The notes under the pieces are model-generated. The model was not told the origin of the DNA. It saw only the letters and a program-made list of their open reading frames with translations, and did not search any database. Both the position numbers and the translations under genes were made by a program. A stretch of DNA of 64,000 nucleotides from the NCBI RefSeq assembly GCF_004116495.1, contig NZ_PDKC01000005.1:1-64000 (forward strand). The letters run 5' to 3'. The DNA comes from Arcobacter sp. CECT 8985. Its GTDB lineage: Bacteria; Campylobacterota; Campylobacteria; Campylobacterales; Arcobacteraceae. Below, piece after piece: positions 1-64,000 of the stretch (the first letter of the stretch is position 1; every line of letters begins with the position of its first letter).

Positions 1-125
1 TGAGAACTTCTTTACCTGGTTTATATGCTGCTGGTGATGTTAGAATTGATGCTGCTAAACAAGTCGTTTGTGCTGCTGGTGACGGTGCTACTGCTGCTGT
101 TGATATTATTGAATTTTTAGGATAA
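1..125 (+). CDS. trxB: thioredoxin reductase, C-terminal fragment (5' end outside window)
   Basis: Only the last 40 codons are present. They read in the frame whose codons begin at base 3 and end with TAA at 123-125. The visible residues GLYAAGDVR followed by [14 protein letters not shown] match the conserved C-terminal FAD-binding segment of low-molecular-weight thioredoxin reductase, the NADPH-dependent flavoenzyme that reduces thioredoxin. The CxxC active site would lie upstream of the window. dapB starts 16 bases downstream, so the two are probably cotranscribed. A related FAD-dependent pyridine nucleotide oxidoreductase is possible, but the AGDVR and AAGDGA pattern favours TrxB. Confidence 0.85.
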
Positions 126-141
126 GAGGGAAAATTAGATT

Positions 142-915
142 ATGATAAATATAGGTATTGTTGGAAGTACAGGAAGAGTAGGGTCTCTTTTAATTGATGA
201 TTTAAAAAAAGATGAAGAAGCAAAATTAACAGCTGTTCATGTATTTGATAAATTAGAAAAAGATGTACCAGAAGATGTAGTTATTACAAATGATATGAAA
301 ACTTTATTAGAAAATGCAGATGTGGTAATTGATTTTTCTGCACCTGCTGCAACTGAAGAGTTATTAACTCAAGTAATAGAAAGTGATATAAAAAAACCAT
401 TAGTTATAGCTACAACTGGTTTTTCTAAGCATCAACAAAACTTATTAATTGAAGCAAGTAAAATTGTTCCAATTCTTTACTCAACAAATATGAGCTTAGG
501 AGTTGCAGTTTTAAATAAACTTGTTTCATTAGCTTCTAAAACTTTGAAAGATTTTGATATAGAAATAGTAGAACAACACCACAGATATAAAGTTGATTCT
601 CCATCTGGAACTGCATTGACTTTAGCAGAAAGTGCAGCAAAAGCAAGAGATTTAGATTTAGATAAGGTTAGAGTTTCAGGTAGAGATGGTGAAATTGGTG
701 CAAGAACAAAAGATGAAATTGGAGTGATGAGTCTAAGAGGTGGAGATATTGTAGGTCGTCATACTGTTGGGCTTTATAATGATGGAGAATTTATTGAACT
801 TCATCACACTGCAACTGCAAGAAATACTTTTTCAAAAGGGGCAATTAGAGTTGCCAAATGGCTTGTTGGTAAAGAACCAAATTTATATTCAATAAATGAT
901 GCTTTAGGTCTATAA
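142..915 (+). CDS. dapB: 4-hydroxy-tetrahydrodipicolinate reductase
   Basis: DapB reduces 4-hydroxy-tetrahydrodipicolinate with NAD(P)H in the diaminopimelate/lysine pathway, supplying both lysine and the peptidoglycan cross-linking residue. The 257-residue protein has the N-terminal Rossmann motif GIVGSTGRVG (residues 4-13), the family signature HHRYKVDSPSGTA with the catalytic His-His and the substrate-binding PSGTA segment, and SLRGGDIVGRHTV near the end. Length is normal for the family. The start is supported by a GAGGG ribosome-binding site at about 127-131. It follows trxB closely and is followed by a hairpin terminator before purF. Confidence 0.96.
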   Translation: MINIGIVGSTGRVGSLLIDDLKKDEEAKLTAVHVFDKLEKDVPEDVVITNDMKTLLENADVVIDFSAPAATEELLTQVIESDIKKPLVIATTGFSKHQQNLLIEASKIVPILYSTNMSLGVAVLNKLVSLASKTLKDFDIEIVEQHHRYKVDSPSGTALTLAESAAKARDLDLDKVRVSGRDGEIGARTKDEIGVMSLRGGDIVGRHTVGLYNDGEFIELHHTATARNTFSKGAIRVAKWLVGKEPNLYSINDALGL

Positions 916-943
916 GAATAATCAAATTTTAAAATAAAATTAA

Positions 944-986
944 AGAGAAGAAATTTCTAGCGCATCAGGTTCACTTCTCTTTTTTT
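944..986 (+). terminator. Rho-independent terminator or purF leader hairpin
   Basis: AGAGAAG at 944-950 pairs with CTTCTCT at 974-980 and is followed directly by six T residues. The 23-base loop is long for a simple terminator, so this may be an attenuator in the purF leader. It lies 29 bases after dapB and 15 bases before purF. Confidence 0.6.
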
Positions 987-1001
987 CATAAGGTTAAATA
1001 A

Positions 1002-2351
1002 ATGTGTGCAATAGTTGGAATTTATGGTAATGAAAATGCTGCAAGGTTAGCTTCACTAGCTTTGTTTTCGATGCAGCATAGAGGTCAAGAAGCAACTGGA
1101 ATATCATCTTCTTGTAATGGTAAAATTTATACTAAAAAAGATAGAGGTTTAGTATCTGAAGTTTTTGACGATGAAGCTCTATCTCATTTAAGAGGGAATA
1201 TGGCAATAGGTCATAATAGATACTCAACTGCAGGTGGAGATTCTGTATTAGATGCTCAACCAGTATTTGCAAAGTATAAATTAGGAGAAATATCTATAGT
1301 TCATAATGGTAATTTAATTAATAAAAATGAAGTTAGAAAAGAATTAATTGATAATGGTGCAATATTTCAAACTGGAATGGATACTGAAAATTTGATTCAT
1401 CTAATTGCAAAAAATACAAAAGATAGATTAAGAGATAGAATAAAAGAGGCTTTAAATAAAACTATTGGGGCATACTGTTTTATTATTCAATCAAGATCAA
1501 AACAGTTTGTTATAAGAGATAGATATGGAATAAGACCTTTATCTTTAGGTAAATTAAAAACTGGTGGTTATATTGTTTCAAGTGAAACTTGTGCATTTGA
1601 TTTAGTAGATGCAGAGTTTATTAGAGATGTAAGACCAGGTGAGATGTTGATTTTTAGTGAAAAAAGTGATGAGCCAGAATCAATTCAACTATTTGAACCA
1701 GAATATAGACCTTGTGCATTTGAATATGTATATTTTGCTAGACCAGATTCAATGATTGATGGAAAAAATGTATACCAAACTAGACAAAATATGGGAAAAG
1801 CTTTAGCAAAAAATGATGCACAGAAAAATTTCAAAGCTGATATTGTTATTCCTGTTCCTGATTCTGGAGTTCCAGCAGCACTTGGATATGCAAGACAGAG
1901 TAATATTCCTTTTGAATTAGGGATTATTCGAAACCACTATGTAGGTAGAACATTTATTGAACCAACACAAGAGATGAGAAATATTAAAGTGAAAATGAAA
2001 TTATCACCTATGAAATCGTTAATTGAAGGTAAATCTTTACTTGTAATTGATGATTCAATTGTAAGGGGAACTACATCAAAAAGAATAGTAAAAATGCTTA
2101 AAGATGCAGGAGCAAAAGAGGTTCACTTTAGAGTTGCAAGTCCAGAAATAAAATACCCATGTTATTATGGAATTGATACACCAACACAAGAAGAATTAAT
2201 TTCTCATAGAATGACAAAAGATGAAATTTGTGAATATATTCAAGCTGATTCATTGGAATATTTATCAATTGAAGATTTAAAAAATTCAATAGGTAATGAT
2301 AGAAATTATGCGCTTGAAAGCTTTGATGGAGACTATTTCGTAAAAAAATAA
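1002..2351 (+). CDS. purF: amidophosphoribosyltransferase
   Basis: PurF catalyses the first committed step of purine synthesis, moving glutamine amide nitrogen to PRPP to give phosphoribosylamine. The 449-residue protein starts MCAIVGIYG, so Cys2 becomes the N-terminal nucleophile of the class II glutaminase domain once Met1 is removed. The glutaminase domain fills roughly the first half (GHNRYSTAG, HNGNL). The phosphoribosyltransferase domain carries the PRPP loop VIDDSIVRGTTS. Length is normal. An AAGGT ribosome-binding site precedes the ATG. The stop codon overlaps the next gene's ATG by one base, implying translational coupling. Confidence 0.97.
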   Translation: MCAIVGIYGNENAARLASLALFSMQHRGQEATGISSSCNGKIYTKKDRGLVSEVFDDEALSHLRGNMAIGHNRYSTAGGDSVLDAQPVFAKYKLGEISIVHNGNLINKNEVRKELIDNGAIFQTGMDTENLIHLIAKNTKDRLRDRIKEALNKTIGAYCFIIQSRSKQFVIRDRYGIRPLSLGKLKTGGYIVSSETCAFDLVDAEFIRDVRPGEMLIFSEKSDEPESIQLFEPEYRPCAFEYVYFARPDSMIDGKNVYQTRQNMGKALAKNDAQKNFKADIVIPVPDSGVPAALGYARQSNIPFELGIIRNHYVGRTFIEPTQEMRNIKVKMKLSPMKSLIEGKSLLVIDDSIVRGTTSKRIVKMLKDAGAKEVHFRVASPEIKYPCYYGIDTPTQEELISHRMTKDEICEYIQADSLEYLSIEDLKNSIGNDRNYALESFDGDYFVKK

Positions 2352-3313
2352 TGAGTGATTTAAAAGAAGTATTAACAATAGGAAGATATTTTAGAAATAA
2401 ATTTGGTGAAACTGTATATAAAGTTCCTATTTCAATTTCTGGATTTACTTGTCCAAATATAGATGGCACGGTTGCAAGAGGAGGATGTTCATTTTGTGAA
2501 AATGATTCCTTTTCCCCTAATTTACAAGGTAATAAGCCCAAATTTAAATTAAATCCAAAAGTAAAAGAGAATCCATATTTAAATAATCAATTAAAACAAT
2601 TAGAAATGCAGTTTAGTGCAACAAAAAAGAGATTAGAAAATAAATTTGGTGCAAAGAAATTTTTAGTATATTTTCAATCTTTTACAAATACATATGCTCC
2701 TTTAGAGACGTTAAAATCACTTTATTCAAAAGCATTAAGTTATGAAAATGTTATTGGCTTATCAATAGGAACAAGAACTGATTGTGTAACGGAAGAAATC
2801 TTAGATTATTTAGTAGATTTATCTAAACATAAAGAAATTTGGGTTGAGTATGGAATTCAATCTTTTTATGATGAAACACTTGATGAAATAAATAGAGGTG
2901 ATTCAAGTGATAACATGAGATATTGGATAAAAAGAACAAAAGAAAAAGGATTAAATGTTTGTGGACATTTGATATTTGGTCTTCCAAATGAAACTCAAGA
3001 TATGATGTTAAATACTTTAGATCAAACAATAAAGTTAAATGTAGACTCTATTAAGTTTCATCCTTTGTATGTTGTTAAAAATACATTATTAACAGCAAAA
3101 TTTAGGAATGGAAAATTTACACCTATTAGTGAAGATATGTATATAGATACAGTAGTTAAATCAGTAAAAAAACTACCTGGGAATATTTCAATTCAAAGAG
3201 TAACTGCTGGAATTGATGATAGTACACTATTATCACCTCAATGGTGTAAAAATAAACATCAACAAATATATAAAATTAGAGAAGCTTTATTAAAAGAAGG
3301 CTACGTTTATTAA
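2351..3313 (+). CDS. radical SAM protein, TIGR01212/YhcC family
   Basis: This 320-residue protein belongs to the radical SAM superfamily. The three cluster cysteines appear as a cysteine in FTCPNIDG followed by GGCSFC, the wide spacing C-X(12)-C-X2-C that characterises the YhcC/TIGR01212 group rather than the usual CX3CX2C. Further family segments are YFQSFTNTYAP and WVEYGIQSF. The biochemical role of this family is not firmly established, so I give no substrate. It overlaps the purF stop by one base and ends in a hairpin shared with the convergent LysR gene. Confidence 0.88.
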   Translation: MSDLKEVLTIGRYFRNKFGETVYKVPISISGFTCPNIDGTVARGGCSFCENDSFSPNLQGNKPKFKLNPKVKENPYLNNQLKQLEMQFSATKKRLENKFGAKKFLVYFQSFTNTYAPLETLKSLYSKALSYENVIGLSIGTRTDCVTEEILDYLVDLSKHKEIWVEYGIQSFYDETLDEINRGDSSDNMRYWIKRTKEKGLNVCGHLIFGLPNETQDMMLNTLDQTIKLNVDSIKFHPLYVVKNTLLTAKFRNGKFTPISEDMYIDTVVKSVKKLPGNISIQRVTAGIDDSTLLSPQWCKNKHQQIYKIREALLKEGYVY

Positions 3314-3334
3314 GCTAAGAATATCTTAGCTTAA
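3310..3334. terminator. bidirectional terminator at convergent junction
   Basis: An 11-bp inverted repeat, TTAAGCTAAGA (3310-3320) and TCTTAGCTTAA (3324-3334), surrounds a 3-base loop. It contains the TAA stops of both the plus-strand radical SAM gene (3311-3313) and the minus-strand LysR gene (3326-3328). Short T runs follow on the plus strand, so it can serve both transcripts. Confidence 0.75.
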
Positions 3335-4222
3335 TTTTAAAAGGTAATCTACTACATTTTCTACAAATGCATCGTGTTTTCTATCTTTTCTATAAGCAAT
3401 ATATAGTTTTCTAACCATTTTTTGTGTTCCAATTCTTGATTCATGTAGAACGCCTGCTTTAAGAAGTGATTCTATTGCATTTCTTGATACAATTGATACT
3501 GTTGGAATATCATCTTTGTCCGAGTGTAGAACTGTTTGTACAATTGTTGTTGCACTTGTTACTTCACTTGTTACATTAAAAGTATCACAATCTGGGTAAT
3601 TTGCTTTTTCAAGTGAATCTTTAAAAATCAATCTAGTATGTGAATCTGGATTTCTACAAACCCATTTATAAGATAATAAATCTTTGGCTTTTGCTTTAGG
3701 TGGTAAAGGTTGATTCGAAAAAATTACTATTTCATCATTCATCCATTCTCTATATATAATATCTTCATTTGGAATATAGTTTTCAACTAGTGCCATATCA
3801 ATTTTTTTATCTAATAAATCTTCAATTGCTTTATGAGAAACAGAAACATTTATTGAAACATCATTTTTTATATTCTCTTTTAAACTATTTAAAAATCTAG
3901 GTAAAATATAGTTTCCAATAATAAAAGATGCTCCAAAAACAAATGTGACATCTTTATTCATGATTTTTAATAACTCTTTTTCTGCATTATTAACACATCT
4001 TTCTATTTTTTGAGCAATAGAATAGAGCATTTGTCCCTCTTTTGTTAGCCTGATACCATTTTTCTTTCTATCAACAATTTGTACATCTAGATAATCTTCA
4101 ATATATTTCATCTGTTGAGTAACTGCTGGTTGAGAAATTCCTAATTTTGAAGAAGCTTTTGAAAATGATTTTTCTCTAACTACAGTTAAAAACGTTTCGA
4201 TTTTTGCAAAATCAGTTAACAT
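3326..4222 (-). CDS. LysR-family transcriptional regulator
   Basis: The 298-residue length and architecture fit a LysR-type regulator. Residues about 5-64 form the winged helix-turn-helix, with FLTVVREKSFSKASSKLG and ISQPAVTQQMKYIE as the recognition region. The remainder is a periplasmic-binding-protein-like co-inducer domain. The ligand cannot be deduced. It is divergent from the helicase gene at 4341, and LysR proteins often control a divergent neighbour, but a UvrD-type helicase is an unlikely metabolic target, so autoregulation alone is plausible. An extended -10 (TGGTATTAT) lies about 30 bases upstream of the ATG. Confidence 0.92.
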   Translation of the reverse strand: MLTDFAKIETFLTVVREKSFSKASSKLGISQPAVTQQMKYIEDYLDVQIVDRKKNGIRLTKEGQMLYSIAQKIERCVNNAEKELLKIMNKDVTFVFGASFIIGNYILPRFLNSLKENIKNDVSINVSVSHKAIEDLLDKKIDMALVENYIPNEDIIYREWMNDEIVIFSNQPLPPKAKAKDLLSYKWVCRNPDSHTRLIFKDSLEKANYPDCDTFNVTSEVTSATTIVQTVLHSDKDDIPTVSIVSRNAIESLLKAGVLHESRIGTQKMVRKLYIAYRKDRKHDAFVENVVDYLLKLS

Positions 4223-4253
4223 TATTTTGAACCTTTAAATATTCTTTATTTAA

Positions 4254-4259
4254 ATAATA
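4254..4259 (-). promoter_or_regulatory. candidate extended -10 box for the LysR gene
   Basis: On the minus strand the bases read TG-G-TATTAT, an extended -10 element. It would put the transcription start about 25 bases before the LysR ATG at 4222. Confidence 0.4.
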
Positions 4260-4314
4260 CCATTTGTTTATAAATAAATAAATTAAGTAAAAAGTTTATT
4301 TAACCAAATTATGT

Positions 4315-4320
4315 TATAAT
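4315..4320 (+). promoter_or_regulatory. candidate -10 box for the helicase gene
   Basis: TATAAT lies 20 bases before the ATG at 4341 in a very AT-rich divergent intergenic region. A GGAGAG ribosome-binding site follows at 4332-4337. No clear -35 is visible, which is usual for Campylobacterota sigma-70 promoters. Confidence 0.5.
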
Positions 4321-4340
4321 CTAATATAATTGGAGAGCAA

Positions 4341-6395
4341 ATGTCAAATAATTTTTTATCATCATTAAATGAATCACAAAAAGACGCAGCCCAGCATATT
4401 GATGGCTCGTTGTTAATTTTAGCGGGTGCAGGATCTGGTAAAACCAAGACAATTACCACGAGGTTAGCTTATTTAATTTCAATTGGTATAGACCCTGCTT
4501 CTATTTTAACTCTTACTTTTACAAATAAAGCGGCAACTGAAATGAGAGATAGAGCATACTCTTTAATTGATCCTTCTATGCTCAATACACCACCGCTTTT
4601 ATGTACATTTCACAAATTTGGATTGCTACTTTTAAAATTTTATATGAAAGAATTAAATAGAAATAATAATTTCATAATTATTGATACTGATGATAAAAAA
4701 AGAATATTAAAATCTATAGATAAAGAGTTGTCACTTCCTTTATTAGCAAGTGAAATTTCAAAATACAAAAACTCAATACTTTCACCAACTGAAGCAAAGG
4801 CTGCTGCTCAATTAAAAATGTATCAACAAATAGCAGATGTATATGAAAAATATGAGAACTACTTAGAAAAAAATAATTTAGTAGATTTTGATGATTTACT
4901 TTTATTACCTTATAAAATTTTATCAAAAAATAAAAAATTAGCAGAAGAAATAAGCCAAAAATACCAATACATAATGGTAGATGAGTATCAAGATACAAAT
5001 GAGTTACAATATAAATTATTAAGAAAACTTTGTTGCACTCACAATAATTTATGTGTAGTAGGTGATGATGATCAATCAATTTATGGATGGCGTGGAGCTA
5101 CTATTAAAAATATTTTAAATTTCACAGAACATTTTGATAATACAAAAGTAGTAAAACTTCAAGAAAATTATAGATCAACAAACACTATATTAGATCATGC
5201 AAATCAGCTAATTGAACACAATAGAGATAGATTAGGAAAAACTTTAGTTGGAACAAGAGAAAAAGGTAATAGTATTAAAGTTTATGAGTCTTCAGATGAA
5301 AATGAAGAGACAAGAAAAATTGTTGAAGATATTAAAAGCTTAATTGCAAGTGGTGAAAAAGCAAGCAATATAGCAATATTATTTAGAGTTAATGCCTTGT
5401 CAAGATCATTAGAAGAAGGATTTAATAAAGCAGGACTTGCATATAGATTGGTTGGTGGAATGAAATTCTATGAAAGAGCAGAAATCAAAGATTTGATTGC
5501 ATATTTTAGAATTTTAACAAATAATAATGATAACTTCTCATTAAAAAGAATAATTAATAAGCCAAAAAGAGGAATAGGAAAAACAACAATAGAAAAACTT
5601 GATGCAAAATCAATTGAGTTACAAAAACCAATTTTTCAAATAATAGAAGAGTTTGAACCAGAAGAATTAGCTCAAGTAGTAGGTAAAAAAAATTCTAGAA
5701 CATTAAAAGTATTTATGGCATCTGTTATGGATTTAAAAGATACTTTAGAAGAATCAAAAATGAGATTTTTAGATTTATTTGAAGATACATTTGATTATAG
5801 AAGTTCATATGATAATGCACCAGATGGGTTTGATAGACAATCAAATATTGATGAATTTTATGGGTATATTAGAGATTATTTTATACAAAATCCTTTTTTA
5901 GGATTAGAGGATTTTTTAAATGAAATTGCATTAGAATCAGAAAATAGTGAATTTACAGATGAAATGGTTTCAATGATGAGTATTCATGCTTCAAAAGGTT
6001 TAGAGTATAAACATCTATTTATTATTGGATTAGAAGAAGGTTTTTTCCCAATCATTGGAGATGGAAGTGATATAGAAGAAGAAAGAAGACTTGGATATGT
6101 TGCAATTACAAGAGCAATGGATAATCTTACTATGTCTTTTGTACATTCAAGATTTTACAAAGGTAAAAGAGCTCTTTTAGGTAAAAGTAGATTTTTAAGT
6201 GAATCTGGGCTTATTAAAGGTTCATTAACAATAGAAAAAAACTCGATGTACAAAAAAGGTGATTTAGTAAAACATAAAATTTTTGGTATGGGTAGAGTTC
6301 AAAAAGCTATGAAAGCTGGAAAAGATTATAAGCTTACTATTAACTTTAGTGGGCAAAGAAGAGATATTCTTTCTTCTTTTATAGAAAAAATATAA
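4341..6395 (+). CDS. uvrD: UvrD/PcrA/Rep-type superfamily 1A DNA helicase
   Basis: This ATP-dependent 3'-5' DNA helicase (684 residues) carries the complete SF1A motif set: Walker A AGAGSGKTKT near residue 30, motif Ia LTFTNKAATEM, motif II VDEYQDTN, motif III VGDDDQSIYGWRGA, motif IV ENYRST, motif V SIHASKGLEYKHLFI and motif VI YVAITRAM. The C-terminal segment YKKGDLVKHKIFGMGRVQ resembles the Tudor-like tail of UvrD/PcrA that binds RNA polymerase. The expected role is excision and mismatch-type repair and removal of RecA or stalled polymerase. UvrD, PcrA and Rep cannot be separated by eye. Confidence 0.93.
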   Translation: MSNNFLSSLNESQKDAAQHIDGSLLILAGAGSGKTKTITTRLAYLISIGIDPASILTLTFTNKAATEMRDRAYSLIDPSMLNTPPLLCTFHKFGLLLLKFYMKELNRNNNFIIIDTDDKKRILKSIDKELSLPLLASEISKYKNSILSPTEAKAAAQLKMYQQIADVYEKYENYLEKNNLVDFDDLLLLPYKILSKNKKLAEEISQKYQYIMVDEYQDTNELQYKLLRKLCCTHNNLCVVGDDDQSIYGWRGATIKNILNFTEHFDNTKVVKLQENYRSTNTILDHANQLIEHNRDRLGKTLVGTREKGNSIKVYESSDENEETRKIVEDIKSLIASGEKASNIAILFRVNALSRSLEEGFNKAGLAYRLVGGMKFYERAEIKDLIAYFRILTNNNDNFSLKRIINKPKRGIGKTTIEKLDAKSIELQKPIFQIIEEFEPEELAQVVGKKNSRTLKVFMASVMDLKDTLEESKMRFLDLFEDTFDYRSSYDNAPDGFDRQSNIDEFYGYIRDYFIQNPFLGLEDFLNEIALESENSEFTDEMVSMMSIHASKGLEYKHLFIIGLEEGFFPIIGDGSDIEEERRLGYVAITRAMDNLTMSFVHSRFYKGKRALLGKSRFLSESGLIKGSLTIEKNSMYKKGDLVKHKIFGMGRVQKAMKAGKDYKLTINFSGQRRDILSSFIEKI

Positions 6396-6471
6396 TAACT
6401 TGATATTTTTCTATTAAGTATAAAAATAGATGAAAATAAAATAAAAAATTAATAATTGGAAAATTAAATAG

Positions 6472-7320
6472 ATGCAGAAAAGACTTTATAATAAAGAGCC
6501 TTTAAATAAACTATTGGTTGTAAATAAGCCAATGCATATTAGTTCAAATTCATATTTAAATAGAATTAAAAGAAAATATAAAAATAAAAAAGCAGGTTTT
6601 AGCGGAACACTTGACCCTTTTGCTTGTGGATGTTTAATAGTAGCTTTTGGACAATACACTAAACTTTTTAACTATTTAAATAAAACACCAAAAAGATATA
6701 AAGCAGTTTTATGGCTTGGGACTACTTCTTACTCTGAAGATATAGAAAATATTATAGATATAAAAGATGAAAAAGTTTTAAATTTAAGAATACTAAAAAA
6801 TGAAATCAATAAGCTAAAAGGTGATATTGAATATTTACCTCCTAAATATAGTGCAAAAAAAATAAATGGTAGAAGAGCTTATGAGTTAGTAAGAGCAGGA
6901 GTTGATATTGAGTTAAAAAAACAAATTATGACGATTTATGATATAAAATTAATTTCATATAATCATCCTTTTATTACATTCGAATCAACAGTTAGTGAAG
7001 GCTCATACATAAGAAGTTTAGCTCAAATACTTGCAAGAAATTTAGATGTAGTTGGAACTTTATCTTATCTTGAAAGATTAAATGAAGGAGAATTGTTTTT
7101 TGAAAATGAAAAAGACTTAAATCCTTTAAATTATATAAATTTGCTATATAACAAATATAGTGGAGAAAAAGAGTGGCTATATGATGGCAAAAAAATAAGT
7201 ATAGAGTTTTTGGAAAATAAAAATGATGGAAAATATATTATACTATTTGAAGACTTTTTTAGTATAATCGAAATTTCACAAAATAGTGTTTCATATATAT
7301 TAAATAAGGTAAAATTGTAA
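6472..7320 (+). CDS. truB: tRNA pseudouridine(55) synthase
   Basis: TruB isomerises U55 in the T-arm of tRNAs to pseudouridine. The 282-residue protein has the catalytic motif GFSGTLDPFACGCLIV, whose Asp near residue 48 is the nucleophile, and the family segment YSAKKINGRRAYELVRAG. SEGSYIRSLAQILA is the conserved C-terminal active-site strand. Its stop is directly abutted by the ispE ATG. Upstream there is no strong ribosome-binding site (only TTGGAA), so the start is less certain than the identity. Confidence 0.94.
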   Translation: MQKRLYNKEPLNKLLVVNKPMHISSNSYLNRIKRKYKNKKAGFSGTLDPFACGCLIVAFGQYTKLFNYLNKTPKRYKAVLWLGTTSYSEDIENIIDIKDEKVLNLRILKNEINKLKGDIEYLPPKYSAKKINGRRAYELVRAGVDIELKKQIMTIYDIKLISYNHPFITFESTVSEGSYIRSLAQILARNLDVVGTLSYLERLNEGELFFENEKDLNPLNYINLLYNKYSGEKEWLYDGKKISIEFLENKNDGKYIILFEDFFSIIEISQNSVSYILNKVKL

Positions 7321-8088
7321 ATGGAAGTAAGTATTAAATCTTATGCAAAAGTAAATATTTTTTTAAAAATAGCGGGCAAAAGAGATCATTACCATGAAAT
7401 TGTATCTAGATTTGTAAGAGTAAAAAATTTATATGATACAATTAGATTTACCCCTGATAATAAAACTAATGAATTTAACTTAATTGGTGATTTTGGATGT
7501 GATGTTAAAAATAATTCTATATATAAAGCCTTTATAGAATTAAGAAAATATTGCCCAAAAATTGATGCATTCTTTAGAATCTATAATATAGAAGTTGAAA
7601 AAAACATTCCAGAGTTTGCTGGATTAGGTGGTGGAAGTTCAAATGCTGCTGCTTTCTTAACTTTGGCAAATAGGTATTTTAATTTATATTATAAAAAAGA
7701 TAAATTAGCTAGAATAGGTGCTAAAATTGGTGCTGATGTACCTTTTTTTATTTATGAATATGATAGTGCAAATGTGACAGGAATAGGTGAAATTGTTGAA
7801 GAGTTTAAAGAAGAACCTTTAGATATTGAGGTAATTACACCAAAAATTAAGTGCCATACTGGAAAAATTTTTAATTCTTTTCGCGATAATTTTTATAAAG
7901 AGATAACAAAAGAACAAAGTGCAGAACTTTTAGTAATGAAAAGTAAAGATATTTTGAGTAAACTTTCAATTGAACAAGCAAATGACTTGTACTTACCAGC
8001 AATTAATCAATACCCCAAATTAGAAGAGTATGCAAAAAAAGATTGGTATTTTAGTGGAAGTGGAAGTTCATTTTTTAAGGTGTTATAA
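7321..8088 (+). CDS. ispE: 4-diphosphocytidyl-2-C-methyl-D-erythritol kinase
   Basis: IspE phosphorylates CDP-ME with ATP in the non-mevalonate isoprenoid pathway. It is a GHMP kinase of 255 residues, slightly short for the family. It shows the N-terminal SYAKVNIFLKI with the conserved Lys, the ATP loop GLGGGSSNAAAFL, KIGADVPFF with the catalytic Asp, and a C-terminal SGSGSSFF motif. It starts on the base after the truB stop and smpB begins immediately after its own stop, so the three genes are translationally linked. ispH, a later step of the pathway, is at 40847-41683. Confidence 0.94.
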   Translation: MEVSIKSYAKVNIFLKIAGKRDHYHEIVSRFVRVKNLYDTIRFTPDNKTNEFNLIGDFGCDVKNNSIYKAFIELRKYCPKIDAFFRIYNIEVEKNIPEFAGLGGGSSNAAAFLTLANRYFNLYYKKDKLARIGAKIGADVPFFIYEYDSANVTGIGEIVEEFKEEPLDIEVITPKIKCHTGKIFNSFRDNFYKEITKEQSAELLVMKSKDILSKLSIEQANDLYLPAINQYPKLEEYAKKDWYFSGSGSSFFKVL

Positions 8089-8559
8089 ATGGCAAAAGAA
8101 AAAAATAAAAATTTAGTTTTTAAAAATAAAAAAGCATTTCATGATTTTTTTATTTTAGATACTTATGAAGCAGGAATAGCACTAGAAGGTAGTGAAGTTA
8201 AAGCAATTAGAGAAGGAAGAGTTAATTTAAAAGATAGTTTTGTACGAATTATCAAAGGGGAACTTTTTTTATTGAATGCCCATATTTCACATTTAAGTAC
8301 TGCTCATAGCACATATAGACCAGATGAAAGAAGAAGTAGAAAACTATTACTTCATAAAAAAGAGATTGAAAAAATCTTTTCAAAAGTTACAAAAGATGGA
8401 GTTACTACTGTAGCATTAAAGATGTATTTTAATAGTAGAAATATGGTAAAAGTACAAATTGCTACTGCACAGGGTAAAAAACTTCATGATAAAAGAGAAG
8501 ATTTGAAGAAAAAAACAATGCAAAGAGAAACACAACAAGCTTTGAAAAACTGGAAATAA
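8089..8559 (+). CDS. smpB: SsrA-binding protein SmpB
   Basis: SmpB is the partner of tmRNA in trans-translation, which rescues stalled ribosomes. The 156-residue protein has the expected oligonucleotide-binding beta barrel, with the signature [25 protein letters not shown] split over residues about 26-50, HISHLSTA, and the basic C-terminal tail [13 protein letters not shown] that folds in the decoding centre. An AAGGTG ribosome-binding site lies at the end of ispE. The tmRNA gene itself is not in this window. No clear terminator follows it. Confidence 0.96.
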
Positions 8560-8560
8560 T

Positions 8561-8590
8561 CATTTCTTTTTGAGTAAAATCATTTCTTTT
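8561..8590 (+). repeat. short direct repeat after smpB
   Basis: CATTTCTTTT occurs at 8561-8570 and again at 8581-8590, exactly 20 bases apart, and each copy is preceded by AAT. Two helical turns of spacing could place the copies on one DNA face. With an AT-rich sequence and two copies only, chance is a serious alternative. Confidence 0.4.
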
Positions 8591-8669
8591 GGTATAAGTT
8601 AAAAAAACCTTAAAAAAAAATATCAATTATTAAGCTTAACTTTATGGAGTTTAGGCTAAGATTTTTTTT

Positions 8670-8697
8670 AAGTGACAAACCTGTGACTTGATATATA
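8670..8697 (+). promoter_or_regulatory. imperfect palindrome and candidate -10 upstream of ccoN
   Basis: AAGTnACA at 8670-8677 is mirrored by TGTnACTT at 8682-8689 around a 4-base centre, giving seven of ten matched pairs. The same bases also form a GTGAC direct repeat 11 bases apart. The candidate -10, TATATA at 8692-8697, starts 3 bases further on and leaves a leader of about 16 bases before ccoN. Position next to the -10 suggests an operator for oxygen or redox control of the oxidase, but this is inference. Confidence 0.35.
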
Positions 8698-8707
8698 AAA
8701 AATTAGT

Positions 8708-8713
8708 AGGAGG
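8708..8713 (+). promoter_or_regulatory. ribosome-binding site deciding the ccoN start
   Basis: AGGAGG is a full-length Shine-Dalgarno match. It lies 6 bases from ATG 8720 but only 3 from TTG 8717, which favours the ATG. Confidence 0.75.
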
Positions 8714-8719
8714 AGATTG

Positions 8720-10189
8720 ATGCAAAACGGTGCAAGAATTGAGTATGATTACTCAGTTGCAAAAGCCTTTACATTTGCAACAATTTTGTTTGGTATCATT
8801 GGTATGGTAATTGGTGTTATTTTAGCATTTCAATTAGCATTCCCTGGCTTAAATCATTTAGCTGGTGAGTATGGTACTTTTAGTAGATTGAGACCATTAC
8901 ATACTAATGGTGTTGCATTTGGGTTTACACTAAGTGGTATTTTTGCTACATGGTATTATGTTGGTCAAAGAGTATTGAAAGTTTCTTTAAAAGAATCTCC
9001 ATTCTTAATGACAATAGCAAAATTACATTTCGTGTTATATTTCGTGACTATTCTTTTAGCAGTAGTAACTTTAATTATGGGTTATACTACATCTAAAGAA
9101 TATGCAGAGTTGGAGTGGCCATTAGATATTTTAGTTGTATTATGGTGGGTACTTTGGGGTATTTCTATTTTTGGACTTATAGGTATAAGAAGAGAAAGAA
9201 CATTATATATTTCGATTTGGTATTATATTGCGTGTTTTATCGCAGTTGCAATGCTTTATTTATTTAATAATATGGAAGTTCCAACATATTTTGTTTCTGG
9301 TGGAATTGGTTCATGGTTACACTCTGTATCTATGTATTCTGGTTCTAATGATGCATTAGTACAATGGTGGTATGGACACAATGCTGTTGCATTCGTATTT
9401 ACTGTTCCTATTATTGCAATGATTTATTATTTCTTACCAAAAGAATCAGGTCAAAATGTTTATTCTTATAAATTATCGATCTTAGCATTCTGGGGATTAT
9501 TATTCGTTTATTTATGGGCTGGTGGACACCACCTTCTTTATTCAACTGTTCCTGACTGGATGCAAACAATGGGTTCTGTAATGTCAGTTGTATTAATTTT
9601 ACCATCATGGGGATCTGCTATTAATATGCTTTTAACTATGAAGGGTGAGTGGCAACAATTACAAACTAATACATTAATTAAATTTATGGTATTAGCTTCA
9701 ACTTTCTATATGTTATCAACAATTGAAGGTCCAATTCAAGCAATTAAATCTGTTAATGCAATTGCGCACTTTACAGACTGGGTTCCTGGACATGTTCATG
9801 ATGGTACTTTAGGATGGGTTACATTTATGGTAATGGCAGCATTATATCATATGGCACCAAGAATGTATGGAAGAGAAATTTATTCTAAATCATTAATGGA
9901 TACACAATTCTGGTTACAAACAACTGGTATTGTTTTATACTTTACTTCTATGTGGATTGCTGGTATTACACAAGGTATGATGTGGAGAGCTTATGATGAA
10001 TATGGTTCATTAGTTTATTCATTTATTGATACTGTTACTGTATTACATCCATATTATACAATTAGAGCTGTTGGTGGGTTATTATACCTAGTTGGTTTCT
10101 TTATGTTTGCATATAATATTTATAAAACTGCAACATCAGGTAGAATTCTTGATAAAGAACCAGTAAATGCTTCACCAGTTGCAGCTTAA
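8720..10189 (+). CDS. ccoN: cbb3-type cytochrome c oxidase, catalytic subunit I
   Basis: CcoN is the membrane subunit that reduces oxygen to water at a haem b3/CuB centre. The protein has about 12 membrane segments. It shows the low-spin haem histidine in RLRPLHTNG (residue about 61), the CuB region WWYGHNAVAF and AGGHHLLYS, and the haem-ligand helix PGHVHDGTLG followed by YHMAPRMYG. I choose ATG at 8720 rather than the TTG at 8717, because AGGAGG at 8708-8713 is 6 bases from this ATG. The result is 489 residues. It is the first gene of ccoNOQP. Confidence 0.97.
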   Translation: MQNGARIEYDYSVAKAFTFATILFGIIGMVIGVILAFQLAFPGLNHLAGEYGTFSRLRPLHTNGVAFGFTLSGIFATWYYVGQRVLKVSLKESPFLMTIAKLHFVLYFVTILLAVVTLIMGYTTSKEYAELEWPLDILVVLWWVLWGISIFGLIGIRRERTLYISIWYYIACFIAVAMLYLFNNMEVPTYFVSGGIGSWLHSVSMYSGSNDALVQWWYGHNAVAFVFTVPIIAMIYYFLPKESGQNVYSYKLSILAFWGLLFVYLWAGGHHLLYSTVPDWMQTMGSVMSVVLILPSWGSAINMLLTMKGEWQQLQTNTLIKFMVLASTFYMLSTIEGPIQAIKSVNAIAHFTDWVPGHVHDGTLGWVTFMVMAALYHMAPRMYGREIYSKSLMDTQFWLQTTGIVLYFTSMWIAGITQGMMWRAYDEYGSLVYSFIDTVTVLHPYYTIRAVGGLLYLVGFFMFAYNIYKTATSGRILDKEPVNASPVAA

Positions 10190-10204
10190 GAGAAGGGGTA
10201 AATA

Positions 10205-10888
10205 ATGTTTCATTGGTTAGAACAAAGACCGTTTTTCTTTGCGGTATTCGTATTTATATTTGTTGCATTTGCAGGTATTGTAGAAGCACTTCCTGACTTT
10301 GCAAAACAAAGTAGACCAACAGTTGGTACTAAGCCTTATACTGTATTAGAGTTAGCAGGTAGAAATGTTTATATAAAAGATTCATGTAATGCTTGTCACT
10401 CTCAATTAATTAGACCATTTAAATCAGAAACTGACAGATATGGTATGTATTCACTTTCTGGTGAGTATGCATACGATAGACCATTTTTATGGGGATCAAA
10501 AAGAACAGGACCTGATTTACACAGAATTGGTAATTATAGAACTACAGATTGGCATGAAAATCATATGTTAGATCCACAGTCTGTTGTACCTGGTTCAATT
10601 ATGCCTTCGTACAAACATATGTTTAAAAATATTGCAGATTTAGACTCTGCATATGCTGAAGCTTTAACTGTTAAAAAAGTATTCAATACTCCATATGACC
10701 AAGATTTAAATGGTGATGGAAAAATTGATGTTAAATTAGGTGATTACAAATCTGCAATTGCAAATGCTAATGAACAAGCAAAAGCAATAGCAGCAGATAT
10801 GAAAAACCAAAATGTAAAAGACGCCGTAGCAAACGGTAAAGTTCCTGAGATAGTTGCATTAATTGCATATTTAAATTCTTTAAAATAA
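10205..10888 (+). CDS. ccoO: cbb3-type cytochrome c oxidase subunit II (monohaem)
   Basis: CcoO is the membrane-anchored monohaem cytochrome that passes electrons into CcoN. The 227-residue protein has one N-terminal membrane segment (about 9-28) and a periplasmic domain with the haem c site CNACH at residues 61-65. GSKRTGPDLHRIGNY and a methionine-containing SIMPSYKHMF segment are family features, the latter giving the distal ligand. It begins 15 bases after ccoN with a GAAGGGG ribosome-binding site. Next to the C-terminal domain it carries a DLNGDGKIDV stretch that resembles a calcium-binding loop, as in other epsilon-type CcoO proteins. Confidence 0.97.
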   Translation: MFHWLEQRPFFFAVFVFIFVAFAGIVEALPDFAKQSRPTVGTKPYTVLELAGRNVYIKDSCNACHSQLIRPFKSETDRYGMYSLSGEYAYDRPFLWGSKRTGPDLHRIGNYRTTDWHENHMLDPQSVVPGSIMPSYKHMFKNIADLDSAYAEALTVKKVFNTPYDQDLNGDGKIDVKLGDYKSAIANANEQAKAIAADMKNQNVKDAVANGKVPEIVALIAYLNSLK

Positions 10889-10897
10889 GAGGATAAA

Positions 10898-11128
10898 ATG
10901 GATTACGACGCTTTATTGAATCTTCAAGGTTATGTGAAGTTTTTTTTGGTACTTATTGTATTTATTTTATTTTATTCGTATGCTTATTCTATTTATAGAA
11001 GAGATAAGAAGGGTGAAAGAAATTTTGAAAAATATTCTGACCTTGTTCATGACGATTCTATAAAGTCAAGTCCTCTTGAAGATAGAAAAAAAGACAAAGA
11101 TATAAACGAGAAGGAGAGTATCAAATGA
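10898..11128 (+). CDS. ccoQ: cbb3-type cytochrome oxidase small subunit CcoQ
   Basis: This 76-residue protein has a single membrane helix (about 13-31) followed by a charged cytoplasmic tail, the layout of CcoQ, which stabilises the cbb3 complex. The sequence YAYSIYRRDKKGERNFEKYSD after the helix is typical, here given as positions 25-45. It sits between ccoO and ccoP and overlaps ccoP by four bases (ATGA), so position strongly supports the call. Confidence 0.9.
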   Translation: MDYDALLNLQGYVKFFLVLIVFILFYSYAYSIYRRDKKGERNFEKYSDLVHDDSIKSSPLEDRKKDKDINEKESIK

Positions 11129-12015
11129 AATCTATGGTAATAGGTGGAATTATTCTTATCGTTGCGTTAATAGCAGGAACTTACTTTATTGCAGGTGACG
11201 CTTTTAACAGCGATGATTATATTAATAGCTTAACAATGTTAGGTGCTATTGCAATTATTACTATTACAGTATTTGTAGCACTTAAATATATTAATCAAAT
11301 GAAAAATGATACTGCTAGTGGTGAATTAGCAGAAGACAACTGGGATGGTATTGGTGAATATAGAAACCCTATTCCTACTGGTTGGGGATTAGCATTTATT
11401 GGTTCATTAATTTGGTTATTTTGGTATTATTCAGTTGGTTATCCAACAAATGGGTTTTCTCAAATTGGTCAATGGAATGAAGAGACAATTGAGTATAATA
11501 AAAAATTTGCTTCAAAATGGGAGAACCCTAGTCAAGATACATTAACTGCTATGGGTGAATCTATATTTTTGGTACAATGTGCACCTTGTCATGGTGTAGA
11601 TGCTGAAGGTATTGAAGGTAAAGCACAAAATTTAACTCATAGAATGTCAAAAGATTCTATTATTCATGTTATTAAACATGGTGCAAATAACTTTAAGGCA
11701 AAATATCCTGCTGGAATGCCTCCAATGATGTTAACTGATGAAAAAGACATTGATGCTGTAGCTACTTATGTTGCAGGTGGATTTAAAGGTGAACAACCAG
11801 CAGCATTTGGTGTTTGTGCTGGATGTCATGGTGCAGATGGTAAAGGAATGGCTTACGTTGCTCCAAATATTGCTAATTATAGTAATGATTTAGTTCAAAC
11901 TGTATTAACAAATGGTAAAAAAGGTGCAATTGGTGAAATGCCAAGTTTCAAAGGTAGATTAAATCCTACTCAAGAAAAAGCATTAGCTACATATATTAGA
12001 AGTTTAGGAGAGTAA
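11125..12015 (+). CDS. ccoP: cbb3-type cytochrome c oxidase subunit III (dihaem)
   Basis: CcoP is the dihaem cytochrome that accepts electrons from soluble or membrane cytochrome c and hands them to CcoO. The 296-residue protein has two membrane segments (about 5-24 and 36-55), the conserved NPIPTGWGLAF segment leading into a third hydrophobic stretch (about 86-105), and two haem c sites, CAPCH at 152-156 and CAGCH at 231-235. Possible distal methionines are in AGMPPMML and GEMPSF. It overlaps ccoQ by four bases. Confidence 0.97.
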   Translation: MKSMVIGGIILIVALIAGTYFIAGDAFNSDDYINSLTMLGAIAIITITVFVALKYINQMKNDTASGELAEDNWDGIGEYRNPIPTGWGLAFIGSLIWLFWYYSVGYPTNGFSQIGQWNEETIEYNKKFASKWENPSQDTLTAMGESIFLVQCAPCHGVDAEGIEGKAQNLTHRMSKDSIIHVIKHGANNFKAKYPAGMPPMMLTDEKDIDAVATYVAGGFKGEQPAAFGVCAGCHGADGKGMAYVAPNIANYSNDLVQTVLTNGKKGAIGEMPSFKGRLNPTQEKALATYIRSLGE

Positions 12016-12016
12016 T

Positions 12017-12259
12017 ATGTCTGGAAATACTCAAATGAATGAAAATGAAAGAGGAATTTTCTCTCTTCTTCATGGTATTACTGGAATGTTGATTGCTACT
12101 GTGTTATTACTTGCTATTTTAGTAGGTTTAACATATTTTGCTATCAATGTTCAACAAGATGAGTCAACTAATTTTTATAAAATTAATCAGAATTTGGATG
12201 GTTTAAAAGCTAATAGTCCTGATAATTATAAAGAATATAAATTAGTTGGAAAGAAATAA
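12017..12259 (+). CDS. DUF4006 family small membrane protein, cbb3-associated
   Basis: The 80-residue protein has one membrane helix (about 22-44), preceded by RGIFSLLHGITGML and followed by FAINVQQDES, which I recognise as the DUF4006 family of Campylobacterota. Its function is unknown. It begins one base after the ccoP stop with a GGAGAG ribosome-binding site, and in C. jejuni a similar gene follows ccoP (from memory), so a role in cbb3 assembly or stability is likely but unproven. Confidence 0.8.
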   Translation: MSGNTQMNENERGIFSLLHGITGMLIATVLLLAILVGLTYFAINVQQDESTNFYKINQNLDGLKANSPDNYKEYKLVGKK

Positions 12260-12269
12260 GGAGAAAGTT

Positions 12270-12362
12270 ATGGACAAAATAATTGGAGTTTTACTATTAG
12301 CATCTGCATTTTATTCTATTTATCTAGCTTTCTTTGATTCTGCAAGAGTTTTTGTTGGATAA
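12270..12362 (+). CDS. 30-residue single-helix membrane peptide in the cbb3 operon
   Basis: An ATG at 12270 preceded by AAGGAGA (12257-12263) opens a 30-codon frame ending TAA at 12360-12362. The peptide begins MDKIIGVLLLASAFYSIY and is almost entirely one hydrophobic helix. The gap before it is 10 bases and the next gene's ATG follows its stop directly, so the frame fills the space exactly, which supports it being real. It resembles the tiny subunits that stabilise terminal oxidases (CcoM- or CydX-like in concept), but I do not recognise a family. Confidence 0.65.
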   Translation: MDKIIGVLLLASAFYSIYLAFFDSARVFVG

Positions 12363-12992
12363 ATGAAAGTTTTTAATTTTACTAAAATGATAGTGCTTTT
12401 TGCACTATCATTTTTTTTATCAACAAACTTATATGCTACAGAATATGTATTAAGTAATGATGGCTTAATAGATGAGCGTGCAGTAGGAAAGATAGATCAA
12501 ATAGGTAATGAGGTTAAATCAAAGCTTGGCGTTAATATATATGTATATGTAAAAAGAAGTTTAGGTTTAAATGAAGATATATCTACAAAAGATAAAATTG
12601 ATTTTATAAAAAAAGAAGAGTCAGAGTTAAAAAAGAGACTAAAAAAACCATATGTTGCATTAACAATGGCTGTTGATGAAACTCATGTAAATTTAATTGT
12701 ATCTTCAAAACTAAAACAAATTGTAGATAAAGATGATATCTTAAATGGTTATGTAGTACCATTATTAGCTTCAAAAGATAAAAATACACTTCTCTCAAAA
12801 GTAAGTGCAGCAGTATTAAATGGTTATGCAGCTGTTGCTGATACTATAGCAAAAGATAGAAATATTAAATTAAAATCAAGTATTGGAAGTTCAGGAAAAG
12901 TTGCTGGAACTATTTGGAGAATATTTATGTATACTCTTATTGTGCTTGGGCTGTTAGTTTATGTGTATGCTATTTTGAAAAGAAGAAAATAA
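12363..12992 (+). CDS. membrane-anchored periplasmic protein, TPM-like domain
   Basis: The 209-residue protein has a signal peptide (about 1-25, ending NLYA), a periplasmic domain and a C-terminal helix (about 187-205) followed by KRRK. The segment VLSNDGLIDERAVGKIDQI and the following alternating strands resemble a TPM domain, a fold found in proteins linked to photosystem repair and respiratory complexes, but the match is weak by eye. It starts on the base after the 30-residue peptide. Its operon position suggests a role in oxidase biogenesis. No cysteines or haem sites are present. Confidence 0.6.
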   Translation: MKVFNFTKMIVLFALSFFLSTNLYATEYVLSNDGLIDERAVGKIDQIGNEVKSKLGVNIYVYVKRSLGLNEDISTKDKIDFIKKEESELKKRLKKPYVALTMAVDETHVNLIVSSKLKQIVDKDDILNGYVVPLLASKDKNTLLSKVSAAVLNGYAAVADTIAKDRNIKLKSSIGSSGKVAGTIWRIFMYTLIVLGLLVYVYAILKRRK

Positions 12993-13004
12993 TAGGATTA
13001 TATA

Positions 13005-13565
13005 ATGAAAAGAAATTATTGGCCACTGTTTTTTATAGGTATATTTAGTTTTACTTTTTTGATGATTGTATGGACTATTCATAATACATTAAAAGTACCT
13101 GTAAATGAAGATGATGCATTTTTAAGTAAATATCAATATATTGATGATAATTTTAATAATGTAGTAACATCAAATAAGAAGTTTTTATCAAAATATGATT
13201 TTAAACTATTTCTTAATGGAAAAGAAAAAAATCTTGATATTAGTGATGTTTTTTTATCTCAAAGAGTTATAGATAATAGAACAAAAAATAAAGATTTATT
13301 AAATGTTGGTAAAAATAAAATAAGAATAGAAATTTTTGATAAAAATACAAAAAAAATTGATTCTGGATTTGATATAAAATTTAGAATTACTCAAACAACA
13401 AACAATAACTCAAAAGAAGATTTTACAAATAAAAATTTCAAATTTGAAAAAGATGGGTATGTTTCTACTATTGATGTATCAAGAGTAGGATATTGGAATA
13501 TAATTGCAACATTCCAAAAAAAGCAAGAAAAAGGCTACCTTTTTATAAAAACAAATGCAAAATAA
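13005..13565 (+). CDS. FixH/CcoH-like membrane protein
   Basis: The 186-residue protein has the N-terminal helix with the opening NYWPLFFIGIFSF (residues 3-15), then a periplasmic beta-rich domain. The helix-plus-Ig-like layout and its place behind ccoNOQP fit FixH/CcoH, an assembly factor for cbb3 oxidase associated with copper handling, but sequence identity is too low to be sure. It contains no cysteine or histidine metal motif, apart from a histidine in the helix. It overlaps the following addB gene by 11 bases. Confidence 0.55.
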   Translation: MKRNYWPLFFIGIFSFTFLMIVWTIHNTLKVPVNEDDAFLSKYQYIDDNFNNVVTSNKKFLSKYDFKLFLNGKEKNLDISDVFLSQRVIDNRTKNKDLLNVGKNKIRIEIFDKNTKKIDSGFDIKFRITQTTNNNSKEDFTNKNFKFEKDGYVSTIDVSRVGYWNIIATFQKKQEKGYLFIKTNAK

Positions 13566-15897
13566 TCAAAGATTAATTGTATACCCAACTTCAAGGGCAA
13601 TAAGACAAAATGTACTTTTGCAAAAGGATACAAATAAATTATTGCCTTTTTTTCTTACAATAGATGATTTTTTTAAAAAATCTTTCTCATACTCAAACAA
13701 AAAATCAATAGATGAAGAACAAAAGTTCATTTTTTTAAAAGAGTCAATAAAATTTGATGAGTTTAAAAAACTTGGAATATCATCAAATTTTACACAATTT
13801 TTGAAACAAAGTGATTATATATTTAGATTCTTCAATGAAATTTCAAGTGAAAAAGTATCAATTGATGATATTAAAGATGTTGATACATATGAATTTTATA
13901 ATGAACACCTTGAAATTTTAAAAAAAGTTAAACAAAATTATATTGAAATTTTAGAAAAAAACAATTATATTGATAGAGTAAATGAGGTTAAATATCAAAA
14001 AATAAATTTAGATTTTTTAAAAAAATTTAGTGATATAAAATTATATTTTGAAGGGTATTTTACAAATGTAGAGTTTGATAAAATCATTGAAATATCAAAA
14101 AATATAAACTTAATAATAAATATTAATACAAATGAATATAATAAAAAGTCATATGAAATATTTAAAAATATTGGTATTGAATTAGAAAATGATTTTAATT
14201 ATTCCCTAGATATAACAAATAAAAAAATTATCAAAAAACAAAAAAAAGAAAATAACTTTAGTAACTTTGAGATTAAAGGATTTAGTTCAAGAATATCACA
14301 AATTGCATATATTAAATCTTGTATTGTAAATAGTATTAACAAAGGAGTTGATCCTTCTAATATTGCTCTTATTTTACCTGATGAATCTTTTGCTACAAAT
14401 CTTAGACTTTTTGATGATGAAGGTTATTTTAATTATGCAATGGGTATTGATATAAACAATTCTAATAGTTATAAATTATTATATAGTTTATATAATTATG
14501 CAAATGAAAAAGATATAAAAAATTCTCAAAGCATTGAATTTTATGCAATAGATATAAATTTTTTAAATGAAATACTATCTTTTTGGAATACACAAATAAA
14601 CAAAAATAGTTTTTCAGTTTTATGTAATTATTTAATTGAGTATGAGAAAAATAAAGAAATTCTCAAAAAGTTAAAAGAAGTTATATATAAATTAGATAAT
14701 TTACTATTTTCTAACAATACAAACATATTATTTAAAGAAGTAGTAAAAATCTTATTACAAAAAATATCAAATATTACAATTGATGATATTAATTCAGGTA
14801 AAATTACTGTAATGGGACTACTTGAAAGTAGAGCTATAAAATTCGAAACTGTTATAATTTGTGATTTTAATGAATCTTATATCCCTAAAATATCTTTAAA
14901 AGATAAATTTTTATCAACAAAAGTAAAAGAGTTTGCTAAACTTCCAACAGTAAAAGACAGAGAAAATCTGCAAAAATATTATTATAAAAGATTAATTGAA
15001 AACTGCAAAAATTTGTATGTTAGTTTTGTATCAAATGATACTTCAACTATAAGTAGATTTGCAAGTGAATTATTTGATAAAAGACTTGATGATTCAACTT
15101 ATGACAATAACTATAAGCATATTTTATATAAAAAACAGAAAATAAATCATTTTGATAAACAAATAATTGAAAAAATTGATTTATCAAAACTTACTTGGTC
15201 AGCAACATCACTTAAAACATATTTACAATGCAAACGTAAGTTCTATTTTCAATATATATTAAGACTAAAAGAGCATGAAATATCTCTTAAGCCAAAAGGG
15301 TTTGAATTAGGTGATATAATACATAAAATACTTTATGAGTATTATGAATTAGGTTTTGATACAAAAGAGCGTTTACAGGCTTTATTTACTAAATATACAA
15401 ATAAAAATCCATTTTTAACTTTAGAACTGGAAGTATGGAAGAAAAAAATAGAGCAATTTTATAATTTTGAAAAACAAAGAATTCAAAATATTCAAGTTTT
15501 ACAAAAAGAGATGCCTTTTAATATTACATATCAAAATATAAATATAAAAGGTGTTATTGATAGAGTTGATAAAATAAATGATACTTATTTGGTAATTGAT
15601 TATAAAACATCTGCTAATTTAAAAGTTGATTCACTGAAGAATTATGAAAAAAGTTGCGATTTTCAATTAGAATTTTATTTTCTTGCACTTCAAAATATTT
15701 ATAAAACTTCAAATATTGAGAGTTACTATTATGATCTAAATAGTACAAAATTATTAAAAGAAGTTGCTATTAATGAAAAACTTGATTTATTAAATGAAAC
15801 TTTTGCTGAACTTAAAACTACAAAAGTGAATTTTGAAAAATGTGAAGATAAATCTATTTGCAACTTCTGTTCATATAAAACTCTTTGCAACCGATAA
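13555..15897 (+). CDS. addB: AddB-type helicase/nuclease subunit with PD-(D/E)XK domain
   Basis: This 780-residue protein is the epsilon-type AddB, partner of AddA in double-strand break end resection. The C-terminal nuclease carries D669, D682 and K684 (IDRVD, VIDYKT). An iron-sulphur staple is indicated by C559 (LQCKRKF) plus C769, C772 and C778 at the extreme end, as in known AddB. The N-terminus lacks a Walker A motif, so helicase function is presumably inactive. It overlaps the FixH-like gene by 11 bases, coupling DNA repair to the oxidase operon. Its usual partner addA is not adjacent but starts at 62558. Confidence 0.85.
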   Translation: MQNNQRLIVYPTSRAIRQNVLLQKDTNKLLPFFLTIDDFFKKSFSYSNKKSIDEEQKFIFLKESIKFDEFKKLGISSNFTQFLKQSDYIFRFFNEISSEKVSIDDIKDVDTYEFYNEHLEILKKVKQNYIEILEKNNYIDRVNEVKYQKINLDFLKKFSDIKLYFEGYFTNVEFDKIIEISKNINLIININTNEYNKKSYEIFKNIGIELENDFNYSLDITNKKIIKKQKKENNFSNFEIKGFSSRISQIAYIKSCIVNSINKGVDPSNIALILPDESFATNLRLFDDEGYFNYAMGIDINNSNSYKLLYSLYNYANEKDIKNSQSIEFYAIDINFLNEILSFWNTQINKNSFSVLCNYLIEYEKNKEILKKLKEVIYKLDNLLFSNNTNILFKEVVKILLQKISNITIDDINSGKITVMGLLESRAIKFETVIICDFNESYIPKISLKDKFLSTKVKEFAKLPTVKDRENLQKYYYKRLIENCKNLYVSFVSNDTSTISRFASELFDKRLDDSTYDNNYKHILYKKQKINHFDKQIIEKIDLSKLTWSATSLKTYLQCKRKFYFQYILRLKEHEISLKPKGFELGDIIHKILYEYYELGFDTKERLQALFTKYTNKNPFLTLELEVWKKKIEQFYNFEKQRIQNIQVLQKEMPFNITYQNINIKGVIDRVDKINDTYLVIDYKTSANLKVDSLKNYEKSCDFQLEFYFLALQNIYKTSNIESYYYDLNSTKLLKEVAINEKLDLLNETFAELKTTKVNFEKCEDKSICNFCSYKTLCNR

Positions 15898-15966
15898 TTT
15901 TTTTTACTTATTAACCCACACTAAGGCCTTTTTCTGTAAAATGTTTTTTTACTTAAAGGACTATAA

Positions 15967-17157
15967 TTGAATATAAATAAATTGATTGGTAGTACATTAA
16001 TTATTGCAGGAACAACAATTGGTGCTGGTATGTTGGCTTTGCCAATTGCAAGTGCAACTTTTGGTTTTGTAACTTCTTGTATAATAATGACAATAATTTG
16101 GGCTTTTATGGCTTATACTGCATTACTTATGATTGAATTACATCAAAATGCAGATGTTGATGCGACACTGAATACTTTGGCTTATAATATACTTGGTAGA
16201 AAAGGTCAAGTAATAGCAATCTTTGCAATGCTTTTTCTTTTTTATGCTTTGTGTGCAGCATATATCTCTGGTGGTGGCGAACAAATATATGATAAAATAA
16301 AGCAGTATTTTGATTTTGAGATACCAATGCAATCAGGGGCAATACTTTTTGCTTTAGTAATTGGCCTTGTTGTTAGTACAAGTACACGAAGTGTTGATCT
16401 TTTAAATAGAGTTTTATTTTTGATTAAAATAGTTGTATTAGCAATTATGTTAACTTTTTTAATGCCTCTTACTTCAATTGAAAATTTAACTCATATGCCA
16501 ACTCAACAAGCATTGGTTTTTGCAAGTTTACCTGTTATTTTTACATCTTTTGGTTTTCATGGTTCAATTCCATCAATTGTAAGATATATTGGAAAAGATA
16601 TAAAAGCTTTAAGAATTATTATGATTTGTGGTTCTTTATTACCATTAATTGTTTATATATTATGGGAGTTAGTTTCACATGGCATTTTAACCCAAGAACA
16701 ACTTGTAGCAAATAACTCCTTAACTTCTTTTATTAAAGCACTTAGTTTCGTTGCAAATAATGGTTATATATCAGTTTTAATCTCATTATTTGCTAATCTT
16801 GCACTTGCAACTTCTTTTTTAGGAGTTAGTTTAGGGCTATTTGATTTTTTACAAGATTTTTTATCAAAAAAAGATAAAAAAGCTTCAAGATTATTAACAG
16901 CACTTGTGACATTTCTTCCTCCTTTAGCTTTTGCTTTATTTTATCCAGAAGGATTTATAAAAGCACTTGGATTTGCTGGATTTGCATTGGTTATTTTAGC
17001 TTTGTTTTTACCTGTAGCAATGGTATATAAACAAAGAAAAACAAATTTAGATTATGAATACAAAGTATTTGGTGGAAATATAGGATTATTAGTTGTTGTA
17101 TTATTTGGAAGTTTAATAATAGCTGTTCAAATTTTGCAAATGTTAAAAGTTATATAA
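15967..17157 (+). CDS. aromatic amino acid permease, HAAAP family (Mtr/TyrP/TnaB type)
   Basis: The 396-residue protein has about 11 hydrophobic helices and starts with NKLIGSTLIIAGTTIGAGML, the signature first helix of the hydroxy/aromatic amino acid permeases, which import tryptophan or tyrosine by proton symport. FTSFGFHGSIPSIVRY is another family segment. Which amino acid is carried cannot be told. The start is a TTG at 15967, supported by AAAGGA six bases upstream; no ATG fits the conserved N-terminus. It is convergent with porin 1. Confidence 0.88.
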   Translation: MNINKLIGSTLIIAGTTIGAGMLALPIASATFGFVTSCIIMTIIWAFMAYTALLMIELHQNADVDATLNTLAYNILGRKGQVIAIFAMLFLFYALCAAYISGGGEQIYDKIKQYFDFEIPMQSGAILFALVIGLVVSTSTRSVDLLNRVLFLIKIVVLAIMLTFLMPLTSIENLTHMPTQQALVFASLPVIFTSFGFHGSIPSIVRYIGKDIKALRIIMICGSLLPLIVYILWELVSHGILTQEQLVANNSLTSFIKALSFVANNGYISVLISLFANLALATSFLGVSLGLFDFLQDFLSKKDKKASRLLTALVTFLPPLAFALFYPEGFIKALGFAGFALVILALFLPVAMVYKQRKTNLDYEYKVFGGNIGLLVVVLFGSLIIAVQILQMLKVI

Positions 17158-17160
17158 ATA

Positions 17161-17190
17161 AAAAAAGGTGAGATGAAATCTCACCTTTTA
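17161..17190. terminator. bidirectional terminator, permease/porin 1
   Basis: AAAAGGTGAGA at 17163-17173 pairs with TCTCACCTTTT at 17179-17189 around a 5-base loop. On the minus strand it continues into a run of eight T residues, so it is strongest for the porin, but the plus strand also ends in TTTT. Confidence 0.85.
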
Positions 17191-17231
17191 ATAATAAACT
17201 ACAAGTAGTCATGCAATATATATTCTTTATA

Positions 17232-18467
17232 TTAGAAAGAGTATTGTACGTTTAATCTTCCAATTGTAGAATCTATATCTTTATCTGTGCTACCTCTTTC
17301 TTTATCTTTTGTAAATTGACCAAATTGTACATAAGTAGAGAAGTTTTTACTCATATCATAAGTAACTTTTGTATAAATTTCTTCTTGATCTCCAGTATCT
17401 ACTGTTTTAGAACCTGTATCAATTGAAGAATATTTTAACGCAATATTTAATTTTGGTAATATTTGTGCACTAACACCAGCATAAATAGCATCTGCATCAT
17501 TAATACCTGTTAAAGTAACTCTCCAGTGTGGGTCCATACCAGTTTCAGCACTATAATCTAATGCAGTTGTTCCACCATCTTCATCTGTGTGACCATAGTA
17601 TAAGTATGCACCAAAGATTCCCATGTTTGCATCAATACCAATTTTAAATAATTTATTATCTTTTGATGTATCATCTAAATCTAAAGAAGAGTATCTTACA
17701 AATGGACTTAATTTTACATCACCAACATTATATGCTGCTTTTAATCCTACAGTATATGCATCAGCAATGTCTTGTAAATCAATATATGAAGCATCTACAT
17801 TAATTCCAGCAAATGAAGCCATAGCACCAACAAATACTACATTCTCATCACCATTGATATCACCTATAAAATTACCTTTTGAATCTTTTCTATTTCTTGG
17901 ATGTAATGTATCAGAAATTTCACCATAATCCTCACCTAAGTTTGTTTGGTTGAAATATGCTGCTGCTAATGTAACAGGTCCAACATTAGTAACTGCTAAA
18001 GCACCAGTACCTGTTTGTTCATTACCCATTGCATCTCTAGGCATTGTAAATGGAGTAGCTAAAGCTTGTTTCCCTAAAGTAATAGCAGTATTTTTAATTC
18101 CTGTATAAGTGAAGTTTACTTCAGATAAAGTTACATCAACTTGTTGATCACCATTATCATGAGTACTTAATGAAGCTTCACCAGCTTGAGCTCCACCAAT
18201 AATAAATCTAGTATTTGCTGTAACATCTTCATTTACTTTTGATTTTAAATTTAATGCAATTTTGTAATTATTAGTTGATTTACTGTGATGTTTTTTTACT
18301 CCATTCACTTCACCATAGTTATCTTCATAATCATTATATCTGTATGTAACTGTACCAGATACATCTACATTTTTAATAGCATCTTCTAAAGCCTTTGCTG
18401 AAGAAGTAGTAGTTAATCCTGCAACTGCAACAGCTGCAACTAAACTCATCTTTGCGAATCTTTTCAT
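17232..18467 (-). CDS. major outer-membrane porin, Campylobacterota type (paralogue 1)
   Basis: The 411-residue protein has a signal peptide (1-24, ending TSSA) and a mature start KALEDAIKNVDVSGT, the hallmark of Arcobacter and Campylobacter major outer-membrane porins. Alternating strands and a C-terminal phenylalanine (VQYSF) fit an outer-membrane beta barrel recognised by the BAM complex. It is a close paralogue of the porin at 20502-21791; the first 40 residues and the central GPVTLAAAYFNQTNLGE segment are nearly identical. An AAAAGGAAA ribosome-binding site and a TATAAT box precede it. Confidence 0.9.
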   Translation of the reverse strand: MKRFAKMSLVAAVAVAGLTTTSSAKALEDAIKNVDVSGTVTYRYNDYEDNYGEVNGVKKHHSKSTNNYKIALNLKSKVNEDVTANTRFIIGGAQAGEASLSTHDNGDQQVDVTLSEVNFTYTGIKNTAITLGKQALATPFTMPRDAMGNEQTGTGALAVTNVGPVTLAAAYFNQTNLGEDYGEISDTLHPRNRKDSKGNFIGDINGDENVVFVGAMASFAGINVDASYIDLQDIADAYTVGLKAAYNVGDVKLSPFVRYSSLDLDDTSKDNKLFKIGIDANMGIFGAYLYYGHTDEDGGTTALDYSAETGMDPHWRVTLTGINDADAIYAGVSAQILPKLNIALKYSSIDTGSKTVDTGDQEEIYTKVTYDMSKNFSTYVQFGQFTKDKERGSTDKDIDSTIGRLNVQYSF

Positions 18468-18499
18468 TGTGTTTCCTTTTTGTAATTAAAGTGTAATAT

Positions 18500-18505
18500 A
18501 TTATA
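18500..18505 (-). promoter_or_regulatory. candidate -10 box for porin 1
   Basis: TATAAT on the minus strand, 33 bases before the porin 1 ATG, in a region of almost pure A and T. This fits a strong constitutive promoter. The prfB end just upstream has only a weak AT hairpin. Confidence 0.45.
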
Positions 18506-18575
18506 TTTAAAATATTTTTAATATATATTAAAAAGTTGGTTAATTTTTAATCTTTTTAAATAATTTTATTTATTA

Positions 18576-19673
18576 TTATGATTTAGATGTAGCAATTAAA
18601 ACATCTTCTATTATTTTTGTTATATCACCATCTAAAATTGCAGATACATTTGAGTATCCAATATTACTTCTAGTATCTTTTACTTGTTGGTATGGTTGTA
18701 ATACATATGATCTAATTTGATGTCCCCATCCAATTTCACTTTTTTCTACTCCATCACTTGCTACTTTTTGTTTTTCTAGTTCATATTCATAAAGTCTACT
18801 TTTAAGCATTTTCATAGCACTTGCTTTATTTTTGTGTTGACTTCTATCATTTTGACATTGAACTACTATATTTGTTGGAATATGAGTTATTCTAATTGCA
18901 CTTTCTGTTTTATTTACATGTTGTCCACCAGCACCACTTGATCTGTATGTATCTATTCTAATATCTTTATCTTCAATATCAATATCAATATTATCATCAA
19001 TTTCTGGGCTGACCATAACTGAAGCAAATGAAGTGTGTCTTTTAGCATTTGAATCAAAAGGAGAAATTCTTACTAGTCTATGAATTCCATTTTCTGCTTT
19101 TAAGTATCCATATGCATTTACACCTTTTATTATAAATGATACATCTTTTATACCTGCTTCATCACCATCTTGATGATCAAGAACTTCTACTTTAAAGTCA
19201 TTTCTTTCTGCCCATCTAAGGTACATTCTATAAAGAATACTTGCCCAATCTTGTGACTCTGTTCCACCTGCTCCTGGGTGAATAGAAATAATGGCATTTA
19301 GTCCATCATCTTCGCCACTAAGCATTACTTCAATCTCAGTTTTTTTAACTATTTCTTCTATATCATTAGCCTCTTCATATAACATATTTAAAGTCTCTTC
19401 ATCGTTATCTTCAAGGGCTAATTCGTAGATATCATTTGTATCTCTTAATGCATTATTTGCTTTATCGAATTTGCTTAATTTACTTAAAATTCTATTTTTT
19501 TCAATTCCTATTTTTGTTGCAAGTTCTACATTATTCCAAAAGTCTTGATCAGCTTCTTGAGCTTCTATTTCTTCAAGTCTTTTGTGTAATGCTTCAGGAT
19601 TTAAAATAGACTTAATATTTTCAAGTTTTTTATTTAATAGTTTTAAAAGTTCACTATATTCGTAATTATCCAT
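18576..19673 (-). CDS. prfB: peptide chain release factor 2
   Basis: RF2 recognises UAA and UGA stop codons and triggers hydrolysis of peptidyl-tRNA. The 365-residue protein has the SPF recognition tripeptide (RISPFDSN) that distinguishes RF2 from RF1, and the catalytic GGQ in [14 protein letters not shown]. The reading frame is uninterrupted, so the programmed +1 frameshift of E. coli prfB is absent. The ATG overlaps the stop codon of the upstream cytochrome gene by one base, so the two are translationally coupled. Confidence 0.96.
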
Positions 19674-20380
19674 TATTTTTTAGATTCTTCTTTCTTTTTT
19701 TGATTTATACTTCTTAAGTATACATATACATTTTTTACATCTCTGTCATTCATTAGTGTAGCATAAGGTTTCATTACAAAAGCTGCTCCTCTATCATATG
19801 TTCCATTATTATAATCTCTAATAGAAATAGTAAAATCTTGAAGATTTAATTTATTTATTTGTCTAGATAGACCTTTTGCTTTTAATTCACCTTTTTTACC
19901 ATGACATGATTGACATTTGTTTTTATAAAGTTTTTCACCGGATTTACTTTTTCTAATATATATTTGTTTTTTCTTTAAAGCAATCTCTTCTTTTTTTCTT
20001 TGTTCTAATCTTTGTAAGATTTTTGCTTCTAAAGCTGCTTCATCTATATTTGAAACTACAACTTGTTTTTGCATTGGCTCTTGGTGTTGTGCCATTGGTA
20101 TAACTTGTTGTTTAACAGCTTGTTTTGGTTCAGGTTTTTTAAATATATAAATATAGTTATTTGCATTCTCTTTTGATGTGATTTTAATATCATCAATTTG
20201 CCAACCATCTTTTTTCATATCTTCTACTGATTTTTCACCTTTACATAAGCCTCCATCAAGCTTTGTTTTCTCAATTGTTGCCATATCTTTATGGTTCTCT
20301 TTAAAACACATAGTAGTTTGTGCTGCAGCCACACTTAAAGTTATCATTGAAGTTAAAGTAAGAGTTGAAAGTAATCTCAT
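19673..20380 (-). CDS. exported monohaem cytochrome c with an unusual N-terminal domain
   Basis: The 235-residue protein has a signal peptide (1-20, ending VAAA), then a small domain with two cysteines (C25, C46) that ends near residue 82, then a lysine/glutamine-rich coiled-coil stretch (about 112-145), then a class I cytochrome c domain with CQSCH at 156-160 and a likely methionine ligand in AFVMKPYA (M203). I do not recognise the N-terminal domain. The two cysteines could form a disulphide. It is in an operon with prfB and flanked by two porins. Function unknown; a periplasmic electron carrier is inferred. Confidence 0.8.
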
Positions 20381-20446
20381 TTTTATCCTTTATTAAAATT
20401 AAGGATATTTTATCATAAATAAGTTAAATAAATTTTGAGTAAAAAA

Positions 20447-20473
20447 AAAGGTTAGGCAAAAAGCCTAACCTTT
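20447..20473 (-). terminator. terminator of porin 2
   Basis: On the minus strand AAAGGTTAGGC pairs with GCCTAACCTTT around five T residues, and a run of nine T residues follows. It is a textbook Rho-independent terminator about 30 bases after the porin 2 stop. Confidence 0.9.
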
Positions 20474-20501
20474 GAAGTAATATCTTTAGCTAATCAGCTG
20501 A

Positions 20502-21791
20502 TTAGAAAGAGTATTGTACTTGAAGTCTTCCAACAGTACCATCATTGTCATTATCATGGTTATCTGCACTATTTTCAAATTCAGCGTGACCGAATCTGAT
20601 ATATCCACCAAAGTTTTTAGACATTTTGTAAGAAGCTTGTAAATAATAAGCTGTATCTGTTGTATCTTTTGCTCTAGAAGATGTTTCATCTTTATCTAAT
20701 CTGTTATAATTAAGAGCAATGTTTAAGTTTGGTAATACTTGTGCATCTACTGATGTTTTTAAGAATTTAGCATCAGCAATACCATTTACAGTTAAAATCC
20801 ATCCATTCATTGTAGTTTTAGCATCATTATCAAGTGCTGTTAAACCACCTTCTCTATCAGTCCAACCATATGCAACTTTTGCACCAAAGATACCCATGTT
20901 AGCAGCTAATTCAAGTTTTGTTAAAGAGTTATCTTCTCCATCAAATTTATGTGAATCAGTATGATCAACATTTTGTGCTAATTCTTGATCAACATCAAGT
21001 TCAGTATGTCTTGCACCAATAGATAATTTAACATCACCTACATTAAATTTAGCTAATGCTCCAATTGTATAAGTATCAAAACCTTCTGCCATATTTAAAT
21101 ACCAAGCATCAAGTGCAACTGGTCCAACATTTCCCATGATACCAATTGTAGCAACATCTTCGTCACCTTCAATTACATCTGTACTTTTATTTCCATCATA
21201 ATATTTAGTACCATCAAGTGTTACTGCGCCAGATTCACCTAAGTTAGTTTGGTTAAAATAAGCAGCTGCTAATGTAACAGGTCCAACATTAGTTAATGCT
21301 AAGATACCAGTACCAGTTTGTTCATTTCCATCTGCATCAATTGCAACTGTCCATGGAGTTGTTAAACCTTGTTTACCTAAGTTAATAGTAGTATTTTTAA
21401 GTCCAGTATAAGAGAAATAAACATTTGATAAAGTAACATCTGCTTGTGCATCACCACCTTGAGTTGTATTTAATGATACAAAACCAGCATCAGTAGGTGA
21501 ACCAACAATAAATCTTGTAACTGCAGTTACATCTTCATTTACTTTTGCTTTTGCAGTTAATGCAATTTTATAGTTGTTTTTACTTTGATCTTTATGTTGC
21601 TTATAATTACCATTTTTATCAATACCATTTCTTTGACTATTGTCAAATTGTCTATCATCATATCTATATACAACTGTACCAGATACGTCTACGTTTTTAA
21701 TAGCATCTTCTAAAGCTTTCGCTGAAGAAGTAGTAGTTAAACCTGCAACTGCAACAGCAGCAACAAGACTCATTTTTGCGAATTTTTTCAT
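20502..21791 (-). CDS. major outer-membrane porin, Campylobacterota type (paralogue 2)
   Basis: The 429-residue protein has the same signal peptide and mature start as the porin at 17232-18467 and the same C-terminal VQYSF end. The middle differs, with acidic loops such as DNHDNDNDG near the end, as expected of surface-exposed loops under selection. It should form a trimeric or monomeric barrel for small solutes. Its stop codon lies in a perfect 16-bp palindrome, CTAATCAGCTGATTAG at 20490-20505. A TAGGAGAAC ribosome-binding site precedes the ATG. Confidence 0.9.
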   Translation of the reverse strand: MKKFAKMSLVAAVAVAGLTTTSSAKALEDAIKNVDVSGTVVYRYDDRQFDNSQRNGIDKNGNYKQHKDQSKNNYKIALTAKAKVNEDVTAVTRFIVGSPTDAGFVSLNTTQGGDAQADVTLSNVYFSYTGLKNTTINLGKQGLTTPWTVAIDADGNEQTGTGILALTNVGPVTLAAAYFNQTNLGESGAVTLDGTKYYDGNKSTDVIEGDEDVATIGIMGNVGPVALDAWYLNMAEGFDTYTIGALAKFNVGDVKLSIGARHTELDVDQELAQNVDHTDSHKFDGEDNSLTKLELAANMGIFGAKVAYGWTDREGGLTALDNDAKTTMNGWILTVNGIADAKFLKTSVDAQVLPNLNIALNYNRLDKDETSSRAKDTTDTAYYLQASYKMSKNFGGYIRFGHAEFENSADNHDNDNDGTVGRLQVQYSF

Positions 21792-21969
21792 TTGTTCTCC
21801 TAAAATTTCGAAATTTAATAATCAGTATTATCGGAGCGCGCGAACCATTCTAAAAAAGGGTTTAGAAACTATCCCGATACACCGTCATGCAAATTGTACA
21901 TAAGTAAATTTTAAAGTTTTCTTAAAATGAGTTTTTTATGAGTCTTTAGCTGTAAATTTAAGGTATTTT
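21792..21969 (-). promoter_or_regulatory. upstream region of porin 2
   Basis: This 178-base gap holds the porin 2 promoter. Two -10 candidates on the minus strand are GATAAT at 21828-21833 and TACAAT at 21894-21899. A GC block (GCGCGC near 21838-21843) stands out against the AT-rich background and lies just upstream of GATAAT. GGG and CCC blocks followed by six T residues (about 21853-21877) could form a weak hairpin in a long leader. Confidence 0.35.
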
Positions 21970-22287
21970 TTACTTTACAACTGAAACTTTGCAATTACTT
22001 ATGATATGGGGTTTGCAGATAGAAAGTTTCAATTTTGTGATATTATAGTTGTCATAAATGTGTCTTTTTATGTAAATAATAGCATCTTCAATAAGCTCAA
22101 ACTTTCTTTTTTTCATAATTTTTTCTATATCATATGCTATTTTTGAATAGTCTATAAACTTTTCATTTTTAAAGTTATATTTAATTTTACAATTAATAAT
22201 GACACTTTGTTCTTTCTTTCTTTCAAAAGGCAAGATTCCTATGATACATTTGAAGGTTAAATCTTCTATTTTTATTTTCATTTTCAT
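21970..22287 (-). CDS. folB: dihydroneopterin aldolase
   Basis: FolB cleaves 7,8-dihydroneopterin to 6-hydroxymethyl-dihydropterin in folate synthesis. The 105-residue protein has the family opening IEDLTFKCIIGILPFERKK and the strand QSVIINCKI, followed by a helix with the conserved glutamate in KFELIEDAI. It is a little short (about 120 is usual). Two in-frame ATGs at 22287 and 22281 are possible, and neither has a clear ribosome-binding site. It follows plsY after a 30-base palindrome. Confidence 0.8.
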   Translation of the reverse strand: MKMKIKIEDLTFKCIIGILPFERKKEQSVIINCKIKYNFKNEKFIDYSKIAYDIEKIMKKRKFELIEDAIIYIKRHIYDNYNITKLKLSICKPHIISNCKVSVVK

Positions 22288-22302
22288 TGTAATTAAAGGA
22301 AG

Positions 22303-22332
22303 AAAAAAGTTATTTAATTAAATAACTTTTTT
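22303..22332 (-). terminator. 30-base perfect palindrome at the end of plsY
   Basis: The arms AAAAAAGTTATTTAA and its exact complement meet with no spacer over 30 bases. The minus-strand transcript ends in six U residues, so it works as a Rho-independent terminator. It includes the plsY stop codon (22318-22320) and lies 16 bases before folB, so it could also attenuate folB. Confidence 0.65.
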
Positions 22333-22941
22333 CTCTTCTCCTTTTATTAATCTTACAATATTTGGAATATGTTTGTAGTATATTATAAAAGCTATAATAT
22401 ACATAGGAGCATTACTTCCTTCTTCAAGACCATTATTTAATACAATTGCACTTAATATTACAGCAGTTAATCCAAAAAGTGAAGACAATGATGACACTTT
22501 TAAAACTTTTGCACAAAACCCCCAAACTATTGCTCCAATTAAAGTAGGAATAGGAATAAGTACTATAAATACACCAAGTCCTGTTGCAACACCTTTTCCT
22601 CCCTCTAAACTTAAATAGATTGAATAGCAGTGTCCAAGTACACTTAAAACTGCAATTGCCCAAAGTGTTTCTTGTGGCATATTTAAACTTTTTGCTACTA
22701 TTAAAACAAATGTACCTTTTAATGCATCAAGTAAAACTGTTGCAATTCCAAGTTTTTTTGCTAGTTTTGGATTAGTTTGTTTAACTACTCTTAAAACATT
22801 TGTTGCTCCAATAGAACCACTACCAGATTCTTTTACATTTACATTTGCAAAAGTTTTAGCAAGAATTAGACCAAATGGAATAGAACCTACTAAATATGCA
22901 AATATGTAAAATAGAACATTTGAATTTGTTAAAAAATCCAT
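22318..22941 (-). CDS. plsY: glycerol-3-phosphate acyltransferase PlsY
   Basis: PlsY is an inner-membrane enzyme that transfers an acyl group from acyl-phosphate to glycerol-3-phosphate, the first step of phospholipid synthesis. The 207-residue protein has about five to six membrane segments and the family motifs GSIPFGLILAK, SGSIGATNVLR and GHCYSIYLSLEGGKGVATG (residues about 106-124). It has its own promoter, shared as a divergent region with nadA. Confidence 0.95.
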   Translation of the reverse strand: MDFLTNSNVLFYIFAYLVGSIPFGLILAKTFANVNVKESGSGSIGATNVLRVVKQTNPKLAKKLGIATVLLDALKGTFVLIVAKSLNMPQETLWAIAVLSVLGHCYSIYLSLEGGKGVATGLGVFIVLIPIPTLIGAIVWGFCAKVLKVSSLSSLFGLTAVILSAIVLNNGLEEGSNAPMYIIAFIIYYKHIPNIVRLIKGEEKKVI

Positions 22942-22983
22942 ATATTACCTTTATTAATATTTTTGCTTATTTTGATTAAAAAG

Positions 22984-23005
22984 ATTATAACAAAAATTTT
23001 GTTAT
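22984..23005. promoter_or_regulatory. palindrome over the plsY -10 in the plsY/nadA divergent region
   Basis: ATAACAAAA (22987-22995) and TTTTGTTAT (22997-23005) form a 9-bp inverted repeat around one base. On the minus strand TATAAT (22984-22989), the likely plsY -10, overlaps one arm. It could be an operator acting on plsY, nadA or both. AT-richness makes chance palindromes fairly common. Confidence 0.35.
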
Positions 23006-23076
23006 ATTCCCATTATCTATTTATGTAGTAAAATATAAACAAATAATATGTAATAAAAAGCCATAAAGGTTAAATT

Positions 23077-24069
23077 TTGAATTTAAAAGAAGAGATTTTA
23101 AAATTAAAAAAGAGACTTGATGTTACTGTAGTTGCACACTTTTATCAAAAAGATGAAGTTTTTGAACTTGCAGATATTGTTGGAGACTCTTTAGAATTAG
23201 CAAAAAAATCAATGCAAACACCTTCTAAATATATTTTATTCTGTGGTGTTGGTTTTATGGGTGAGGGAGTTAAGATTTTAAGTCCTCAAAAAAGAGTATT
23301 GATGCCAAAAATTGCATGTTGTGCTATGGCTAGAATGATTGATGGTGATTATTATGATGATAGTATCAAAAAATTAAATGAAGCTGGAATAGAAAGTGAA
23401 GATATTTTACCAATTACTTATATTAATTCAAGTGCAGCAGTAAAAGCAAGAGTTGGTAAAATGGGTGGATTAGTATGTACTTCTTCAAATGCTTATAAAA
23501 TTATTGAAAAAGGTTTGCAATCAGGTAAAAAAATTCTATTTGTACCTGATAGATGTTTAGGACAAAACTTTGCAAAACAAATGAATCTAAAATCAGCAAT
23601 TATAGGTGATGGATCTAATTTAAAACAAGCAGATATCATATGTTATGATGGTTTTTGTTCTGTACATCAACAATTTAGTGTAGAAGATGTAGAGTTTTAT
23701 AAAGATAAATATGATGATATTTTGATAGCTTCTCATCCTGAGTGTGATCCAAGTGTTTGTGATGCATCTGATTTTGTGGGGTCTACTTCTCAATTAATTA
23801 AATTTATTAATGAATTACCAGAAGAACAAAAAGTTGCTGTGGGAACTGAATTTAATATGGTAAATAGATTAAGACAAAAAAATACATTTATCTTAAGTTC
23901 AACAAAGCCAGAGTGTCCAACAATGAATGAAACAACTTTAGAAGATTTATATAACTGTCTAAAACAGCTTGAAAATGAGCATGATGCGCCTTATGTTGGT
24001 GAAATTATTGTAGATGAAGATGACTCAAAGTGGGCAAGAATTGCTCTTGAAAGGATGTTTGAGATATGA
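23077..24069 (+). CDS. nadA: quinolinate synthase
   Basis: NadA condenses iminoaspartate with dihydroxyacetone phosphate to quinolinate in de novo NAD synthesis, using a [4Fe-4S] cluster. The 330-residue protein has the N-terminal VVAHFYQKDEV, the LADIVGDSLELAK helix, and three separated cluster cysteines: C81 or C82, the cysteine of GLVCTSSNA or near DRCLGQN, and HPECDPSVCD. The start is TTG at 23077, after AAAGG, because no ATG fits the family N-terminus. Its end overlaps nadC by four bases. nadB is not in this window. Confidence 0.94.
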   Translation: MNLKEEILKLKKRLDVTVVAHFYQKDEVFELADIVGDSLELAKKSMQTPSKYILFCGVGFMGEGVKILSPQKRVLMPKIACCAMARMIDGDYYDDSIKKLNEAGIESEDILPITYINSSAAVKARVGKMGGLVCTSSNAYKIIEKGLQSGKKILFVPDRCLGQNFAKQMNLKSAIIGDGSNLKQADIICYDGFCSVHQQFSVEDVEFYKDKYDDILIASHPECDPSVCDASDFVGSTSQLIKFINELPEEQKVAVGTEFNMVNRLRQKNTFILSSTKPECPTMNETTLEDLYNCLKQLENEHDAPYVGEIIVDEDDSKWARIALERMFEI

Positions 24070-24887
24070 TTAATATTAAAAAGTTTGTAAAAAATGCCAT
24101 CATTGAAGATAATGGTAGAGGAGATCTTTTTTTTGATGTTGCTCCAAAAGGAAGATTTACTGCAAAAGTTATATCTAAAGATGATGGAATTATAGCAGGT
24201 GTAAAATATGCAAAAATTTTGGCAAGAACAGAAAAATTTGATTGTAAGTTTTTGAAAAAAGATGGGGAAAGTGTAAAAAAAGGTGATGTAATAGCTGAAG
24301 TAGAAGGGAAAGCATCTGTTTTATTATCTAGTGAGCGAACTTTTTTAAATTTATTACAACATGCAAGTGGAATAGCAACAGTTGCAAATACTTATGCTCA
24401 AAAAATTAAAGATTATGATGTAGTTTTACTTGATACTAGAAAAACAAGACCTCAATTAAGAGATTTTGAAAAGTATGCAAGTAGAGTAGGTGGAGCAATA
24501 AATCATAGACTTGGATTAGATGATTGTTTGATGTTAAAAGATACACACTTAAAAACAATTGATAATTTAAAAGAGTTTATAATAAAAGCAAGAAAAAGAA
24601 TCTCTTGGGTTACAAAAATAGAAATTGAATGCGAGACAATGCAACAAGTTCAAACTGCAATGGATGCAGGGGCTGATATTATTATGTGTGATAATATGGA
24701 AATTGAACAAATAGTTGATGTTGTTAAATATAGAGATTCAAATTACCCTCATATTTTACTTGAAGCAAGTGGAAATATAAATTTAAATACGATTGAAAAT
24801 TATGCAAAAACTGGTGTTGATGCAATTAGTAGTGGAAGTATAATTCATCAAGCTACATGGCTAGATTTTTCAATGAAATTTAATTAA
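24066..24887 (+). CDS. nadC: nicotinate-nucleotide pyrophosphorylase (carboxylating)
   Basis: NadC converts quinolinate and PRPP to nicotinate mononucleotide, the step after NadA. The 273-residue protein shows the family motifs ERTFLNLLQHASGIAT, DTRKTRPQLRDFEKYA, GGAINHRLGLDD and the C-terminal EASGNINL, all with the conserved basic residues that bind quinolinate and PRPP. It overlaps the nadA stop by four bases, so the two are an operon. A 57-base gap separates it from the next gene, which has its own promoter candidate. Confidence 0.96.
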   Translation: MINIKKFVKNAIIEDNGRGDLFFDVAPKGRFTAKVISKDDGIIAGVKYAKILARTEKFDCKFLKKDGESVKKGDVIAEVEGKASVLLSSERTFLNLLQHASGIATVANTYAQKIKDYDVVLLDTRKTRPQLRDFEKYASRVGGAINHRLGLDDCLMLKDTHLKTIDNLKEFIIKARKRISWVTKIEIECETMQQVQTAMDAGADIIMCDNMEIEQIVDVVKYRDSNYPHILLEASGNINLNTIENYAKTGVDAISSGSIIHQATWLDFSMKFN

Positions 24888-24913
24888 TGATTAACTTTTT
24901 GTTAGTGAAAAAT

Positions 24914-24922
24914 TGTTACAAT
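24914..24922 (+). promoter_or_regulatory. candidate extended -10 for the nrnA-like to rimP operon
   Basis: TG-T-TACAAT is an extended -10 element 23 bases before the ATG at 24945. An AAGGAG ribosome-binding site at 24927-24932 follows, with a long 12-base spacer to the ATG. Confidence 0.45.
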
Positions 24923-24944
24923 CTACAAGGAGTGCAAAGATAAT

Positions 24945-25928
24945 ATGAAAAAAGATTTTATACTGGATAATAAACTGGATTTTTCTAATTATAAAGAAGC
25001 GTTAGAATTAATAGAAAATAGTAGATATATTCTAATAATTACACATGTGAATCCAGATGCGGATACGATATCTTCAGCATTAGCCCTTTCAAATCTTTTT
25101 TTTGAAAATAAAATAAAACATAAAGTTTTTAATGTAAGTAGTGATTTACCACAAAATTTAAATTTTATAAATAGATTTGATAAAATCACTGATCAATTAC
25201 CAAAGTTTTATGATTTAGCAATTAGTGTAGATTGTGGTACTTCAAAAAGATTTGGATTTGAATTACCAGATAATATTCCACTTATAAATATCGATCATCA
25301 TAAATCAAATGATGGTTTTGGAAAAGTTAATATTGTTGATTATCAAAAAAGCTCAACAGCAGAGATAATGTTTGATTTTTTCAAATTTAATGGATTATAT
25401 ATCACAAAAAATTCTGCAACAGCACTTTATACTGGAATTTATGATGATAGTCTTAGATTTAGTATAGCAAGATGTGATGAAAAGACTTTTGAAAAAGCAA
25501 ATTTTTTAGTTAAATGTGGAGCAAATCCATCAGAAATTGCAAGTAAATTATTAAGAAGAGATTCTTTAGCAAAATATAGAGTTATTCCCAAAATATTAGA
25601 TAGCTTAGAGTTATTTAAACAAGGAGAATTAGCTTTTATAAAAGCAGAGCCCCATTGGCTAAAACAAACAGGTGCACATCTAAGAGATTGTGAAGATGCA
25701 CTTGATATGATAATGAGTATTTCAATAGTTAAAATAGCAGTATTTTTAAGGGTCTCAAATAATCATATAAGATTATCAATTCGCTCAAAAGGAGATATTG
25801 ATGTTTCTAAAGTTGCTTCAACTTTTGGTGGTGGTGGCCATACAAATGCAGCAGGATGCTCTTTAGAAACAACAAATTTAGATGAAGCAAAAAATATAGT
25901 ATTAAAGGAAATTCTTGAAACGAAATAA
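24945..25928 (+). CDS. DHH/DHHA1 phosphoesterase, NrnA-like (nanoRNase / pAp phosphatase type)
   Basis: The 327-residue protein has the DHH motifs THVNPDADTISSA, SVDCGTS and NIDHHKSND, which bind two metal ions, and a C-terminal DHHA1 motif FGGGGHTNAAGC. This is the architecture of NrnA-type proteins, which degrade very short RNAs and dephosphorylate pAp, and of some cyclic dinucleotide phosphodiesterases. No N-terminal sensory domain is present, so the c-di-AMP GdpP type is excluded. It overlaps the M23 peptidase gene by 14 bases. Confidence 0.88.
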   Translation: MKKDFILDNKLDFSNYKEALELIENSRYILIITHVNPDADTISSALALSNLFFENKIKHKVFNVSSDLPQNLNFINRFDKITDQLPKFYDLAISVDCGTSKRFGFELPDNIPLINIDHHKSNDGFGKVNIVDYQKSSTAEIMFDFFKFNGLYITKNSATALYTGIYDDSLRFSIARCDEKTFEKANFLVKCGANPSEIASKLLRRDSLAKYRVIPKILDSLELFKQGELAFIKAEPHWLKQTGAHLRDCEDALDMIMSISIVKIAVFLRVSNNHIRLSIRSKGDIDVSKVASTFGGGGHTNAAGCSLETTNLDEAKNIVLKEILETK

Positions 25929-27294
25929 GTCGAATAGTTTAGTAAAGTTTTTAACAATTATAGTTTTAGTAGGAATAGTGGGTGTTGTTGGGTTTATATA
26001 TTTATCACCACAATTTGAACAAAATAAGCCAGAGATTAAAATTACAGATAAAAAAGAGTTTTGGAATTTAAAAGATTCGTTAAATATAAACATTAGTGAT
26101 GAAAGTGGAATTAAATATTATAAGATTACTTATAAAGATGATAAGAATAAAACAGTTTTAAAAGAGAAAATATTAAAAGATATAAAAAAAGATATTAATT
26201 TAAAAATAAAAGCTCCAAAATTGGATATGTTTTTTAAAGGTAAAAATGTATCAATTATAGTTGAAGCTGTTGATAAGAGTAAATGGAACTTTTTTGAAGG
26301 TAATTCAATAAAAAAAGAGTTCAAAATCAAAATTGATAAACAAGCACCAATTGCTAATGTAATAGGAAACTCTTTTGCAATAAGAAGAGGTGGAAGTGCA
26401 GTAGTAGTAGTTCAAGTAAAAGATAAAAATTTAAAAGATGCATATATATCATTTAATAATAAAGAAAGATTTGAACTAATTCCTTTTTATAAAAAAGATT
26501 ATTATATTGCATTAATTGCTTGGCCAATTACTATTTCTAATTTTGATAGAGTAAATCTAGTAGCAACAGATAAAGCAAATAATAAAACATTTACAAAAGT
26601 TCCTTTATATATAAGAAAATTGAGACAAAAAGATGAAAATATAAAAATATCTGATAGCTTTGTAAATAATATAAGTAAAAATGTATTACTTAAAAGTGGA
26701 CTTGAAGTTCCTGATAATATAAAAGATATTTTCATAAAAGAGAATAGAACATTAAGAAAAATGAATACTGATATTATAAAAGAAGTTAGTAGAAAATTTA
26801 TGAATAAAGATAAAATTGATAATTTTTATATTAAACCTTTCAAAAGATTAAGTGGTTCAAAAACAGTTGCAGGGTATGGTGATAGAAGACACTATTATTA
26901 TAATGGAGAAAAAATTGATGATGCATGGCATTGCGGTTTAGATTGGGCAAGTATAAAACATGCTACAATTAAAGTTTCAAATAAAGGAAAAGTTATTTTT
27001 AATGACTATTTAGGAATTTATGGACATGCAATTATAATTGATCACAAATTAGGTTTACAAACACTTTATGCACATACAAGTAAAAATAATGTGAGTGTTG
27101 GTGAAGAGTTAAAAGCTAATAGTGCGATTGCAAACACAGGTTCAACTGGAGCAGTTTTTGGAGATCATCTTCATTTTGGGGTTTTAATTCAAGGAATTGA
27201 AGTTAATCCTTTAGAGTGGATGGATAGAAATTGGATTAGAACAAGAATTACAGAAGTTATAAATGAAGCTAAAAAGGTAATTGATAGTAAATGA
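25915..27294 (+). CDS. membrane-anchored M23 family zinc endopeptidase
   Basis: The 459-residue protein has an N-terminal membrane anchor (about 9-29), a long beta-rich region (about 35-270) and a C-terminal LytM/M23 domain. Zinc ligands are H339 and D343 (HCGLD) and H420 (DHLHFG), with H387 as a likely catalytic residue. It should cut peptidoglycan peptides in the periplasm and influence cell shape, as related Csd and Pgp proteins do in helical Campylobacterota. The start is TTG at 25915, preceded by AAAGGAA, inside the end of the previous gene. It overlaps lpxC by four bases. Confidence 0.88.
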   Translation: MKRNKSNSLVKFLTIIVLVGIVGVVGFIYLSPQFEQNKPEIKITDKKEFWNLKDSLNINISDESGIKYYKITYKDDKNKTVLKEKILKDIKKDINLKIKAPKLDMFFKGKNVSIIVEAVDKSKWNFFEGNSIKKEFKIKIDKQAPIANVIGNSFAIRRGGSAVVVVQVKDKNLKDAYISFNNKERFELIPFYKKDYYIALIAWPITISNFDRVNLVATDKANNKTFTKVPLYIRKLRQKDENIKISDSFVNNISKNVLLKSGLEVPDNIKDIFIKENRTLRKMNTDIIKEVSRKFMNKDKIDNFYIKPFKRLSGSKTVAGYGDRRHYYYNGEKIDDAWHCGLDWASIKHATIKVSNKGKVIFNDYLGIYGHAIIIDHKLGLQTLYAHTSKNNVSVGEELKANSAIANTGSTGAVFGDHLHFGVLIQGIEVNPLEWMDRNWIRTRITEVINEAKKVIDSK

Positions 27295-28190
27295 AACAAA
27301 GAACAATAGCAAAAAGTGTTGAAATTGTAGGTATAGGTCTTCATAAAGGTGTTCCTGTTAAAATGAGATTGGAACCCTTAGAAGAGAATATGGGTATAAT
27401 TTTTTATAGAAGTGATGAAGGCGTATCTATTCCTTTAAAAATTGAGAATGTTGTTGATACAAGAATGGCGACTGTAATTGGAATAGATAAAGTTGTAATT
27501 TCTACTGTTGAACATATATTATCTGCAATTTATGCATATGGAATTGATAATATTAGAATTGTTGTAGATAATGATGAAATTCCTGTTTTAGATGGAAGTT
27601 CTTCTGGTTATTGTATGTTAATTGATGAAGCAGGTATAAAAGAGCTTAATGCATCAAAAAAAGCAATAAAAGTTAAAAAAGAAGTAGAAATTACAACTGA
27701 TGAAGGGAAAAGAGTGGCGTTAAAGCCTTCATCTCATATAATTTATGATTTTTCTATTGATTTTGAACATCCAGTTATTGGAGAGCAAACCTTTTTATTC
27801 GATTATTCAATTGATGAGTATAAAGAGAATATTAGTAAAGCTAGAACTTTTGGTTTTTTACATGAAGTGCAATATTTAAGAAGTATGGGTTTAGCACAAG
27901 GTGCTTCAATGGAGAATGCTATTGTATTAGATAATTCAAAAATATTAAATCCTGATGGATTAAGATATGATAATGAATTTGTTAGACATAAAATTTTAGA
28001 TGCTGTTGGAGATATGTCTTTACTTGGGTATACACTTGTTGGTGAATACAATGCCCATAAAGGTAGTCATCATTTAAATCATTTATTAACTAAAAAATTA
28101 TATGAAAGTGCAGATAATTATGAAATAATTGATTTAGAAGAAGCAGATGAAGAGTCAAAAGTATTTGAAATTGCTTATGCAAGAGCTTAA
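27291..28190 (+). CDS. lpxC: UDP-3-O-acyl-N-acetylglucosamine deacetylase
   Basis: LpxC is the zinc deacetylase that commits UDP-GlcNAc derivatives to lipid A synthesis. The 299-residue protein opens QRTIAKSVEIVGIGLHKG and shows zinc ligands in STVEHILSAIYA and HKILDAVGD. The later motif AHKGSHHLNH contains the catalytic histidine. Length is normal for the family. Its ATG overlaps the peptidase stop (ATGA). The gene order M23 peptidase then lpxC is, from memory, the same in C. jejuni. Confidence 0.96.
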   Translation: MKQRTIAKSVEIVGIGLHKGVPVKMRLEPLEENMGIIFYRSDEGVSIPLKIENVVDTRMATVIGIDKVVISTVEHILSAIYAYGIDNIRIVVDNDEIPVLDGSSSGYCMLIDEAGIKELNASKKAIKVKKEVEITTDEGKRVALKPSSHIIYDFSIDFEHPVIGEQTFLFDYSIDEYKENISKARTFGFLHEVQYLRSMGLAQGASMENAIVLDNSKILNPDGLRYDNEFVRHKILDAVGDMSLLGYTLVGEYNAHKGSHHLNHLLTKKLYESADNYEIIDLEEADEESKVFEIAYARA

Positions 28191-28199
28191 GGAAAATAA

Positions 28200-28658
28200 T
28201 TGATAGATATATTTGTTATTACTATTTCAAATCCTTTATTAATTGGAATTTATAAAGATAAAAAATTAATAAAACAGATAAAACAAGAGGGTAAAACATC
28301 TGATGCTTTACCTATTTTATTTGAAAGTTTATTAAAAGAGTACAAAAATATTAGTGGTTTGTATTTTATAAATGCTCCTGGATCTTATATGGCTATAAAG
28401 GTTTCTTATATATTTCTAAAAACATTAAGTATTTCAAAAAATATCCCATTATATGCTAGTAATGGCTTTAACTTTAATAAAAATTCACCAATAAAAGCAT
28501 TGGGTAAAAAGTATTTTATAAAACAAAATGATACCATTAAAGTAGATTTTTTAGATAATGATATTAAAATACACGACTTTAAATTACCAGATAACTTAGA
28601 TATTAAGTTATTTGATGAAAATAATACATTGCCAGAATATAATTTACCAGCAGTATAA
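28200..28658 (+). CDS. TsaB-like (YeaZ-like) protein, short epsilon form
   Basis: The 152-residue protein starts with the ASKHA-type strand DIFVITISNPLLIGIYKDKK and continues with SYMAIKVSYIFLKTLSISKNI, which matches the G(S/T)xTGLR-type helix of TsaB in degenerate form. TsaB is a partner of TsaD in t6A modification of tRNA. It is much shorter than canonical TsaB (about 230), so the second half is missing. Position between lpxC and thrB supports the call, since C. jejuni is similar from memory. The start is TTG at 28200 after AAGGAA. Confidence 0.6.
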   Translation: MIDIFVITISNPLLIGIYKDKKLIKQIKQEGKTSDALPILFESLLKEYKNISGLYFINAPGSYMAIKVSYIFLKTLSISKNIPLYASNGFNFNKNSPIKALGKKYFIKQNDTIKVDFLDNDIKIHDFKLPDNLDIKLFDENNTLPEYNLPAV

Positions 28659-28670
28659 AAAGGAAACAAG

Positions 28671-29552
28671 TTGAGAGTAAGTGTACCTGCTACAAGTGCA
28701 AATATGGGACCAGGGTTTGATACATTAGGTATTGCCCTTCAAATAAAAAATCAAGTAATGATTAAACCTTCAAAATTTCATAGTGTATCTTTAAAAGGTG
28801 AGGGTTCTAATAATCCGGCTTTAAAAGATAATAATATGTTCATTTCTATTTTTAATGATTTTTATCATAATTTATCTACAAAAAGAAGAAATTTTAGATT
28901 TGAATTTTATAATGAAATTCCAATGTCAAGAGGACTTGGTAGTTCTTCAGCTGTTATTGTAAGTGCAATTGCATCAGCATATGCAATTGAAGGTGTTGAT
29001 TTACCAAAGAAAAAATTGTTAAACTTAGCATTAGCATATGAAAATCATCCAGATAATATAACACCAGCTGTTATGGGTGGATTTAATGTTGCTACTATTA
29101 AAGATAATGAAGTTAAGTTTATAAAAAAAGAGATGCCAAAACATCTAAGAGCAATTGTTGTTATTCCAAATAGACCAATATCAACTAATATGTCAAGAAA
29201 AACATTGCCATACAAATATTCAAAAGATGATGCTGTTTATAATCTTTCTCATGCATCTTTATTAACTGCTGCATTTATGAGTGAAAATTGGGAAATGTTA
29301 AGAGTTGCTGCATTTGATAAATTTCATCAAAAATATAGAATGAAACAAATGCCAGAACTTTTTGAAGTACAAAAAGCTTCTTTAAGAGCTGGGTCATTGA
29401 TGAGTACTTTATCAGGCTCTGGATCAACTTTTTTCTCACTTGCATATGCAGATGATTGTAAAAAAATTGAAAAGGAATTAAGAACAAGATTTCCCCATTT
29501 TAAGATTTTTACAACTGATTTTGATAACTATGGTGTAAGAGTAGAAAAGTAA
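28671..29552 (+). CDS. thrB: homoserine kinase
   Basis: ThrB phosphorylates homoserine for threonine synthesis, giving the substrate of ThrC, whose gene is at 58143-59624. It is a GHMP kinase of 293 residues: MRVSVPATSANMGPGFD at the N-terminus, the ATP loop MSRGLGSSSAVIVSA, and a C-terminal STLSGSGSTFF. The start is TTG at 28671, preceded by AAAAGGAAAC; the N-terminal family sequence fixes the start. Confidence 0.95.
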   Translation: MRVSVPATSANMGPGFDTLGIALQIKNQVMIKPSKFHSVSLKGEGSNNPALKDNNMFISIFNDFYHNLSTKRRNFRFEFYNEIPMSRGLGSSSAVIVSAIASAYAIEGVDLPKKKLLNLALAYENHPDNITPAVMGGFNVATIKDNEVKFIKKEMPKHLRAIVVIPNRPISTNMSRKTLPYKYSKDDAVYNLSHASLLTAAFMSENWEMLRVAAFDKFHQKYRMKQMPELFEVQKASLRAGSLMSTLSGSGSTFFSLAYADDCKKIEKELRTRFPHFKIFTTDFDNYGVRVEK

Positions 29553-29587
29553 TAATTTCAAAATTAAGAAAAAGTTGGATATAATAA

Positions 29588-29866
29588 TTGGCTGAATTAA
29601 AAAGACCTTTGCGAACATGTATAGTTTGTAGGGCAAAATTAGAAAAAGAAGAGCTATTAAGATTAAAATGTGAAAATAAAAAACTTCTAAAATATGATAA
29701 TTATGGAAGAAGTTTTTATATTTGTTACTCTTGTATGCAGCATCTAGATGCCAAAGAGCTTAATAGTAAAGAAAATAAAAAAATACAAAAAGCATTATGC
29801 TTTCAATGTAAAAATAAAGACGAGTACTTAGTACAACTTAAGGAGATATTAACAGATGTCAGATAA
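29588..29866 (+). CDS. ylxR: YlxR/DUF448 family RNA-binding protein
   Basis: The 92-residue protein has the family signature [18 protein letters not shown] and a second cysteine pair in YICYSC, with a third CFQC near the C-terminus. YlxR proteins bind RNA, and in other bacteria the gene lies between nusA and infB, as it precedes infB here. It has been linked to RNase P modulation in Bacillus. The start is TTG at 29588, with a weak upstream site. It overlaps infB by 11 bases. Confidence 0.85.
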
Positions 29867-32555
29867 AGTAAGAGTATATGAAATTGCAGATGAGGCGGGA
29901 GCTAATAGTAACGAAGTTATCAGCAAAGCCAAAGAAATGGGAATAGAACTAAAATCACCTCAAAGTGCAGTATCATTAGAACAAGCAGAAGCAATTGTAA
30001 ACCAGATGATGAGTAGAGCGAAAGCACCATCAAAAAACAATACTTCTGCAAAAAGTAAAAAGACTGTTTCACCAAAACAATCAGAAGAGCCAAAAGCGGC
30101 TGAAGAAACAAATAAAGAAGAAAAACAGACTGAAACAAAAGAAGATGAGAGTAAATCTAAAGCTGTACAAAAAGAAGAAGTGATAAAACAAGAAGAAAAA
30201 GAAGAAAAAAAATCTGCAGAAGATACTAAAAAGCCTGTTAATACTCAAAAAGAAGAAAAAACTAACAATAATAGAATAATTCCAAAAAGAAGAGGATTAA
30301 AAATTGTTAAAAAGAAAAAGCCAGTTAATAATCATAAAATAGAAGATGATATTAAAAGTAGTGCTACTTCTGATTCTTCAAAACATAAAATGAAATCATT
30401 AAGTGAAATTCTTGGTGGAAGTAATGAAGATGAAAAAGTAAGTACAGCAAAACCTTCTACATCAGTTCAAACAAAACCTAAAGTTAAAAAAGAGAAGAAA
30501 AAAATTCCTCCAAAAGCTCATACTCACGGTAAAAAACTTGAATTAGATAAAGAGTTTGCAGATAGTGATGATTCTTTACTTGGTGAAGAAGTTGTATTAT
30601 TAGATATGGGAGTTTCAGATGAATCTAAATTATTCCAAGATCAAAAAAATAATAACAATAACAACAATAACTCTTCTCAAAAACACTCTAGAAGTTCAAA
30701 ACCAGCGGCATTTGGTAATAGACCACAAGGTTTAAAAAGAAAGAAAAGAAAGAAAAGAATTAAAAGAGTTGAAGAAACAAAAGAGATAACTGAAGTTACA
30801 ATTCCTGAAGATATTAGAGTATATGAATTTGCAGAAGCTTGTGGAAAATCTCCAGCAGAAGTAATTACTGTATTATTTGGTTTAGGAATGATGGTTACAA
30901 AAAATGATTTCTTAAAGCAAGATGAGTTAGAAATTCTTGGTGAAGAGTTTGAAATAGAAGTTCATGTAAAAGATGCACTTGAAGATGCAAATTATATTGA
31001 AGATTATCAAGAAGAAGAGATTGATGAGTCAAACTTTATTACAAGACCTCCAATTGTAACTATTATGGGACATGTTGACCATGGTAAAACAACACTTTTA
31101 GATAAAATTAGAAGTTCAAAAACAGCTGCTGGTGAAGCAGGTGGTATTACACAACATATTGCAGCTTATACAATTAAACAAAATAACAACAAAATTACTT
31201 TTGTTGATACTCCAGGTCACGCAGCGTTCTCAGCTATGAGATCAAGAGGTGCTAATATTACAGATATTGTAATTATTGTTGTTGCAGCTGATGATGGTGT
31301 AAAACAACAAACTGAAGAAGTTATTTCTCACGCAAAAGCTGCTGGTGGTCCAATTATTGTTGCAGTTAATAAAATGGATAAAGAGGGCGCTAACATTGAT
31401 ATGGTTAAAGCTCAAATGGCAGAAAGAGATATGACTCCTGTAGATTGGGGTGGAGATGTAGAGTTTATTCCAGTTTCTGCAAAAACTGGTGAAGGAATTG
31501 ATGATTTATTAGAAAATATTCTATTACAATCTGAAATTTTAGAACTATCTGCTGATCCAGAAGCAAAAGCAAAAGCTACTGTTGTTGAAGCTAGTTTAGA
31601 AAAAGGTAGAGGACCAGTTGCCACTGTTATTGTTCAAAATGGTACATTAAGAGTTGGGGATAATATTGTTTGTGATACTACATACGGTAGAGTTAAAGCA
31701 ATTACAAATGATTTAGGTAAACAAGTTAAAGAACTTGGTCTTTCTGAAACTGGTAGGGTTCTTGGATTAAATGATGTTCCTATTTCAGGTACTATTATGG
31801 TTGCACAAGATTCAGATAAAGAAGCAAAAGATATTGCTACTACAAGAGCTGAACATGCAAGAGCAAAAGAGTTATCAAAATCTACTAAAGTTTCATTAGA
31901 AGAGATGAGTGGACTTATTGCTGAAGGTAAAATCAAACAACTTCCAGTAATCTTAAAAGCTGATGTTTCTGGTTCATTAGAAGCAATTAAATCAAGTTTA
32001 GAAGAGATTCATAATGATGAAGTAAAAGTAAAAGTAATTCATGCTGGTGTTGGTGGAGTTACGGAATCAGATTTAATTTTAGCAAGTGCAAGTGAAGGTT
32101 GTATTATCTTAGGGTTTAATGTTAGACCTACAGGTGCAGTTAAAAATAAAGCAAAAGCTGATGGAATTACAATTAATACTTATTCAATTATTTATGATTT
32201 AATTGATGATATTAAAGATACACTTTCTGGTATGATGAGTGCAATTATTAGAGAAGAAAACACTGGACAAGCTGAAGTTAGAGATACATTTGTTGTACCT
32301 AAAGTTGGAACTGTTGCAGGTTGTTTAGTAACTGATGGTAAAGTAATTAGAGGTGGTCATGCAAGAATTATTAGAGATGGAGTTGTTACTTATACTGGTA
32401 AAATTTCAAGCTTAAAAAGATTCAAAGATGATGTTAAAGAAGTATCTAATGGTTATGAGTGTGGTGTGATGTTTGAAAAATTCAATGATATAAAAGTTGG
32501 AGATTTCATAGAAACATTTATTCAAATTGAAGAAAAAGCACATATAGACGACTAA
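29856..32555 (+). CDS. infB: translation initiation factor IF-2
   Basis: IF-2 is the GTPase that brings initiator tRNA to the ribosome. The 899-residue protein has an IF2N domain at 1-50, a long charged linker rich in Lys and Glu (about 50-310) that includes eight consecutive asparagines (N265-N272), a second IF2N domain at about 315-370, then the G domain starting with GHVDHGKT (405-412), DTPGHAAF and NKMD. The C-terminal beta barrels follow. It overlaps ylxR by 11 bases and is followed one base later by rbfA. Confidence 0.97.
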
Positions 32556-32556
32556 A

Positions 32557-32910
32557 ATGAAAAGTGTAAATTTACAAAGAACAGAGTCTTTATTAATGGA
32601 ATTAGTTCCAGAGGCTCTTTCTACATTAAAAGATAGTAGAATAAATTCCCTTTCAATTACAGATGTTGATTGTAAAAATGGTAAATATGATGCAACTGTA
32701 TATTATGATGGAAGTGACTATACAAAACAAGAAAAACAAGCTTTAAACTCTTTATTAAATAAAGCTAGTGGACATATTAAAACATATTGTTTAAATGCAA
32801 CAGGTTGGTATAAATGTCCAAATTTCAAATTTAAAGCAGATGATACTTTAGAAAAAAGTATGAAAATAGAAGCTTTATTTGACCAAATCAAATCAAAAAA
32901 ACAGGACTAA
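32557..32910 (+). CDS. rbfA: ribosome-binding factor A
   Basis: RbfA binds the 30S subunit and helps mature the 5' end of 16S rRNA and cold adaptation. The 117-residue protein has a KH-like fold with the segment INSLSITDVDCKNGKYDATVYY and the family-type position of basic residues. It sits in the classical infB-rbfA-rimP order. It is one base behind infB and five bases ahead of rimP. Motif conservation is modest, so the genomic position carries part of the call. Confidence 0.88.
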   Translation: MKSVNLQRTESLLMELVPEALSTLKDSRINSLSITDVDCKNGKYDATVYYDGSDYTKQEKQALNSLLNKASGHIKTYCLNATGWYKCPNFKFKADDTLEKSMKIEALFDQIKSKKQD

Positions 32911-32915
32911 TCTAA

Positions 32916-33344
32916 ATGAGTTTAGAAGAATCTATAGAAATGACAGTAAAAAGTTGTGGTGTTGAATTATATGATATCACTACAGCTAAAGAGAATGATA
33001 AAAACATTTATAGAATATATATAACATCAAAAGATGGTGTATCACTTGATAAATGTGCTGAAGTGTCAAGACTTATCTCTCCTATTTTAGATGTTGAAGA
33101 GCCTATGAGTGGAAACTATAATCTAGAAGTTAGCTCTCCAGGAATTGAGAGAAAATTAAAAAAACTTTCTCACTTTAAAGCATCAGTTGGCGAAAAAGTA
33201 AAAGTAAAAGATATTGCAACTGAAGTTTATAAAGGTGAATTATTAACTGCAGATGATGAAAAGATTGTTATAAAAACTGAATTTGGTGACGAAACAATTT
33301 CTTATGATTCAATACTTTCTGCTGCTACATTTTTTGAATGGTAA
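32916..33344 (+). CDS. rimP: ribosome maturation factor RimP
   Basis: RimP acts in 30S subunit maturation. The 142-residue protein has the N-terminal alpha-beta domain with [22 protein letters not shown], the family motif [17 protein letters not shown], and the segment [14 protein letters not shown], which is the most conserved part of RimP, followed by a small beta barrel. Its stop codon lies in the hairpin at 33341-33368, suggesting the end of the operon that starts at 24945. Confidence 0.94.
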
Positions 33345-33368
33345 TAGAGCTTAATTTAACTCTATTAC
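33341..33368 (+). terminator. putative terminator at the end of rimP
   Basis: GTAATAGAG (33341-33349) pairs with CTCTATTAC (33360-33368) and encloses the rimP stop codon. Only a short T run follows, so termination may be weak. Confidence 0.5.
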
Positions 33369-33399
33369 TTTATTAACTACATATTTACTACTTTTACTA

Positions 33400-33405
33400 T
33401 ATACT
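33400..33405 (+). promoter_or_regulatory. candidate -10 box for ribD
   Basis: TATACT lies 26 bases before the ribD ATG in an 87-base gap too short for an FMN riboswitch. The gap also holds several CTAC and ACTA words, of unknown meaning. Confidence 0.35.
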
Positions 33406-33431
33406 ACAACTAAAAATTATTTGGAATAACG

Positions 33432-34442
33432 ATGAAAATAAATGATAAATTTTTTATGAAATTAGCAATAGATGAAGCATGGAAATACCAGTTTTTAACA
33501 TACCCTAATCCAGCAGTTGGTTGTGTTGTTGTAAAAGGTGATAGTGAAATATTAAGTATTGAAGCTCATAAAGAAGCAGGTAAACCTCATGCAGAAGTAA
33601 ATGCTTTAAAAGAAGCATTCTTAAAATATCATCCTAATGATGTATTAAAAACATATAGTGATAGCTTTCAAATTCATGATTATTTAATTAGAAATCATAA
33701 TGGTTTTTTTAATGATTGTAGAGTTTATGTAACATTAGAACCTTGTAATCATACAGGAAAAACTCCTTCTTGTGCAAATTTATTAAAAGAGTTAAAACCT
33801 AAAAAAGTAATAATTGCTCATAAAGATCTAAATGAACAAGCAAAAGATGGTCAAAAAACACTAGAAGCTGCTTCAATAGAGTGTGAAGTAGGGTGTATGC
33901 AAAAAGAAGCTTATAATCTTTTATATCCATTTTTAAAATGGAATAGCTCAACATTTATATTTTATAAAATGGCACAAACATTAAATGGCACAATTGATGG
34001 GGGAAAAATCTCTTCAAATCATGCACTTGCATATGTGCATGCTTTAAGAGACAGAGTTGATTTATTAGTTATTGGTGGTAATACTGTTAGAGTTGATAAA
34101 CCGATACTTGATGCAAGGCATGTAATTGGAAGACCACCTAATGTAATGATTTATTCAAAAAGAAAAATATTTGATAAAAATATTCCTTTATTTAAAGTGC
34201 CAAACAGAGAAGTTACAATTTCAAATGATTTATTTAAACTATTAGATAATAAATTTGTTATGGTAGAAGGTGGATATAATTTATTAGAAAAATTGAAAGA
34301 AAAAATAGATTTTATAGTATTACTTGTAACACCAAAGATGAGAGCTGGTTTAAATATAGAAAATGAAATGGAAATGGATTTTGAAATTATTCATGAAAAT
34401 TTTATAGGAAAAGATAAACTAATGTATTTAAAAAGAAAATAG
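33432..34442 (+). CDS. ribD: bifunctional riboflavin biosynthesis protein RibD
   Basis: RibD deaminates and then reduces the pyrimidine intermediate of riboflavin synthesis. The 336-residue protein has the zinc deaminase motifs HAEVNAL and EPCNHTGKTPSC in the N-terminal half, and a reductase half with NGTIDGG and VIGGNTVRVDKP. The insertion between HAE and PCN (KYHPNDVLKTYSDSFQIHDY) is longer than in many RibD proteins. It ends in a hairpin shared with the chemoreceptor gene. Confidence 0.92.
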   Translation: MKINDKFFMKLAIDEAWKYQFLTYPNPAVGCVVVKGDSEILSIEAHKEAGKPHAEVNALKEAFLKYHPNDVLKTYSDSFQIHDYLIRNHNGFFNDCRVYVTLEPCNHTGKTPSCANLLKELKPKKVIIAHKDLNEQAKDGQKTLEAASIECEVGCMQKEAYNLLYPFLKWNSSTFIFYKMAQTLNGTIDGGKISSNHALAYVHALRDRVDLLVIGGNTVRVDKPILDARHVIGRPPNVMIYSKRKIFDKNIPLFKVPNREVTISNDLFKLLDNKFVMVEGGYNLLEKLKEKIDFIVLLVTPKMRAGLNIENEMEMDFEIIHENFIGKDKLMYLKRK

Positions 34443-34462
34443 TAAGGTATTCTTACTATTTT
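34436..34462. terminator. bidirectional terminator, ribD/chemoreceptor
   Basis: AAAATAGTAAG (34436-34446) and CTTACTATTTT (34452-34462) form an 11-bp stem with a 5-base loop. Both stop codons lie inside it: TAG of ribD at 34440-34442 and TAG of the receptor at 34456-34458. Confidence 0.85.
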
Positions 34463-36678
34463 CCAATAAACTCTTTTTCATTTACACTAGCTAATATTTT
34501 ATGTGCAATATTAGATGTTTTATGTGCAATATCTGTTGTATGTGTAGCCATAGTAGCATTTTCTTGAGTTTGTGCATCTAAGGTATTAATTGCATTGTTT
34601 ATTTGCTCTATACCAATTAATTGTTCTTTTGATGCATTTTCTATATCTTTAATAATATCTATGGTTTTTTGTAAATCAGAATTTAATTCTTCATACCCTT
34701 CAATCATTTCAATACTTATTTTTTTCCCATCATTTGCTTTAACTGTTGCTTTATCAACTAATTCTTTGATCTCTTTTGCAGCTTGAGCACTTCTGCTTGC
34801 AAGGTTTCTTACTTCTTGTGCTACAATTGCAAACCCTTTGCCAGCTTCTCCTGCTGTTGCTGCTTCAACTGCTGCATTTAATGATAAAATATTTGTTTGA
34901 AATGCAATTTGATCAATGATTGTAATTGCTTCAGCAATTGAATTAGTTTCATTATCTATTTCTTCCATAGAAGAAGTAGTTTTAGTAGCTAATTTTTCAC
35001 CTTTTGACGATGATTCTTTTAAAGAATTTGCAAAGTTAGACATTTTTATTATATTGTCTGTGTTGTTTCTAATATTTCCAGTTATCTGTTCTACTGCTGC
35101 AGATGTCTCTTCTAATGATGCTGCTGCGTTAGAAGAAGAACTGTTTAGATTATCCACGTATTTAAGTAAATTATTTGAAGATTCTTCTAACTGCATTCCA
35201 TCTTTTTTATTCTCAATTAGCATATTGTTAATTAAATCAATTACACTATTTAAAGCATATGATATTTTACCATTGTTATCTGATATCTTATTTGTAAAAT
35301 CATTTTTTGATAACTTATCTAATACTTCTAAAATAATATTTGTATTTTTACCTACATTTTTTGAGAGTACTTCTAGCATTTCATTGAAACTATTTCTTAA
35401 TTTTTCTAGACTCTCATCATTCATTTTAGTATCAAGTCTTTTTACTAAATAACCTTTTTTTATCTCATTAACAATTTTTTCTACATCACCTAAAAAGTTT
35501 TTTCTTTTTTCTAATTTAATTTTTGTTTTATTAATATTATCATTTATAATTCTTGACATATTACCAATTTCATCTTTACTATTATTAGTTAATAGTTTAA
35601 CTTCAGTTGTTTCATTATTTAAAAATTTAAAAAACGTTATTAATCCTGTTTGAAAAGAGTTAAGTTCTTTTTTTATATATTTTGAAACAAAATATGAAAT
35701 TATAAGTAGAATTATAATAGATAATATTGCAATCGTTATTGTTAGATATCTGATGATATTTTTTATATTGTTAACTGCAGATGCATAACTTGATTCAATT
35801 TTTTTATTCATATCTGTTAAATATATACCAGTAATTATAACCCAATTCCATTGTTTGAATTTTTTACCTATTGCTAATTTCTCATTTAATTGTTTTGTTT
35901 TAGGATTAAAAAATACATATGGTACATATGTTATATCACTGTTATTATTTTCCAAATTATCAAGTATCTGTTTTCTGTATGCTCTTCCTTTTTTATCTTT
36001 ATGTGTTAAATCCCACTGCTTACCAAATCTTTTAAATTTTGAACCATCAACTACATACCATGCACTTTTATCTTTTTTTACTTCAACACCATAAAAGTAA
36101 CCATTACCAAGAAATTTCAAGTTTGATAAAACATTAGCAGCACTTTTTTTATAACTATTTTGAATATCATTTAAAAATGCTTTTAGATATATAGTTATAT
36201 TCATTTTACTAAAATAGAAAGATTTTATAATTTGTAAATCATCTTTTTTTGTTTTAGAATTATAAGTAGTATTTTCACTATTTATAATATTATTCCCTTT
36301 TTTTATTACAACGTTTTTATTTGCTGTAACTGAGTTATTTAATAATTTTTCTAATTGGTTTAATGAAATAGAATTGTTAATTAAATAAAATTTATTTAGA
36401 TTTGATTTTAAATTATTTAGATTTTCATTTAGTTCATTCTCTATTGCAGATTTTGTACTCTTTTTTAAATATGAGTCAATTGATGTTTGAGCTAATTGTG
36501 TATATGCTTTAAGCTCTTCTTTTGCTGTTTGATTTACTAGCTTTGTAAAATCATTTTTTTGATACTGTGCTAATTTTTTAAATTCAATTGCCATAATAAT
36601 GACAGAAATTAAAAATGTTAAAACAATAGATATTGTAACTATAGAAAGTATTTTATTTTTAATTGATAAGTTCCTCAT
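34456..36678 (-). CDS. methyl-accepting chemotaxis protein with a Cache sensor
   Basis: The 740-residue protein has membrane segments at about 12-31 and 311-333, with a periplasmic region of about 280 residues between them. Its second half (about 180-290), with [20 protein letters not shown] and [11 protein letters not shown], is a Cache-type sensor domain. The cytoplasmic part has a HAMP-like linker, a long coiled coil and the signalling hairpin at 589-635 ([20 protein letters not shown], then [20 protein letters not shown]). The ligand is unknown. No CheR-tethering pentapeptide ends the protein. A TATAAT and AAAGGAG precede the ATG. Confidence 0.93.
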
Positions 36679-36696
36679 AATGCTCCTTTATAAAAA

Positions 36697-36702
36697 ATTA
36701 TA
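36697..36702 (-). promoter_or_regulatory. candidate -10 box for the chemoreceptor
   Basis: TATAAT on the minus strand preceded by GGG, 19 bases before the ATG. The rest of the 244-base gap (36679-36922) is A/T-rich sequence without a recognisable element, apart from the efp terminator. Confidence 0.45.
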
Positions 36703-36894
36703 CCCTAATAATAAAAAAATAATTATTAAGCAGTAAAAACATAATTTAAATTAAAATTAAGGAAAATAGAATATAGTTTAGTTGAGCATAAATATTTACA
36801 AAAAAATAATGTAATAAAATAAAAAATAAAATTTATATGAGAAAAAATATAATAAAAAAATGTAAAATTTGAGATTTAAAATTTGGAAGAAAAT

Positions 36895-36921
36895 AAAAAA
36901 GAGTGAATTTCACTCCTTTTT
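36895..36921 (-). terminator. terminator of efp
   Basis: GAGTGA pairs with TCACTC around 3 bases, flanked by A and T runs that extend the stem, and on the minus strand six T residues follow. It lies just after the efp stop. Confidence 0.75.
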
Positions 36922-36922
36922 A

Positions 36923-37483
36923 TTATTTAACTTTTTCTAAATAATCACCAGTTTTTGTATCAACTCTGATTACATCACCTTCAACCAAGTGAAAAGGTAT
37001 TTGTACAACTGCACCAGATTCAAGTGTTGCAGGTTTTTTACCACCTTGTGAATCACCTTTAAAGTTTGGTGGAGTTTCAACAATTTTAAGCTCAACCACT
37101 GCTGGGGCTTCTACTGTAATAGCATTTCCATTGAAGAACATCATTTCAACATTCATTCCATCAATAATCCATTTTTCAGTATCACCAACTTGGTCATATG
37201 TTAAACCAATTTGTTCATATGATACTGTATCCATGAATTGAAGCATTTCTCCATCATCATATAGATATTGCATAGCTTTTTGTTCTAAATCTGGAGTTTC
37301 ACATTTATCTCCAGCATGGAAAGTTTTTTCAATAACTTTTCCATTTAAAAATGATTTTATTTTACATCTAACAAATGCAGCACCTTTCCCAGGTTTTACA
37401 TGTTGATATTCAGTAATTTTATAAGGAATTCCATCGATTTCGATTTTTAATCCCTTTTTTAATTCATTCATTGAAATCGCCAT
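36923..37483 (-). CDS. efp: translation elongation factor P
   Basis: EF-P relieves ribosome stalling at proline runs. The 186-residue protein has the three-barrel layout: N-terminal KOW-like domain with [17 protein letters not shown], whose K (residue 32 or so) at the PGKG loop is the usual modification site, then a central OB domain and a C-terminal OB domain ending [15 protein letters not shown]. Here the loop has the lysine, so it may be beta-lysylated if EpmA and EpmB exist, but neither is in this window. It is the last gene of rpsA-serA-efp. Confidence 0.95.
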
Positions 37484-37492
37484 TAATTCTCC

Positions 37493-39076
37493 TTAAATTT
37501 CAGCGTAAGAAACAGAAATTGCTGCTTCTAAATTAACTAATTTTTCTAATACATTACTTTTGATTTTTTCGTCTACAAGAATAACTGCTAATGCTACATC
37601 TTTACCTCTAGATAATCTAAAGTCAGCAATATTTATACCTTCATTTCCTAGAACTTTACCTACTTCTCCAATTACACCAGGAACATCAGAATTTCTAAGT
37701 AAAATCATATTTCCTTTTGGTTCGATATCAAATGCAAAGTTATTAATATTTATAATTCTTTGTTTATCTTCATCAAATACAGTTCCAGCAATTGTATTAA
37801 GACCTTTTTCTGTTGTTATTTTAATAATAACTTTATTACTATATCCACTGTTATGTGCTAATTCAGAAGTTTCAAATTTGATACCTTTTTCTTCTGCCCA
37901 AAATTGTGCATTTACATAATTAACTTCATCTCCAGCAGAAACAGATAGTGCTCCAACTGCTGCAAATGTAGATAATGAATCTAAATATTCTGAAATTGGA
38001 CCTTCTGCACTAATATTGATTGATCTAATAGCACTTTTATCACTTTGCGCAAGTAAAAATGACATTTTTTGAGTTAATTCAATATAAGGTTTTACAAATG
38101 AAGGAATTTTACTTTCATCAATAGGTAGATTTAAAGCATTTGGATAAGAGCTTCCTCTTGCAGATTCAATGGCATTTTGAGCTGCTTGAACAGCAATTTT
38201 CTTTTGAGACTCTTTTGTATTTGCACCTAAATGCGCAGTTACTGTTACATTATTTAAATCTAATAATGGGTTACTTGTTGCAGGTTCTTTTTTAAATACG
38301 TCAATTCCTGCCATTGCAATTTTTCCAGATGTTAAACCTTTTACAAGGGCTTCTTCATTATATAATCCACCTCTTGCACAGTTAATTAATATAACACCAT
38401 CTTTCATTTTTGCAATTTCATTATCACCTATAATATCAATAGTTTCTTTATTTTTAGGTGTATGAATTGTAATAATATCACAAGCTAAAATATCATCAAA
38501 ATTAGTAGTATATTCAACTCCTAAATCAGTTGCTTTAGTTGAAGGGATATATGGGTCATAAGTTACAACATCCATTTCAAAAGATTTTGCTCTTAATGCA
38601 ACTCTATGTCCAATATTACCAAAACCAATAACACCTAATTTTTTACCATAAAGTTCATTTCCATACCAATCTTCTCTTTTCCAGATTCTGTCTAGTTTTA
38701 ACTGGTTATGAGCATAAGGGAATTTTCTCATACAAGATAGCATATGAGCCATTGTAAGTTCTACTGCAGCAATAGTATTTGCTGTTGGAACGTTCATAGC
38801 AATGATTCCTCTTTTGCTACAACCTTCCATATCAACATTATCGTAACCAACACCTGCTCTAACAACAGCTTTTAAATTCACTGCTGCATTTAAAAATTTT
38901 TCATCTACATCTGTAGAACTTCTTGTTATTGCAATATCAGCATCTTTTATTACATCTAAAAGTGCAGTTTTATCTATATCAGCGGCATATACATAGTTTA
39001 CGTCTTCTGTATTCTTAAGGATGTTTAAACCATCCTCATGAATATGATCGCAAACAACAATTGTATGTTTACTCAT
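37493..39076 (-). CDS. serA: D-3-phosphoglycerate dehydrogenase
   Basis: SerA oxidises 3-phosphoglycerate in the first step of serine synthesis. The 527-residue protein is the long form: an NAD-binding catalytic domain with GFGNIGHRVALRAKSF, a conserved NCARGG and the catalytic HLGANT; an intervening ASB domain (about 330-450); and a C-terminal ACT regulatory domain (about 455-527, LLRNSDVPGVIGEVGKVLG), which usually mediates serine feedback. It lies 42 bases after rpsA and 9 before efp on the minus strand. Confidence 0.96.
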   Translation of the reverse strand: MSKHTIVVCDHIHEDGLNILKNTEDVNYVYAADIDKTALLDVIKDADIAITRSSTDVDEKFLNAAVNLKAVVRAGVGYDNVDMEGCSKRGIIAMNVPTANTIAAVELTMAHMLSCMRKFPYAHNQLKLDRIWKREDWYGNELYGKKLGVIGFGNIGHRVALRAKSFEMDVVTYDPYIPSTKATDLGVEYTTNFDDILACDIITIHTPKNKETIDIIGDNEIAKMKDGVILINCARGGLYNEEALVKGLTSGKIAMAGIDVFKKEPATSNPLLDLNNVTVTAHLGANTKESQKKIAVQAAQNAIESARGSSYPNALNLPIDESKIPSFVKPYIELTQKMSFLLAQSDKSAIRSINISAEGPISEYLDSLSTFAAVGALSVSAGDEVNYVNAQFWAEEKGIKFETSELAHNSGYSNKVIIKITTEKGLNTIAGTVFDEDKQRIININNFAFDIEPKGNMILLRNSDVPGVIGEVGKVLGNEGINIADFRLSRGKDVALAVILVDEKIKSNVLEKLVNLEAAISVSYAEI

Positions 39077-39118
39077 TTTATCAATCCCTCTTAATTATAA
39101 ATCTATTCTATTATTAGC

Positions 39119-40771
39119 TTATTTTATTTGATCTTTTAATAAATCACCTAAAGTCATATGTGAATCATCATTTACAGCTTTTAAAACTTCTCTTTCTTGT
39201 TGAATTTCTAATCTTTTAACTGATAATCTAACTCTATTTCTTTTAGTGTCAATATTTACTACAACTGCTTCAATTTCATCACCAATTTTTACTTCATCAG
39301 CTTTTAATGGTCCAAAATCTTCTGATCTAACTAATCCATCTAAATTATCTTCTAATTTGATAAATAATCCAAAGTCTTTAAGATCTTTAATTGGTCCTTT
39401 AATAATATCACCAATTTTATGCTCATCTTGGAATTTTTTTGCAGGAGAGTCAGTAATTTCTTTGATACTTAAAGAGATATTTTCTTTTTCTTTATCAATT
39501 TTAATAATTTTTACTTCTACTTCATCACCTTTTTTGAATAGGTTTTTGCATTTTGCATTACCTTCCCATGAAGCTTCTTCATTGTGTAATAGTCCATCAA
39601 TTTCGCCAAGTGTTACAAATGCACCAAAGTCAGTTAAAGTTGCAACTTTACCAGTTATGATATCACCAACTTTATGCTCTTTTGTGAATTTTGCAAAAGG
39701 TTTTTCTTGTAGATTTTTTAAAGATACTCTTAATCTTTTTTTATCAATATCAAGTTCAATTACTTCAACATTAACTTCTTCACCTAAAGTTAAAATCTCT
39801 TTTGGATTTTTAATGTTTTTATTCCAAGTGATTTCAGAAATATGTAATAAACCTTCAATATCATTTCCTAAATCAACAAATGCACCGTATGATTCAAAAT
39901 TAGAAACTGTAACAGTAATTGTATCACCAACTTCTAATTGATCTTTAATTTCTTCCCATGGATTTGGTAGTGCAGCTTTGATTGATAGTGATAAGTGTTG
40001 TTTTGTTTTGTCATAAGATAAAATTGCAACAGTAACTTCATCACCTTCTTCATAATAGTTTGCAGGGTTAACAGGCCCTTTATAAGAGATTTCATTGTAG
40101 TTTACTAAACCATCAATTCCACCTAAATCTACAAACATACCATATGAAGTGATTTTTTTGATTGTTCCATTTACAGGCTCTCCAGATTCTAAAATTTCAG
40201 CAATTTTAGTATCTTTTTGTGCTTTTGCTTCTTCTATAAGTTTTTTTCTAGAGATAATTATAGAGTTTTGGTTTTCATTTACTTTTAAAACTTTTGCTTT
40301 AATTTTTTTACCAATTGCTCCATGAGCTTTTAAGTAAGATTGCGCCATTGGCATAAAGTATTCACATCCATCTTCATCTTCAATAATGAATCCACCTTTA
40401 TTCTTAACAGAAACAACTTTACCTTCAACTGTAACATCTTCAAGATCATCTTTATGTTGTGCTACAAATGCATCAAATTTCTCTTTTTGTAGAACTTTTC
40501 TATAAGAAATTGCAGGTCTTTCACCTCTATTTCCCATTAACATAACAGGGATAGTATCACCTTTTTTATACTTCACTTCACCATTTACAGTGATTTCAGA
40601 GATATTTAGTCTACCTTCTATCTTTTGACCAACATCTACAAGCGCACTATCATCAGTAATTTCTACAATTACACCATTTACTACAGAGTTATTTTCAGCA
40701 TTCTCAAAAGACTCATTAAGCATTTGCTCAAAGTCAAAGTCTTCACCAATTTCAATATCATCGATACCCAT
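39119..40771 (-). CDS. rpsA: 30S ribosomal protein S1
   Basis: S1 unwinds and docks mRNA on the 30S subunit. The 550-residue protein has six S1 RNA-binding repeats (about 80 residues each); several show the typical G-X-V-X6-GAFV/GLFV-X-L pattern, for example KVATLTDFGAFVTLGEIDGL and VSNFESYGAFVDLG. The strong -10 and an AAGGA ribosome-binding site upstream suggest high expression. It starts an rpsA-serA-efp run and follows ispH, an order I recall from C. jejuni. Confidence 0.96.
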   Translation of the reverse strand: MGIDDIEIGEDFDFEQMLNESFENAENNSVVNGVIVEITDDSALVDVGQKIEGRLNISEITVNGEVKYKKGDTIPVMLMGNRGERPAISYRKVLQKEKFDAFVAQHKDDLEDVTVEGKVVSVKNKGGFIIEDEDGCEYFMPMAQSYLKAHGAIGKKIKAKVLKVNENQNSIIISRKKLIEEAKAQKDTKIAEILESGEPVNGTIKKITSYGMFVDLGGIDGLVNYNEISYKGPVNPANYYEEGDEVTVAILSYDKTKQHLSLSIKAALPNPWEEIKDQLEVGDTITVTVSNFESYGAFVDLGNDIEGLLHISEITWNKNIKNPKEILTLGEEVNVEVIELDIDKKRLRVSLKNLQEKPFAKFTKEHKVGDIITGKVATLTDFGAFVTLGEIDGLLHNEEASWEGNAKCKNLFKKGDEVEVKIIKIDKEKENISLSIKEITDSPAKKFQDEHKIGDIIKGPIKDLKDFGLFIKLEDNLDGLVRSEDFGPLKADEVKIGDEIEAVVVNIDTKRNRVRLSVKRLEIQQEREVLKAVNDDSHMTLGDLLKDQIK

Positions 40772-40811
40772 ATTATTCCTTCGTATTAACCATTGTTTAT
40801 TAAATGGGACG

Positions 40812-40817
40812 ATTATA
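40812..40817 (-). promoter_or_regulatory. candidate -10 box for rpsA
   Basis: TATAAT on the minus strand, about 40 bases before the rpsA ATG, in the 75-base gap after ispH. It separates rpsA-serA-efp from the pheS-ispH operon at least as an internal promoter. Confidence 0.55.
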
Positions 40818-40846
40818 TCGAAAATTGTCTTAAAATAAAATGTCTA

Positions 40847-41683
40847 TTATATTTTTTCTATCTTATTTACTACTTCTTGAATTATCCAGTCTGGAGTAGA
40901 TGCACCAGCAGTTATTCCACATAACTTTTTATCTTTAAACCACGATTTATCAAGTTCTTTTGAGTTTTCAATTAAGTATGAATCTTTACAATATTCTAAA
41001 CATATTGCTTGTAGTTGTTTTGTATTTGAAGAGTTTTTGCCACCAATTACAATCATAATGTCAACTTCTTTTGAAAGATCTCTTGCAGCATCTTGATTTT
41101 CAAAAGTTGCATCACATATTGTATTAAATACTCTTACTTCTTTATTTTTTAAAATAAGTGCATTTACTATTTCTAAGTATACTTCTTTTTTCTTTGTTGT
41201 TTGTGCAACTGTTGCAATACGATCATGTTTGAAGTTTATTTTATCTAAATCTTTAACACTCATTACAACATGCACATCATCTTGATTTTCACCATAAGAC
41301 TTCACACCTTTTACTTCTGGATGTGTGCTATCTCCAAAAATAAGAATAGAGTAGTTTTCTTTTGACATTTTTTTTACAATTTGTTGAGGAGTTGTAACAA
41401 ATGGACAAGTTGCATTGATGACTTTTGCATCTTTATTTTTTTTAAGGTTTTTTAAATCTTCTTTTGGAATACCATGAGTTCTAATAATTACAGTATCATT
41501 ATTTTTAACTTCTTCAAGTGATGTGTATAAGCCAACATTAAAATTTTCTTTAAGCCTATCAATTTCATTTTGGTTATGAATTAAAGGACCCATAGTTGCT
41601 GAGTTTTTGTACGATTCTGCTATTTTAATAGCTCTTTTTACTCCAAAACAAAAGCCGTAACTAGAAGCTAATTTTACTTGCAT
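40847..41683 (-). CDS. ispH: 4-hydroxy-3-methylbut-2-enyl diphosphate reductase
   Basis: IspH is the [4Fe-4S] enzyme that makes IPP and DMAPP, the last step of the MEP pathway. The 278-residue protein has the three cluster cysteines in YGFCFGVKRAI, NATCPFVTTPQ and FNTICDATFENQ, and the substrate-binding HGIPKE and IVIGGKNSSNT segments. Length fits the shorter IspH class. It lies 8 bases after aroA on the minus strand. Confidence 0.97.
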   Translation of the reverse strand: MQVKLASSYGFCFGVKRAIKIAESYKNSATMGPLIHNQNEIDRLKENFNVGLYTSLEEVKNNDTVIIRTHGIPKEDLKNLKKNKDAKVINATCPFVTTPQQIVKKMSKENYSILIFGDSTHPEVKGVKSYGENQDDVHVVMSVKDLDKINFKHDRIATVAQTTKKKEVYLEIVNALILKNKEVRVFNTICDATFENQDAARDLSKEVDIMIVIGGKNSSNTKQLQAICLEYCKDSYLIENSKELDKSWFKDKKLCGITAGASTPDWIIQEVVNKIEKI

Positions 41684-41691
41684 AAATTTCC

Positions 41692-42966
41692 TTAATATAG
41701 TGAATCAAGTATACTTTTAAAATTTGGAAATGATGTTTGAATACATTGAACATCTTCTATTTGCATATTACAAATCGTTCCTGCAATTGCAAAACTCATA
41801 GCAATTCTATGATCTCCAAATGAGTTGATTTTTGCATTTTTTATTGTTCCACCTGTAATTTCATATCCATCATCAAACTCTTTATACTTAACATCACAAA
41901 GTTTTAAATTTTCTACAACAGAAGATATTCTATCACTCTCTTTTACTCTAAGTTCATGTGCATTTGAAACTTTAGAAGTTCCATTTGCTAAACTCATTGC
42001 AATTGATAATGCAGGCAGTTCATCTATTAACCAAGATATATTTTCACTTACATCAACGCCATTTAATTCATTATGCTCAACTATTATGTCACCAATTGGC
42101 TCATAAATATTCTCTTTTTGAATATATTGAACTTTCGCACCCATTCTTTCAAGAACTTTATATGCTTCTATCCTCGTTGGGTTTAATGTTACATTTTTTA
42201 TAGTAACTTTTGAATCTTTATTAATTGCTGCTGCTACTGCAAAGAAAAAAGCTGATGAAGGATCAGTTGGTACTGTAATATTTAATGGTTTTAAATGAGA
42301 AGTTAAAGGCTTAATATTTATATAGCCTTCATCATCTATTGATATATCTGCACCCATTCCTTTTAGCATTCGTTCAGTATGATCTCTTGTTAACTCTTCT
42401 TCTTTGTATTTACATGTATCTTCTGCTTTTAAAGCTGCTAAAATCATAGCAGATTTTACTTGTGCAGAGTTTATAGGCGATTGGTACTTAAATGCTTTAA
42501 GTTTATTACCTCTTATAAATAAAGGTGCTTTATTCCCATTCTCTCTTCCATCAATATTTGCGCCAATACTTCTTAAAGGATTTGCAACTCTTTTCATAGG
42601 TCTTGCTCTTAAATATTTATCTCCACTTAGAGTAAATGCACCATTAACACTTGCAAGTAAACCACAAAAAAGTCTCATTGCTGTTCCAGAATTACCACAA
42701 TCTAAAACATCACTTGGTTCACTTAGTTCATTAGTTGGAGTAATTTGTATTGATGAACCTTCTTTTTCTATTTTTGCTCCAAGTTGTTCTACAATACTTA
42801 AAGTATTTAATGTATCCTCAGCAGTTAAATAATTTTTAATATATGAAGTCTTATTTGAAAATAGTGAAAACATTGCACATCTATGTGAGATTGACTTATC
42901 ACTACTTATATTGTCAATTACAATATTAAATGGTTTATTTAATTTTTGTATGTTTAATGTTTCCAC
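41692..42966 (-). CDS. aroA: 3-phosphoshikimate 1-carboxyvinyltransferase (EPSP synthase)
   Basis: AroA adds the enolpyruvyl group in chorismate synthesis. The 424-residue protein shows the family motifs [30 protein letters not shown] and the C-terminal [10 protein letters not shown] and [12 protein letters not shown], all substrate-binding. It is a class II-like (Campylobacterota) form, judging from the LRARPMKRV segment. The start is GTG at 42966, which reads METLN. It follows pheT by 10 bases. Confidence 0.95.
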
Positions 42967-42976
42967 TTTTTACCTT

Positions 42977-45298
42977 TTATCTTAATCCAATACCAAGTTC
43001 AGAATCAAGTTTTTCTAATATTTTATTCATTGTTGCTGTAATATCATCTTCTTCTAATGTTTTTTCATCATTTTGAAGAATAAATCTAATTGTTAAACTC
43101 TCATTATTTTCTAGTTTTTCATCACTATAAATATCAATTAAATTATATTGCTTGATATTTTTATCATTAATTGCATTTATAGCTTTTTTAATTTTTGAAA
43201 ATGGCATATCTTTTGGTGCAATAATACTTAAATCTTTTCTTGATGATTGAAATTTAGATGTTGAATGAACTTTTACTAATTCATCTTTTATTAATTCAAA
43301 ATCAATTTCAGCTAAAAATGTATCTGGTAAATCAAATTCATTTGCAACACTTGGATGAAGTTTACAAATATAACCTACATTTTTTCCATCAATAATTACA
43401 TTCGCATTTTGATATGGATGAATAAATTTATTATCAATATTTGACATTGGTTCTAAATCAAATTTTCCAACAGAGTTTAATACTCTTTTTGCAAAATCAA
43501 AAAAATCAACATTTTCAGGTTTCCCTGCATTGTTTACTGATTCTTGCTCTTTTGCACCACTATGTATAAATGATATTTTTGTACTTTCATTTCGATTTTC
43601 ATCTATAACTTTTCCAATTTCATAAAAAGAAGCTCTTTTTATACCTTGTTTAAAGTTATTTGAACAAGCCTCAACTAAGTTTAAAAGAATAGTTGTTCTT
43701 AAAGTATTTAATTCATTTACAATTGGATTTAATATATCTAACTCTTCTTTTACAACTTTAAAACCATATTTTTGTAAATTTTCTTTATTTGTAAATACAT
43801 AACTCAATGTTTCAAAGAAACCATTTTCAATTGCTTTTCTTCTAATCTTATTTTTCTTGATTAAATTAATAGCTGTTTGATTGAATCTATTAACTTCTTG
43901 AATAGCTAGTGGTTTTGCTTTAATATTATCAATACCAACTATTCTTACTATCTCTTCTGTTACATCAGCCATATTTTTAATATCATGTCTATGACAAGGA
44001 ATTTGAATAGAGAATACATCATTTAATCCCTCTTTAACTCCAAATCCTAAAGCATTTAAAATATTTTCAATTTCAGCTTTTTCAATTTCTTGACCAATTA
44101 ATGAGTTAATTTTATTAATATTAATATCTAAATATTTTGGTTGAATATCTTCTACAAATGCTTCAGAACCATTATAAACTTTTGCTCCATATTTAGAAAT
44201 AAATGTAGTAAAATTATCAATTCCAGCTTTGATGTTTGGTTCGCTTCCTCTTGATGTTTTATAATAAATATCTGCTGTTTTTCTTTTTGTTTCAAAAACT
44301 TTTTTTGAAAGTTTTTCTGGATTTATATATGAAGCTTCAATAATAAATATAGTATCATTTATATTCTCAAGTTTTTTGTGCTCAACACAAACTGTACTTA
44401 ATAGTTCTTTTCCATATACATTATCAAAACCATCTTTGTCTTTTTTTACATGAATTACTGATAAATCATTTAATTTATCTGCATCTTCATTTGCATATGC
44501 ATTTAAAATAACACCATGAGAGTGAATAGAGTAAGCTATAGCATCACTTATATCATTTTCTTCAAATTTATCTATTATTCCAACTCTAATTTTATATAAA
44601 ACAGGAAGTTTAAAATTTGAAAAATCAATTGCTTTAAAAATAAGTGAACTATCAACTGCGCTATCGCATTCAACTTCTAAAAATTGGCCAATACCAACTT
44701 CTTTATTTTGTAATTTTTTTTCTTTTTTTATTATAGGAAGATTGTAAAATGCACTTAGTTCTCTTGCCACTCCATTTATACTTAGACAATCTCCTCTATT
44801 TGCTGTTAATTCAATTTCAATAATATCATCATTTAATAACGAATATTCATTTAATTCTTTACCTACAACTAACTCCCCAATTGAGTTATCAAGCTCTAAT
44901 ATTCCATCATTTAATTTTGCAAGACCTAATTCAGTTGAAGAGCAAATCATACCAATTGATTCTACACCTCTTAGTTTTGCTTTTTTTATTTTAAAATCTT
45001 TACTTAATTTACAACCAACAGTTGCAACAGGTACATATTGTCCCGCATCAACGTTTTTAGCTCCACATACGATTTGTACAGTTTCGCTTCCAATATCAAC
45101 TTGACAAATATTTAATTTATCTGCATCTGGGTGTTTTTCTTTTTCTAATACTTTTCCAACTACAACTTTAGGCGCAATTCTTACTTTTTTTAAACTATCA
45201 ACTTCTAATCCAATTGCATTTAACGTTTTGCAAATATCATCAGTTGAAATTTTTGAAATATCAATAAATTCTTCTAACCATTTTCTTGTAACTATCAT
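42977..45298 (-). CDS. pheT: phenylalanyl-tRNA synthetase beta subunit
   Basis: PheT is the beta chain of the alpha2-beta2 enzyme that charges tRNA-Phe. The 773-residue protein has an N-terminal tRNA-binding OB domain (about 39-150, with [11 protein letters not shown] and IVCGAKN), B3/B4 editing domain, B5 domain, a catalytic-like domain, and a C-terminal anticodon-binding FDX-ACB domain ([15 protein letters not shown] near the start of it). It overlaps pheS by four bases. Length is typical for the family. Confidence 0.96.
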
Positions 45299-46287
45299 TT
45301 AAACTGTCCTAATAATTTTAAATCACTTTCAAATAAAGATCTTAAATCACCAATGTTATGAATTAACATGGCAAATCTTTCTACACCTAAACCAAAAGCA
45401 TAACCAGATACATTTTCATATCCTACAGCTTTAAATACATTTGGATCTACAACACCACATCCAAGTACTTCTAACCAACCTGTATGTGAACAAACTCTAC
45501 AACCTTCACCTTTACAGAATACACATGAAATATCAACTTCTGCACTTGGTTCTGTAAATGGGAAGAAAGATGGTCTAAATCTAACTTCTACATCTCCAAA
45601 CATATGTTGTAAAAATTCGACAAGTACATGTTTTAAATTTGCGAATGATACTTTATCTTCACTATCAACAACTAATCCTTCAACTTGATGGAACATTGGA
45701 GTATGAGTTAAATCAAAATCTCTTCTAAATACAGTACCAGGTGCTATCATTCTAATTGGTGGCTTTTGGTTTAACATTGTTCTAATTTGTACAGGAGAAG
45801 TATGAGTTCTTAATACAGTAAAATCTTTATTATAAAAAGTATCTTGCATATCTCTTGCAGGGTGGTATTTTGGTAAATTTAAAGCTTCAAAATTATGAAA
45901 GTCATCTTCAACAAGTGGACCTTCTTCAACTGCAAAGTTTAGGTTTTGAAAATATGTAATAATTCTATCCATAGTATCAATCACTGGATGTACTGCAGCT
46001 GAAGAAACTTCATTATTAAATCTTGTTACATCTATTTTCTCTGCTTCTAGTTTTTTATTTAGTGCATCTTCTTCAAGCACAACTTTTTTATTGTCAATAG
46101 CTTCTGTTATAGCAATCTTTTGCTCGTTTAAATTTTGAGCGAAAGCTTTTTTTTCTTCATTTGGGATTGTTTTTAGTTTTGCGAATTCTGCTGTTAAAAC
46201 ACCTTTTTTCCCAAGTATTTCAACTCTTAAAGATTCTAATTCTTCAAGTGAATTGGCATTAGTAATTTTTTCTATCCATTCTTTCAC
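45295..46287 (-). CDS. pheS: phenylalanyl-tRNA synthetase alpha subunit
   Basis: PheS is the catalytic alpha chain. The 330-residue protein has an N-terminal coiled coil (about 1-85), class II motifs [14 protein letters not shown], motif 2 [19 protein letters not shown] and motif 3 [10 protein letters not shown], and the conserved cysteine-rich insertion [17 protein letters not shown]. The start is GTG at 46287 with AGGAGA 8 bases upstream. It heads pheS-pheT-aroA-ispH, the same order as recalled for C. jejuni, and is divergent from the HIT gene. Confidence 0.97.
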
Positions 46288-46329
46288 TTAATATTCTCCT
46301 GTTGTATATTCATCGTCTAATTTGTTGGG

Positions 46330-46335
46330 ATTATA
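46330..46335 (-). promoter_or_regulatory. candidate -10 box for pheST
   Basis: TATAAT on the minus strand about 45 bases before the pheS GTG. The leader is too short for a T-box or a Phe leader peptide, so no attenuation is expected. Confidence 0.5.
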
Positions 46336-46359
46336 CATAATAATTTATTAGAGTTTGGT

Positions 46360-46365
46360 TATAAT
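46360..46365 (+). promoter_or_regulatory. candidate -10 box for the HIT gene
   Basis: TATAAT lies 27 bases before the ATG at 46393, and an AAAGGA ribosome-binding site is at 46381-46386. The pheS -10 lies 25 bases away, divergent. Confidence 0.5.
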
Positions 46366-46392
46366 AAAATCATAAAAAATAAAGGAATTAAT

Positions 46393-46731
46393 ATGTGTAT
46401 ATTTTGTAAAATTGTAAATGGTGAAATACCTAATAATACAATACTGGAAAATGAAGAGTTTTTATCATTTTATGATATTAACCCAGCAGCAAAAATTCAT
46501 GCTTTAATAATACCAAAAAAACATTATGAATCTTTTGATGATATCCAACCAGAACTAATGGCAAATATGACAAAATTCATTCATGAAGTTGCACAAAAAT
46601 TAAATGTAAGAGAAGATGGTTATAGATTAATTACAAATATTAAAGAGCATGGAGGACAAGAAGTTCCTCATTTACATTTTCATTTATTAGCAGGGGAATA
46701 TGTGGGTAGATTAGTAGGAAATAAAAAGTAG
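46393..46731 (+). CDS. HIT family protein, HINT-type nucleoside phosphoramidase
   Basis: The 112-residue protein has the histidine-triad motif HLHFHLL near residue 97, and the HINT-type N-terminus CIFCKIVNGEIPNNTILE and FYDINPAAKIHALIIPKKH. It probably hydrolyses AMP-linked amines; in vivo role unknown. Length and motif are standard. The same gene next to pheS occurs in C. jejuni, from memory. It ends in a hairpin shared with accA. Confidence 0.92.
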   Translation: MCIFCKIVNGEIPNNTILENEEFLSFYDINPAAKIHALIIPKKHYESFDDIQPELMANMTKFIHEVAQKLNVREDGYRLITNIKEHGGQEVPHLHFHLLAGEYVGRLVGNKK

Positions 46732-46745
46732 TTTTCCTACTTTTT
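46723..46745. terminator. bidirectional terminator, HIT gene/accA
   Basis: AAAAAGTAG (46723-46731) and CTACTTTTT (46737-46745) form a 9-bp stem with a 5-base loop. Both gene ends lie in it (TAG at 46729-46731 and the accA stop at 46737), and each strand ends in five T residues. Confidence 0.85.
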
Positions 46746-47681
46746 ATCACTTTCAAATTTTCCTAGATTCATTAGTTTTTCATATCTTTTATTAAGTCTT
46801 TCTTCAACACTTAATTCTTTTAATTCTTTTAATGAATTTAAAAAATAATCACCTAAAGCTTGAATTGCAATCTCTTTTCTTTTATGTGCACCAATTAATG
46901 GTTCATTAATTACATCATCAATTAATTCTAGGTTTTTTAAAGCTTCCGCTGTAATTTTAAGTGAATTAGCTGCAGTTTCAGCATGTGATGGATCATTCCA
47001 TAAAATTGCTGCACAGCCTTCTGGTGAAATTACTGCATAAACAGAATATCTCATCATTGCAAGTTTATCAGCAACTGAAATCGCAAGTGCACCACCAGAA
47101 CCACCTTCTCCAATTACAACAGATATCGTAGGTGTTTTTAAATTAGAGAATTCATATAAATTTTTAGCAATAGCTTCACTTTGATTTCTCTCTTCTGCAC
47201 CAATACCTGGGTACGCACCTGGAGTGTCAACTAGCATTAAAATTGGAATATCAAATTTTTCTGCCATTTTAGCACATCTTAAAGCTTTTCTATATCCTTC
47301 TGGACTTGGCATACCGAAGTTTCTTTTTAGCTTATTTTTTGTACCTCTACCTTTTTGCTCACCAATAACCATCACTTTTTGTTGACCTATATAGCCTAAA
47401 AAACAAACGATTGCATTATCATCTACATAATGTCTATCCCCATGAATTTCATATGCATCAGTTAATAAACCTCTTATATAATCTAAAGCGTATGGTCTAT
47501 CTGGATGTCTTGCAAGTTGAAGTTTTTGATAATCATTTAAATTTTTAAAAGTTTTTTCAACTTCTTTTTCAAGTTTTTTTTCTAGTATTTCAACAGCATG
47601 ATCATCTGAACGGCTTTTTGCAACTAAGATGTCTTCTTCAATTTGTTTTATCTTGTTTTCAAAATCTAAGTAAGTTGCCAA
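46737..47681 (-). CDS. accA: acetyl-CoA carboxylase carboxyltransferase alpha subunit
   Basis: AccA pairs with AccD to carboxylate acetyl-CoA to malonyl-CoA. The 314-residue protein shows [13 protein letters not shown], the core [34 protein letters not shown] and [13 protein letters not shown], all typical. The start is TTG at 47681, preceded by AAAAAAGGAAA. It is the last gene of the minus-strand fatty acid cluster. accD is not in this window. Confidence 0.96.
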
Positions 47682-47696
47682 AATTTTCCTTTTTTC

Positions 47697-47718
47697 AAAG
47701 AGGAGAAACTCCTCTTTT
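47697..47718 (-). terminator. hairpin between fabF and accA
   Basis: AAAGAGGAG pairs with CTCCTCTTT around 3 bases. On the minus strand the stem is followed by G and A rather than T residues, so it may be a processing or attenuation hairpin between fabF and accA rather than a full terminator. Confidence 0.45.
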
Positions 47719-47735
47719 AAGATTGTAAGTTAGTA

Positions 47736-48983
47736 TTAAATCTTTTTGAATATAACAGAACCGTTAGTTCCACCAAATCCAAAATTATTACTCATAACAG
47801 TAGTTAATTGAGTTTCTCTTCCTTTTAAAGGAATAAAATCTAAATCGCAGTTTTCATCAGTATTTTCAAGGTTAATAGTTGGAGGAATTATACCTTCATT
47901 TAGTGCTTTAATTGTAAAAATTGCTTCAATTGCACCTGCTGCACCTAAGCAGTGACCAACTTGTCCTTTAGTTGAAGAAACAAGAGGTATTTCATTATCA
48001 AATAATTCTTTAATAGCTTTAACTTCATTACCATCTCCAACAGGAGTTGAAGTTCCATGAGCATTTATATAATCAATTTTAAGATCTTCACCAGCATTTG
48101 CTTTTGCCATAGAAAGTGCTGCTTTCATTGCTCTTAATGGACCATCAACTACTGGCGCAGTAATATGATTTGCATCTGCACTTTCACCAAATCCAATAAC
48201 TTCAGCATAAATTTTTGCACCTCTTTCTTGTGCTGCTTCTAATGTTTCAAGAACTAAAGCACCAGCTCCTTCTCCCATTACAAATCCATCTCTATCTTTA
48301 TCAAATGGTCTAGAAGCTTTTTTAGGATCATCATTTCTAGTAGATAATGCTTTCATTGATGCAAAACCACCAACACCAGCACCACAAATAGCACTTTCTG
48401 CACCAACTACTAAAATTCTATCTGCACCACCAGTTAAAATAGTTTTAACGCCATCAGCAAGTGCATGAGTAGAGGCTGCACAAGCAGTAACATGAGATAA
48501 ACTTGGACCTCTTAATCCATGTTCAATTGAAATAAATCCACCTAACATATTAACTAACGAAGATGGAATAAAGAAAGGAGAAATTTTTCTTGGACCTCTA
48601 TTATAACAAACAACAGAGTTTTTCTCAATTGTTCCTAATCCACCAATACCTGAAGCAGATATAATTCCAAATCTTTCTGATATAGAGTCATCAACTTTTT
48701 TATTATTATCATCTATGAATTTTGCATCTTTCATAGCTTCATTAGCTGCTTTTATACCTAATTGAATAAATCTATCAGCTTTTTTAACATCTTTTTTATC
48801 CATTACTTCTGTTGGATCAAAGTTTTTAACCTCTGCTGCGATTTGTACAGGATATTCAGAAGCATCGAATAGACTTATAGTATCAATACCACATACTCCG
48901 TCTACTACTGCTTTAAATGAATCCTCTACATTATGTCCTATAGAATTAATAGTACCTAAACCAGTTACAACAACTCTTCTCAT
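47736..48983 (-). CDS. fabF: beta-ketoacyl-ACP synthase II
   Basis: FabF elongates acyl-ACP with malonyl-ACP. The 415-residue protein has the catalytic cysteine in VTACAASTHA, the histidines in NAHGTSTPVGD and KGQVGHCLGAAGA, and the end SNNFGFGGTNG. It opens RRVVVTGLGTINSIG, the family start. It lies in the order fabG, acpP, fabF, accA on the minus strand; there is a terminator between acpP and it, so fabF may also have its own promoter. Confidence 0.97.
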   Translation of the reverse strand: MRRVVVTGLGTINSIGHNVEDSFKAVVDGVCGIDTISLFDASEYPVQIAAEVKNFDPTEVMDKKDVKKADRFIQLGIKAANEAMKDAKFIDDNNKKVDDSISERFGIISASGIGGLGTIEKNSVVCYNRGPRKISPFFIPSSLVNMLGGFISIEHGLRGPSLSHVTACAASTHALADGVKTILTGGADRILVVGAESAICGAGVGGFASMKALSTRNDDPKKASRPFDKDRDGFVMGEGAGALVLETLEAAQERGAKIYAEVIGFGESADANHITAPVVDGPLRAMKAALSMAKANAGEDLKIDYINAHGTSTPVGDGNEVKAIKELFDNEIPLVSSTKGQVGHCLGAAGAIEAIFTIKALNEGIIPPTINLENTDENCDLDFIPLKGRETQLTTVMSNNFGFGGTNGSVIFKKI

Positions 48984-49065
48984 TAATTATGCTCCGTTTC
49001 TTGTATTAAAATCAATTTATTTAAAATATTCAATTTTTCTAAATAAAAAACTTAATATTTTAAAT

Positions 49066-49088
49066 AAAAAGCTAGAGACTAGCTTTTT
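49066..49088 (-). terminator. terminator of acpP
   Basis: AAAAAGCTAG and CTAGCTTTTT form a 10-bp stem around 3 bases. On the minus strand the arm ends in five T residues. It lies 17 bases after the acpP stop and would limit read-through into fabF. Confidence 0.8.
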
Positions 49089-49104
49089 ATTCTAAAAGTT
49101 AAAA

Positions 49105-49335
49105 TTATGCGTGCTCTTCGATGTATTTGATAGCATCAGCAACCGTTTGGATACCTTCTGCATCTTCATCAGGGATTTCGATATCAAATTTTTCTTCTAA
49201 AGCCATAACTAATTCAACTACGTCTAAAGAGTCTGCACCTAAATCCTCAATAAATTTAGAATCTTCTTTAATTTCTGCAATATCACAATCAAGTTGCTCT
49301 ACTACTACTTCTTTTACATCATCTAATAATGCCAT
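49105..49335 (-). CDS. acpP: acyl carrier protein
   Basis: ACP carries growing acyl chains on a phosphopantetheine attached to the serine of [16 protein letters not shown]. The 76-residue, strongly acidic protein has the expected length and motif. An own TATAAT and a strong ribosome-binding site (AAAAGGAAA) fit its high abundance. Confidence 0.97.
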
Positions 49336-49364
49336 ATTTTTTCCTTTTATAAAATTATCATCGT

Positions 49365-49370
49365 ATTATA
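49365..49370 (-). promoter_or_regulatory. candidate -10 box for acpP
   Basis: TATAAT on the minus strand, 30 bases before the acpP ATG, directly after a hairpin that would end the fabG transcript. Confidence 0.5.
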
Positions 49371-49374
49371 GCCA

Positions 49375-49396
49375 AAAAGATTTTAAAAAATCTTTT
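49375..49396 (-). terminator. AT-rich hairpin between fabG and acpP
   Basis: AAAAGATTTT and AAAATCTTTT form a 10-bp stem with only two central bases. The minus strand ends in five T residues. It lies about 22 bases after the fabG stop and just before the acpP -10. Confidence 0.5.
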
Positions 49397-49417
49397 AAAC
49401 CGATTTTTTAGAAAATA

Positions 49418-50161
49418 TTAAACGTATAATCCACCGTTTACTTTTAATATTTCACCTGTAATATATGAAGAGTAATCACTAAGTAAAAATGCTACTGCGT
49501 CAGCAATTTCACTTGGTTGACCAAATCTACTTAACGGAATATTTTTTTCATATTCAGCTTTTATCTCATCTTTTAACTCATCTGTCATATCAGTTTGAAT
49601 AAAACCAGGAGTAACAGCATTATATCTAATTCCTCTAGCTGCTGCTTCTTTTGCAAAAGATTTAGTCATTGCATTTAATCCACCTTTTGAAGCAGAATAG
49701 TTAGTTTGACCAGGATTTCCCATCTCTCCAACTATAGAAGAAATATTTACAACTGAGCCAAATCTTTTTTTACCCATAACTTTCAATGCACTTTTACATC
49801 CAATAAAAGCAGAAGTTAAATTTGCACTAAGTACATCTGTAAAATCATCAACTGACATTCTTAATGCTAATTTGTCTTTTGTTATTCCTGCATTGTTTAC
49901 TAAGTATGAAAGTTCTCCATCTGCATCAACGACAGTTTTTATTGCAGCTGTAAACTCTTCTTCAGAAGTTACATCAGCTTTAATTACAGCAGCGCAACCA
50001 CCAGCATTTTCAATCTCTTCTTTGATTTTTATTGCTGCATCTGCTCCGCTTCTATAGTTTATCCATACTTTTAAACCATGTGTTGCTAATGTTTTAGCTA
50101 TTTGTGCTCCAATACCTCTACTAGCACCAGTAACTAATACATTTTTACCACTAAATTTCAT
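49418..50161 (-). CDS. fabG: 3-oxoacyl-ACP reductase
   Basis: FabG reduces 3-ketoacyl-ACP with NADPH. It is a short-chain dehydrogenase of 247 residues with the glycine motif TGASRGIGAQIA, the NNAGIT strand, the catalytic Ser in NISSIVGEMG, and the YxxxK motif YSASKGG. The C-terminus SSYITGEILKVNGG is typical. It heads fabG-acpP-fabF-accA. Confidence 0.95.
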   Translation of the reverse strand: MKFSGKNVLVTGASRGIGAQIAKTLATHGLKVWINYRSGADAAIKIKEEIENAGGCAAVIKADVTSEEEFTAAIKTVVDADGELSYLVNNAGITKDKLALRMSVDDFTDVLSANLTSAFIGCKSALKVMGKKRFGSVVNISSIVGEMGNPGQTNYSASKGGLNAMTKSFAKEAAARGIRYNAVTPGFIQTDMTDELKDEIKAEYEKNIPLSRFGQPSEIADAVAFLLSDYSSYITGEILKVNGGLYV

Positions 50162-50225
50162 TTAAATCCTTTGTTTATATGTTTTGTTGATGTGATGAAA
50201 ATCTAAATCTTTTACATCTTTTGCA

Positions 50226-50231
50226 ATTATA
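50226..50231 (-). promoter_or_regulatory. candidate -10 box for fabG
   Basis: TATAAT on the minus strand in the 112-base gap between queE and fabG, about 65 bases before the fabG ATG. The gap shows no convincing terminator for queE. Confidence 0.45.
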
Positions 50232-50273
50232 TCACCATTTTTATAAATAAAAAACTATGGATATAAAAATTGA

Positions 50274-51026
50274 TTAAACACCTCTTTTATTATCCCATAC
50301 TCTAATGTGTAATCTGTCACAATATTTAAAACCGTTTTTTAAAGCTAAATTTATTACAGCTTCACTATTTTCTTGCATTTGTTTGGCATTGTCACCCATT
50401 GGCATTAAATATACTTCAACTTTTGGAATTTGAACTAAAATATCTTCAATTTCTTTTTTCGCATTATTTAAAAAATCTTTATTGATTACAAATTTTAGAT
50501 ATTTGTCTTCACAATTTTCAATTATATTTGTTAAAGTTTTTATATTTACTCTTTTTTTTAAAGGTTCAAGTGAGTTACTTAATTTTACACTCATAGAAAA
50601 AAGTATTTCTTTTTGATACTTTTCAACAATTTCAATATTTAATGAAGCATTTGTTTCAATTGTTACTTTATATTCATTCTCTACATAATATTTAAGTAAT
50701 TTTTGAAACTCTTTATTCTTCCAATAAAGAAGTGGTTCTCCACCTGTAATTACAATATCACATTTATAAGAAGGAAGATATTTTTCTACTTCTTTTATTA
50801 AATCACTTGCATTTACAAAAGTATGCCATTGATCTTTAAATGCAGGATCAACTGCATAATATGAATCACATGCACACTTTTTCACTCCACTTGGAGTTTC
50901 GTATTCAACTGCAAAGCCTTCACATCTAAAATTACATTTCCCAAATCTAATAAATACAGAAGAAGTTCCAACTCTTTTACCTTCTCCTTGTATTGTTGGA
51001 CCAAAAATTTCATTTACTTCAAGCAT
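50274..51026 (-). CDS. queE: 7-carboxy-7-deazaguanine synthase
   Basis: QueE is the radical SAM enzyme that contracts carboxy-tetrahydropterin to CDG in queuosine synthesis. The 250-residue protein begins VNEIFGPTIQGEGKRVGTSS and has GKCNFRCEGF, then CACDSYYAVDP. The cluster cysteines are probably C31, C35 and C53, so the loop between the second and third is expanded by about 15 residues compared with CX3CX2C, a variant also known in some other QueE proteins. ITGGEPLLY is the GGEP SAM-binding motif. It overlaps queD by eight bases. Confidence 0.92.
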   Translation of the reverse strand: MLEVNEIFGPTIQGEGKRVGTSSVFIRFGKCNFRCEGFAVEYETPSGVKKCACDSYYAVDPAFKDQWHTFVNASDLIKEVEKYLPSYKCDIVITGGEPLLYWKNKEFQKLLKYYVENEYKVTIETNASLNIEIVEKYQKEILFSMSVKLSNSLEPLKKRVNIKTLTNIIENCEDKYLKFVINKDFLNNAKKEIEDILVQIPKVEVYLMPMGDNAKQMQENSEAVINLALKNGFKYCDRLHIRVWDNKRGV

Positions 51027-51552
51027 AAAAAGTACTCTTACTTTTTGGTGTTTCTAAAAATTCAATATGAGATACTTTTATTCCTAAATCCGTCATTTTT
51101 TCTTGAACAATAGATAAAAACCAAGCTGATAGGTTTTCACTAGTTGGAACAAAATCAACTAAAACATAACCTTCATATAACTCTTTTATATGAATTTCTT
51201 CTTTAGTGAAATTTTTTAAATTTACTAAATAATAACCTTGCTTATGTTTTATTAATTCTTCTTTTTTTACTTTAGGTAAAAGAGTATCAAATAATGGGTC
51301 GTTAATATCTAAAATAAACTTGTGATCAAGAACATTATCAATAAAAGCTTTAAACCAATTAAGATGTTTAAAGTCTGTTACCATACCATCTTTTAATTTA
51401 TCTGCTTGTAAGTAGACTAATATTTTCCCTTGATGTCCATGTAGATGCCTACATTTTAAACATCCATCTAAAGAAAAATCAGTATTTAATGTTTGTGACC
51501 ATACTCTATGACCATAACAAAAATCAAACTCTTTTGAAATTTTCCAATGCAT
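51019..51552 (-). CDS. queD: 6-carboxy-5,6,7,8-tetrahydropterin synthase
   Basis: QueD converts dihydroneopterin triphosphate to 6-carboxytetrahydropterin. The 177-residue protein is in the PTPS family, with the zinc histidines in FCYGHRVWSQ and RHLHGHQGKI, the catalytic cysteine likely in CLKCRHLHGHQ, and VTDFKHLNWF. It is longer than E. coli QueD (about 120), as is common in this phylum. It overlaps queC by one base and queE by eight. Confidence 0.92.
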   Translation of the reverse strand: MHWKISKEFDFCYGHRVWSQTLNTDFSLDGCLKCRHLHGHQGKILVYLQADKLKDGMVTDFKHLNWFKAFIDNVLDHKFILDINDPLFDTLLPKVKKEELIKHKQGYYLVNLKNFTKEEIHIKELYEGYVLVDFVPTSENLSAWFLSIVQEKMTDLGIKVSHIEFLETPKSKSTFYA

Positions 51553-52220
51553 TATTTTACCTTATATGGTATTTTGTCTTTACTATTTGCTTTTTCAAAA
51601 CCATTTAATCTTAATCTACAGCTATCACATACTCCACAAGCTTGCTCTTCTTCTTTATAGCAAGACCAAGTAAGTTCTAATGGAACATTTAATTCTAATG
51701 CTTTTAAGACAATTTCACTTTTCATTAAATGAACAAGTGGAGTTTTTATTTCTATATTTGTTGTTTTTTTAGTTCCTGTATTTATTGTACTATTTATAGA
51801 TTTTATAAATTCATCTGTACAGTCAGGATATCCTGAACTATCTTCTTCTACAACACCTATATAAAGAGCACTTGCATTTTCTTTTTCTGCAATTGCAGCT
51901 GCAATTGATAAGAAAATACCATTTCTAAATGGAACATATGTTACAGGAACACCATCTTCAACTCCATCTACTGGTACATCAATACTTTTATCTGTTAATG
52001 CACTTGCTCCTATTTGAGTAAAAAATGGGATATCAATTTCATATTTTTCTTTAATTTCTAAATCTTCACAAATATCTCTAAATGCTTTTAATTCTCTTTT
52101 TTCTGTTCTTTGTCCATAATTGAAATGAAGTGCAATAATTTCATAGCCTTCATTTTTTGCAATATAAGATGCTAACGTAGAGTCCATACCTCCACTTAAT
52201 ATACAAACTGCTTTTTTCAT
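51552..52220 (-). CDS. queC: 7-cyano-7-deazaguanine synthase
   Basis: QueC makes preQ0 from CDG with ATP and ammonia. The 222-residue protein has the PP-loop [16 protein letters not shown], the zinc-site cysteines in [19 protein letters not shown], and SYPDCTDEF-type segments ([10 protein letters not shown]). The order queC-queD-queE completes the route from dihydroneopterin triphosphate to preQ0. Its ATG overlaps the moeA stop by four bases. Confidence 0.96.
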
Positions 52221-53443
52221 TTTGTTATAAAATCCTTTTTCTTATTTGTAAAAAATTTCCAATTTATTGGCAAGATTTTTAGCATATAATCTTTAGGTAA
52301 TTTATCAACTGTATCATCTAAAACAATCATACTATTTGCTTTGCATAGTACATTTACCATCCCTGGACTTCTTTTTTCAATTACTTCAAAGTATTCACCA
52401 TCAAACATTCCTGGAATAATAGTAACTCTTCCTTTTTTTATTTTAAGATCTTTTGATAATTTACCTAAAATAAAATTATGATGTAAGTTTTTTGAACCTA
52501 TTAATTTTTGAACAATTAGTTTTCCAAATAATTCAAAAATTAAAGAAGATGCTAAAGGATTTCCTGGAAGGTTCAAAATATATGTATTTTTTATTTTTCC
52601 AAAAATTGTAGGTTTTCCTGGTTTTATATAAATACCATCAATAATTGTTTGAAAATCTAATGTTTGAAATGCCTCTTTTGTAAAGTCAGCATCACCAACA
52701 CTAACCCCACCAGATGTTACAATTAAATCTGCATTTAAAGAGTTATTTATTAGCTCTTTGATTGCTTCAACACTATCCTTTGCTTGTCCCATAAATGTAA
52801 CTTCGCAGCCTAACTCTTTAGCTCTTGCAATAAAAGTTGGAGTATTTGAGTTATATATTTGATAATCTTCAATTTTTTCATAATGAAGCTTTAACTCTTC
52901 TCCCGATGCAAAAACAGCAATTTTAGGTCTTTTATATACTTTTATATGTGAAATACCTTGTGAAGAAAGTAGGGTGATTTTAGAAAAATTAACTCTTTCA
53001 CCTGTTTTTATTAAATGCTCATTTAAACTTATATCTTCACCAATAAATTTAATATGTTGAAACTCTTTTACTTTTGTTTTATCTAAAATTTCAATTTTAT
53101 TTTTTTCTAGTTGTTTTGTCTCTTCTTTTGGTATTATAGCTGTTGTATTTGATGGAACTTTCGCTCCAGTCATTATTTTTGCACAAGTGTTTTGTTTTAA
53201 AAATATATTTGTGTTATCACCTGCAAAAACTGTATCTATAATATTTAACTGGTTATTCCTATCATCAAATCTTATTGCATAACCATCCATTGCTGAGTTA
53301 TCAAATTTTGGAAGTGCAAAATCTGCATATAAATCTTGGGCACTAATCCTATTAATACTTTGCTCAATTGGAATGATTTCAAAGTCCAATTTTGGATTTA
53401 ATTTTTCTATAATATTTAATGTATCTTTAATATTTAAAGCCAT
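52217..53443 (-). CDS. moeA: molybdopterin molybdenumtransferase
   Basis: MoeA inserts molybdenum into molybdopterin. The 408-residue protein has the family motifs [38 protein letters not shown] and [16 protein letters not shown] choose the ATG at 53443 (MALNIK) over the TTG at 53446, because AAAGGA (53454-53449) is 5 bases from the ATG but only 2 from the TTG. It is first in an apparent moeA-queC-queD-queE operon. The link between molybdenum cofactor and queuosine genes is unexplained. Confidence 0.95.
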
Positions 53444-53478
53444 CAATTTCCTTTACTAATACCTTATGACAAGTTTGC

Positions 53479-53484
53479 TATAAT
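53479..53484 (+). promoter_or_regulatory. extended -10 box for the membrane protein/rsmE pair
   Basis: TGC-TATAAT is an extended -10 element 28 bases before the ATG at 53513. The minus-strand moeA gene begins only 36 bases away on the other side. Confidence 0.55.
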
Positions 53485-53512
53485 ACCAAAATTTTTTAAA
53501 AGTGAGATAAAC

Positions 53513-53917
53513 ATGGAAATTATGCAAGAAGCATTAACTGCTCATATATATGCAATTTATTTATTTATAATTATAATGATATTTAATTTATACAGTGTAA
53601 TTACAGTAACAAATTTTATCAAATTAGCAAAAAGATTAAAGTTTATGACTCCTTTGTATCATTTAACAAATGCTATTATAATGTATAGTGGAGCAATTAT
53701 TGCAGCATATGCTCACTCTTTTAGTTTAAAAGTTATAATAATGATACCAGCTTCGATTTTTTTATTAGTTATTGAAATAAAAAGATATAAAAAAATGAGA
53801 GTTATTAAAGCAGAAGATAATAGACTTCAAGAAGAATTTCGAACTTATGCAAAAAAAATATATATGATTGAAGCATTTGTTTTAATTTTTGTATTTTTAC
53901 TAGTAAAGGTATTGTAG
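53513..53917 (+). CDS. small integral membrane protein of unknown function
   Basis: The 134-residue protein has about four hydrophobic segments (about 14-36, 48-68, 72-88 and 112-132), with no recognised motif. It is conserved in position next to rsmE in C. jejuni, from memory. The ATG at 53513 has only a weak GTGAG upstream, and a second in-frame ATG at 53522 is possible. It ends one base before rsmE, so it is likely cotranscribed. Confidence 0.75.
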   Translation: MEIMQEALTAHIYAIYLFIIIMIFNLYSVITVTNFIKLAKRLKFMTPLYHLTNAIIMYSGAIIAAYAHSFSLKVIIMIPASIFLLVIEIKRYKKMRVIKAEDNRLQEEFRTYAKKIYMIEAFVLIFVFLLVKVL

Positions 53918-54589
53918 ATGCAATTTACATATGATAATCTTGCAAAAGATGAAGTATTAAAAATTGAAAATGATAACTACAAACATATAATAAAAGCAAG
54001 AAGACATAAAGTAGGGGATATTTTAGCATTTAGAAATTTAATAGATAAGAATATTTACTATTATGAAATTTTTTCTATAGATAAAAGAAGTGCTATTTTA
54101 AAACTTAAATCTTTTGAAGAAAAAATTATTGATGTTAAAAAACAATTACATATTGGTTGGTGTCTTGTTGATCCTAAAACAGTTGAAAAAGAGTTACCTT
54201 ATTTAAATGAACTTGGAGTAAAAACTATAACATTTATTCCAAGTGACTATTCTCAAAAGAATTTTAAATTAAATTTTGAAAAGATGCAGAAAATATTAAT
54301 TAATTCTTCTCAGCAATGTGGACGAAGTTCAATTATAGATCTTCATATTTGTAAAAGTTTAGATGAGTTTATATCTTTAAATCCAGACTCATATATGATT
54401 AATTTTTCAAATAAAAGAGTTGATGATTACAAAGATGAAATAAAAACAGTAATTATTGGTTGTGAAGGTGGTTTTTCTAAAGCTGAGGTTGAAAACTTTA
54501 ATGATCAAAAAATAGTAGGTTTTTCAACACCATTAATTTTAAAATCACAAACAGCTGTATCTGCTGTTGCTTCTAAAATATTAATTTAA
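53918..54589 (+). CDS. rsmE: 16S rRNA (uracil(1498)-N3)-methyltransferase
   Basis: RsmE methylates U1498 in 16S rRNA. The 223-residue protein has an N-terminal PUA-like domain (HIIKARRHKVGDILAF) and a C-terminal SPOUT domain with the SAM-knot segments QQCGRSSI, TVIIGCEGGFSKAEVE and LKSQTAVSAVAS. The SPOUT knot is complete. The stop codon lies in a 15-bp hairpin shared with the next convergent gene. Confidence 0.93.
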   Translation: MQFTYDNLAKDEVLKIENDNYKHIIKARRHKVGDILAFRNLIDKNIYYYEIFSIDKRSAILKLKSFEEKIIDVKKQLHIGWCLVDPKTVEKELPYLNELGVKTITFIPSDYSQKNFKLNFEKMQKILINSSQQCGRSSIIDLHICKSLDEFISLNPDSYMINFSNKRVDDYKDEIKTVIIGCEGGFSKAEVENFNDQKIVGFSTPLILKSQTAVSAVASKILI

Positions 54590-54617
54590 AAGATAAACTT
54601 TTGTTTATCTTTTAAAT
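54584..54617. terminator. bidirectional terminator, rsmE/haem protein
   Basis: ATTTAAAAGATAAAC (54584-54598) pairs perfectly with GTTTATCTTTTAAAT (54603-54617) around TTTT. It includes the rsmE stop and lies just before the stop of the convergent haem protein. Confidence 0.8.
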
Positions 54618-54620
54618 CTT

Positions 54621-55016
54621 TTACCAATTTCTAACTATCGAGTGACATCTAGAACAGGCATTTAAAATATCAGAGTATGCATTTGCTGCATTTAAAAAGG
54701 CTTTATTTTCAAGATTTAATTGAAGAACAGTTATATCTAATGAAATTCTCTTTGCAGTGTATTCTGCTACATTAATCATGTGTTTTTTATTTGCAGGTAG
54801 ATATTTTTCTATAATTTCTTTATTTGAAAAAAGTTTATTTCCTTTTTTTACAAGTTTAGTTCCATTATCAATTAGTTTAATGTTATTATTTAAAAAGCCT
54901 TGTTGAATTTGACTCATTCCTTTTTCCATTGTTGCCATTGATTTTTGCATAATATCTTGCGCATTTGATAGTGTTACAATTAATGCTGATAAAAGTAATA
55001 ATTTCCCTAATCTCAT
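54621..55016 (-). CDS. small exported haem protein, cytochrome c'-like layout
   Basis: The 131-residue protein has a signal peptide (1-19, ending SNA), a largely helical body and a single haem site CSRCH at 121-125, six residues from the end. A haem motif at the C-terminus with helical surroundings is typical of class II cytochromes (c' type) rather than class I. C. jejuni has a similar haem protein near rsmE, from memory. No partner is obvious; electron transfer or gas binding is inferred. A leader of about 75 bases precedes it. Confidence 0.75.
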   Translation of the reverse strand: MRLGKLLLLSALIVTLSNAQDIMQKSMATMEKGMSQIQQGFLNNNIKLIDNGTKLVKKGNKLFSNKEIIEKYLPANKKHMINVAEYTAKRISLDITVLQLNLENKAFLNAANAYSDILNACSRCHSIVRNW

Positions 55017-55144
55017 TTAATTCCTTTAATATAAGTTGCAAAAATATTACAATTTTAATTATTAAAAAATAATTAAGATTATTAAAATTAGTTATTATAT
55101 TATTTGAATGAAAAATAAGTTTTCAAAAAGTAGCAGTAGATATA

Positions 55145-55177
55145 AAAAAAGGAGGTTAAAAATTAACCTCCTTTTTT
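55145..55177 (-). terminator. terminator of petABC
   Basis: AAAAAAGGAGGTTAA pairs perfectly with TTAACCTCCTTTTTT around three A residues. On the minus strand six T residues end the arm. This is the strongest terminator in the window. Confidence 0.92.
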
Positions 55178-55197
55178 ATATTTTTAAAGAAAAGTTC

Positions 55198-56238
55198 TTA
55201 ATGAATATCTCTCCATTTACTAGCTTTCCATAACCAAGCAAAGATAGCAAAAATTACTAAGTAGATTAGGAATTTAGGTCCTAATTCTTCTCTTTGTGCT
55301 TTTTTAGAGTCACCAACTTTTTCTAAATAAGAAATTACTTTCTCTTCAGAAGCTTTAGATAAACCAACTCTAGGCATTGCTGTACCTTCTAAGTGTTTTT
55401 GAGGATCATTAATAAATTCATGTAAATATTTTGCTCCTCTACTTCTAATGTATTGTGATAAATCTGGTGGAACTTTCCCCATATATGCTTTAATATTTTC
55501 AGCAGGAGTATGAGCAGACATTGTTCCGCCTTTCATGTCACCATATTTTATACCATGACATCTTTGACAAGCATCTTGGAACACTTGTTTATCTGTCATT
55601 TTATCTGGAGCAATTGATTGTAAATATGCTACCATATCTGCAATATCTTGTGGTTGCATCCAAGAATAAGAAGGCATTGGATGAACTCTTCCATCAACAA
55701 ATTTATGAGAAACTTTTTGACCTAATGTAGGTTCTTTAATAAATGCTACTAAATAATCTTTAGTGTATAGTTTACCAGAAGTACTTAAATCTGGTGGTAC
55801 TACACCATATGCAGCAGCTGAACTTGCATCATCCATTACCTGAGGGAATCCCTGAGATTTGATTGAGTGACAAGCAGTACAGTTTGATTGTACTAGTGTT
55901 GCACCATTAGTTGCATTACCTTTAAGTTTTAATGTTGCATTATTTGATTCCCAAAAAGAATCAATTCTTTTTTGAAATTTTACTGCAGCATCATACTCTT
56001 TTTTTGGAAGATGCGTAACTTTTTCATTTCCAGTTTTTTTAGCTTCAGCTTCAGCTTTTTCTAAAGCTTCTTTTTTCTCTTCAACTTTTTCTTTTGCACT
56101 TACTTTATCAGCTTGTTCAAAATTATAGTTTGCTGGATCCACATGAGGATGCATTTGTGAATGAGCAAATGGTTCAACACCCCAGTAAGTAATTAATGTT
56201 AATACAACTACTACTGCTAATATTTTTAATTCTCTCAT
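55198..56238 (-). CDS. petC: ubiquinol-cytochrome c reductase, dihaem cytochrome c1 subunit
   Basis: The 346-residue protein is the epsilon-type cytochrome c1 with two haem sites, CTACH at 120-124 and CQRCH at 224-228, where classical c1 has one. It has an N-terminal membrane helix (about 4-20), a K/E-rich stretch (about 45-80) and a C-terminal membrane anchor (about 322-338). Distal methionines may be in HPMPSYSWM and TAMPRVGL. It takes electrons from the Rieske protein to soluble c-type cytochromes. It overlaps petB by one base. Confidence 0.94.
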   Translation of the reverse strand: MRELKILAVVVVLTLITYWGVEPFAHSQMHPHVDPANYNFEQADKVSAKEKVEEKKEALEKAEAEAKKTGNEKVTHLPKKEYDAAVKFQKRIDSFWESNNATLKLKGNATNGATLVQSNCTACHSIKSQGFPQVMDDASSAAAYGVVPPDLSTSGKLYTKDYLVAFIKEPTLGQKVSHKFVDGRVHPMPSYSWMQPQDIADMVAYLQSIAPDKMTDKQVFQDACQRCHGIKYGDMKGGTMSAHTPAENIKAYMGKVPPDLSQYIRSRGAKYLHEFINDPQKHLEGTAMPRVGLSKASEEKVISYLEKVGDSKKAQREELGPKFLIYLVIFAIFAWLWKASKWRDIH

Positions 56239-57485
56239 TATGCACCTCTCTTTTTAGCATCAAGTTTTGTAATAACTGGTAATAAAATAAATAGTAAGAT
56301 AAATAGCGTAGCAGCTACAAATCCAACCCATGCATTAGCACCTGTTGGAGGTAATTTACCCCAAATAGTTAATACAATTAAATCAGCCATTAATATCCAG
56401 AACCATATAAAGAAACCAGGTCTTTTATGTGCTGGTAAAATTTCTGTGTCTCTATCTAAGAATGGTAATAATAGGAAAATAGCATTTGCAAAACCAAATG
56501 CAGCAAGACCAATATCAAAGGCTTTCATAGGACCAATATCAAAGAAGAAACCTCTTAATACTTCGTATGACCATAAGAAATACCACTCAGGATAAATATG
56601 TGCAGGAGTTGCCATATTATCTGCTGGATCAAAGTTTACTGGATCCATAGCAAAATCAAAGTGGAAGAATACTAAGTAAAAATAGAAAATTAAGAAAATC
56701 CCAAGAACAGCTAAATCTTTAGAGATAAATACTGGCCAGAAAGGAATAACTTTTGATTCTTTTTTATTACCACTTAAATATTTTTCAGCTTCTGCATCAA
56801 AATCAATTTCTTCAGAATTTTGATTATTAACATGTGGAACTCTTAGTGAATAAAAGTGTACTGCAATTAATGCCATTATAACAATAGGTAATAAGAAAAC
56901 ATGTAACATAAAAAATCTTGTTAATGTAGCATCTGCAACGTTAAAGTCACCTCTAATCCAAATAACTAATGAATCACCGATGAATGGAATACCACCAAAA
57001 AGGTTTGTAATAACCATTGCAGCCCAGTAAGACATTTGTCCCCATGGTAACATATATCCAGAGAATCCAGCAGCACTAAATACAACAAATAGTAACATAC
57101 CAGAAATCCAAATCATTTCTCTACCTTGTTTATAAGAACCATAGTAAATACCAGTAAACATATGTATATAAATAATTAAAAATACTACTGATGCGGCAAC
57201 ACCATGCATATGTCTAAATAGCCAACCATATGCAACTTCTTGCATAATTGTATAGTTTACAGAATCAAATGCTAAATTAACATCTGGTTTGTAATACATC
57301 ATTAAAAAAATTCCTGAAATTACTAAAATACCAAATGTAGCAGCAAGTAAAACACCCATTGCCCATAAGAAGTTAATATCTTTTGGAATCCAATACTCAG
57401 TCATTAATACTTTGTTTAGTGTAGTAGTATTTAATCTTTGATCTAACCACTCACCAACAGAGTTTGCTTTAGTAAATTTTGCCAT
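56238..57485 (-). CDS. petB: ubiquinol-cytochrome c reductase, cytochrome b subunit
   Basis: The 415-residue protein carries the two haem b groups of the bc1 complex. Haem ligands are H94 with H195 and H108 with H210 (RHMHG, YIHMF, MLHVF, AVHFY). The quinol-oxidation motif PEWY is in IYPEWYFLW. About eight to nine membrane helices are visible. An extended C-terminal part is normal for long-form cytochrome b. It lies between petA and petC and shares the operon. Confidence 0.96.
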   Translation of the reverse strand: MAKFTKANSVGEWLDQRLNTTTLNKVLMTEYWIPKDINFLWAMGVLLAATFGILVISGIFLMMYYKPDVNLAFDSVNYTIMQEVAYGWLFRHMHGVAASVVFLIIYIHMFTGIYYGSYKQGREMIWISGMLLFVVFSAAGFSGYMLPWGQMSYWAAMVITNLFGGIPFIGDSLVIWIRGDFNVADATLTRFFMLHVFLLPIVIMALIAVHFYSLRVPHVNNQNSEEIDFDAEAEKYLSGNKKESKVIPFWPVFISKDLAVLGIFLIFYFYLVFFHFDFAMDPVNFDPADNMATPAHIYPEWYFLWSYEVLRGFFFDIGPMKAFDIGLAAFGFANAIFLLLPFLDRDTEILPAHKRPGFFIWFWILMADLIVLTIWGKLPPTGANAWVGFVAATLFILLFILLPVITKLDAKKRGA

Positions 57486-57496
57486 TGCTTAACTCC

Positions 57497-57997
57497 TTAT
57501 GCCTTCATCGCAGCAGCGATTTTCTTATATTCAGGACCATCTTCACCTAGAACAATTTTTGTGCCTTTAAGACTAAATGGAGGTAAGTCAAGTGGTCTTG
57601 GTGGTGGACCAAAAATCTCTTCTCCACTAGCATTAAATTCACCACCGTGACATGGACATTTCCATTTTGTCTTTTTCCATGCAGGGATACATCCTAAGTG
57701 TGTACATAATCCAATAGCTATTGTATATCTATCATTATTAATTACTAAATCTCTTTTATTAGATTCCATATCAGCAGTTTTTTTTAGTACAAATACGGGT
57801 TTTCCTCTCCATACGATTGTACTTGGTTCACCAGCTTTTACTGTACTTAAATCAAATTCAGTAAATCCGCTAGATAATACACTTGGAAGTGGATCCCACG
57901 CTCTTTTCATACCAACTAAAGAGGCAGCTCCACCAACTGCAGCAACTGCAGCAAATGTATAACCAAGAAAATCTCGTCTATTTGTTTCGTTAGACAT
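57497..57997 (-). CDS. petA: ubiquinol-cytochrome c reductase, Rieske iron-sulphur subunit
   Basis: The 166-residue protein has a twin-arginine signal-anchor ([15 protein letters not shown]), so it is exported folded, and a Rieske domain with ligands C98, H100 (CTHLGC), C114 and H117 (CPCHGG). C103 and C116 form the conserved disulphide. It is the first gene of petABC and has a dedicated promoter with a symmetric operator-like site. Confidence 0.96.
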
Positions 57998-58029
57998 ATA
58001 ACTTCCTTATTTTAAAATAAAATCTAACT

Positions 58030-58076
58030 ATTATATTGAGAATTTTCTTAAATTGTTATGACATATGTCAATTCAA
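58030..58076 (-). promoter_or_regulatory. petA promoter with CRP/FNR-type palindrome
   Basis: On the minus strand TATAAT (58030-58035) is the likely -10, giving a start near 58023. TGACATATGTCA at 58059-58070 is a perfect 12-bp palindrome, flanked symmetrically by TTG (58053-58055) and CAA (58074-58076). The core TGAC-N4-GTCA with a flanking A matches nine of ten bases of TTGAC-N4-GTCAA, a CRP/FNR-superfamily site. Its centre (58064.5) lies about 41.5 bases upstream of the inferred start, the class II activator position. Confidence 0.55.
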
Positions 58077-58130
58077 ATAACTTTTATGTCACTTTATGAG
58101 AAAAAAATACACAAGATAGAGTAAAAATAT

Positions 58131-58159
58131 TTATTAGAGAGATTAATTCTCTCTAATAA
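58131..58159 (-). terminator. terminator hairpin at the end of thrC
   Basis: TTATTAGAGAGA and TCTCTCTAATAA form a 12-bp stem; the thrC stop codon is at the loop. The minus strand continues ATATTTTTA, a modest T tract. Confidence 0.6.
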
Positions 58160-59624
58160 ATTTTACAATTTCTTCTTCTATATTTTCTTTATTAATAATT
58201 GTTTTGTGTATAATTTTTGAAGTAAATAAGTTTTTTATATTTGCAGGAAGTTTAGCATTGTATTTTTTAGATATTTCATCTAAAGCATCTTTATCTGCAT
58301 ATTTTTCATTGTTTTGTTTTAATGCATTTAAAACTGTTGGAGAAAATTTTGTCCATTCTGCAGTTGAATAAATAACAGTTTTTAAATCTTTTTCTTTTAA
58401 GTGTTCATATGCTTTTAGACAAGTTGCTGTATGTGGGTCCATAAGGTAACCTTCATCTAAAAACTCTTTTATTTTTATTGCTCCATATTTATCATCTGAA
58501 TTTATTGCTGAAAATTCAGTTTGTAATAAGTTTCTTTCATTTTCAGATAATTTAAACATGTTATTTGATGCTAAATCATCAAATAATTCTTTAGTTCTTT
58601 TTTCGCCAAATAAATCATACATTACTCTTTCAATATTAGATGATTTTAAAATATCCATAGCAGGAGATTTTGTAAGAATTAATTCTTTATCTCTTATATC
58701 ATAAACACCAGTGTTTATCCACTCTGTTAAAATATTGTTTTCATTAGATGCAACTAAAAGTTTTTCTATAGGTAATCCCATCTTTTTAGCATAAAAAGCA
58801 CCTAGAACATTTCCAAAGTTTCCACTTGGAACTACTAAATAGATTTTTTCATTATTTTTTATTTCATTTTGTCTAATTAATTCTAAGTATGAATGAAAGT
58901 GATATATAATTTGAAATATAATTCTTCCAAAGTTTACTGAGTTTGCAGCACTTAATTTTATGCCATCATTTTCAAGTTCTTTTTTAAATGTTTGAGAACT
59001 TAATAATTTTTTTAGTGCAGTTTGAGCATCATCAAAATTACCTTTTATTCCAATTACTTTTTGATTATCTCCATCTTCACATACCATTTGTAATCTTTGA
59101 ACATCAGATGTCCCTCCATCTGGATACATACAAGCAATTTTTATATTTTCTTTATTTTTAAATGTATTAAGTGCAGCTGGACCTGTATCACCACTTGTTG
59201 CAGCTAATATTAAATATTTTTCATCTCTTTTTTTTGCAATTGAACTTAAAATAGAACCAAATGGTTGTAAAGCCATGTCTTTAAATGCCCTTGTTGGACC
59301 ATGATATTGTTCATGCACAAATAAATCTTCTTTTACTTTTACTACTGGGCATGGATTTTCAGAATTATCAAAATTATCATACAATTTTAATGCATTGTCA
59401 ATATCTTCATCACTAATATCTATTTCAAATGCTTTTAATATATCGTATGCAAGTTTTTTATAATTTTTATCTAAATGTTTTTGTATAAAATTATCTTCTA
59501 ACTTTGGTAACTCTTTTGGAACATATAATCCACCAAATGAAGCGCTTGGATTTAAAATTGCTTCACTGAAACTAACTTCTTTGGGTTTTATACCATCATT
59601 TCCTCTTGTTTCTATAAAATTCAT
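58143..59624 (-). CDS. thrC: threonine synthase
   Basis: ThrC converts phosphohomoserine, made by ThrB (28671-29552), to threonine with PLP. The 493-residue protein is the long-form threonine synthase: the PLP lysine is in GPTRAFKDMALQP, with the phosphate loop in VPSGNFGNV and SGDTGPAALNTF. The gene follows argB by 11 bases on the minus strand, so threonine and arginine genes are linked. thrB is 30 kb away. Confidence 0.95.
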   Translation of the reverse strand: MNFIETRGNDGIKPKEVSFSEAILNPSASFGGLYVPKELPKLEDNFIQKHLDKNYKKLAYDILKAFEIDISDEDIDNALKLYDNFDNSENPCPVVKVKEDLFVHEQYHGPTRAFKDMALQPFGSILSSIAKKRDEKYLILAATSGDTGPAALNTFKNKENIKIACMYPDGGTSDVQRLQMVCEDGDNQKVIGIKGNFDDAQTALKKLLSSQTFKKELENDGIKLSAANSVNFGRIIFQIIYHFHSYLELIRQNEIKNNEKIYLVVPSGNFGNVLGAFYAKKMGLPIEKLLVASNENNILTEWINTGVYDIRDKELILTKSPAMDILKSSNIERVMYDLFGEKRTKELFDDLASNNMFKLSENERNLLQTEFSAINSDDKYGAIKIKEFLDEGYLMDPHTATCLKAYEHLKEKDLKTVIYSTAEWTKFSPTVLNALKQNNEKYADKDALDEISKKYNAKLPANIKNLFTSKIIHKTIINKENIEEEIVKFIREN

Positions 59625-59635
59625 TAAATTTCCCT

Positions 59636-60538
59636 CTAAATTTCTTTTAATAATTTTTCTATGTCTATATTATTGTTTTTCCCATCTTTCCTAAGAAATT
59701 GTGTTCCTACTCCATCACTTGTAAATAGTTCAAGTAAAATTGAGTGTTCCACTCTTCCGTCAATAATATGAGCTTTATTTACTCCATTATAGATTGCATC
59801 AATACAAGAATCAACTTTTGGTATCATACCTCCAGCAATAGTTCCATCATCTTTTAGATTTTGAACATCTTCTTTATCAAGCGAGTTTAATAAATTCCCT
59901 TCTTTATTTAATACACCTTTTGTGTCTGTTAAAAAAAGAACTTTTTGTGCATTTACGGCAATTGCTACTTTACTTGCTGCAACATCTGCATTGATATTAA
60001 ATCCTGGGTGATTTGGTTTTAGGCTATCTGCAATAGGAGCAATTACTGGAATATATCCTTGTTTTACAAGATTATTAATTAACTCTCCATTAACATTTGT
60101 TACAACACCTGTATAACCAAATTTTCCATCTTCTTTAGGTTTTGCATTTATTATTGATGAATCTTTACCTGAAATCCCAATGGCTTTTGCCCCATGGTGA
60201 TTTAATAATGATGTGATATTTTTATTAATATCTCCACTTAAAACCATCTCAACAATTCTCATAGTCTCTTGACTTGTAACTCTATGTCCATTAACAAATT
60301 CCGTTGGAATACCTAGCTTTTCTAAAAGATCAGATATTCTTGCTCCTCCACCATGAACAATAATTGGATTCATACCTACAAGTTTTAATAATACTATATC
60401 TTCTGCAAATTTTTCTTGTAAGTCAGGACTAGTTTGAGCTGAACCACCATATTTAATTACTATAGTTTTTCCATAAAATTTTTTAATATGAGGTATCGCA
60501 TCAAGCAACACTTGAACTTTATGTTGTTTTTTATGCAT
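59636..60538 (-). CDS. argB: acetylglutamate kinase
   Basis: ArgB phosphorylates N-acetylglutamate in arginine synthesis. The 300-residue protein has the amino acid kinase fold: KTIVIKYGGSAQ, IIVHGGGARIS, and near the end the ATP-binding DDGTIAGGMIPKVDSC. The N-terminal helix before IKYGG is typical of arginine-sensitive, hexameric ArgB, which would allow feedback control. The -10 at 60569-60574 precedes it. Confidence 0.96.
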   Translation of the reverse strand: MHKKQHKVQVLLDAIPHIKKFYGKTIVIKYGGSAQTSPDLQEKFAEDIVLLKLVGMNPIIVHGGGARISDLLEKLGIPTEFVNGHRVTSQETMRIVEMVLSGDINKNITSLLNHHGAKAIGISGKDSSIINAKPKEDGKFGYTGVVTNVNGELINNLVKQGYIPVIAPIADSLKPNHPGFNINADVAASKVAIAVNAQKVLFLTDTKGVLNKEGNLLNSLDKEDVQNLKDDGTIAGGMIPKVDSCIDAIYNGVNKAHIIDGRVEHSILLELFTSDGVGTQFLRKDGKNNNIDIEKLLKEI

Positions 60539-60568
60539 AATATTTCCCTAGATTATTTTAAGGTAAAA

Positions 60569-60574
60569 ATTATA
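60569..60574 (-). promoter_or_regulatory. candidate -10 box for argB-thrC
   Basis: TATAAT on the minus strand, about 31 bases before the argB ATG, after a hairpin that overlaps the upstream GGDEF gene's stop. Confidence 0.5.
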
Positions 60575-60597
60575 TCTAAAAGATGCTTAATAGGTGA

Positions 60598-60618
60598 AGA
60601 AGTAGAAACTCTACTTCT
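60598..60618 (-). terminator. hairpin over the stop of the GGDEF gene
   Basis: AGAAGTAGA and TCTACTTCT form a 9-bp stem with a 3-base loop that includes the TAG stop at 60611-60613. No T tract follows on the minus strand, so it may be a 3'-end protecting hairpin rather than a terminator. Confidence 0.4.
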
Positions 60619-62434
60619 GTAATAGTTCTTTATTAAAAGCAATAACTTTATTTCTTCCTGTCTCTTTTGCTTCATATAAAGCAAGGTCTGCATATTTTAT
60701 ACAATCTTTTACATTATCAGAATCATATGGGAACATACTTGTTCCTATACTCATTGTTTTTGAAATTGTAGTATTTCCTGCAGGAATTTTTTTAAGGGCA
60801 AAAGCCTCTTTTATTTTGTGTGCTAATTCATTTACTGAATCTTTATCACAATTATATAGTAAAACAATAAACTCTTCTCCTCCATATCTTATAACAATAT
60901 CAGATTCTCTACAGTTTTCATTTAATGTTTCTGCTACTATTTTTATTGCATTATCTCCAACATCATGGCCATAAGTATCATTTACTTTTTTGAATAAGTC
61001 AATATCTACCATTAAAATACCATATGGAATATTAGCTCTATTTGCTTGTGCAACAATTTTAGAAATAGAATCTTCTAAATACTTCCTATTATAAAGACCA
61101 GTTAATGGATCAGTTCTTGCATTTAATTCTAATATATTCATCAATTTTTTACTCACAATTACTGTTTTTGCTGTGTCAATATAATCTTTGATATATGGAA
61201 TTAATTCTCTTACTCTTTTAGTCTCTTCTTCTGTTTGTGTGTAAATTGATACAACTAAGTCTACTTCATTTGATATTGAATATGGAATACAAAAATAGTT
61301 TATATCATTGCATTTGCTACAAATTGTACAAACATTTTTAAATTGTGTGGAATCAATTACTGTATTTGTTCTATCAGCTCTGCATCCTTTTTCTAATATA
61401 TCACAATAAAGCTCTTTTTCTACATACACAGCTGTTATTTTATTATGAATTGTATCTGATTCAAAAAAGTTAAAATTAGTTAATCCTAGTTTTTCTTTAA
61501 ATACTTGAGCAAGTCTAGAATAAACCTCTTCTAATGTATCATCATACTCAATTGTTTTTCTAAATTTATAAACATCTGATAATCTATCAACAGTATTTTT
61601 TACATTTATTAAATGATCTTTTTCATCTTTACTATTTTCTGTTAAGAAAACAGATATTTTAGAGTCCATTGCATCTAATGAATTTTCTAATTTTTCTAAA
61701 AGACTATTAATCCATGAAGCTACATCTTTTGATTCTTTACCTTCTGGATTATCAACTCTTTGAGAATAATCACCATCTTGAGCTTTCCTCATAACTTTTT
61801 TTATCTCATCAAAAACATTTAAAAATGGTGAAATAAGCATATTAATTAAAAATATAATAATTATCATAAGTACAAGTGCAATTACTGCAGTATGTGCAAC
61901 AGTAGTAATACCTACTTCTTTTGAATCATCAATAGACATAGTAATAGTTATTGCACCTAATGTATCTCCCTCTTTTGCATTTGTATGGCATTGCATACAA
62001 TTAATTTTGCCATGGGAAGTTGCATTATATGGAATTGTGATTCTATAATGACTTTTAGAAAAGACATTTTCACTTATTACTCTTTTTAATTTTCCAGTTT
62101 TTAGGACCTCTTTATCTATTTCATCTCTTGCTATTTCATTATTAAATCCAATACCAAACATATCAACTACATCTTTGCCTCTACTTAACCAGATTTTATC
62201 AATATTAGGAAGATCTTCTAATTGGCTTAAAAATAGTTCTCTGTTTTCAATAACTCCTGTAACCATTTGGGAAGTTAAGGAGTGTTCTATTGTTTTTGCT
62301 AGTACATGAGCTTTGTCATCAATGTTTTTTACTCCATAATCTCTAAAGTTGTAAATTAAATTTACAATTAACAATACAAACATTGAAAAAGTTATAAAGA
62401 TTACTAGAAATATGATTTTATTTTTAGTTTGCAT
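60611..62434 (-). CDS. diguanylate cyclase with a periplasmic haem c sensor and a cysteine-rich GAF-like domain
   Basis: The 607-residue protein has membrane helices at about 7-29 and 176-202, enclosing a periplasmic domain of about 145 residues with one haem c site, CMQCH at 146-150. A HAMP-like linker (about 203-255) leads to a GAF-like domain (about 290-420) with six cysteines: C344, C351, C369, C372, C375 and C382. The C-terminal GGDEF domain has an intact active site GGEEF (518-522) and an inhibitory I-site RESD (509-512), so it should make c-di-GMP and be feedback regulated. The input is probably redox or gas. GGGGAA lies 8 bases upstream of the ATG. Confidence 0.9.
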   Translation of the reverse strand: MQTKNKIIFLVIFITFSMFVLLIVNLIYNFRDYGVKNIDDKAHVLAKTIEHSLTSQMVTGVIENRELFLSQLEDLPNIDKIWLSRGKDVVDMFGIGFNNEIARDEIDKEVLKTGKLKRVISENVFSKSHYRITIPYNATSHGKINCMQCHTNAKEGDTLGAITITMSIDDSKEVGITTVAHTAVIALVLMIIIIFLINMLISPFLNVFDEIKKVMRKAQDGDYSQRVDNPEGKESKDVASWINSLLEKLENSLDAMDSKISVFLTENSKDEKDHLINVKNTVDRLSDVYKFRKTIEYDDTLEEVYSRLAQVFKEKLGLTNFNFFESDTIHNKITAVYVEKELYCDILEKGCRADRTNTVIDSTQFKNVCTICSKCNDINYFCIPYSISNEVDLVVSIYTQTEEETKRVRELIPYIKDYIDTAKTVIVSKKLMNILELNARTDPLTGLYNRKYLEDSISKIVAQANRANIPYGILMVDIDLFKKVNDTYGHDVGDNAIKIVAETLNENCRESDIVIRYGGEEFIVLLYNCDKDSVNELAHKIKEAFALKKIPAGNTTISKTMSIGTSMFPYDSDNVKDCIKYADLALYEAKETGRNKVIAFNKELLQK

Positions 62435-62557
62435 ATATGATTCCCCAAATTTTTTAACCTTAATAGTAACACAATAATAACATTAAAAAAATAAAATAAG
62501 CAAATCTTAAATTTGATAATATTGCAAATTTTAATAATTCTTTTGTATTATTAACTT

Positions 62558-64000
62558 ATGAAACAATTTTTAGCATTAAAAGCCAGTGCAGGTAGTGGAA
62601 AAACCTTTGCACTTACAGTACGATATATAACTCTTTTATTAAAAGATGCAAATCCTAGTGAAATTTTAACACTTACCTTTACAAATAAAGCTGCAAATGA
62701 AATGAGTGAAAGAATTTATAAAACACTGCAAACTTTAGGGGATGATGAAGCATATTTAAATGCAATTCAAGTTCAGTCAGGTTTTTCAAAAGAGCAAATC
62801 TTAGGTAAAAAACATCAATTAATAAAAAAGTTTGTGAATGCAACATTATCTATTTTTACAATTGATAAATTTGTAAACAAAATATTAAGAGAGTTTTGTG
62901 GATATGTAGGTATTAGTGATGATTTTGATATAAAAGAAGATGACATTGATACCTTAAGTTACAAATTTTTACAATCACTTGATTTAGAAAAATTTGAGAA
63001 ATTAATAGAATTCTCTTGGTATGAGAATAAAAAATTTAACTCTTTATTTGATTTATTTAAATTATTGTTGGAAAAAAATGAAGATATTGATGTTGTCAAT
63101 GTTCAATCAGAACTTATTCCACTACAAAAACAAGAAGCTTTAAAGCATGCATTTAAAATTAAGCAGATAGTTCTAAATACTGATATTGCATCTAATTCTG
63201 CAAAAAAAGCAGTTGATTTTGAAACATTTGATGATTTATTAGGAAGAACATGGCTTACAAAAGATAGTGTACATGAATACAGTTATTTTAAAAAATTTGC
63301 AGATGATGTGATGAATGCACATTTTTTAAAATTAAAAGAAGAATTAGAAAAATATTATAAGTTAAGAAGTGCTTACTCTTTAAATAAGCTTTTTGAACTA
63401 TTTCATACTTTTAAAGCATTTAAAATATCGTATAATAAAATTAAAAATTATCTAGAATTTAATGATATTTCAAATTTAGTATACGAACTATTATCTACAA
63501 AAATTGATAAAGAGTTTTTATACTTTAGACTAGATTCAAAATATTCTCATATTTTAATTGATGAGTTTCAAGATACATCTTTACTTCAATATAGAATTTT
63601 GCAACCACTAATTGAAGAAATATTATCAGGAAGTAATGAAAAATTTAAGTCATTTTTCTATGTTGGTGATACAAAACAATCAATTTATAGATTTAGAGGT
63701 GGAAAAAGAGAGTTATTTGATTATGTGTCTAAAAGTAATCCTTTAATTGAAGTTGAGGTATTAAATACAAACTATAGATCTTGTGAAAATATTGTTAATT
63801 ATGTTAACTCACTATATACTCCTTTGCCAAATTATGAATATCATGATCAATTATCAATAAATAAAGATGGATATGTTGAAGTTATGGAAGATGAAGCTTT
63901 AAGTGAAGAAAATGATAAGTTTAAAAATATAGCTTCAAAAATAGCAACACTACTTCAAAATGGAGTAAATAGTAATGAAATTGCAATATTAACTTATACA
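62558..64000 (+). CDS. addA: AddA-type RecB-like helicase/nuclease, 5' part (continues past window)
   Basis: Only the first 481 codons are present, and the frame is open to the window edge. Helicase motifs are ASAGSGKTFAL (Walker A, residues 9-19), LTFTNKAANEM, LIDEFQDTSLLQ, YVGDTKQSIYRFRGG and NTNYRS, all of the SF1A RecB/AddA type. Its partner AddB is at 13555-15897. No Shine-Dalgarno sequence is visible before the ATG; the nearest -10-like TATTAT (62546-62551) would give an almost leaderless mRNA. The N-terminal sequence matches family starts, so ATG 62558 is kept. Confidence 0.85.
   Translation, partial: MKQFLALKASAGSGKTFALTVRYITLLLKDANPSEILTLTFTNKAANEMSERIYKTLQTLGDDEAYLNAIQVQSGFSKEQILGKKHQLIKKFVNATLSIFTIDKFVNKILREFCGYVGISDDFDIKEDDIDTLSYKFLQSLDLEKFEKLIEFSWYENKKFNSLFDLFKLLLEKNEDIDVVNVQSELIPLQKQEALKHAFKIKQIVLNTDIASNSAKKAVDFETFDDLLGRTWLTKDSVHEYSYFKKFADDVMNAHFLKLKEELEKYYKLRSAYSLNKLFELFHTFKAFKISYNKIKNYLEFNDISNLVYELLSTKIDKEFLYFRLDSKYSHILIDEFQDTSLLQYRILQPLIEEILSGSNEKFKSFFYVGDTKQSIYRFRGGKRELFDYVSKSNPLIEVEVLNTNYRSCENIVNYVNSLYTPLPNYEYHDQLSINKDGYVEVMEDEALSEENDKFKNIASKIATLLQNGVNSNEIAILTYT

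Follow-up and report, generated by a model that had tools for sequence, protein, structure and literature searches.

The window analysed here, a 64,000-nucleotide stretch of DNA from Arcobacter sp. CECT 8985, encodes a 607-amino-acid protein that, judged by domain and signature, is predicted to be a membrane diguanylate cyclase with an intact GGEEF and to carry two sensor modules. Its periplasmic haem half probably belongs to a known type, the recently described sCache_heme sensors. The cytoplasmic half, a GAF domain with conserved cysteines (Cys-GAF) that form a putative metal or redox site, appears to have no description in the open literature that was searched; it is this half that merits bench work. 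The initial annotation of this gene rests on a real observation, in which the cysteine set was mis-sized and the rarity of its pairing with haem was overestimated.

Re-reading the sequence recovered the open reading frame, the CMQCH, the six listed cysteines, the RESD and the GGEEF as first described. The gene and its parts are as follows.

60611..62434, reverse strand: diguanylate cyclase gene, ATG start, 607 aa; TM1, sCache_heme, TM2, HAMP-like, Cys-GAF, GGDEF
62354..62419, reverse strand: TM1, residues ~6-27, a hydrophobic stretch in the sequence (long helix 3-59 in the model; limits approximate)
61901..62353, reverse strand: predicted periplasmic haem c sensor domain, residues 28-178, sCache_heme-like by profile match to 3b42
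62264..62266, reverse strand: Met57, predicted distal haem ligand by alignment with Met60 of GSU0935
61985..61999, reverse strand: CMQCH, residues 146-150, predicted covalent haem c site from the sequence, with His150 as proximal ligand
61832..61900, reverse strand: TM2, residues ~179-201, a hydrophobic stretch (helix 169-219 in the model; limits approximate)
61649..61837, reverse strand: HAMP-like linker, residues ~200-262, two helices in the model (169-219 and 233-261)
61127..61588, reverse strand: Cys-GAF domain, residues 283-436, from the predicted fold
61403..61405, reverse strand: C344, fourth core cysteine
61382..61384, reverse strand: C351, core cysteine, within the CRAxRT motif
61328..61330, reverse strand: C369, core cysteine
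61319..61321, reverse strand: C372, lineage-variable
61310..61312, reverse strand: C375, in some lineages only, from alignment counts
61289..61291, reverse strand: C382, core cysteine that opens a central GAF strand (379-386 in the model)
60647..61117, reverse strand: GGDEF domain, residues 440-596 (PF00990, E 3.6e-47)
60899..60910, reverse strand: RESD, residues 509-512, inhibitory I-site (RxxD) in the sequence
60869..60883, reverse strand: GGEEF, residues 518-522, active-site signature in the sequence

GGDEF is the sole confident Pfam domain of the protein, scoring 160.6 bits against a cut-off of 23.8, and its signature has the GG[DE]EF form, in agreement with the intact cyclase output proposed at the outset. 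HAMP gave no Pfam match in the 607-aa protein; with E values up to 0.1 allowed, 7 of the 73 homologues showed one. The cysteines of the protein are, in full, residues 146, 149, 344, 351, 369, 372, 375, 382, 508, 529 and 578. Relatives were collected at E <= 1e-60 from a class sample of 397 genomes, and alignments were built from 97 relatives plus the query (98 rows), from 73 diverse relatives (A1) and from 48 (A3).

For the haem domain, the best PDB entry for a profile of residues 28 to 178 was GSU0935 (3b42), with a weak E-value of 0.0057; the alignment nonetheless spans nearly the whole domain, end to end, with the CXXCH in register. Because the E-value is weak, homology to the GSU0935 sensor is likely rather than proven. 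In this alignment His150 and Met57 fall on His144 and Met60 of GSU0935, Met57 lying on chain index 26 of 3b42, 84 residues back from the haem histidine (index 110). Met60 is a reversible distal haem ligand in GSU0935 (PMC8396549). The CMQCH site is invariant in alignment A3 (48/48) and Met57 is kept in 47 of these 48 homologues, while across the 98 aligned rows the cysteines and histidine of the haem site are 97% conserved. All but two of 73 family members cover the domain (71/73), the exceptions being the Campylobacter-like rows L176 and L177. As in sCache_heme (Tll0287-like) proteins, the CXXCH sits between TM1 and TM2. PF11845 (DUF3365/Tll0287) had no match in the 607-aa protein; at a limit of E 0.1 it matched five of the 73 homologues, the best with 0.0046, and PF21563 matched six; we filed the domain as sCache_heme-like, not as a member of PF11845. 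A 2026 preprint defines the sCache_heme group, reports its enrichment in Campylobacterota and its fusion to GGDEF/EAL among others, and describes NO binding for one signalling-type domain (PMC12889525). The 3b42 alignment, the position of Met57 on Met60 and this published group, enriched in Campylobacterota, are the reasons for placing the haem half within a known kind, with its haem ligation predicted. The periplasmic haem c input first read from the sequence is thus supported as being of sCache_heme type.

The cytoplasmic cysteine domain is predicted to have a GAF fold. The model of residues 283 to 436 is confident (pLDDT 95.5), and GAF structures fill its top fold matches in the PDB, the best being 5hl6 (Z 12.9, rmsd 3.1 over 145 residues), followed by the GAFs of free-methionine-(R)-sulfoxide reductase (fRMsr), PDE and phytochrome, which upholds the earlier proposal of a GAF-like domain separate from the haem input. 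A fold search with the whole protein returned a list filled by GGDEF structures, and a PDB sequence search with the cysteine domain gave chance matches only. The Pfam GAF models had no match over cut-off in the 607-aa protein; among the distant homologues, L240 reaches 24.9 bits with PF01590, above its cut-off of 22.4. In the model, strands 332-338 and 379-386 are joined by a long stretch that contains two short helices, and the cysteines lie in this stretch and at the start of the second strand. GAF domains commonly hold cofactors in that region.

Six cysteines do lie within 39 residues, with the spacing C344-x6-C351-x17-C369-x2-C372-x2-C375-x6-C382. At the cysteine content of the window proteins (0.97%, 16,865 residues), 0.034 such stretches are expected by chance, and of 44 window proteins checked the diguanylate cyclase alone reached six. 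Conservation points to a smaller set. C351, C369 and C382 are each found in 98% of the 98 aligned rows, as is R352, with R355 at 96% and S362 at 97%; C344 stands at 83% by column, a figure that rises when shifts in the alignment are taken into account. We counted 141 Cys-bearing domains, defined by C351, C369 and C382, from Campylobacterota, Desulfobacterota, Nitrospirota, one planctomycete and gammaproteobacteria (the parsing is less secure for a few of the distant rows). A C344-like cysteine is present in 120 of the 141, and C372 is present in 13 of the 21 domains that lack it, including 12 of 13 such Campylobacterota rows. Absence of C344 predicts presence of C372 (Fisher p 0.0003 over all rows, kinship uncorrected), a count of rows rather than events that reflects about two independent lineages, mainly one family plus L211. 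At least four cysteines occur in 134 of the domains and the three core cysteines only in the other seven. This pattern suggests that the conserved site is made of 3+1 cysteines, the four core positions being spaced C-x6-C-x17-C-x12-C and the fourth ligand coming from either side (C344 or C372). The six-cysteine cluster of the initial annotation is therefore present and spaced as described, but what is conserved is C351, C369 and C382 plus C344 or C372; six cysteines as a conserved unit are ruled out, C375 being lineage-specific and C372 lineage-variable or in the place of C344.

The family is widespread in the class, with at least one relative, usually full length and nearly always carrying both haem and cysteine motifs, in 131 of the 397 sampled genomes. 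A second copy (37% identity) is present in the window's own genome. The pairing of haem and cysteines, first thought unusual, is thus common here and also extends to Nitrospirota (L257-L259) and a gammaproteobacterium (L039). The two motifs coincide in most Campylobacterota, although each also occurs without the other, so that the co-occurrence suggested as a check holds only in part. Cysteines alone are found in the Campylobacter-like L176 and L177, in Desulfobacterota-type L209 and L214-L235 and in Nitrospirota L251-L256; haem alone, with GGDEF kept, in L151, L247, L248 and L250; and neither in L246 and L249. Haem and cysteines are hence separable modules, and all four combinations occur. 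Seven domains lack the cysteine core, namely that of the planctomycete L212 and six in one clade of the tree. This starred clade (97) lost all cysteines together, four members having kept haem and two having lost it. One of them, L151, still follows glmS, like orthologues elsewhere, and the cysteine loss therefore happened in place.

When sampled relatives are assigned to the phylum of the sampling centre, the cysteine domain occurs in 26 of 198 genomes from the phylum of a Desulfobulbaceae MAG, in 12 of 118 around the Nitrospirota centre and in 1 of 229 around the gammaproteobacterial centre. Inputs other than haem also precede it, among them dCache_3, CBS plus PAS, and N-terminal regions that lack annotation and lie ahead of HAMP. 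That unrelated inputs come before it in Desulfobacterota, Nitrospirota and gammaproteobacteria marks the Cys-GAF as a functional unit. GGDEF is present in 146 of the 148 domain-bearing proteins, the remaining two ending at contig edges, and 122 of the 148 have RxxD-x5-GG[DE]EF. In L242, which resembles the haem-plus-cysteine set, one strand carries both the haem domain and the Cys-GAF-GGDEF part but in different reading frames, which may represent a frameshift or a real split.

We propose, giving it an even chance, that two independent inputs, haem c (redox or NO) and a cytoplasmic four-ligand cysteine site, gate one cyclase, the two sensor modules being arranged in series. Outside the membrane, a Cache-fold domain would hold covalent haem c, with His150 and, reversibly, Met57 as ligands. 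By analogy with GSU0935, Met57 would be bound in the reduced haem and released on oxidation or NO binding, and its displacement would shift the helix running into TM1. Inside, C351, C369 and C382 plus C344, with C372 substituting where C344 is missing, would form a site, most likely for an Fe-S cluster or another metal, that senses the redox or iron state of the cytoplasm. Both inputs would act through helix 402-440, which joins GAF and GGDEF, on GGEEF dimerisation, and RESD would give product inhibition. The architecture, the conservation, the modularity and the prediction of a GAF fold are what the analysis shows; metal binding, the kind of metal, the closeness of the cysteines, the direction of the response, haem ligation and signal integration are what we infer. 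The genome does not support a relevance of NO, as profiles of NrfA (control worked) and NosZ (control not working) had no match.

An Fe-S cluster is our first choice for the cysteine site because the four-ligand pattern is conserved, the carriers are anaerobic or microaerobic in habit, and Fe-S clusters have precedents in the GAF-containing regulators VnfA and Chloroplast Sensor Kinase. No known Fe-S motif fits the Cys-GAF spacing, the seven domains with three core cysteines only count against a cluster, and conservation of these residues would equally be expected with zinc or a thiol switch. In the thiol-switch reading, which needs no metal, C351 and C369, together with C382 or C344, would form disulfides under oxidative stress and gate the cyclase, comparable to the GAF-pocket cysteines of fRMsr. 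Structures of fRMsr are among the closest folds (1vhm and 3mmh, Z 12.5; 3ksf, 11.9), c-di-GMP enzymes under disulfide-based control are known, although the domains concerned are periplasmic (PdeC, HmsC), and the three-cysteine subset would be compatible with it. However, four-fold conservation and the C344/C372 interchange fit a four-ligand site better, and many carriers are of Desulfobacterota type, generally anaerobic lineages in which a peroxide switch is less expected. In a profile comparison of the cysteine domain with E. coli MsrC, the cysteine region was unaligned, an outcome that weighs neither for nor against a link to fRMsr. Overall, we consider a thiol switch unlikely. Structural zinc, whereby the cysteines merely stiffen a loop over the GAF pocket while the GAF itself responds to an organic ligand or to nothing at all, would be consistent with four conserved cysteines separated by variable insertions and with loss of the whole loop in proteins that survive. 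The near-invariant arginine beside C351 in CRAxRT and the core cysteine that starts the central strand suggest more than a loop clip, and we regard this explanation as improbable. That the haem sensor alone matters, with the cysteine domain serving as a passive linker of inherited, functionless conservation, is very improbable. The clade of L151, L247, L248 and L250 does keep haem and GGDEF without cysteines, but three cysteines are 98% conserved and Campylobacter-like and Desulfobacterota-type proteins keep the cysteine domain without haem.

Gene neighbourhood was rejected as a functional clue, given that argB-thrC neighbours are conserved in near genera only, and the glmS or glnD-like genes that lie alongside in other families seem to be common housekeeping genes. 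The cyclase gene lies directly downstream of glmS in many Campylobacterota families (L120, L128, L130, L038, L151, L176), often with a glnD-like nucleotidyltransferase nearby, and in L130 the reading frames of glmS and the cyclase run into each other. This adjacency possibly links c-di-GMP control to amino-sugar supply. In one genus (L136, L137, L152, L163, L166), two paralogous haem-cysteine cyclases lie side by side and convergent (first forward, second reverse). Two genes downstream of the cyclase in the window (55198-57997, reverse strand), a bc1-type complex is encoded (Rieske protein, cytochrome b and a cytochrome c with two CXXCH); the organism therefore makes c-type haem proteins. A chemoreceptor (34456-36678, reverse strand) has aerotaxis transducer Aer2 as its best NCBIfam match, below cut-off.

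The molecule c-di-GMP is the bacterial "settle down" signal, and most of the signals that a bacterium's many diguanylate cyclases read are not known. An Fe-S cluster at the cysteine site would be a new route by which the iron or redox state of the cytoplasm acts on biofilm signalling in redox-boundary lineages. Natural proteins with haem only, cysteines only, both or neither make the contribution of each sensor directly testable. Somewhat more tentatively than for the two-input mechanism, we suggest that the Cys-GAF founds a family of Fe-S or other-metal GAF domains dedicated to diguanylate cyclases and common to Campylobacterota, Desulfobacterota, Nitrospirota and some gammaproteobacteria, the haem branch of which would read redox on both sides of the membrane.

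Our search of the open literature (subscription journals were outside its scope) found no paper on the Cys-GAF described here or on any Fe-S diguanylate cyclase. A 2022 review of c-di-GMP sensing, in which every light-sensing GAF enzyme is bilin-binding, contains neither "iron-sulfur" nor "Fe-S" and no Fe-S enzyme. Redox, gas or metal input to c-di-GMP is shared with DgcZ (CZB zinc), globin diguanylate cyclases, hemerythrin and PdeC (CSS), none of them described with a Cys-GAF. VnfA, Chloroplast Sensor Kinase/Hik2 and AirS (N-terminal cysteine cluster) are likewise cytoplasmic regulators in which conserved cysteines are proposed or shown to hold Fe-S, but they have AAA+ or histidine kinase outputs and other cysteine spacing (the AirS motif, C-x7-C-x-C-x17-C, differs from the Cys-GAF core), and no sequence relation was found. 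The sCache_heme structures GSU0935 (3b42) and GSU0582 (3b47) have the periplasmic Cache fold that is predicted here, with one CXXCH between TM helices and a HAMP-like relay; the output is MCP there and GGDEF here, where the Cys-GAF is inserted. GSU2622 (HAMP/GAF/HD-GYP, c-type haem motif) similarly unites a haem motif, a GAF domain and a c-di-GMP-type output in one chain, but that output is HD-GYP.
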